Origin: a virus
DNA: 24,622 nt
IMG/VR virus record: IMGVR_UViG_3300008117_000964
Coordinates: 1 to 24,622 of that record
Strand: one strand, 5' to 3'
Made by a program: the position numbers and the translations under genes. Shown here in pieces: positions 1 to 24,622 of the stretch (positions are counted from its first letter, which is position 1; each line of letters starts with the position of its first letter). The notes beneath the pieces are model-generated. The model worked only from the letters and a program-made list of their open reading frames with translations. It did not search any database and was not told the origin of the DNA.

Positions 1-632
1 TTAATTATTTTCCTAGACAATTAGCCGATGGAACTGAATTCAGATCTTTTTTTGACTCCGCACTTATGAATTTGAAAAGTAGAGGAGGTGCATCGGCAAC
101 CGCATCGGCTGTGAAATTAGGACAAGTTGGGTTGCAATTTAAACAAATGTACTCAAAAGCAGGATGGGTTCAAACACACCAACCAACTAGCAATATGAGT
201 GGTTGGAAATTTCACGTATTTTCAGATAACTTAGATGATGCCGCTTATTTGTTTGAAAAATTGGATCCTGTTGTTAGAAAGTGGGGTGCTGGTATGAAAA
301 TAGGTGGTGGAGATATGTATACAAGAAGTATTGGAACCGCAGGAACAACTCAATACGGAAAAGGAACAACAATATATGTACCATCTAGTGTTTTTGCAAA
401 AAATGCACAAAAAGAATTTTTAAAAGATATTGAAAGTGCTATTAGTGGTTACAAATCGAGTGGGACTATCTCTGGTGATAAAATGATTAACAAAAATATT
501 GGTTATAGATATGAGCTATCTAAACCAATTGATACAAAAAAAGGAGTTACTGATTCCGAATATCAAGTATTATACAGTTCAAACCAAGGTGGTTCACATA
601 AACCTAATAATGTTGAGGATATGTTCAAATGA
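1..632 (+). CDS. SpvC/OspF phosphothreonine-lyase-like protein, 5'-truncated by window edge
   Basis: The frame is open from base 3 to the stop at 630-632, and the residues before the ATG at 66 look coding, so that ATG is probably internal and the true start lies outside the window. The protein matches the order of motifs in SpvC/OspF phosphothreonine lyases, the same fold as the lyase domain of class III/IV lanthipeptide synthetases. Counting from the ATG at 66: GWKFHV (K48, H50; SpvC DKFHIS), MKIG (K78), TRSIG (R87; SpvC ARVSLG), a strand GKGTTIYV (Y104), a helix before GTISG, and GYRYEL (R148; SpvC SYRNEL). Known enzymes of this family remove phosphate from phosphothreonine by beta-elimination. 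The next gene starts at an ATGA overlap, so the two are probably co-translated. Activity and substrate are inference. Confidence 0.6.
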   Translation, partial: NYFPRQLADGTEFRSFFDSALMNLKSRGGASATASAVKLGQVGLQFKQMYSKAGWVQTHQPTSNMSGWKFHVFSDNLDDAAYLFEKLDPVVRKWGAGMKIGGGDMYTRSIGTAGTTQYGKGTTIYVPSSVFAKNAQKEFLKDIESAISGYKSSGTISGDKMINKNIGYRYELSKPIDTKKGVTDSEYQVLYSSNQGGSHKPNNVEDMFK

Positions 633-1297
633 AATACATTATAACAAAAAAACAATATGGTTTATTAGTTGAACAATCGGTAATAGGATTAGGACCTGGT
701 TTGGCATATGTAGACCCTAAGTGGACCCACGAAACTGCCATTTTGTTGTCAATAGCCACCGCATTTATACCTGTTGTTGGACCTTATATGTCTGCGGGAA
801 TTCAATTATTGGATGCGGCAAAATATTTACAAGAGGGGGATAAAAAAATGGCAGGACTTATGGCGATGTTTGCTATTTTACCTGGAGTTGTTTCAATTGT
901 GGGAAAAATACCTGGTATTAAACAATTAGGGACCAATGGTATGAAATTATTAGCTCAAAAATTATCATCAGGAAATTTAAAAAATTTGAGTAAGATTGAA
1001 CAATCCGTTGTGGAAGGAATCTCAAAAAACGGAGAATTTGTCTCAAATGAATTAAGTAATAGTGTTAAATCAACAGCATCAAAGGCGTCGGTAAATGTAA
1101 CGAATACCACGGTAAAAGAACAATTAAAAAATTTGGCAAAAACAGGTTTAAAGTTTTCTGGTAATTTGGCGTTAAATATAGGCGGATATGCCGCTGCTGG
1201 ACAAGTATATAGTTCGGTTTTTGATGCGGTACAAAAAAGGGAAGAACAACAAAACATAAATGATCTTGAAACAAAACTAAAATCATTAGGATATTAG
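629..1297 (+). CDS. Hydrophobic protein with virion-type N-terminal leader (pretoxin-TM-like)
   Basis: This 222-residue protein starts inside the stop codon of the previous gene (ATGA). Residues 1-16 form a leader, MKYIITKKQYGLLVEQ, like the MKLVVTEEQL start of the protein at 20464-20976. Residues about 35-65 and 75-95 are strongly hydrophobic with a Pro/Gly-rich turn (FIPVVGPYMSAG, AILPGVVSIVG), the pattern of pretoxin transmembrane regions that help a cargo reach or cross a membrane. A Ser/Lys/Asn-rich helical middle, another Gly/Ala-rich hydrophobic stretch near residue 185, and a charged C-terminal helix follow. Pairing with the lyase-like gene suggests a virion protein involved in delivery. 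I do not recognise a named family; a tail or ejection-type structural protein is an alternative. Confidence 0.6.
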   Translation: MKYIITKKQYGLLVEQSVIGLGPGLAYVDPKWTHETAILLSIATAFIPVVGPYMSAGIQLLDAAKYLQEGDKKMAGLMAMFAILPGVVSIVGKIPGIKQLGTNGMKLLAQKLSSGNLKNLSKIEQSVVEGISKNGEFVSNELSNSVKSTASKASVNVTNTTVKEQLKNLAKTGLKFSGNLALNIGGYAAAGQVYSSVFDAVQKREEQQNINDLETKLKSLGY

Positions 1298-1304
1298 TAA
1301 AAAC

Positions 1305-1376
1305 TTACGTCTTAGGACCGTAAAAGTTGCACGGCAACTTAAATCCGAATATCGTGTCGCTACCTTATTCGGATTT
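1305..1376 (+). other. Three directly abutting RNA hairpins
   Basis: Three stems follow one another with no unpaired linker. Hairpin 1 is 1305-1323 (TTACGTC against GACCGTAA, one bulged C, TTAG loop). Hairpin 2 is 1324-1340 (7 perfect pairs, AAGTTGC/GCAACTT, loop ACG). Hairpin 3 is 1341-1376 (11 pairs, loop 1352-1365). The last can act as a terminator. The first two are not needed for termination, so the element may be a stable 3' end or a small RNA. Confidence 0.5.
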
Positions 1377-1378
1377 TT
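1341..1378 (+). terminator. Rho-independent-type terminator after the lyase/hydrophobic gene pair
   Basis: The stem pairs AAATCCGAATA (1341-1351) with TATTCGGATTT (1366-1376) and runs into TTTTTAT. It lies 44 bases after the stop at 1297 and before the fibre gene at 1415, so it separates the two transcription units. Confidence 0.6.
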
Positions 1379-1414
1379 ATTTATAAAAACCATAATTAGA
1401 TTATTTATATACAA

Positions 1415-2545
1415 ATGGGATTTACAGGTAGAAAAAGATCAGGAAAGTTAATCAATGGAACAACAATGATTGTTCCTGGATCGGACATTGGTGGTATGGG
1501 TGGTATAAGGGAAACAAATGCGAATATAAACAAATTTAAATTTGGTAAATCGCCCAATGAACCAACCGTTTCTAATCAACCACAAATTCCTTTTATTCCT
1601 GAACCTTCCCCAACTCCAACTATTCCATCCATAACACCAACTCCAACACCAACTGTTACTCAAACTCCAACACCAACTGTTACAGTGACACCATCTGTAA
1701 CTGAGACAAACACACCAACACCATCAGTTACCACAACAGTTACTCCATCGGTAACACCTCCTAATATTTTATTGTTAGACACATATAGTGGTGCAACAGT
1801 TGCATATTCTGTGAGAAAACTTAGAAGTTCTTATTCAGGATCAGCATTAAGAGTTAGAAGATCGTCCGATAATACAGAACAAGATATTGGATTTACAGGA
1901 AATGACCTAGACACAACTTCATTATCATCTTTTGTTGGTGTTAGTGATGGATTTATAACCAAATGGTATGACCAAAGTGGAAGTGTAAATGATTTGGTTC
2001 AAACAACAGCATCTTTACAGCCTCAAATTGTATCGGGTGGAACAATATTAACTGAAAACGGAAAACCAATTTTAAAGTATTCTTCGGTCAACCAATCATC
2101 ATTATTATTAACAAATATAATTGCTCACACATCAACTTGGGGATGTTATGCAACTATGGGAAGATACTCAACAGGAGATATTATGGCATCTATAACCAAT
2201 ACCAATACGGTATTCCCTTATGCAGCATGGAAGTATAATGATGGTAAAATTTATATGGCATCGACAACATTCTATGCTACTTTCAATTACAATGCAACTG
2301 GATTGAAATTAGTCACAACATATTGGGTTACAACTCCAAGTTCAAATTTCTTGGCGTATTTAAATAATGTGAGTCAAACAATAACATTATCAGGAGCAAT
2401 AGCCTTTGGATCATTCCAAGGAGTTGGAAGAAGGGGAGGTCAAAATTCAAATGGGTATATTAGTGAATGTATTTTCTACACAACAGACCAAACATCAAAT
2501 AATTCTGCAATAAACACAAATATTATCACATATTTTTCATTATAA
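1415..2545 (+). CDS. Tail-fibre-like protein with Pro/Thr linker and AbfB-type lectin-fold domain
   Basis: This is a 376-residue protein. Residues 1-55 are Gly-rich with no signal peptide. Residues about 60-116 are a low-complexity Pro/Thr/Val linker (repeated TPTPTVT, TVTPSVT). From about 118 onward the text matches the catalytic-domain family of alpha-L-arabinofuranosidase B, a concanavalin-A-like fold often reused in phage structural proteins: AYSVRKLRSSYSGSALRVRR, DIGFTGNDLDT and ITKWYDQSG. The lack of a signal peptide, the linker and the small co-translated gene behind it fit a phage appendage that binds host surface glycans. Whether it keeps hydrolase activity cannot be told from sequence; binding is the more cautious reading. 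Confidence 0.7.
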   Translation: MGFTGRKRSGKLINGTTMIVPGSDIGGMGGIRETNANINKFKFGKSPNEPTVSNQPQIPFIPEPSPTPTIPSITPTPTPTVTQTPTPTVTVTPSVTETNTPTPSVTTTVTPSVTPPNILLLDTYSGATVAYSVRKLRSSYSGSALRVRRSSDNTEQDIGFTGNDLDTTSLSSFVGVSDGFITKWYDQSGSVNDLVQTTASLQPQIVSGGTILTENGKPILKYSSVNQSSLLLTNIIAHTSTWGCYATMGRYSTGDIMASITNTNTVFPYAAWKYNDGKIYMASTTFYATFNYNATGLKLVTTYWVTTPSSNFLAYLNNVSQTITLSGAIAFGSFQGVGRRGGQNSNGYISECIFYTTDQTSNNSAINTNIITYFSL

Positions 2546-2805
2546 TGAAATATCTAATTTACGCTAACGAACAAGACGCTCAAGATCGGAGTGAAGAAAT
2601 TGCAATAAATCAAGGTTGTAATAGCGATATAACAAAATATTGGTTTGGATGGATTACATCATATACAAATCCACCAGCAACTGCTTTAATGGTTCCTGAT
2701 GATCAAACAGATTTGTTAGATCCTTCGGAACAATCTCTACTCCAAACAGAGGCCCAACTTGAGGCTATGGGTTGGTTTCCACCACAATCTTCACCGATTC
2801 CGTAA
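2545..2805 (+). CDS. Small protein co-translated with the fibre-like protein
   Basis: The ATG at 2545 overlaps the fibre gene's stop (TAATG), which implies translational coupling. The 86-residue product begins MKYLIYANEQDAQDRSEEIA, has an aromatic middle (KYWFGWITSY) and ends in an acidic then Pro-rich tail. It has no signal peptide or membrane segment. Similar short proteins commonly sit behind appendage genes in Bacteroidota phages, so a structural or chaperone role is a guess from position. Its last 41 bases are overlapped on the other strand by a gene remnant. Confidence 0.6.
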   Translation: MKYLIYANEQDAQDRSEEIAINQGCNSDITKYWFGWITSYTNPPATALMVPDDQTDLLDPSEQSLLQTEAQLEAMGWFPPQSSPIP

Positions 2806-3088
2806 CCCACTCAGGAACAGGTCTATTTTTCCACTTACAAAATTCCATCTTGGCTCCTTTGTAGTAATTCCTATAAGATTCTACAGCATCTTTAACTTTA
2901 TATTCATCAGGCATCGCCTTTGGTGGGTCTGAAAAACCTTTATCTGAAATTTTTACTTTGTTGGTTAAACACCATTCTATTACCTCTTGTGATTTATGTC
3001 GTTTTCCGTATCTATAGGAGTATTCTTTACAAAGTTCGAGTCCAAGTTCACAAAGATATAAATAATGTGACAGAGAAATATCCCCCCA
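2765..3088 (-). pseudogene. Decayed C-terminal remnant of a common phage protein family
   Basis: The minus strand carries a 107-codon open frame that reads as clear protein: CELGLELCKEYSYRYGKRHK, then QAM-like AMPDEYKVKDAVESYRNYYK, then KWKNRPVPEW. These are the conserved C-terminal motifs of a widespread phage family of about 150-200 residues that I remember but cannot name securely. An in-frame TAA at 3089-3091 cuts it off, there is no ATG before the MPDEYK motif, and the N-terminal half is not found in any upstream frame. I therefore call it a broken gene. Non-ATG initiation or a sequencing error are alternatives. Confidence 0.5.
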
Positions 3089-3261
3089 TTATCCAAGATG
3101 TTGATGGTATTGGAAAAAAAGATGCCTACATTGTGCCGGGAGAACCAATTGGGTTAAGAAATGTTTGTAGTCTTATTTTGAGGGTTGTTGAAATTAATGA
3201 AGATCTCCCAAGACTTGAAACAAGAAAAGTAAATCTTTTTGGAAATTTGATTAATTAAATA

Positions 3262-3292
3262 TTTACTATAACTTTTCTTATATTTATATTTG
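3262..3292 (+). promoter_or_regulatory. Bacteroidota-type promoter for the small lipoprotein
   Basis: TATATTTG at 3285-3292 fits the TAnnTTTG -7 box. TTTA at 3262-3265, 19 bases upstream, is one mismatch from the -33 TTTG. The lipoprotein ATG is 31 bases downstream. Confidence 0.5.
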
Positions 3293-3322
3293 AAACCTAA
3301 ATAAACCAAATTAAAAAACATT

Positions 3323-3526
3323 ATGAAAAAGAACGTTCTATTTGTAAGTTTGCTCGCGGCCTCTTTGATGTTGGCTTCTTGTGGTTCTACTGAAGAAGTA
3401 AAAACTGAAGAAGTTGCAACTGAAGCTCCTGCAGCTGAAGTAACAACTGTAACTGAAGCTCCCGCAGCTGAAGCCACTGTTGTTGATTCTACCGCAGCCG
3501 CTCCTGTAGCAGAACCCGCTAAGTAA
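3323..3526 (+). CDS. Small Ala/Glu/Thr-rich lipoprotein
   Basis: This 67-residue protein starts with a lipoprotein signal peptide, MKKNVLFVSLLAASLMLASC, with the lipobox LASC and lipidated Cys at residue 20. The mature part is a 47-residue low-complexity acidic tail with a repeated TEAPAAE unit, so it is probably an unstructured chain anchored to a membrane. It sits between its own promoter and a strong terminator, the layout of a phage moron gene. Its codons are noticeably more GC-rich than the flanks, which hints at separate acquisition. The function is unknown; superinfection exclusion or surface masking would be speculation. Confidence 0.7.
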   Translation: MKKNVLFVSLLAASLMLASCGSTEEVKTEEVATEAPAAEVTTVTEAPAAEATVVDSTAAAPVAEPAK

Positions 3527-3550
3527 TCATATTTAGTTAGAGGAAAAATT

Positions 3551-3577
3551 AAGGTGAGGTTATCCTCACCTTTTTTT
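3551..3577 (+). terminator. Strong rho-independent terminator
   Basis: AAGGTGAGG (3551-3559) pairs with CCTCACCTT (3564-3572) around a TTAT loop, followed by a run of T. It closes the small lipoprotein unit 24 bases after its stop. Confidence 0.85.
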
Positions 3578-3657
3578 ATTGATTTCACTGAAAAACTAGG
3601 TATTTCCACCCAAATCATACTATTTATGGTAAAATAAACCAATTAATATTTAAAAAA

Positions 3658-4242
3658 ATGTTAAAAAATAAAAGAAATATCATAATTGCCACAATATTGG
3701 CATTTGTGTTAAGTGCAACGATTTTTGTTGCTTGCGAAGAATCCGATGTAACACCAATGAGTCAAACATCAGGAGTTACTGATAAAAAAGGTGGAGGTGG
3801 TGGAGGAAATCCAAACAATCCAAATACACCAGGATATAACCCATGCGGAAATTATCCAGTATACCCAATTGTAAACCTTCCAACTTATGATTTTAATATT
3901 ACAATGGACACTTCAGCTTGTGGAACAATTGTATTTAATTGGAATCCTCAACCTGGATTTAATCCCGTAATTGATTCTTGTTATACTATAGCAAGATATT
4001 ATTACATTTCATTCGCACCTGTAGGACATACCAATGGATGTACTGGTGGTGGATCACTCAGTAACACCAATCGTTATTATTATACTTTAGGTTCAGGATG
4101 TTCAGTATGGCCAGGATATGATTATGTAATGGGTATTACTTATTATGAGCGTAATTCTGTTGATCAGAAAGTATATGTTAGAGCATCTCTACCATTTTAT
4201 TTTACCGCACCAAAAAGAGCAATATTCTTAAATAATTGTTAA
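3658..4242 (+). CDS. Secreted lipoprotein of unknown function
   Basis: This 194-residue protein has a charged N-terminus, a hydrophobic core (IIIATILAFVLSATIF) and a lipobox-like VAC with Cys at residue 26, so it is probably a lipoprotein. A Gly-rich linker (KKGGGGGGNPNNPN) at about 43-60 leads to a domain rich in Tyr, Asn and Cys (residues about 62, 88, 108, 129, 149 and 194), consistent with a small disulphide-bonded beta-fold outside the cytoplasm. It stands alone between two terminators. No family was recognised. A surface protein expressed during infection or carried as a moron fits the context. Confidence 0.65.
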   Translation: MLKNKRNIIIATILAFVLSATIFVACEESDVTPMSQTSGVTDKKGGGGGGNPNNPNTPGYNPCGNYPVYPIVNLPTYDFNITMDTSACGTIVFNWNPQPGFNPVIDSCYTIARYYYISFAPVGHTNGCTGGGSLSNTNRYYYTLGSGCSVWPGYDYVMGITYYERNSVDQKVYVRASLPFYFTAPKRAIFLNNC

Positions 4243-4261
4243 TCAAAAAAATAAAGGAAAT

Positions 4262-4290
4262 AAAAAGCCCATCTTCGGATGGGTTTTTTA
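4262..4290 (+). terminator. Rho-independent terminator with UUCG tetraloop
   Basis: CCCATC (4268-4273) and GATGGG (4278-4283) enclose a TTCG loop closed by C-G. The flanking A run can pair with the following T run, extending the stem. It ends the lipoprotein transcript. Confidence 0.85.
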
Positions 4291-4312
4291 TTTATTATAG
4301 TATGTTATATTT

Positions 4313-5497
4313 ATGTATATGAACAAATCTATTATATCAGAAGCTTTAGGTGTTCCCGAAGGTATTGTAAAAGCCGCAATGTTGGTTTATGACAAAATTA
4401 TTGAAGAACTACAAACAACAAGAAAAAATGTGAAAGGTATGAGTGTTGAGGTAGATCTACCAAAAAAGGAACAACTCATAGTTGGAGATCACAAGTTTAA
4501 TAAAATTGAACTTGAGGTTAATTTTCATCCTATGGAAAATGAAAAAATTGCTTTGGCTAGTATGGCGGTTAGAGGAGGACTTAGTTTTTCAAAATTAAAT
4601 CTTTTGAAATTTGATAGAAGTGAACCCAAAACAATTAGAATGGGTATGGACTTGGTGACAAGTCCAAAATTTAAGAAAAGTGAAATTTTGGATTATTTGA
4701 TTCAAAATAAAAAGATGTTTATACCAATTTTAAGTCACGAACTTAAACACGGATATGATATGTTGAAAAGGAAATTTTATACAACTAAGGAACACTCTTT
4801 ATATCTGTCAAAAACAGGAACCTTTTTTGGTATACCACCAATTGATGACTTTATAATGGATCTTTATTATACCTCAAACATTGAAAACTTGGTCAGACCA
4901 TCTGAGGTTGCAGCATCTTTGGATCTTGAGGGAATACCCAAAAAAGACTTTGTGGAATTTTTATTAAGTAATGAAGTTTATTCAAGACTAAAAAGAATTA
5001 ATTCATTTGATTTTGACAAAATGAAAAAAGAAGTATATAATTATTTACCAAGAGTGTATGAAATTTTAGGAAACGAAGGTGTAGAAGTAGAAAACGACGA
5101 TCAAGCTGTTGAAGTTATATTAAAAGCTGTAATGATAACTCTTGGCACAAAGTCTCTAAGCATATTTGCAGATATTATGGCACAAGAACCACTTGAAAAA
5201 ATGTTAGGAGTATTTAAACCTGAAAAACAAAAAATAGTAGATAAGTTTTATAATGAAATTACAAGATTTGGTGAAGATTACGAAGCGTTTTTTAAATACG
5301 AACAAAACAAAATGAAACAAGTATCAAGTAAGATGATGAAAAAGATTTCGAAACTTTATGACTACATCAAAGACGAAAAACCAACTGAGGAGAAATCAAT
5401 CAAGGATTGGGAACTTCATCACAAGATCAACAAGCCAAAAAATGAACAGTATTACTTTAATATGAAAACACTTAAAGAATACTTGAAGACTATTTAA
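4313..5497 (+). CDS. HExxH zinc-metallopeptidase-like phage protein with virion-type leader
   Basis: This 394-residue protein may start at 4313 or at the second ATG at 4319. The start reads MNKSIISEALG after the second Met, with ISE matching an (I/L)xE processing motif. The zinc motif SHELKHGYD gives H142, E143 and H146 (numbering from 4313). A later conserved stretch, ENLVRPSEVAAS, contains a Glu that could be the third ligand. The region between is mixed alpha/beta and the C-terminal third is Lys/Glu-rich helix. No signal peptide is present, so it acts in the cytoplasm or the virion. It overlaps the convergent gene on the other strand by 8 bases. Proteolytic activity is inferred from the motif only. 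Confidence 0.6.
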   Translation: MYMNKSIISEALGVPEGIVKAAMLVYDKIIEELQTTRKNVKGMSVEVDLPKKEQLIVGDHKFNKIELEVNFHPMENEKIALASMAVRGGLSFSKLNLLKFDRSEPKTIRMGMDLVTSPKFKKSEILDYLIQNKKMFIPILSHELKHGYDMLKRKFYTTKEHSLYLSKTGTFFGIPPIDDFIMDLYYTSNIENLVRPSEVAASLDLEGIPKKDFVEFLLSNEVYSRLKRINSFDFDKMKKEVYNYLPRVYEILGNEGVEVENDDQAVEVILKAVMITLGTKSLSIFADIMAQEPLEKMLGVFKPEKQKIVDKFYNEITRFGEDYEAFFKYEQNKMKQVSSKMMKKISKLYDYIKDEKPTEEKSIKDWELHHKINKPKNEQYYFNMKTLKEYLKTI

Positions 5498-6536
5498 TTT
5501 GTCTTCCTAATAAATCCCATTTTTTCCACCACTCTTCCTCAACAATTATCGTTGGGGTTCTAACAGGTATTGGGTTAAAAATTTCATATTGACCATCGTA
5601 GTCATATTGAACAAGTCTATAATAGTAAACTTGGTTATATTCTACACTTGGATCTGAAAAACTACATTCTTGTTGAACTATTGTTGATCCCAAACCCTCA
5701 ACAAAACCAATATTCTGAAAAGAATTATTAATTAATTTCTGAACATAATAACCAACATTATTAATCTGAGAATCTACAAGCCAATATAAATCTATATTAC
5801 CCGTATTTTTGTTATAATCTCCCCTAAAAAGAGATAATGTTATTGGTAGGGGTTCGACATTGAATGTAACCGAAAGATCGTCTATAAGTAACGGATTGTT
5901 GTTACAGGGGGTGTCTAAGTAAGTCCATCTGAGTAATATTTCATCTCCTGGTTGGAGATTCACATTTAAAACACCTGAAAATGGTTTGGATAACCCACCA
6001 GGTATTGCCGTCATTGTTGTTGGACATAATCCAAATGGGGTTAACGATCTTAAAGTCAAAGATGAATTGTTTCCTGTTGTAACGGCACCAATAGTTGTTA
6101 CTGTTGGAGAAATTACATAATCAAAATTGGCAACACTCGCAATGATGTTGAGAGAGTCTGTATTAGCGTTTCCCCACTGTTCTTGATTAAAGTTAATATC
6201 AATTTTGGTTATGGTTATTCCCGTGTTATTTTTAAACCTAACCCCAAATTTAACATTTGTATTAGATCCTGATGATCTAGCCCCAAAAGCAACATCACCA
6301 TTAACACCCGACAAATGAATTCCACCATTGTTACTACATCCGTTAGAATAATTGTAAACTAATTTATTTGTGTAACAACCAAGAATTGTAGTATTGTCCG
6401 CCCAAGTTATGGTTGCGGTGCAGTTTGAAGTTCCATTCAGATCAAAATTTGTTAGAACAGGAGTCCCAACTGAATTTACAAGAATCTGAGAAAAAACATT
6501 AAGTGGTAATAAAATTAGAAAAACCAATAATCTCAT
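5490..6536 (-). CDS. Secreted beta-rich protein with a shortened T9SS-like tail
   Basis: This 348-residue protein has a signal peptide, MRLLVFLILLPLNVFSQ. Residues about 20-230 form a beta-rich, Asn/Thr-rich domain with a few Cys (NCTA, LGCY, CSNNGG), like the LamG/jelly-roll domains of Bacteroidota surface proteins. Residues about 233-325 match the fibronectin-like segment that usually precedes type IX sorting domains (PLPITLSLFRGDYNKN, YYRLVQYDYDGQYE). The protein then stops at WWKKWDLLGRQIK: the LLGR element occurs in the middle of normal sorting domains, so the usual last 40-60 residues are missing. It could be exported to the periplasm but retained there, or be a degraded cargo. A similar fibronectin-like segment is found in the protein at 14538-15590. 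Confidence 0.6.
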   Translation of the reverse strand: MRLLVFLILLPLNVFSQILVNSVGTPVLTNFDLNGTSNCTATITWADNTTILGCYTNKLVYNYSNGCSNNGGIHLSGVNGDVAFGARSSGSNTNVKFGVRFKNNTGITITKIDINFNQEQWGNANTDSLNIIASVANFDYVISPTVTTIGAVTTGNNSSLTLRSLTPFGLCPTTMTAIPGGLSKPFSGVLNVNLQPGDEILLRWTYLDTPCNNNPLLIDDLSVTFNVEPLPITLSLFRGDYNKNTGNIDLYWLVDSQINNVGYYVQKLINNSFQNIGFVEGLGSTIVQQECSFSDPSVEYNQVYYYRLVQYDYDGQYEIFNPIPVRTPTIIVEEEWWKKWDLLGRQIK

Positions 6537-6705
6537 CTCTCATAAGTATAGAAAAATTTCTTCTATTTGTAAAATATGGGAAAAAATATTGTATATTAGC
6601 AAAATGGAACTGATAATAATTTTTGGATTACTATATGCCCATAGTTTTATTAATCTTCCAATATAAAATTTGGAACGGAATTGTTAGAAATTATATTCGA
6701 GAAAA

Positions 6706-7794
6706 TTATTTTATCTGAATAAACCTCTTTTCAAAAGAATCGTCATATCTCATATCAAAAGGGTTAAACCAAGTCAAAGACTTTTTACCTTTTTTACCTA
6801 TTTGATAATTGTAACCTAATGAGAATCTATTGTATGTGTCGTTATCAGAGAAAATTTGTTTGTAACCATCCAAATCATCACCCATATAATAGTTAAAACA
6901 AAATTCTAAATTAACCGAACTTCTTTCTGTTATTTTATATTTCGCCCCAACACCAAAAGGTAGGATTAAATCTGTTTTCTTTTCCCCAGATACAACTACA
7001 CCATTTTTTTCTGTATCAGTTTTAAAATTAATTAAACCAACACCTGTATAAAAATAAAATATTGTGTTTTTATAGTTATTCAAAAATTGAACATTACCAA
7101 TTTGAACTTGAGGTAAAACTGAAATCTGATAATTTACTTTTGTATTATAATTAAGTTTTCCATCATCACCTTTGAACGAAGATTTGTAAAGATCTAAATT
7201 AACAGATCCAAAAGGTGAGAGTTGTTTGTTTACTCTTAAACCAAAATTAAGTTTAGATGAAACAGAAGTTTCAAAGACATCATTACTAATTCTGTCAAAT
7301 GTGCCGTAGTAATAATTGATGTTAGCCTGAACAGACCAAGTGTTAAAATCTTTTGTCTTGAATTTCTTTTGTCTGTTTATATTGTAATAATAGATTGTAT
7401 CACTATTTGGTGATATACCATAGACTAATGACTTTTGTTGTGTAAGTTCTTTTACTGAAGTTTCAATCTTATTTAATTGTGTCGTTGATTTTTCAACTTC
7501 AACCTGAAGATTAGTATTTTCAAATAAAAGAGAATCATTGATCTTATTAAGTTCAGTTACCTTAACACCACAAGCTTTATTTAAACTATCAATGTATAGT
7601 TTAAATTTTGAAAATTTACGATTGATGTCTTGAGCTTGTGAAAGCTTCATTACAACAACAGTATCTTTTTTAATTATTTTAGTAATCGGATACTTCGGTT
7701 GGGACAACGAAACTAAAGGCAGTGCCATTATCATTGTCATCGTTATTAACCATTTTCTTGGGTTGAGGGTTTTCATTTTTCTCATTAATTGCAA
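6706..7794 (-). CDS. Outer-membrane beta-barrel with periplasmic coiled coil (candidate outer partner of a spanin-like pair)
   Basis: The frame allows starts at 7794 (362 residues) or 7776 (MKTLNPRKWL). The second gives a better signal peptide ending near LVSLSQ. A roughly 90-residue helical, heptad-rich region follows (ELNKINDSLLFENTNLQVEV, TTQLNKIETSVKEL). The rest is alternating aromatic strands typical of an 8-stranded OmpA-like barrel (WSVQANINYYYG, FGLRVNKQL, FNYYMGDD, FSLGYNYQIG), ending in the Bacteroidota-style extension LTWFNPFDMRYDD. Its start lies inside the upstream coiled-coil gene in another frame, overlapping by about 98-116 bases. Signal, coiled coil and barrel are visible. 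A role in outer-membrane disruption is inferred from gene order; a plain OmpA-like porin is the alternative. Confidence 0.65.
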   Translation of the reverse strand: MQLMRKMKTLNPRKWLITMTMIMALPLVSLSQPKYPITKIIKKDTVVVMKLSQAQDINRKFSKFKLYIDSLNKACGVKVTELNKINDSLLFENTNLQVEVEKSTTQLNKIETSVKELTQQKSLVYGISPNSDTIYYYNINRQKKFKTKDFNTWSVQANINYYYGTFDRISNDVFETSVSSKLNFGLRVNKQLSPFGSVNLDLYKSSFKGDDGKLNYNTKVNYQISVLPQVQIGNVQFLNNYKNTIFYFYTGVGLINFKTDTEKNGVVVSGEKKTDLILPFGVGAKYKITERSSVNLEFCFNYYMGDDLDGYKQIFSDNDTYNRFSLGYNYQIGKKGKKSLTWFNPFDMRYDDSFEKRFIQIK

Positions 7795-7990
7795 CTTTTA
7801 AATTATTATTTTCTTGTTTTAAACCTGCGTTTTCAGTCCTAAGTGATCTATTTTCACCTTCAAGTTTTTGGTTCTCTTCTGTTAAAGAAATATTATCCTC
7901 AACAACTTCTACATGCTTATCGCCAGCAAAAAATATGTTAAGGACAATTAAAAGGACACCAACAAATAAAACTATTTTAATCTTCTTCAT
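7679..7990 (-). CDS. i-spanin-like inner-membrane coiled-coil protein
   Basis: I choose the ATG at 7990, inside the last codons of the upstream gene (14-base overlap). It gives a 103-residue protein starting MKKIKIVLFVGVLLIVLNIF, a short cytoplasmic end plus one membrane helix. An uninterrupted coiled coil follows with repeated EN heptads (LTEENQKLEGENRSLRTENA). The tail is acidic and Asn-rich. A single N-terminal membrane anchor plus periplasmic coiled coil is the layout of the inner-membrane spanin Rz. The next gene begins inside this one in another frame, as Rz1 does inside Rz. A start at 8035 would add a less plausible N-terminus. Family identity is inferred from architecture, not homology. 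Confidence 0.6.
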   Translation of the reverse strand: MKKIKIVLFVGVLLIVLNIFFAGDKHVEVVEDNISLTEENQKLEGENRSLRTENAGLKQENNNLKVAINEKNENPQPKKMVNNDDNDNGTAFSFVVPTEVSDY

Positions 7991-8291
7991 TTTTTCTCTT
8001 AGTTTTTGAAGTTCTCGACCCACCCAAAATAACATCCTTCAAATCTCTAAGAGCATTTGTATTGTTATTTATAACTTCTTTGAGTTTTTCTGAGTCTTCG
8101 TTTATATATTCACTCAATTCTTTTTGAAGTTCATCTACTTTGTCCCTTAACATATCTTCAGATGCGATTTGTCTTTTAAGTAAAAACCACAAAACAGCAC
8201 CAAGACCTAAAGTAATAACACCTAAAGCACCATATTGGGTTAAGGTTTCAAATATTCCCATACTTGGGACAACTGATTGTAGTATCATCAT
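7977..8291 (-). CDS. Holin-like single-pass membrane protein, paralogue of the upstream gene
   Basis: This 104-residue protein has one membrane helix (ALGVITLGLGAVLWFLL) preceded by GIFETLTQYG and followed by KRQIASEDMLRDK and a long charged amphipathic helix. The order, a QYG or QG element, one hydrophobic helix, then a Lys/Glu-rich cytoplasmic helix, resembles BhlA/UviB-type phage holins. The upstream gene shares the FGIFEQLTQYGALG-type core, so the pair arose by tandem duplication. It starts in a 4-base overlap with that gene (8288-8291) and runs into the coiled-coil gene. A holin or holin regulator is the best reading. Confidence 0.6.
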   Translation of the reverse strand: MMILQSVVPSMGIFETLTQYGALGVITLGLGAVLWFLLKRQIASEDMLRDKVDELQKELSEYINEDSEKLKEVINNNTNALRDLKDVILGGSRTSKTKRKNEED

Positions 8292-8536
8292 TTTCTTTTT
8301 CTTGATTTTCTTTGCTCTTCTTCCATTTCTGTGAGCTTTTTATTTAATTTATCTTGGTTGTCAATTTGCCTTTTAAGTAAATACCAACCAGCGGCACCCA
8401 ACCCTAATACAATAATGCCCAAAGCACCATATTGGGTTAATTGTTCGAATATTCCAAAACTTGGAACAACTTGTTGTGCCGCTTCAGCCACCTCTGCAAC
8501 CGTATCAGCAACTGCGATGTCTTGTAGTAATATCAT
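8288..8536 (-). CDS. Holin-like single-pass membrane protein, first gene of the lysis-type operon
   Basis: This 82-residue protein has an N-terminal acidic/Ala segment (residues 5-24), the core FGIFEQLTQYGALG, a membrane helix (IIVLGLGAAGWYLL), then KRQIDNQDKL and a very basic end (RKSRKRK). The N-terminus is predicted outside and the basic tail inside. It shares its core with the next gene, suggesting a holin/antiholin-like pair. An AAGGAAAC ribosome-binding site precedes the ATG, and a TATAAATA box lies 25 bases further upstream. It leads an operon of four overlapping genes down to 6706. Confidence 0.6.
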   Translation of the reverse strand: MILLQDIAVADTVAEVAEAAQQVVPSFGIFEQLTQYGALGIIVLGLGAAGWYLLKRQIDNQDKLNKKLTEMEEEQRKSRKRK

Positions 8537-8554
8537 TTTGTTTCCTTTTTAATT

Positions 8555-8568
8555 TATAAATATTTATA
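8555..8568. promoter_or_regulatory. Divergent T4-late-promoter-like boxes
   Basis: TATAAATA is exact on the plus strand (8555-8562) and on the minus strand (8568-8561), overlapping in the 45-base gap between the divergent genes at 8536 and 8582. The T4 late -10 element has this sequence. Each box is about 20-30 bases from the start codon it would serve. Confidence 0.45.
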
Positions 8569-8581
8569 AAATAAAAAAAAG

Positions 8582-8965
8582 ATGATAGAACTAATTTGGG
8601 AGTCAGGTAAGACAATATTTGGTTGGATTTCAGAAATGAAAAAAAATAAGAGAGAAATTAACCAACAAACATCTCAGTTTTTGTTAGAAATATCTGAGTT
8701 ATTGTATGACACATCAAAAAAACTTGGGAGAAATGAATATCCACACGACAATTGCACACAAATGAGAGTATTATGTGACAATCTGGTAACAACACTTACA
8801 GGTAAAATGGATGATGATGTGATTCAAAAGTTACATAGTGATTTAGATCTATCGTCAAAATTAGAAATGTTATATGCTGAAAGACAAGATCCAAACACAA
8901 TAAAGAGATTAAAAGAGTGTAGGGGAATGTTTGCGGGATTAAGTCAAGTAATAAAGGCTAGTTAA
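8582..8965 (+). CDS. Small helical protein of unknown function
   Basis: This 127-residue protein begins with a hydrophobic-leaning segment (MIELIWESGKTIFGWI) followed by charged helices (FLLEISELLYDTSKKLG, DDVIQKLHSDLDLSSKLEML). There is no clear membrane helix and no signal peptide. Cys residues occur in DNCTQ, VLCDN and ECRGM. The mostly helical bundle has no motif I can assign. It is transcribed divergently from the holin-like operon and overlaps the convergent gene at 8958 by 8 bases. Confidence 0.55.
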   Translation: MIELIWESGKTIFGWISEMKKNKREINQQTSQFLLEISELLYDTSKKLGRNEYPHDNCTQMRVLCDNLVTTLTGKMDDDVIQKLHSDLDLSSKLEMLYAERQDPNTIKRLKECRGMFAGLSQVIKAS

Positions 8966-9248
8966 CATCAATTGTTGTAATAACCAAAGCCTCTTTAGTT
9001 GCCCCCATAAATTTTAGACTTTTGTTAACATAATAACAAACATCTTCATTTACAGAACTTAGGGTTCCGCTATAGTTTTCAGTAATAATTATAGGATCTT
9101 CAAGGACCAATTTGGCGTGAACAATAAAATGGTGACTTTTGGATTGCTTAACAAAATGTCCAATTACTATTTTGAAATTTTCACCAAAAAGCAATTTCAT
9201 TTCATTTTTATACAATCCGTTAACTAATATTTCTAAAGGTTTTTTCAA
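8958..9248 (-). CDS. Small alpha/beta protein of unknown function
   Basis: This 96-residue protein has alternating strands (FKIVIGHFV, HHFIVHAKLVL, PIIITENYSG), a helix and a final strand (ALVITTIDVN). No signal peptide or membrane segment is seen. The divergent gene at 9276 has a comparable size and strand order and also ends in a VxxDVN-like strand, so the two could be distant paralogues, but identity is low. A TATAAATA box lies about 16 bases before its start. Confidence 0.5.
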   Translation of the reverse strand: MKKPLEILVNGLYKNEMKLLFGENFKIVIGHFVKQSKSHHFIVHAKLVLEDPIIITENYSGTLSSVNEDVCYYVNKSLKFMGATKEALVITTIDVN

Positions 9249-9263
9249 TAGTAGGATTGATAA

Positions 9264-9275
9264 TATTTATAAATA
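9264..9275. promoter_or_regulatory. Divergent T4-late-promoter-like boxes
   Basis: TATAAATA occurs on the minus strand (9271-9264) and the plus strand (9268-9275) in the 27-base gap between divergent genes. The minus box is well placed for the gene starting at 9248. The plus box abuts the ATG at 9276 and is too close to give that gene a normal leader. Confidence 0.35.
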
Positions 9276-9593
9276 ATGACAAGACAAGAAAAATATATCC
9301 TTTGGATGAATTTAAATAAAGTATTTAATACATTAATTAAAAAAAAACACAGTTGTATTGTTTCGGTTGAAATAAATCCAACAATATTTGTCCAACAATT
9401 CAATTTATCAGGATATGATAAAAAACTTAAAATTGTTTTAACATTAAAAGATAGTGGAGATTGTATGAGGAATAAAAAGGAAATTGCAAGTGATGTAAAT
9501 ATTTATATAAAAAAAATAAAAGATAATGTTATGAAAATGGTTAAGTTTCCATTCCATAATATTAGTTATGTTGTTGATGTAAACTTCTTATAA
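9276..9593 (+). CDS. Small alpha/beta protein of unknown function
   Basis: This 105-residue protein has an N-terminal helix (TRQEKYILWMNLNKVFNTLI), three strands (CIVSVEINPT, LKIVLTLKD and the terminal ISYVVDVNF) and a Lys-rich helix between. It shows no signal peptide, membrane helix or catalytic motif. It precedes a small membrane protein by 8 bases and is probably co-transcribed with it. It resembles the divergent 8958-9248 product in size and strand order only. Confidence 0.5.
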   Translation: MTRQEKYILWMNLNKVFNTLIKKKHSCIVSVEINPTIFVQQFNLSGYDKKLKIVLTLKDSGDCMRNKKEIASDVNIYIKKIKDNVMKMVKFPFHNISYVVDVNFL

Positions 9594-9601
9594 AAAAATA
9601 A

Positions 9602-9808
9602 ATGCCAACAAAAATTAAAAAGAATTATTGGGCGCCAACTCCACAGAAATGGAGAAAGTTAGGGGATGCTTTATTAGGTGTTGGTTTAGCAATGACAACA
9701 TATACAATTGCTGGTGGTTTTGATCAAATAATTCAGTTAACATCCTTATTTTTAACTATTGTTGGAAAATTTTTAACAAATTTTTTCACTGATGATGCAA
9801 ATCCATAA
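9602..9808 (+). CDS. Small two-helix membrane protein, holin candidate
   Basis: This 68-residue protein has a basic/aromatic N-terminus (KKNYWAPTPQKWRKLGD), a hydrophobic segment (ALLGVGLAMTTYTIAGG), a second (IIQLTSLFLTIVGKFLTNFF) and a short acidic tail. The WAPTPxKWRKxGD start and GKFLTNFF end recall small membrane proteins common in Bacteroidota phages. Small size, two membrane segments and charged ends fit a class II holin, but it is not beside an endolysin, and three other candidates exist in this window. Confidence 0.6.
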   Translation: MPTKIKKNYWAPTPQKWRKLGDALLGVGLAMTTYTIAGGFDQIIQLTSLFLTIVGKFLTNFFTDDANP

Positions 9809-9816
9809 TTTTTTTG

Positions 9817-9824
9817 TATATTTG
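9817..9824 (+). promoter_or_regulatory. Bacteroidota -7 box for the lipoprotein at 9843
   Basis: TATATTTG matches TAnnTTTG and lies 18 bases before the ATG. No good -33 TTTG is seen at the expected spacing, so the call rests on one box. Confidence 0.35.
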
Positions 9825-9842
9825 TAAAATAAAATTACAAAA

Positions 9843-10232
9843 ATGAAAAAATACTTCTTAATCCTTCTGACTCTTTTTACTCTGTCATTTTCATCTTGTA
9901 TTGTTGTAGATGATGATCCATATTCCGTTTATTCTTATCCTTGTGTTGATTATATAGACTATGTAGGTCATAATCAAGTTGGAGGAACGGTTTACATTTA
10001 TTTTGACAATTATTGTTCTGAAACCAAATCATTTACTCTTTGGATTGAAGATCCCTTTGGTTCATATTATATGTATGGTCGTAATTGGAGACGAGCTTCA
10101 ACCGATTATTATTCAGACCCCATTAGACTTTCCAGATACTCCTACGGTGTCGTGCCAAATAGAAGTTATTTGTGTATTATAACTTCATCCGATGGATATG
10201 TTTCTCAAGAGTTTGTAGTATATGTTTACTAA
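9843..10232 (+). CDS. Tyr-rich lipoprotein of unknown function
   Basis: This 129-residue protein has a lipoprotein signal peptide (MKKYFLILLTLFTLSFSSC) with Cys at residue 19 and an acidic VVDDD just after it. Acidic residues right after the Cys are linked with surface export of lipoproteins in Bacteroidota. The mature domain is rich in Tyr and beta-strand (GGTVYIYFDNY, SFTLWIEDPFG, QEFVVYVY), probably a small beta-sandwich. It has its own -7 box. The PorG-like barrel follows 61 bases downstream. The function is unknown. Confidence 0.65.
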   Translation: MKKYFLILLTLFTLSFSSCIVVDDDPYSVYSYPCVDYIDYVGHNQVGGTVYIYFDNYCSETKSFTLWIEDPFGSYYMYGRNWRRASTDYYSDPIRLSRYSYGVVPNRSYLCIITSSDGYVSQEFVVYVY

Positions 10233-10293
10233 AATTTAACATTTCCTTAGTAAACGAATCATTTTACCTATAGATTCGAGATATTTATGGAAA

Positions 10294-11199
10294 ATGGTTC
10301 GTTTATTATTTACATTTTTAATTCTTTTGATAAGTGCCGAATCGATATATGGTCAATACTATTCGAGGAGATGGAAAAAGGAGAGGTTGGAGTATCATAT
10401 AGGGTTGGGTGGATCTAACTTTTTAGGCGATTTAGGAGGGAAAGATGCGATAGGAACCAACGATTTCCAAGACTTAGAAATGAGTCAAACAAGATTTTCC
10501 ATATCAACAGGACTTAGATATAGATGGAAACCAAGAGTTTATGTAAACACGATTTTTACCTATGGTAAGTTATCAGGAAGAGATAATCTTACACAAGAAT
10601 TTTTTCGAAGTTATAGAAATCTAAGTTTTAAGACTGATATCTACGAATTAACAGTAAATGGTGAATATGCACTAATAAGAGAAAGTTTGGGACACCGATA
10701 TCGATTAATGGGTGTTAGGGGTAGACGAGGATATGACTATTCATTTTATGTTTTTGCAGGAATAGGAGTTTTTCATTTTGACCCAAAGGCAAAATTAGAT
10801 GGAACTTGGTATAGACTTAAACCACTCTCAACTGAAGGACAAGGAATTGTAGAAGGAAGAAAGGAATACAAATTAACTCAATTATGTTTACCTGTTGGAT
10901 TCGGGATGAGATACGCTTTTAACAGAAAGTTAGGTATCGGATTTAGATACGGTATTAGAAAAACTTTTACAGATTATATTGATGATGTGAGCACATCTTA
11001 TGTTGATCCACAAGTTTTATTAGAAGAAAAAGGTCCAATATCAGTCGCTTTTGCCGATAGATCCAATCAGGAATTCCCATATATTACAAAACCTGGTGAA
11101 CAAAGAGGTGACCCAAGAGACAAAGATTCTTATATGTTTTTTGAATTTTCAATAAGTTACAAATTAGTAACAAAAGATTGGCGTATACCCCTTTTCTAA
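10294..11199 (+). CDS. PorG-like (DUF6089-type) outer-membrane barrel
   Basis: This 301-residue protein has a signal peptide (LLFTFLILLISAESIYGQ). The mature start, LEYHIGLGGSNFLGDLGG, and the later RNLSFKTDIYELTVNGEY and YVFAGIGVFHFDP segments match the family of the T9SS component PorG, an outer-membrane barrel. Alternating aromatic strands continue to the C-terminus (FFEFSISYKL). Family members have about 230-300 residues, so it looks full length. In hosts, PorG is linked with T9SS assembly. Its place next to a T9SS-type cargo gene suggests either a modifier of that pathway or a surface protein. Whether it is PorG itself or another DUF6089 protein cannot be settled here. Confidence 0.65.
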   Translation: MVRLLFTFLILLISAESIYGQYYSRRWKKERLEYHIGLGGSNFLGDLGGKDAIGTNDFQDLEMSQTRFSISTGLRYRWKPRVYVNTIFTYGKLSGRDNLTQEFFRSYRNLSFKTDIYELTVNGEYALIRESLGHRYRLMGVRGRRGYDYSFYVFAGIGVFHFDPKAKLDGTWYRLKPLSTEGQGIVEGRKEYKLTQLCLPVGFGMRYAFNRKLGIGFRYGIRKTFTDYIDDVSTSYVDPQVLLEEKGPISVAFADRSNQEFPYITKPGEQRGDPRDKDSYMFFEFSISYKLVTKDWRIPLF

Positions 11200-11224
11200 A
11201 GTAATTTTCTTTGTATTATTTATG

Positions 11225-11247
11225 TTGTATTTATTTAATAAATACAA
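11225..11247. repeat. 11-bp perfect inverted repeat upstream of the large secreted-protein gene
   Basis: TTGTATTTATT and AATAAATACAA are exact inverted copies around one T. They lie 37 bases before the ATG at 11284 and could be an operator or a weak leader hairpin. It is AT-rich and not followed by a T run. Confidence 0.5.
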
Positions 11248-11283
11248 AATAAAATTTTTATAAATTTTTTAAAATTATACAAA

Positions 11284-14200
11284 ATGAAATTAGTTAAATA
11301 CACATTTTTATCGTTTTTATATCTTTTTTTGTCTTTTGGATTTACCAAAGCACAAGTGCCGTATAATGAATCATTTGAAGGGTCAACGATTTATCCTACC
11401 AATTCTCTACCATTGGGTTGGACAACAGGTAAATATGGGGTAAGTATCGATCCTGATAACTATTGGGATATGTCAGGTATTGGTTCGGTAAATCCTACCA
11501 CAAACCCAAGAACAGGTAATGGAATGGCCAGATATAGATCATTTTCAATACCATTAGGTGAAAAGGCGTATCTAACCACAAAACGGCTAGATATGACATC
11601 AATGCCCGTAACAGGGGCTGTTGGTAGTTTTTGGATGTTCCGAGATAATGGGTATACAACATCATTAGATAGTGTCAATGTATATGCAAATACTGTTAAT
11701 AATATGTCAGGAACTCCTGTTCGTATAAACGCAACTGCAAACATACCAAGGTATTGTGGAGCGGCACCAACGACAACTTGTGGAACTTGGTATCAGGTTA
11801 CTTTTACAATACCAGGTGCGGCTCCATTCTTGGGATCAAATAATGTGTTTATAAGTATTGTTGGGGCGAGTGCTTTTGGTAATAATATCTATGTTGATGA
11901 TTTTACAATTAACACATATCCAAATGTTAATCAATCCTATGTGTCCTCAGCACTTATATTTCAAAATACCGCACCTACAGCTCCGAATCAAGTAAATCAG
12001 GATGTTGTTGGTTTAAGAATTAGTGTTGTTGGATCAGGAACCGCTATTGGTCTTAGAGATTTAATTTTTAACACCAACGGGTGTAGCAATCCTGTCACAG
12101 ATATTACGGCAGCTAAACTTTGGTTTACTGGCGGAACAAACTTCTTTGATCAAAATACCGCAATATTACTTGGAAATGTTGCAAATCCTTGGTCCACAAA
12201 TTATACATTTTTAACAACTTCTTTCACAGGATTAGATAATGGTGATAACTATTTTTGGGTTACATATGATATAAATTTAAGTGCAGGTATTGGAAATTTT
12301 GTTGATGCTGATGTGGTTGGATTCAATACCATTGTAGGATCAACACCTACGGCAAGAACACCAATTCCTCAAACTTTGACGGGGGGAAGACCCATAGATT
12401 TGGTTTATTGTCAACCTATATATTCAAGTGGAACCTCTTGGCAAAACTACACAAACAATGACTATATTCATAGGGTAATATGTGTTGGTGATGTTGCTCC
12501 GGGTATAAATAATCAATACAACACAAATGGTCCTTCGTCCTGTTCACCATCACCCGCACAATGTCCATTTTCTGCACATCCCCCTGACTATGAATTTTTT
12601 CCTCCATCGAATACTAAAACTGCAGTTTTTACTGCTGGAAATACATATTCAATTACTTTACAAGTAGGAACTTATAATTCTTCAAATTACATCGCAGCTT
12701 GGGTAGACTACAATAAAGACGGAGTTTTCCAATCAACCGAAAGAATCGCCCAATCGGGATCGTTGGGGACTTTGGGAACATATACAATATCATTTACTGT
12801 TCCTTTAACATCTGCGGCCGGTAATACTAGATTACGAGTTAGAGAAGTTTTTGCCCAATCTAATATAGATCCCTGTGCTCCTGCAGGATTTGGTGAGACG
12901 GAAGACTATGTTGTAACAATTATTCCTCCTTGTGCTCCCGCTTGGCCTGGTTGGAAAACTTGGCTTGGATTTACAAATGATTGGAATAATCCGGCAAATT
13001 GGTGTGGAGGAGTTCCAACAATTAGTGATGACGCAAGAATACCAGGTTTTGGTGGACCAAATGGAAGATCAGGTAATTTTTCTCCTGTTATTAAAGCTGG
13101 TGTTTTGGCTACCACGAGAAATCTAAGAATTGAAAGTAATGACACAATTACGGTAAACGCACCAAATAATAGTTCACTTACAGTTAATGGGACTTTAACC
13201 ATTTTGGACAATACATCGGCATTAATAGTTAATAGCACATTTTCAGATACCGCACAATTAAATAACGGAACATTAATACCACCTACCGTTCCCATACAAA
13301 ATGCACCTTTCAAAAATAGTGCAAAAGTTAGAAATATTTGGTTATACACTCAGACTGAGTTACTCGCGGAAGGCATGTCGACGGGTGATGTAATTAATGG
13401 GTTATTGATGCACATCAAAAGAAATTATACCAACACTGGAGCAATATTTAAAAATCTAACTATCAAGATGTATTATACAACCGGTGGATTTAATAGTTTT
13501 AGATTTAATGGGGCAAACCCATCAATGCCACCAATTGTGGGTCCGGCGCCTGTAGTTGTTTACGGACCAATGGATTACAATATTGCAACTTATATCCCTA
13601 CTGCTAATACATCAGGAACAATTCCTTTTACACTATCAACACCATTTACTTGGGATGGAAGCGTCAATAAACTAGTTATTGATATGAGCTGGGACAATTA
13701 TGGTTTGACAACAATTAATACAAGTGATTATCCAACATTTACTCAACAAACAGGCTTACAACATTTCATTAGTATAATCAATACAAGAAATAATTTATCA
13801 TATCCCGCAGGAACTATGACCCCACCAAGAAATGTTGTATCAACTGGGGTTATTACAAATACAACAGGAACCAATATTTTAAATGTCACCATACCTACAG
13901 TAGATAATCTTGTTCCAGGTATGTGGGTCAGTGGGATCGGCGTATCAGTATCAACAACAGGAACTTGGGTTATAGGTGGAAATACTATTACGGTTACAAA
14001 TGCTGCGAATATTCAAATTGGACATTATGTCTTGGCAGGATCCTCACCAGGATATCAAGTAACAAACATATCAGGAACAACTATTACTGTATCAGGAACT
14101 TTTACATCACCTGGTACGAACACTTCAGTTATATTTCACCCCGAGATTACGGGTGTTTCGGGAACATCTGTTACATTATCACATAATACATACGCCGCCA

Positions 14201-14490
14201 TTTCAGGTAGTTATGGTTTTGGAACAAACAATTCATTCCCAAGTACTGGAACTGATTATAGACCGAATATCACCTTCCAATTTAGTAGACCTTATACAAA
14301 ATTTAATATAAATGTTAAAACAGATTGGATAAATAATGGAACCTTTACATCAGGTATTAGTAATGTAAATATGAATGGTTCTTTAACACAAATATTGGGA
14401 GGATTATTTACCACATCGTTTTATGATCTAACAATCAATAATACAAATCATATAACTCTTCAGTCAGACGCAATTGTTACTGAAACTTAG
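11284..14490 (+). CDS. Giant secreted T9SS-type adhesin, N-terminal part before a frameshift
   Basis: This 1068-residue open frame has a signal peptide (YLFLSFGFTKAQ). The mature start VPYNESFEGS and a beta-rich module resemble the cleaved-adhesin/MAM-like start of Bacteroidota surface proteins. Residues about 221-370 match the Ig-like module found beside sialidase repeats (DNYFWVTYDINLSAG). Residues about 455-545 are a GEVED domain (AAWVDYNKDGVFQSTER, then GFGETEDYVV). Long Thr/Asn-rich beta repeats follow. It ends at TAG 14488-14490 in mid-domain, and the next frame continues the same protein without its own start. Together they would encode about 1,430 residues, ending in a sorting domain. 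The intact product would be exported by Sec, then by T9SS to the surface. Confidence 0.7.
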   Translation: MKLVKYTFLSFLYLFLSFGFTKAQVPYNESFEGSTIYPTNSLPLGWTTGKYGVSIDPDNYWDMSGIGSVNPTTNPRTGNGMARYRSFSIPLGEKAYLTTKRLDMTSMPVTGAVGSFWMFRDNGYTTSLDSVNVYANTVNNMSGTPVRINATANIPRYCGAAPTTTCGTWYQVTFTIPGAAPFLGSNNVFISIVGASAFGNNIYVDDFTINTYPNVNQSYVSSALIFQNTAPTAPNQVNQDVVGLRISVVGSGTAIGLRDLIFNTNGCSNPVTDITAAKLWFTGGTNFFDQNTAILLGNVANPWSTNYTFLTTSFTGLDNGDNYFWVTYDINLSAGIGNFVDADVVGFNTIVGSTPTARTPIPQTLTGGRPIDLVYCQPIYSSGTSWQNYTNNDYIHRVICVGDVAPGINNQYNTNGPSSCSPSPAQCPFSAHPPDYEFFPPSNTKTAVFTAGNTYSITLQVGTYNSSNYIAAWVDYNKDGVFQSTERIAQSGSLGTLGTYTISFTVPLTSAAGNTRLRVREVFAQSNIDPCAPAGFGETEDYVVTIIPPCAPAWPGWKTWLGFTNDWNNPANWCGGVPTISDDARIPGFGGPNGRSGNFSPVIKAGVLATTRNLRIESNDTITVNAPNNSSLTVNGTLTILDNTSALIVNSTFSDTAQLNNGTLIPPTVPIQNAPFKNSAKVRNIWLYTQTELLAEGMSTGDVINGLLMHIKRNYTNTGAIFKNLTIKMYYTTGGFNSFRFNGANPSMPPIVGPAPVVVYGPMDYNIATYIPTANTSGTIPFTLSTPFTWDGSVNKLVIDMSWDNYGLTTINTSDYPTFTQQTGLQHFISIINTRNNLSYPAGTMTPPRNVVSTGVITNTTGTNILNVTIPTVDNLVPGMWVSGIGVSVSTTGTWVIGGNTITVTNAANIQIGHYVLAGSSPGYQVTNISGTTITVSGTFTSPGTNTSVIFHPEITGVSGTSVTLSHNTYAAISGSYGFGTNNSFPSTGTDYRPNITFQFSRPYTKFNINVKTDWINNGTFTSGISNVNMNGSLTQILGGLFTTSFYDLTINNTNHITLQSDAIVTET

Positions 14491-14537
14491 GCGCAATTAC
14501 AAGAACTAATGGATTCATTCAATCTGAGTCCACTATA

Positions 14538-15590
14538 TTGGGTAGTGATGTCGCTCCATTTGGTAGAATTAGATGGATTATGGGGTCTACAACAGGTCTT
14601 AGGGTTATTCCATTTATAAATCAAGCAGGAAACTCAATTTTCTTGGATTATAACATTGATAGTGGTAATCACGATGTAACATTTGCAACTTATGGAACTC
14701 CGGCAAATAATCAAAACATACCATTACCAACAGTAACAAATATAAATAACCCTACTTGGGGAGGAACAGGATTTGGTATTGCCGACAGATTTTATTACAT
14801 AGATAATTCAGGTAATACAGGACAAGCAGATGTTACAATGAGATATGCAAACTCTGAAAGAGCACAATCAGGAAATATTGATATGAGAGCTCAAAGATGG
14901 TTAAACACATCAAACTCTTGGGAATTACCGCTTTATTCAAATCAAACACACATTATTGGAACACCAGATGCTGTAACATTAAATGATTATACAGATTGGA
15001 CAAGTGGTTATTGGTGGACAGTTACAGGAATATTAAATCCATTACCTGTTGAACTTTTAGAATTCAAAGCAACAAAACATAATGACAAAGTTAGACTTGA
15101 TTGGACAACAGCGACTGAATCAAATTCAAGTCATTATTTAATTCACAGAACAACTGATATGGTTAACTACAATTATATTGATAGTTTAAAATCTCACGGA
15201 TTTTCAGTAACACAAACATCTTATAGAACTTGGGATTTAAATCCAACTAACGGAATGCAATATTATGTATTACATCAATATGATTTAAATGGTGTTCACA
15301 AAGTATATGGTCCCGTTTCTGTGGAGTTTAGTAATAGTAAATTTGAAATCACACAAGTTTCATACAATCAAAATCAACTTGAAATACTCTTTAATAATAC
15401 ATATGATGAATCAATTACAATAAATGTATTAGACTATTCGGGTAGAAAAATCTTAGAAGAAAGGGTTGAAAGACCATCAATTGGTGTTAATAAGGTTATG
15501 TTTAATAAATTTTTGAGTGAAGGAATTTATCACATTGTTTTAAACAACAGTAAAGAAAGTGTTAATTCTAAGTTATATTTTCAGAAATAG
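14538..15590 (+). CDS. C-terminal part of the frameshifted T9SS-type adhesin with sorting domain
   Basis: The frame is open from 14484 and reads smoothly on from the previous one (LGAITRTNGFIQ, SESTILGSD). No plausible ATG exists near its 5' end (14538 is TTG), so it is not an independent gene. Contents: a beta-rich Bacteroidota module (IRWIMGSTTGLRVIPF, ADVTMRYANSE), the fibronectin-like stretch PLPVELLEFKATKHNDKVRL, then a type IX sorting domain with LDYSGRKILEERV and the terminal GIYHIVLNNSKE...KLYFQK. This tail normally directs T9SS export and surface attachment. One base added near 14487 would fuse both frames. Programmed shifting is unlikely because no slippery heptamer is present. Confidence 0.7.
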   Translation: MGSDVAPFGRIRWIMGSTTGLRVIPFINQAGNSIFLDYNIDSGNHDVTFATYGTPANNQNIPLPTVTNINNPTWGGTGFGIADRFYYIDNSGNTGQADVTMRYANSERAQSGNIDMRAQRWLNTSNSWELPLYSNQTHIIGTPDAVTLNDYTDWTSGYWWTVTGILNPLPVELLEFKATKHNDKVRLDWTTATESNSSHYLIHRTTDMVNYNYIDSLKSHGFSVTQTSYRTWDLNPTNGMQYYVLHQYDLNGVHKVYGPVSVEFSNSKFEITQVSYNQNQLEILFNNTYDESITINVLDYSGRKILEERVERPSIGVNKVMFNKFLSEGIYHIVLNNSKESVNSKLYFQK

Positions 15591-15681
15591 TTGAATTTGA
15601 ATATATTTTAACTAATTATTGACGAAAAGGTTACCCAACAAAATGTGGATATAGAAATGGGGCCACAAACCTTAAAAATAG

Positions 15682-15706
15682 ACCCCCCAAGTTGGGGGTT
15701 TTTTTA
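15682..15706 (+). terminator. Rho-independent terminator after the adhesin gene
   Basis: A C run (15683-15688) pairs with a G run (15694-15698) around a short AAGTT loop, followed by nine T. It lies 92 bases past the adhesin stop and 11 bases before the tRNA promoter, separating the two units. Confidence 0.8.
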
Positions 15707-15716
15707 TTTGGTATTA

Positions 15717-15747
15717 TTTGTAAATAAATAAAATTTATGTATATTTG
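15717..15747 (+). promoter_or_regulatory. Perfect Bacteroidota promoter driving tRNA-Cys
   Basis: TTTG at 15717-15720, a 19-base spacer, and TATATTTG at 15740-15747 match the TTTG-N19-TAnnTTTG consensus exactly. The mature tRNA begins 13 bases after the -7 box, as expected for a short-leader tRNA transcript read by the host polymerase. Confidence 0.75.
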
Positions 15748-15759
15748 TATTATAGAAAA

Positions 15760-15829
15760 GGATGGGTTAGTCGTGGAGGCTGAGAGGTCTGCAAAACCTT
15801 TGGAGTAAGTTCGATTCTTATCCCATCCT
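15760..15829 (+). tRNA. tRNA-Cys (anticodon GCA)
   Basis: All arms can be drawn. The acceptor stem is GGATGGG (15760-15766) with CCCATCC (15822-15828). The D stem is AGTC/GGCT with GTGGA loop. The anticodon stem GAGGT/ACCTT carries loop CTGCAAA, anticodon GCA at 15791-15793. The T stem is GTAAG/CTTAT with loop TTCGATT. The discriminator base is T (U73), the identity base of tRNA-Cys. CCA is not encoded and must be added. It reads UGC and UGU codons. The window's secreted proteins use Cys freely, so it may support their translation. Confidence 0.9.
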
Positions 15830-15845
15830 CAAAAAATTCAAAACA

Positions 15846-16106
15846 ATGAAAACGATATATCAAAACAGAATGGGTGATAACATTCAGTTTGACCTCATTT
15901 CAGAAAATGAAATACAAATGTCTGGTTTTATTTATTTTAGGACAGGCCGAAAAGAAGATGGTTCTATTGAATTTGTTGATCCATCAGGTGGTCCTTACAT
16001 TAGTGTTGGAACAGATATGAATCGATATTTTGATGGTAAACTTAAAAAAGAAGTTAAAATTAAATCCATAGAAAATATTGACGGTAAGACAATTCTAAAA
16101 GTATAG
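15846..16106 (+). CDS. Small beta-rich protein of unknown function
   Basis: This 86-residue protein has alternating strands (NIQFDLISENEIQMSG, FIYFRTGRKEDG, TILKV) and a Lys-rich second half, with no signal peptide or membrane helix. It starts 17 bases after the tRNA and is probably transcribed with it. The YkuK-like gene follows 4 bases downstream, so the two are likely translated together. No family was recognised. Confidence 0.6.
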   Translation: MKTIYQNRMGDNIQFDLISENEIQMSGFIYFRTGRKEDGSIEFVDPSGGPYISVGTDMNRYFDGKLKKEVKIKSIENIDGKTILKV

Positions 16107-16110
16107 TCCT

Positions 16111-16569
16111 ATGGAATACAAGACTATGGGTAATAAAAGGGTTGTTGAAAACATCGGATCTTACATCAAAGATCAGATAAAAAATATACCCTATACCAAG
16201 ATTTATGTTGGAACTGATAGTCAGAATAAAGATACTATAACCCATTATGTCACAGCAATTGTTATTCATTTTAATGGAAATAATGGTGGGCATGTTATCT
16301 ATTCTGAAGAAAAAGTTCCGATAATTAAAGATAGGTTTACCAAACTATGGGGAGAAGTCACAAGAAGTTTGGATGTTGCAAACTTCTTGAAAGACGATTG
16401 TGGAATACCTGTTCAATATATTGACTTGGATTTAAACTCGAATGTTAAGTGGGATTCCAATAAAGTTTTAACCTCAGCAGTTGGGTTAGTTAAATCATCA
16501 GGATTTGAGGCTAGATTCAAACCAAATGATGCATATGCCGTAAGAATTGCGGATGTCCTGTGTAAATGA
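16111..16569 (+). CDS. YkuK-like (DUF458) RNase H-fold protein
   Basis: This 152-residue protein has the DUF458/YkuK signature: the first strand IYVGTDSQN with Asp36, the middle strand-helix HYVTAIVIHFNGNNGG, the acidic strand YIDLDLNSN, and the C-terminal AYAVRIADVLCK with another Asp. The acidic residues sit where an RNase H-like fold places its metal ligands. Length fits the family (about 150-170). The family's biochemical role is not established; a nuclease or RNA-binding function is predicted from the fold. It is the second gene of a small operon after the tRNA. Confidence 0.75.
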   Translation: MEYKTMGNKRVVENIGSYIKDQIKNIPYTKIYVGTDSQNKDTITHYVTAIVIHFNGNNGGHVIYSEEKVPIIKDRFTKLWGEVTRSLDVANFLKDDCGIPVQYIDLDLNSNVKWDSNKVLTSAVGLVKSSGFEARFKPNDAYAVRIADVLCK

Positions 16570-16582
16570 TTGATATTTATTA

Positions 16583-16619
16583 TACAGGGAGGGTCATCCT
16601 GTAGGTAAAATTTTTTTTT
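16583..16619 (+). terminator. Weak terminator-like hairpin after the YkuK-like gene
   Basis: TACAGG (16583-16588) pairs with CCTGTA (16598-16603), with a 9-base loop. After 7 bases comes a run of nine T. The distance between stem and T run makes this a weaker call than the others here. Confidence 0.4.
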
Positions 16620-16650
16620 CGAAAACCACTAAAATGACATAAATTTTTAC

Positions 16651-16658
16651 TAAATTTG
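16651..16658 (+). promoter_or_regulatory. Bacteroidota -7 box for the metallopeptidase/HAD operon
   Basis: TAAATTTG matches TAnnTTTG 9 bases before the ATG at 16668, which would give an almost leaderless mRNA. No clear -33 element is visible. Confidence 0.35.
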
Positions 16659-16667
16659 TGTTATTAA

Positions 16668-17072
16668 ATGGGAAAGAAAAAGATGGAAGTTAAAGAAAAA
16701 AAGAAACTCGCTCAACTAAGTTTGACTTGGTGTATCAAAAATTTCGGATCTCCCCTGAGATACGGTAGAACACCTGAATTGAAGTTTTCGATTAAAAAGA
16801 ATCCTGATGATTTTGGTGAATATGAGCCAGACACAAAGATTATTAGGATTTATTTGAATTCTATGGCAAGTGTGGAAGACATTATCAATACAATCGTTCA
16901 CGAATATTGTCATTTTCTACAAATGCCAAGATCAAAGGATTACAGTTCTTACAGTAAATTGAACAGGTCTCACGGATATGATGAAAATCCACTTGAAGTT
17001 GAGGCTCGTGAATATGAAAAAAAATATTTCAGAAAGTGTTATAATTATGTAGTAAAAAACTATTGGTGTTAA
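16668..17072 (+). CDS. Small HExxH zinc metallopeptidase-like protein (SprT-like or M78-like)
   Basis: This 134-residue protein carries the zinc motif in a typical helix: IINTIVHEYCHFLQ, with H78, E79 and H82. Downstream, NPLEVEAREYEKK (E110, E112) offers the third ligand, as in small HExxH...ExEA peptidases of phages. The first 60 residues are basic then beta-stranded (TPELKFSIKK, TKIIRIYLNS). Without a signal peptide it acts in the cytoplasm, or as a DNA-protein crosslink-type protease if SprT-like. The HAD gene follows after one base, so the two are co-translated. The motif is certain; substrate and subfamily are not. Confidence 0.65.
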   Translation: MGKKKMEVKEKKKLAQLSLTWCIKNFGSPLRYGRTPELKFSIKKNPDDFGEYEPDTKIIRIYLNSMASVEDIINTIVHEYCHFLQMPRSKDYSSYSKLNRSHGYDENPLEVEAREYEKKYFRKCYNYVVKNYWC

Positions 17073-17073
17073 A

Positions 17074-17592
17074 ATGAAAAATGTTCTGTTTTTAGATATC
17101 GACGGGGTTTTAGCGACCGAAAGCCATTGGGATGAAGACTCACCCATTGTTTTGTCAACAGGTAAATTAGTTCCATATGGGTGGAATCAAGAGTGTTGTG
17201 ATATTCTATCTGAAATTGTTGAACAATTTGATTTGGACATTGTATTGTCTTCTGATTGGAGATTACAATTTGACTTATCAGAGTTAAAGGAGATCTTCAA
17301 GTTTCATAAAATGAATCCTGACAGACTAAAAGAAGTTACTGAGAAAAATTTACCCAAAAAAATGTCTGAGTGGTCTCAAGTTGAGATGGCAAGAGAGCGT
17401 GAGATTCTAAAATGGGTTGAAAAAAACCAACCTAATCATTGGGTGGCAATTGATGATCTGTCTCTTATCGGATTACCAAAAGAAAACTTCGTAATGGTTA
17501 GAAATAGTGAGACAGGCTTGAATCAAGAAATTGTGGTAGACATACTAAAAAACAAAATCAAGAAAAATGAACAAATCATTTCTGAATCTTAA
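17074..17592 (+). CDS. HAD-superfamily phosphatase-like protein (Swiss-army-knife RNA-repair HAD type)
   Basis: This 172-residue protein opens with the HAD motif I, LFLDIDGVLA (D8 nucleophile, D10). Motif II-like VLSSDWR follows at 57-63, and the acidic motif IV VAIDDLS at 124-130 (D127, D128). The short cap-less form with SSxWR and IDD matches the HAD domain described in Swiss-army-knife RNA-repair proteins and in many phages, where it may process RNA or nucleotide phosphates. Expected Lys or Arg for motif III lies in the Lys-rich 85-96 region. It overlaps the next gene by 26 bases. The catalytic class is fairly sure, the substrate unknown. Confidence 0.75.
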   Translation: MKNVLFLDIDGVLATESHWDEDSPIVLSTGKLVPYGWNQECCDILSEIVEQFDLDIVLSSDWRLQFDLSELKEIFKFHKMNPDRLKEVTEKNLPKKMSEWSQVEMAREREILKWVEKNQPNHWVAIDDLSLIGLPKENFVMVRNSETGLNQEIVVDILKNKIKKNEQIISES

Positions 17593-17794
17593 CAATATTA
17601 TATCTGAGTTTGAGTGGATTTTAGATGTTTTGAAATCTTGTCAAACAATTGATCAAGTATCTGTGACTAATAATTTGTATACCAACTTTATGAAAAAATG
17701 GGATACCCATAATGAAGAGTTTTTTGAACTTTTTGAAAAAAATAGGGTAGACTTCGAGACTGAAAAGTTAAAAATGTATACAAAATTATCCTAA
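17567..17794 (+). CDS. Small helical protein overlapping the HAD gene
   Basis: This 75-residue protein starts inside the HAD gene (26-base overlap, different frame) and is almost all helix: FLNLNNIISEFEWILDVLKS, then EEFFELFEKNRVDFETEKLK. No membrane segment or motif is seen. Position and overlap suggest it is the last gene of the 16668-17794 operon. The function is unknown. Confidence 0.55.
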   Translation: MNKSFLNLNNIISEFEWILDVLKSCQTIDQVSVTNNLYTNFMKKWDTHNEEFFELFEKNRVDFETEKLKMYTKLS

Positions 17795-17875
17795 ATAAAA
17801 AAAGTTTCATTATTGCAATCAATATTGACACTTTTTTAAAAATGTGATATATTTATTTCACAGAAAAAGACCACT

Positions 17876-17940
17876 CCTCATTTTTTGAGGTTTATATATA
17901 TCCCCCTTTCAAACGAAAAGTCCCCTTATGGGGACTTTTT
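17876..17940. terminator. Bidirectional terminator between converging operons
   Basis: AAAAGTCCCC (17916-17925) pairs with GGGGACTTTT (17930-17939) around TTAT, with A on one side and T on the other, so it works in both directions. It serves the plus operon ending at 17794 and the minus endolysin gene ending at 17943. A smaller hairpin, CCTCA/TGAGG (17876-17890), lies just before it. Confidence 0.85.
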
Positions 17941-17942
17941 TA

Positions 17943-18539
17943 TTAGGATAAAAGTGTAAAGAAACTTTTGAATTCTTTGATCCTTTCGGCAAGTCCGTTT
18001 GTTCCTCCGTTTACTCTTTTTGTTACAGAAGTTACAACAGCATCCGTTGCACCACCATCTGCAATCTTATGTAGTCCATTTTTATGGAAAAACCAAGCTG
18101 CTGATACCAAAGAATACTTAGAAGATACCAAATCAGGATTTGCAACACAATCTTCATTAATCGCTTTGGAAAATGCTTTATAATTGTCCTTACCGGTCAA
18201 TTGTATTGCTCCTCTTCCACGATATTTGTATCCATCACCTGATGCCTCATCACCATTTCCCATTCTATTTGCATAAACTCTGTTTGCAATCTTCTGAGGT
18301 TGACGAGCATAAGACTCTTCTAAGTTTCCTGGAAAGTATTTTCCAAAAACACCTTGTAATCCTTGAGCTGAATAGTTTAGATTTTCTTGTAACACTTTAA
18401 AATGACCTGATTCGTGAGAACACTGAGCCAAAAAGTGAGAAAGTCTCAAAGGAGTGTTTAATTCAAATTTTGATATTACCGTTGGTAATTGTTCAATAAC
18501 TGAGTCTGGGATTTTTCCCTTTAATTTTGAAACATCCAT
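17943..18539 (-). CDS. Endolysin, GH19 (chitinase-like lysozyme) family
   Basis: This 198-residue protein is a stand-alone GH19 domain. QCSHESGHF supplies the first catalytic Glu (E43) and VLQENLNYSAQGL the second (E52). The signature KYRGRGAIQLTGKDNY follows at 105-120, and AAWFFHKNG and VTKRVNGGTNGLAER complete the fold. Phage enzymes of this family cut the glycan strands of peptidoglycan. No signal peptide or wall-binding domain is present, so it needs a holin to reach the wall. The upstream gene, 21 bases away on the same strand, is a two-helix membrane protein that could do this. Confidence 0.9.
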   Translation of the reverse strand: MDVSKLKGKIPDSVIEQLPTVISKFELNTPLRLSHFLAQCSHESGHFKVLQENLNYSAQGLQGVFGKYFPGNLEESYARQPQKIANRVYANRMGNGDEASGDGYKYRGRGAIQLTGKDNYKAFSKAINEDCVANPDLVSSKYSLVSAAWFFHKNGLHKIADGGATDAVVTSVTKRVNGGTNGLAERIKEFKSFFTLLS

Positions 18540-18560
18540 AATAATTTAAATTTTTTGTGT

Positions 18561-18851
18561 TTATTGTGATTCTTCTGTAGAATCAGATTCATCATTGTTC
18601 TTTTTGTTTTTACCTGTAAGATATTTGTCAACCGACGCAATACCAAAGGCACCCAATGTGATCCATAAAAATCCATCAAAAATGAATTCATTTATAAGAA
18701 GTGGTCTTCCCATATAACCTGTAACCAAGTCCACACCTAAACAAAGGACCATCATAATAAATGATCCAAACCCAACGATCGACTTTTCATTAATATCGTT
18801 GTCATCCATAAACATTCTTTTAAAGAATGAAGCTTTTGTTTTAGTTTTCAT
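18561..18851 (-). CDS. Holin-like two-helix membrane protein upstream of the endolysin
   Basis: This 96-residue protein has a basic N-terminus (KTKTKASFFKRMF), two hydrophobic segments (SIVGFGSFIMMVLCLGVDLV and FLWITLGAFGIASV) and a Lys/Asp/Ser-rich tail (KNKKNNDESDSTEES). Both ends are predicted in the cytoplasm, as in class II holins. It lies directly before the endolysin gene on the same strand, the classic holin-endolysin order. Similar two-helix proteins flank endolysins in other Bacteroidota phages. The holin role is inferred from topology and position. Confidence 0.65.
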   Translation of the reverse strand: MKTKTKASFFKRMFMDDNDINEKSIVGFGSFIMMVLCLGVDLVTGYMGRPLLINEFIFDGFLWITLGAFGIASVDKYLTGKNKKNNDESDSTEESQ

Positions 18852-18859
18852 ATTTTCTC

Positions 18860-18896
18860 TATTTTTCCAATAAATATTTTAAAAATTGGAAAAATA
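18860..18896. repeat. 12-bp perfect inverted repeat spanning the ART gene's stop codon
   Basis: TATTTTTCCAAT (18860-18871) and ATTGGAAAAATA (18885-18896) are exact inverted copies with a 13-base spacer. One arm lies in the last codons of the ART-like gene. In its RNA it forms a hairpin with no strong T run, so it may stabilise the 3' end or be a protein-binding site. Confidence 0.6.
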
Positions 18897-19352
18897 ATCA
18901 TCTTCAAAATCCCCAAAATCATCAGAATGGTCAGTTACATCATCAACATTTACTATTTTAACATTCTTACCTTGATTTAAAAGGGTAATTTCGTTCTCAT
19001 TTGGATATAAAATATTGTTTTCCATACTTTCTTGGACATCAACAAATCTACTTGGGACTTTTACAGTGAAAAGAAACACTTTATCACCAATACCAGTTGA
19101 AAATTCATAATTACTGAGTAAATCCTCTTTGGATTCTGAATAGTGGGATCCTAATGACTTTAAATCAATATCCCTGAACTCATCTGCTCTTATAATTCTA
19201 TATAATGTAAGTGTTTTTGGTAAATTGTTGTATTTTTCAATTAAACCGTCAACCCAATCCTCAGCATCTTGTTCTGAATAATCCATACTAATTGCTGAGT
19301 TTATTAATCTTTGACGATCTATCTCCTCTTTTAAAACACTTATAAGTCTCAT
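18879..19352 (-). CDS. ADP-ribosyltransferase-like protein with virion-type leader (Alt-like concept)
   Basis: This 157-residue protein begins with a leader, MRLISVLKEEIDRQRL. The rest has the R-S-E order of an ADP-ribosyltransferase: LTLYRIIRADEF (R52), SLGSHYSES (S69/S72 in place of the STS motif), a strand KVFLFTVKVP, then YPNENEITLL with ExE at E119 and E121, and VKIVNVDDV. Such enzymes move ADP-ribose from NAD+ to proteins or nucleic acid. T4 packages an ART, Alt, in its head by an N-terminal targeting sequence, which the leader here recalls. The last 15 residues are very acidic. The STS motif is imperfect, so activity is uncertain. A TATAAATA box is 25 bases upstream. Confidence 0.55.
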   Translation of the reverse strand: MRLISVLKEEIDRQRLINSAISMDYSEQDAEDWVDGLIEKYNNLPKTLTLYRIIRADEFRDIDLKSLGSHYSESKEDLLSNYEFSTGIGDKVFLFTVKVPSRFVDVQESMENNILYPNENEITLLNQGKNVKIVNVDDVTDHSDDFGDFEDDYFSNF

Positions 19353-19384
19353 AATAAATAAATATGTTAGTATATTTATTTATA
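19353..19384. promoter_or_regulatory. Symmetrical divergent promoter region with late-type boxes
   Basis: The 31-base gap between divergent genes is an inverted repeat, ATAAATAAATAT and ATATTTATTTAT around GTTAGT. The minus strand carries TATAAATA (19384-19377), about 25 bases before the ART gene. The plus strand carries AATAAATA about 25 bases before the gene at 19384. Confidence 0.45.
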
Positions 19385-19959
19385 TGAAAAAATCGAATTT
19401 AGAAAGATATTCAGACAACACTATTTGGAAATTAATTTCGATTTTAACCAAGGACGATCAATTGATGTCAGAATTTAAATCATTTGAACATATTTGGGAT
19501 GACGCGGACTTTTGTCATACCACTCAAAGAATTTTAAAACCTTTGGGTGTTGAAGCAAAAGACGAATTGGATTGTGAGTTTATTTTTCAGTTAATTGACA
19601 AAAACATAATCAAAATTAGAGAAAAAAACTTTTCGGGGGAATTAAAAAGACCTGAAATTAAAATGTATGTTTTTGATGTTGATGAAAATAGCAGGGATTA
19701 TGTTGTAAGAACATATCGAAACAAAAGACTTTCATATGATATAAACACAATAAAAAACATTTTAAGATCTGAAGATTTCTATCCAAGTGAAGGTAGAGAA
19801 GTTTATTATGAAATTTACGATTCAGATGTTACAGAAACAAGGATAGAAAATATTGAGATAGAAAAAATTAATGAGAGTTTTGATCAAAAATCTGAATTAA
19901 AAAAACTTTTATCTGAAAGACAAAAAATCGACCATAAGATTAGAAAGTTATTAAAATAA
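19384..19959 (+). CDS. Hypothetical protein with C-terminal coiled coil
   Basis: This 191-residue protein has a helical N-terminal half (NTIWKLISILTKDDQLMSEF, FIFQLIDKNIIKIRE), a beta-rich middle (PEIKMYVFDVDENSRDYVV, YYEIYDSDVTETRI), and a terminal coiled coil (LKKLLSERQKIDHKIRKLL). No signal peptide, membrane helix or catalytic motif is evident. It is divergent from the ART-like gene and shares its short promoter region. A terminator hairpin starts 2 bases after the stop. The function is unknown. Confidence 0.55.
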   Translation: MKKSNLERYSDNTIWKLISILTKDDQLMSEFKSFEHIWDDADFCHTTQRILKPLGVEAKDELDCEFIFQLIDKNIIKIREKNFSGELKRPEIKMYVFDVDENSRDYVVRTYRNKRLSYDINTIKNILRSEDFYPSEGREVYYEIYDSDVTETRIENIEIEKINESFDQKSELKKLLSERQKIDHKIRKLLK

Positions 19960-19960
19960 A

Positions 19961-19982
19961 AAAGGGAGCCGTCGCTCCCTTT
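19961..19982 (-). terminator. Terminator, strongest in the minus direction
   Basis: AAAGGGAGC (19961-19969) pairs with GCTCCCTTT (19974-19982) around CGTC. In the minus direction the stem is followed by a long T run, a strong terminator for RNA from the GC-rich island. In the plus direction only three T follow, though it may also end the gene at 19384-19959. Confidence 0.75.
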
Positions 19983-20249
19983 CCTTGCGCGGTTTTTTAA
20001 TGTGTTGGGTAAACCTTAGAAACCCTGTTGTGAGTGGACAACCAACCTTTGGGACGGGAAAGACACCAAACCCGGCAAACCTTTTTGTGACTTTTGATTC
20101 GTTCAATTATGTCGGGGAAGTTGCCAAACCCACTATTCAAAACGCTCCGTGATAACCTTGTAGTTTTTATTATTTTACTGAGGGAACATTCGTGCTCGGG
20201 AGAAACACTCTATTATAACCCACAGGTCCAATTTGGTTGACAAAGGGGA
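19983..20249 (-). ncRNA. GC-rich non-coding island, candidate structured RNA
   Basis: These 267 bases hold no credible gene. G+C is about 46% in 20001-20160 by direct count, well above the window. Possible stems include GTTGT/ACAAC (20027-20042), CGGG/CCCG (20055-20074) and GGCAA/TTGCC (20074-20125). The minus-strand reading is preferred because a promoter at 20418-20449 and the small gene at 20250-20381 lead into it, and a strong minus-strand terminator ends it. It does not match tmRNA, RNase P RNA or tRNA signatures that I can recognise. A long structured 3' UTR is an alternative. Confidence 0.35.
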
Positions 20250-20381
20250 CTAGCGTCCTTGTCCCTGATACTTCTTTGTGGCTTTTGCTTTGGGACTCTG
20301 CCTTTTAGCGTGTTTGCCAGATCTACGAACTCCGAAAGTCATTTTGACTGAGTTGGATGAAGAAGATGATTTCTTTGCCAT
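20250..20381 (-). CDS. 43-residue basic Ser/Lys/Arg-rich protein
   Basis: This short gene runs from ATG at 20381 to TAG at 20250-20252. The product begins MAKKSSSSSNSVKMTFGVRR and ends KKYQGQGR. It is very basic (13 Lys/Arg plus a Ser run) and has no hydrophobic segment. Short proteins with an FGxRRxGK centre and a YxGQGR end recur in Bacteroidota phages as I remember them, supporting a real gene. A nucleic-acid-binding or virion-DNA-associated role is inferred from charge only. A good promoter is 37 bases upstream, and the GC-rich non-coding stretch follows its stop. Confidence 0.65.
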   Translation of the reverse strand: MAKKSSSSSNSVKMTFGVRRSGKHAKRQSPKAKATKKYQGQGR

Positions 20382-20417
20382 TTTTTTAGTTTGTTTAGTT
20401 GTTTTTGAATTACATTA

Positions 20418-20449
20418 CAAAGGTATATAAAAAAGAATTACCGGTCAAG
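20418..20449 (-). promoter_or_regulatory. Bacteroidota-type promoter for the basic protein and GC-rich island
   Basis: On the minus strand, CTTG (20449-20446), a 20-base spacer and TACCTTTG (20425-20418) match TTTG-N19/20-TAnnTTTG with one mismatch. Transcription would enter the gene starting at 20381. A GGTC/GACC inverted repeat (20443-20458) overlaps the -33 box and could bind a regulator. Confidence 0.55.
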
Positions 20450-20463
20450 GGGTCGACCAAAAA

Positions 20464-20976
20464 TTATTTACCTTTTATTGTGCGAATACAAGATTTCAAA
20501 TATTCCTTAGCTCTATCAGATGGATCTCTATGACGAATAACTTTTTCTATATCTTTTACTAAGTCTTCTCCGTGCTCATTCTCTTTGTATAACTCAATGA
20601 TCTTATCCATAGCGTTTATACAACCCCCGTTGGTCTCGTCAAAATATTTTTTTTGTTTGAAACTTTCCAAATTTGTCAAAAGATCATATGCTAAATGTTC
20701 GCCTCTATCTGGAATATCATCATGCATTCTTAGGGTTCTTAAAAGATCTAATGTGTCAACAAAGGATTTGATCCCTCTTTTTCTTTTTTTAACACTCTTA
20801 GTATATGGTTCGAAAACATCTTCATCATCACCAACAATCTCACTAAGAGAGGCAACATTAGATTTCGTGCACCTTTCTTCCTTGTTTTCCATACCCATAG
20901 AACTGTCATCTTCATTTACAATCTTGGTGAAAACTCTTTTCAATTGTTCTTCGGTAACGACTAATTTCATTTGCAT
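20464..20976 (-). CDS. Leader-bearing acidic/basic protein of unknown function
   Basis: This 170-residue protein may start at Met 1 (20976) or Met 3 (20970). From the latter it reads MKLVVTEEQLKRVFTKIVNE, close in pattern to MKYIITKKQYGLLVEQ at 629. An acidic stretch (EIVGDDEDVFEPY), a basic cluster (KKRKRGIK, possible nucleic-acid contact) and a helical C-terminal domain follow (FVDTLDLLRTLRMHDD, DAMDKIIELYKENE-like, KDIEKVIRHRD). It has no signal peptide. The leader suggests packaging or processing with the virion. The rest is unrecognised. Confidence 0.6.
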   Translation of the reverse strand: MQMKLVVTEEQLKRVFTKIVNEDDSSMGMENKEERCTKSNVASLSEIVGDDEDVFEPYTKSVKKRKRGIKSFVDTLDLLRTLRMHDDIPDRGEHLAYDLLTNLESFKQKKYFDETNGGCINAMDKIIELYKENEHGEDLVKDIEKVIRHRDPSDRAKEYLKSCIRTIKGK

Positions 20977-20983
20977 TTTTTTT

Positions 20984-21013
20984 AATAAATATTATGATTT
21001 TTGAATATTTATC
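20984..21013. promoter_or_regulatory. Divergent late-type boxes
   Basis: The gap between divergent genes contains GATAAATA on the minus strand (21013-21006), 30 bases before the gene at 20976, and AATAAATA on the plus strand (20984-20991), 48 bases before the ATG at 21040. Both are near the T4 late motif TATAAATA. Confidence 0.35.
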
Positions 21014-21039
21014 AAAACAAACACACAAACAAAAAAAAT

Positions 21040-21258
21040 ATGCAGATTATTACTTGGAGACAAACATTTTTAAATAATTTATCCACAATATTTTTAATGT
21101 TATCTGCTTTTTTCTTTCCGTTTGGATTCGATATTCTATTTAAACTATTACTTGATGCGACAGGATCCTATTGGACTACAGATATCATTTTTTACGGAGT
21201 GTCACTTTTTTTCTTTCTGATGTATTTATGGGTAAAGAAAACTTCTAAAAATAGTTGA
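21040..21258 (+). CDS. Small two-helix membrane protein
   Basis: The ATG at 21040 is preferred to the TTG at 21001, whose extra residues are low-complexity. The 72-residue product begins MQIITWRQTFLNN and has two membrane segments (STIFLMLSAFFFPFGFDIL and IIFYGVSLFFFLMYLWV) with a short basic end (KKTSKNS). The PPK2 gene starts one base after its stop, so the two are co-translated. No family was recognised; a small holin-like or envelope-modifying protein is possible. Confidence 0.6.
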   Translation: MQIITWRQTFLNNLSTIFLMLSAFFFPFGFDILFKLLLDATGSYWTTDIIFYGVSLFFFLMYLWVKKTSKNS

Positions 21259-21259
21259 G

Positions 21260-22378
21260 ATGAATCTTGTGAAGGAAGAATTAAATAGAATACATAGTAT
21301 TATGGGTATTAACCCAATTATCAAAGAGGACGAACAACCCTCAAAAGAGGAGATTATGTCTCGTATTTCTATGGAATTGGAACAAAATAACCTTATGTCT
21401 AATAAGATTAAAGGTATTTTGGATAAGATTCTCGAACAAGGTGAAAACAAAATTGTTGATTATAATCTTTTAGATAGAGGACTTAAAAAAATACTAAAAC
21501 TAAAAGGAAATCAGAAGAAAAATGTGGAGTCATTTTTTCAAAAACTTCTAAAATCTTTAGAAAAAAGAGAAAAAGTAACTTATGATATAGAAGAACCAGG
21601 ATTTGATGACTACTCGTTAGAACCAGTCGAACCATCAGTTGTTTCAAAAAAGGTATATAAAAAAGAATTATTTGGATTACAGGTAGAATTATTAAAACTA
21701 CAAGAGTGGTTACAAAAAACAAATAAAACACTCATTATAGTTTTTGAAGGTCGTGATAGTGCTGGTAAAGGATCCACAATTAAAAAGTTTGTAGAAAATC
21801 TGAATCTTAAAATAGGTTATAAGATTATTGCTTTGGGTATACCTACTTTAGAAGAAAGAAAAAATTGGTGGGATAGATATAGAAATCAAATTGAGAAGGG
21901 TAAAATCAATCTGTTTGATAGAAGTTGGTATAATAGAGGACTTATTGAACCTGTTGCTGGTTATGGAACCCCTGAGGAGTATAAAGACTTTATGAATAAT
22001 GTTGCTACCTTTGAAAATGATCTTGTAAAGGATGGGGACTACCTGTTTAAACTATGGTTTTCAATCGATAAGGAGACTCAGGCTAAACGATTTAAAGCCA
22101 GACAGGAATCACCCTTAAAAAAGTGGAAATACTCGGAATCTGACGCTAAAATGCAAGATTTATGGGACAAATTTACCCGATATAAAGATAAATTGTTTGA
22201 TGAAACCTCAACTTTGAACAATCCTTGGGTTGTTTTAGATGCGATAGATAAAAGAGTATCAGGACTAAATGCCATAAGATATGTTCTAAAAAACATACCT
22301 TATGACGATAAAAATGAAGCTTTCTTAGATGTTGAATATCCTGAAGCACTTACGGTTCTTAAACCAGAACAAAATTAA
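21260..22378 (+). CDS. ppk2: Polyphosphate kinase 2 (PPK2) with N-terminal leader and helical extension
   Basis: Residues about 135-365 are a full PPK2 domain: Walker A GRDSAGKGS (164-172, Ser instead of the usual second Gly), GIPTLEERKNWWDRY, Walker B INLFDRSWYNRGLIEPVAG (216-234), the lid RFKARQESPLKKWKYSESD, and NNPWVVLDAIDKR. PPK2 enzymes use polyphosphate to phosphorylate nucleotides, or the reverse, which could top up nucleotide pools during infection. The first 135 residues are extra: a leader MNLVKEELNRIHSIMGI with IIKE soon after, then a charged helical region. The leader suggests delivery in the virion. It follows a small membrane protein by one base and overlaps the convergent gene by 4 bases. 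Class I, II or III cannot be decided here. Confidence 0.9.
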   Translation: MNLVKEELNRIHSIMGINPIIKEDEQPSKEEIMSRISMELEQNNLMSNKIKGILDKILEQGENKIVDYNLLDRGLKKILKLKGNQKKNVESFFQKLLKSLEKREKVTYDIEEPGFDDYSLEPVEPSVVSKKVYKKELFGLQVELLKLQEWLQKTNKTLIIVFEGRDSAGKGSTIKKFVENLNLKIGYKIIALGIPTLEERKNWWDRYRNQIEKGKINLFDRSWYNRGLIEPVAGYGTPEEYKDFMNNVATFENDLVKDGDYLFKLWFSIDKETQAKRFKARQESPLKKWKYSESDAKMQDLWDKFTRYKDKLFDETSTLNNPWVVLDAIDKRVSGLNAIRYVLKNIPYDDKNEAFLDVEYPEALTVLKPEQN

Positions 22379-22590
22379 GTAAAATCTTTTCCTTCTTCAT
22401 CGTCATTCATTTTTACATTTCTTGAAATGGAGTGTAACCAAATATCAAATATCATAAAATATAAAAACCACTGAAGACTTTCTAAGGGATAATTCTCAGG
22501 ATTGACTTGATTCATAATCAAAACCCAAAGAAACTTAATGCCCAAATAAATTCTGGCAATGGCAACTAAAATATTAAATAACATCGTCAT
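22375..22590 (-). CDS. Small membrane protein of unknown function
   Basis: This 71-residue protein (or 69 from the Met at 22584) has two hydrophobic stretches (MLFNILVAIARIYLGIKFLW and LQWFLYFMIFDIWLHS) and an acidic, Lys-containing tail (NDDEEGKDF). The start at 22590 would be leaderless behind an AATAAATA box that overlaps it, so 22584 is equally likely. It converges on the PPK2 gene with a 4-base overlap. No motif is seen. Confidence 0.55.
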   Translation of the reverse strand: MTMLFNILVAIARIYLGIKFLWVLIMNQVNPENYPLESLQWFLYFMIFDIWLHSISRNVKMNDDEEGKDFT

Positions 22591-22639
22591 ATTTATTGAT
22601 ATATGTTACAAATATAATAATTTTTTTTGGTTATAACAA

Positions 22640-23260
22640 ATGGAAAAACAATTAGAATCATTAATTAAAAAAATATTACAAGAGGAAGTAAATCAATCTA
22701 TGAATCTACTTGAAAATGTAGAGATATCCTCAGAGTTAAAATACCATATCGATAATAAACTTTCATTATCTGAGAATGTATTCAGAATTTATTCCGATTC
22801 TTATTTTAATCTCATAAACGAAGTAAGAAATTTATATGAAAGCGGACACATTAGTCTTTGTTCAGAAGATCGTTGGATCGTTGAATCTAATCTTGGGAAA
22901 TCTGTTTTATTGGAAAATGGTCGCCAAGTTTGGTTGGATGCTCCCATTGAAGAAGAGGAAGATATGATTATGGAGGCTGAACATCGTGGAAAAAAAGTAA
23001 AATTAAACTCTCCTTTTAGAACACCAGGAGGACCAAAGAAATTTGCGGTTTATGTTAAATCACCTGGTGGAGGAATCAAAAAAGTAACATTTGGTGATCC
23101 AAATTTGAGAGTTAGAAACAGAAATAAAAAAGCCGCAAAATCTTTTACAGCTCGTCACAAATGTTCTCAGAAAAAAGATAGAACAACTGCAGGGTATTGG
23201 AGCTGCAATGTTGGGAGATTTGCAAAAAAATTGGGTCTTAAATCTTCGAGGACTTGGTAA
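22640..23260 (+). CDS. Leader-bearing protein with DUF5872-like C-terminal domain
   Basis: This 206-residue protein has an N-terminal leader, MEKQLESLIKKILQEEVNQS, with LQE as a possible processing site. The middle (about 25-110) is helical and acidic (EEEEDMIMEAE). From about 113 the text is the basic domain I know from many phage proteins as DUF5872: KKVKLNSPFRTPGGPKKFAV, KKVTFGDPNLRVRNRN, and FTARHKCSQKKDRTTAGYWSC with two conserved Cys. Strong positive charge suggests DNA or virion-core contact. The next gene overlaps its stop (TAATG), so they are co-translated. Function in the family is not established. Confidence 0.7.
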   Translation: MEKQLESLIKKILQEEVNQSMNLLENVEISSELKYHIDNKLSLSENVFRIYSDSYFNLINEVRNLYESGHISLCSEDRWIVESNLGKSVLLENGRQVWLDAPIEEEEDMIMEAEHRGKKVKLNSPFRTPGGPKKFAVYVKSPGGGIKKVTFGDPNLRVRNRNKKAAKSFTARHKCSQKKDRTTAGYWSCNVGRFAKKLGLKSSRTW

Positions 23261-23532
23261 TGGAGCAATTACCTTTTTTAGAAAAAGTAGAAGAAAAAGT
23301 CAGATTAAGAAAATTTGACAAAAATGTTCAAGAGAATGAATTAAAATGGCATTTTGATGAACAAGACAGGTTGATCACCCCAACCCACAAGACCGATTGG
23401 CAATTTCAAATGGATAATGAATTACCAATCGATCTTAAAGAAGGTAAAGAAATTTTTATACCTCAGGGTGTTTATCACAGAATTATAAAAGGATCTGGTG
23501 ATTTGGAACTTAAGGTAAAGTTCTTGGATTAA
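23260..23532 (+). CDS. Cupin-like small phage protein
   Basis: I choose the ATG at 23260, overlapping the previous stop (TAATG), over the TTG at 23254. The 90-residue product has the strand pattern ELKWHFDEQDRLITP, WQFQMDNELPIDL, EGKEIFIPQGVYHRIIKGSG and LELKVKF. The EGxxIFIPxGxYHR stretch is the cupin motif 2 form (G, P, H), and WHxDxxD recalls motif 1. Such single-cupin proteins are common in phages, often beside virion genes. Metal binding is plausible through the His; activity is unknown. Confidence 0.65.
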   Translation: MEQLPFLEKVEEKVRLRKFDKNVQENELKWHFDEQDRLITPTHKTDWQFQMDNELPIDLKEGKEIFIPQGVYHRIIKGSGDLELKVKFLD

Positions 23533-24527
23533 GCAATATTTGTTGTATATCTTCGTATATCGATTGCAAAATCCCTATCAAATTCAACACCCTCTTGAGC
23601 TTCAGGCCTAAAATCATTAGTAACAGTATTAGGTTCAAATCTTATCGTTGGGGGATCGATAGGTACTGGTGTAAGTGTATCATTAACAGCAAATTCTCTT
23701 AACAAATATTCTTCTTTTTGACTGTAATATTCAGTTTTAAATCCTTTTAGTTCTGCAATATTTCTATTTGAAAGATTACCTGTAAGTTCGTCTTTAATTT
23801 TTTTCAAAATTTCAGATGGTAATCTTGAATCTAATGAATCAATCCTTTCGTCTTTTTGATTCCAAAAACTTAAGTTATTATAAATTCCTTTTTCCAATTC
23901 TGCGTGAACCCCAACCTTTAATCCATTTTTTTTATTTATAACATAAATTAAAATTCCTTGGAAATACTTGTAAAAATATTCATCATTAGTTGCCGATGTT
24001 GTGCACCACTTTGTTCCACTACCATATTTTTTTGATGATTCGTATGTTAAAGGTCGAATTAATAACCATTCATTATCCTCAAAAACCAATTCAACCATTT
24101 TATAAAGTTCTGATTGAACTGATTTTATTTCAGCAACGGTTATATCATTATAAATTTCTTCAACAGAATTATATTTTGTAATATCAGCGTTGATTAGTTT
24201 TTTCTCTCTATATTCGTGCAATTTTTTGATTGACTTATGAACTTCAAGACCAATAAATTCATTTAACATCAAACAGAAAAGTATTAATGAAAAATTGTTT
24301 GAATTTGGGTAATCAAATTCAGTCATTTCATACTCTCTTTTGAGATCAGATATATAATCATTTATTCTGTGTTCATTGTATCTTTCATTGAACTTGTTTT
24401 GAATAAGTTTTGAAATTACTTCACAATAAGTCCTTTTGTCACCTGATGGATCAATCATTTTAACAGCATCTAACAATGAAAATGATAATTCAGGGTGTTG
24501 GGAGGATAAAGTTTTGATTTTGGACAT
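23529..24527 (-). CDS. GTKWCT-motif phage protein of unknown function
   Basis: This 332-residue protein has a helical N-terminal 120 residues. Residues 155-210 hold the motif LLIRPLTYESSKKYGSGTKW followed by CTTSATNDEYFYKYF and LIYVINKK, which I recognise from many large-phage proteins of unknown role (conserved GxGTKWCT with Cys). The last 60 residues are Pro/Thr-rich and acidic (PVPIDPPTIRFEPN), probably flexible. It has no signal peptide or membrane helix. It converges with the cupin-like gene with a 4-base overlap. A GATAAATA box lies 40 bases upstream. Confidence 0.6.
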   Translation of the reverse strand: MSKIKTLSSQHPELSFSLLDAVKMIDPSGDKRTYCEVISKLIQNKFNERYNEHRINDYISDLKREYEMTEFDYPNSNNFSLILFCLMLNEFIGLEVHKSIKKLHEYREKKLINADITKYNSVEEIYNDITVAEIKSVQSELYKMVELVFEDNEWLLIRPLTYESSKKYGSGTKWCTTSATNDEYFYKYFQGILIYVINKKNGLKVGVHAELEKGIYNNLSFWNQKDERIDSLDSRLPSEILKKIKDELTGNLSNRNIAELKGFKTEYYSQKEEYLLREFAVNDTLTPVPIDPPTIRFEPNTVTNDFRPEAQEGVEFDRDFAIDIRRYTTNIA

Positions 24528-24567
24528 AATACCTATGATTTTGGATATAATATATCAAATTCAATCA

Positions 24568-24575
24568 TATTTATC
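24568..24575 (-). promoter_or_regulatory. Late-type promoter box
   Basis: GATAAATA on the minus strand lies about 40 bases before the ATG at 24527. It fits the pattern seen in the other divergent gaps. Confidence 0.3.
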
Positions 24576-24578
24576 AAT

Positions 24579-24622
24579 ATGAGTCCACAACATTTAGAAA
24601 GATCAAAAGAATTTTTGGAAAA
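24579..24622 (+). CDS. Start of a gene cut by the window end
   Basis: The ATG at 24579 opens a frame to the window end, reading MSPQHLERSKEFLE. It is divergent from the 23529-24527 gene and has the charged helical start typical of genes here. Too little is visible to assign a function. Confidence 0.45.
   Translation, partial: MSPQHLERSKEFLE

Follow-up and report, generated by a model that had tools for sequence, protein, structure and literature searches.

An overlapping coiled-coil and beta-barrel gene pair in a phage lysis module as a candidate spanin-like envelope bridge

Two genes that overlap out of frame were found in a lysis module within a 24,622-nucleotide stretch of DNA from a virus of Bacteroidota-type bacteria (IMG/VR record IMGVR_UViG_3300008117_000964; the whole stretch is called here the window). 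One encodes an inner-membrane coiled-coil protein, the other an exported protein composed of a conserved head, containing a coiled coil, and a predicted beta-barrel. In its anatomy the pair resembles an overlapped two-component spanin. For the putative outer anchor, a barrel, no described example was found, although such an option was named in 2018 (PMC6139136). We infer, at roughly even confidence, that the pair performs the envelope-bridging, spanin-like step of the phage lysis system. It is proposed that the coiled coils of both proteins would meet in the periplasm and that the barrel, inserted by BAM, would replace the lipid anchor of Rz1. After the endolysin clears the murein mesh, the complex would collapse and the membranes would be joined or torn, in line with the model for Rz/Rz1. 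The conserved interaction part would be the head of the second protein, with the tail as an exchangeable anchor. The periplasmic coiled coils, the presence of one end per membrane, and the holin and endolysin context fit a two-component bridge of this kind.

Organization of the locus in the window

The two holin-like genes, the gene of the transmembrane (TM) coiled-coil protein, and the barrel gene follow each other in that order on the minus strand (Table 1). The preliminary description regarded the holin-like proteins as paralogues, and this is supported by 64% identity over their aligned part. Both consist of a single N-terminal TM helix and a charged helix, the architecture for which we presumptively liken them to the BhlA/UviB family; candidate A matches phrog_1625 weakly. 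In the TM coiled-coil protein, leucines at positions 36-43-50-57-64 and asparagines at 33-40-47 form heptads, which are kept in the relatives, in agreement with the membrane-anchored coiled-coil protein described at the outset. Its sequence identifies it as an inner-membrane protein of type II that carries a parallel leucine zipper. The Rz-like phrog_739 aligns with this first protein (E = 0.011 for the window and 0.0014 for the relative L028), exclusively in the TM and coiled-coil region. In L093, L105, L130, L136, and L141, the relative of the first protein reaches about 165 aa in total through an extended C-terminal domain, and an overlapping second gene is lacking.

Table 1. Features of the lysis locus and of the endolysin region in the window
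Feature	Positions	Strand	Remarks
BhlA-like single-TM holin candidate A	8288..8536	-	weak phrog_1625 match, E = 0.0017
BhlA-like single-TM holin candidate B	7977..8291	-	paralogue of A
Inner-membrane coiled-coil protein (i-spanin-like)	7679..7990	-	N-terminal TM helix, HVxVV motif, leucine zipper
Outer partner	6706..7785	-	signal peptide, hairpin motif, coiled coil, PorG/OMP_b-brl-type barrel
Overlap of both genes	7679..7785	-	inner protein tail and outer protein signal peptide in different frames
Coiled-coil segment of outer partner	7417..7644	-	residues 48-123
Barrel domain of outer partner	6802..7347	-	residues about 147-328
GH19-type endolysin	17943..18539	-	phrog_181; 82% identity to the copy of the 222-kb relative
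2-TM holin-like protein	18561..18851	-	adjoins the endolysin; 52% identity to the endolysin-neighbour gene of Immuto

Three starts of the barrel gene are possible, TTG at 7794, ATG at 7785, and ATG at 7776, giving overlaps of 116, 107, and 98 bp, respectively, and the alignment of relatives favours one of the two ATG codons. The out-of-frame overlap of about 98-116 bases noticed earlier is thus retained with any of them. The hairpin motif of the outer partner reads YPITKIIKKDTVVVM..QAQDIN in the window. The window virus carries its endolysin gene and a 2-TM holin-like gene 10 kb from the overlapping pair; in this virus, as in the 222-kb relative, the endolysin is encoded outside the cluster that holds the pair.

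Distribution of the pair and its lysis neighbourhood

The family of related pairs was opened by a scan with both holin paralogues and extended by scans with alignments of the partners. Its members belong to uncultivated viruses, several of which are represented by records of 159-222 kb (G002, G005, G006, and G007), and no annotation was found for any relative of the pair. The genes overlap in 53 of the 55 distinct complete pairs; the length of the overlap, always equal to 2 modulo 3, has a median of 86 bp, which lies within the 70-155 bp reported for overlapped spanins (PMC6139136). A chance overlap is excluded by this conservation, 53/55 pairs being in one relative frame. Part of the coding sequence of the first gene also encodes, in another frame, the signal peptide of the second protein, an arrangement shared with Rz/Rz1.

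The gene order of the window was sought in other phages and is constant in the main clade of uncultivated viruses: holin, holin, TM coiled-coil protein, and overlapping exported protein. Among the 48 main-clade loci that are well flanked (at least 1.5 kb on both sides), both holin genes lie directly upstream of the TM coiled-coil gene in every case (48/48); part of the set was found via the holins, and the arrangement recurred in scans that started from the two other proteins. An endolysin-type gene is located within 4.5 kb in 41/48 of these loci, and a 2-TM holin-like gene neighbours the pair in 36/48. The lysis-type operon postulated from the window alone is part of a wider pattern, in which the pair is a conserved component of a lysis module.

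Similar overlapping pairs were also noticed in cultivated or named phages, in both cases too distant to prove kinship: gp187/gp186 of Flavobacterium phage Immuto, with an overlap of 89 bp when the start is corrected, and a pair beside an endolysin-like gene in the crAss-like phage cr127_1. The latter was reached via a chance-level match (E = 4) of the barrel protein, which had no match beyond this level among 50,697 phage records. Two loci (L138, 5756-6536; L044, 4288-5074) contain, near the main pair, one more pair of overlapping coiled-coil genes, which belongs to another subfamily and whose second protein has a C-terminal hydrophobic segment.

Conserved head and variable tails of the second protein

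The head of the second protein comprises a signal peptide of the signal peptidase I type, an invariant glutamine, a motif (Y-P ... D-[TS]-V-V-[IV]-[LM] ... Q-[AG]-x-x-I-N across the family), and a coiled coil. A glutamine at the cleavage site of the signal peptide corresponds to the Q-rule of Bacteroidetes (PMC5837995, PMC10653852). In the window, the invariant glutamine stands at the expected cleavage site, and the signal region of the second protein contains neither a cysteine nor a lipobox; export by signal peptidase I at a glutamine-rule site is predicted. In the AlphaFold model of the window protein the head alone is resolved, with two coiled-coil helices, parts of them at high confidence, and the first half of the head motif forms a hairpin. 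The model of the 180-aa class of second proteins consists of a hairpin, one long helix, and a small beta domain, for which no informative fold match was found in PDB or BFVD.

Behind the head, the tail varies. It is a small soluble beta domain in about 30 of the 55 distinct pairs, i.e., in most of them, and a C-terminal TM helix in about 11 (the lipoprotein class described below not counted). In about 11/55 pairs both proteins apparently have TM helices. Three pairs have a 280-aa form, L017 has almost no tail, and in two groups, the window virus and the L216/L222 clade, the tail is a barrel. An outer-membrane anchor is, judging from the soluble tails and the pairs with TM helices in both proteins, not general in the family. 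Apart from the barrels, no convincing Pfam or PHROG assignment was obtained for the scanned representatives of the second protein, and no match to known Rz/Rz1 families was found.

The barrel nature of the window tail is supported by its matches to PF13505 (E = 1.1e-5 over nearly the whole model; 26.1 bits for the protein alone and 28.8 bits with its neighbours in frame, the cut-off being 28.7) and to the type IX secretion protein PorG (NF052316; E = 7e-12, 45.5 bits, below the equivalog cut-off of 130). The amphipathicity of its beta strands is 3.9 s.d. above that of shuffled sequences. AlphaFold gave pLDDT below 50 for this domain, where the alignment held no relatives. The preliminary description spoke of an OmpA-like barrel; the barrel stands, and the OmpA match is weak and covers part of the domain; PorG/OMP_b-brl-like is the better name. 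The window barrel shares its sequence type with the PorG, DUF6089, and OMP_b-brl barrels of Bacteroidota; unlike PorG, it is fused behind a conserved phage coiled-coil head and scores far below the equivalog cut-off. It is known from one virus only, its sole close IMG/VR match being a 45-kb record that is evidently the same virus. A wide spread in host chromosomes, which had been considered at the outset, was not seen, since no match was found in 84,980 genomes at pattern (close-relative) sensitivity. A second, free-standing PorG/DUF6089-like barrel is encoded at 10294-11199 (+) of the window (PorG E = 2.4e-26, below the cut-off), among other host-like exported proteins (9843-15590). Such barrels are thus at hand in the window virus; the similarity between the fused and the free-standing barrel is weak (E = 1e-4).

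The second barrel clade consists of six contigs (L216, L217, L222, L226, L227, and L231). Its barrel alone matches PF13505 with E = 0.005 and PorG with E = 4e-5, and upstream of its gene lies a first gene that differs in sequence type, with genes for a GH19 endolysin and a 4-TM holin downstream. The heads of the window protein and of this clade align (40% identity, E = 4e-12), whereas no alignment was found between their barrels, which makes it probable that a barrel was acquired at this position on two occasions. The independence of the two barrels rests on these non-alignable barrel sequences and on the different families of the first genes. In the head tree, which is weak and whose alignment columns do not suffice to position the window barrel, the second clade groups with members bearing a C-terminal TM helix and not with the window.

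A different set of anchors is found in seven distinct pairs, in which the first protein is not a TM protein but a lipoprotein with a true lipobox (of the G-C or S-C type, once E-C, which is less certain). In all of them (7/7) a TM helix is present at the C-terminus of the second protein, so that there is still one outer and one inner end. As their sequences are related, the seven pairs do not represent seven events. The predicted topology of this clade is the mirror image of that in the window: an outer lipoprotein with an inner type I protein against an inner type II protein with an outer barrel. An automatic "lipoprotein" label on ten further first proteins, which have soluble partners, was discarded by hand because the cysteine lies within the TM helix, with LQ[IVL] or comparable hydrophobic residues after it; relatives carry I or L at the position of this cysteine.

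Proposed spanin-like bridging and its alternatives

The overlapped spanins of the P2, T5, and Jersey types share with the window pair a type II inner coiled-coil protein, a neighbourhood of lysis genes, an out-of-frame start of the partner gene, and a signal peptide within the overlap. In contrast to them, the partner in the window is not a lipoprotein but a much longer protein (359 aa) with a signal peptidase I site and a barrel, and the pair matches spanin families only weakly, via the coiled coil. Lacking a lipobox, it is not filed in the classical two-component spanin family. The unimolecular spanins (T1 gp11 type) have the same presumed job and the same host group (PMC12596118); the window pair differs from them in being encoded by two genes and in having no lipobox, and the u-spanin-like genes of some related cassettes are separate from the pair. 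The opinion given in the preliminary description, that no spanin of such a form had been described, holds: no example of a barrel-anchored spanin was found, and the sole published mention that was found is a speculative sentence of Kongari et al. (2018; PMC6139136), in whose words "an OMP could act as an o-spanin". The same authors considered that a type I inner-membrane protein could be an i-spanin, and both options lay outside their criteria. About 13% of the phage genomes in their survey were without a recognisable spanin (PMC6139136). A survey from 2025 dropped o-spanin candidates without a lipobox and assigned exclusively unimolecular spanins to phages of Bacteroidetes (PMC12596118). The present family, which would have escaped the filters of both surveys (PMC6139136, PMC12596118), gives sequence-defined candidates for OMP o-spanins and type I i-spanins and allows a direct test of what kinds of anchors spanins can have.

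There is a real chance, somewhat short of even, that Bacteroidota phages have their own, distinct and as yet unannotated two-component spanin superfamily, in which overlapping coiled-coil genes are placed on exchangeable anchors. That its anchor sets would be an inner TM helix with an outer barrel, or an outer lipoprotein with an inner C-terminal TM helix, is held with the same slightly lower than even confidence. If true, the superfamily would explain how some phages without recognisable lipoprotein spanins open the outer membrane. The reading of the window pair as a spanin of new form is strengthened by the conserved overlap, the type II inner partner, and the occurrence of barrels in two or more lineages that appear to be independent; it is weakened by the second proteins of most relatives, which have no visible outer-membrane anchor, and by the u-spanin-like gene in some loci.

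These latter points, in turn, favour a serious rival, judged unlikely, in which the pair is a device for lysis timing or holin control (an antiholin or an RI-type periplasmic sensor) and another gene, e.g., a u-spanin, disrupts the outer membrane. The pair of the main clade always lies directly behind the holins, and in some relatives the first protein is retained with another tail and the second gene is absent, both of which agree with this role. Moreover, the u-spanin architecture, a lipoprotein with a C-terminal TM helix, is also encoded in 13/48 loci, so that these viruses have a further candidate beside the pair. However, neither the profile nor the lipobox scan revealed such a gene in four large records of the clade, i.e., the 45-kb record that includes the window (an incomplete virus), the 222-kb relative, and two further large relatives, and holin control leaves the two apparently independent barrel captures and the swap to lipoprotein and C-terminal TM anchors unexplained. 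A replacement of the pair by u-spanin genes was considered and rejected, since both occur together in the 13 loci.

The two remaining explanations are improbable. The first protein could be the i-spanin of a conventional small lipoprotein encoded elsewhere, with the barrel gene unrelated and merely overlapping. A candidate at 3323-3526 (+) matches the Rz1-like LysC model weakly (E = 0.0026; 18.1 bits, cut-off 27), and two other large relatives (L204, 18517-18696; L192, 6258-6440) also encode such low-complexity lipoproteins, which have about 60 aa and a high content of A, T, D, V, and E. This lipoprotein is a weaker rival than holin control; its gene, 3 kb distant on the opposite strand, encodes a low-complexity protein, and the conservation in 53/55 pairs of both the overlap and the second gene's head speaks against an elsewhere-encoded partner. 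A host-derived, PorG-like domain, tethered to the inner membrane via the coiled coils, could also act on the host envelope; this action, to which we give equally little credence, would mean blocking of a receptor or of the type IX secretion machinery, or superinfection exclusion. The similarity of the window barrel to PorG and the even more PorG-like free-standing barrel, amid host-like exported proteins, speak for it. The position of the barrel gene inside a holin operon, the soluble or TM tails that relatives hold at the same position, and the endolysin gene adjoining the barrel gene of the second clade speak against it.

Several further proteins were noticed in the surveyed records. In the related lysis cassettes, lipoproteins that end in a TM helix, the u-spanin architecture, form a family without annotation (L012, 5244-5726; L052, 2621-3049; L145, 2880-3362; L149, 2955-3368; L157, 5519-5941; and others, with two in L159). 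Beside the endolysin genes of L228 (1546-2157) and of phage phi14:2 (L009, 10515-11093) lie genes for proteins that begin with a TM helix, continue with a long periplasmic stretch, and finish in beta strands; the phi14:2 protein, which ends with ...WIGGSIKF, belongs to phrog_25644, of unknown function. They are possibly inverted single-protein bridges between the membranes. Many proteins of huge phages share similar short N-terminal stretches, e.g., MKYIKEYEEF in L005 (12212-17016), and possibly similar stretches, e.g., MNLVKEELNRIHSIMG, occur in the window at 629, 18879-19352, 20464-20976, 21260, and 22640, which suggests a targeting or processing tag.
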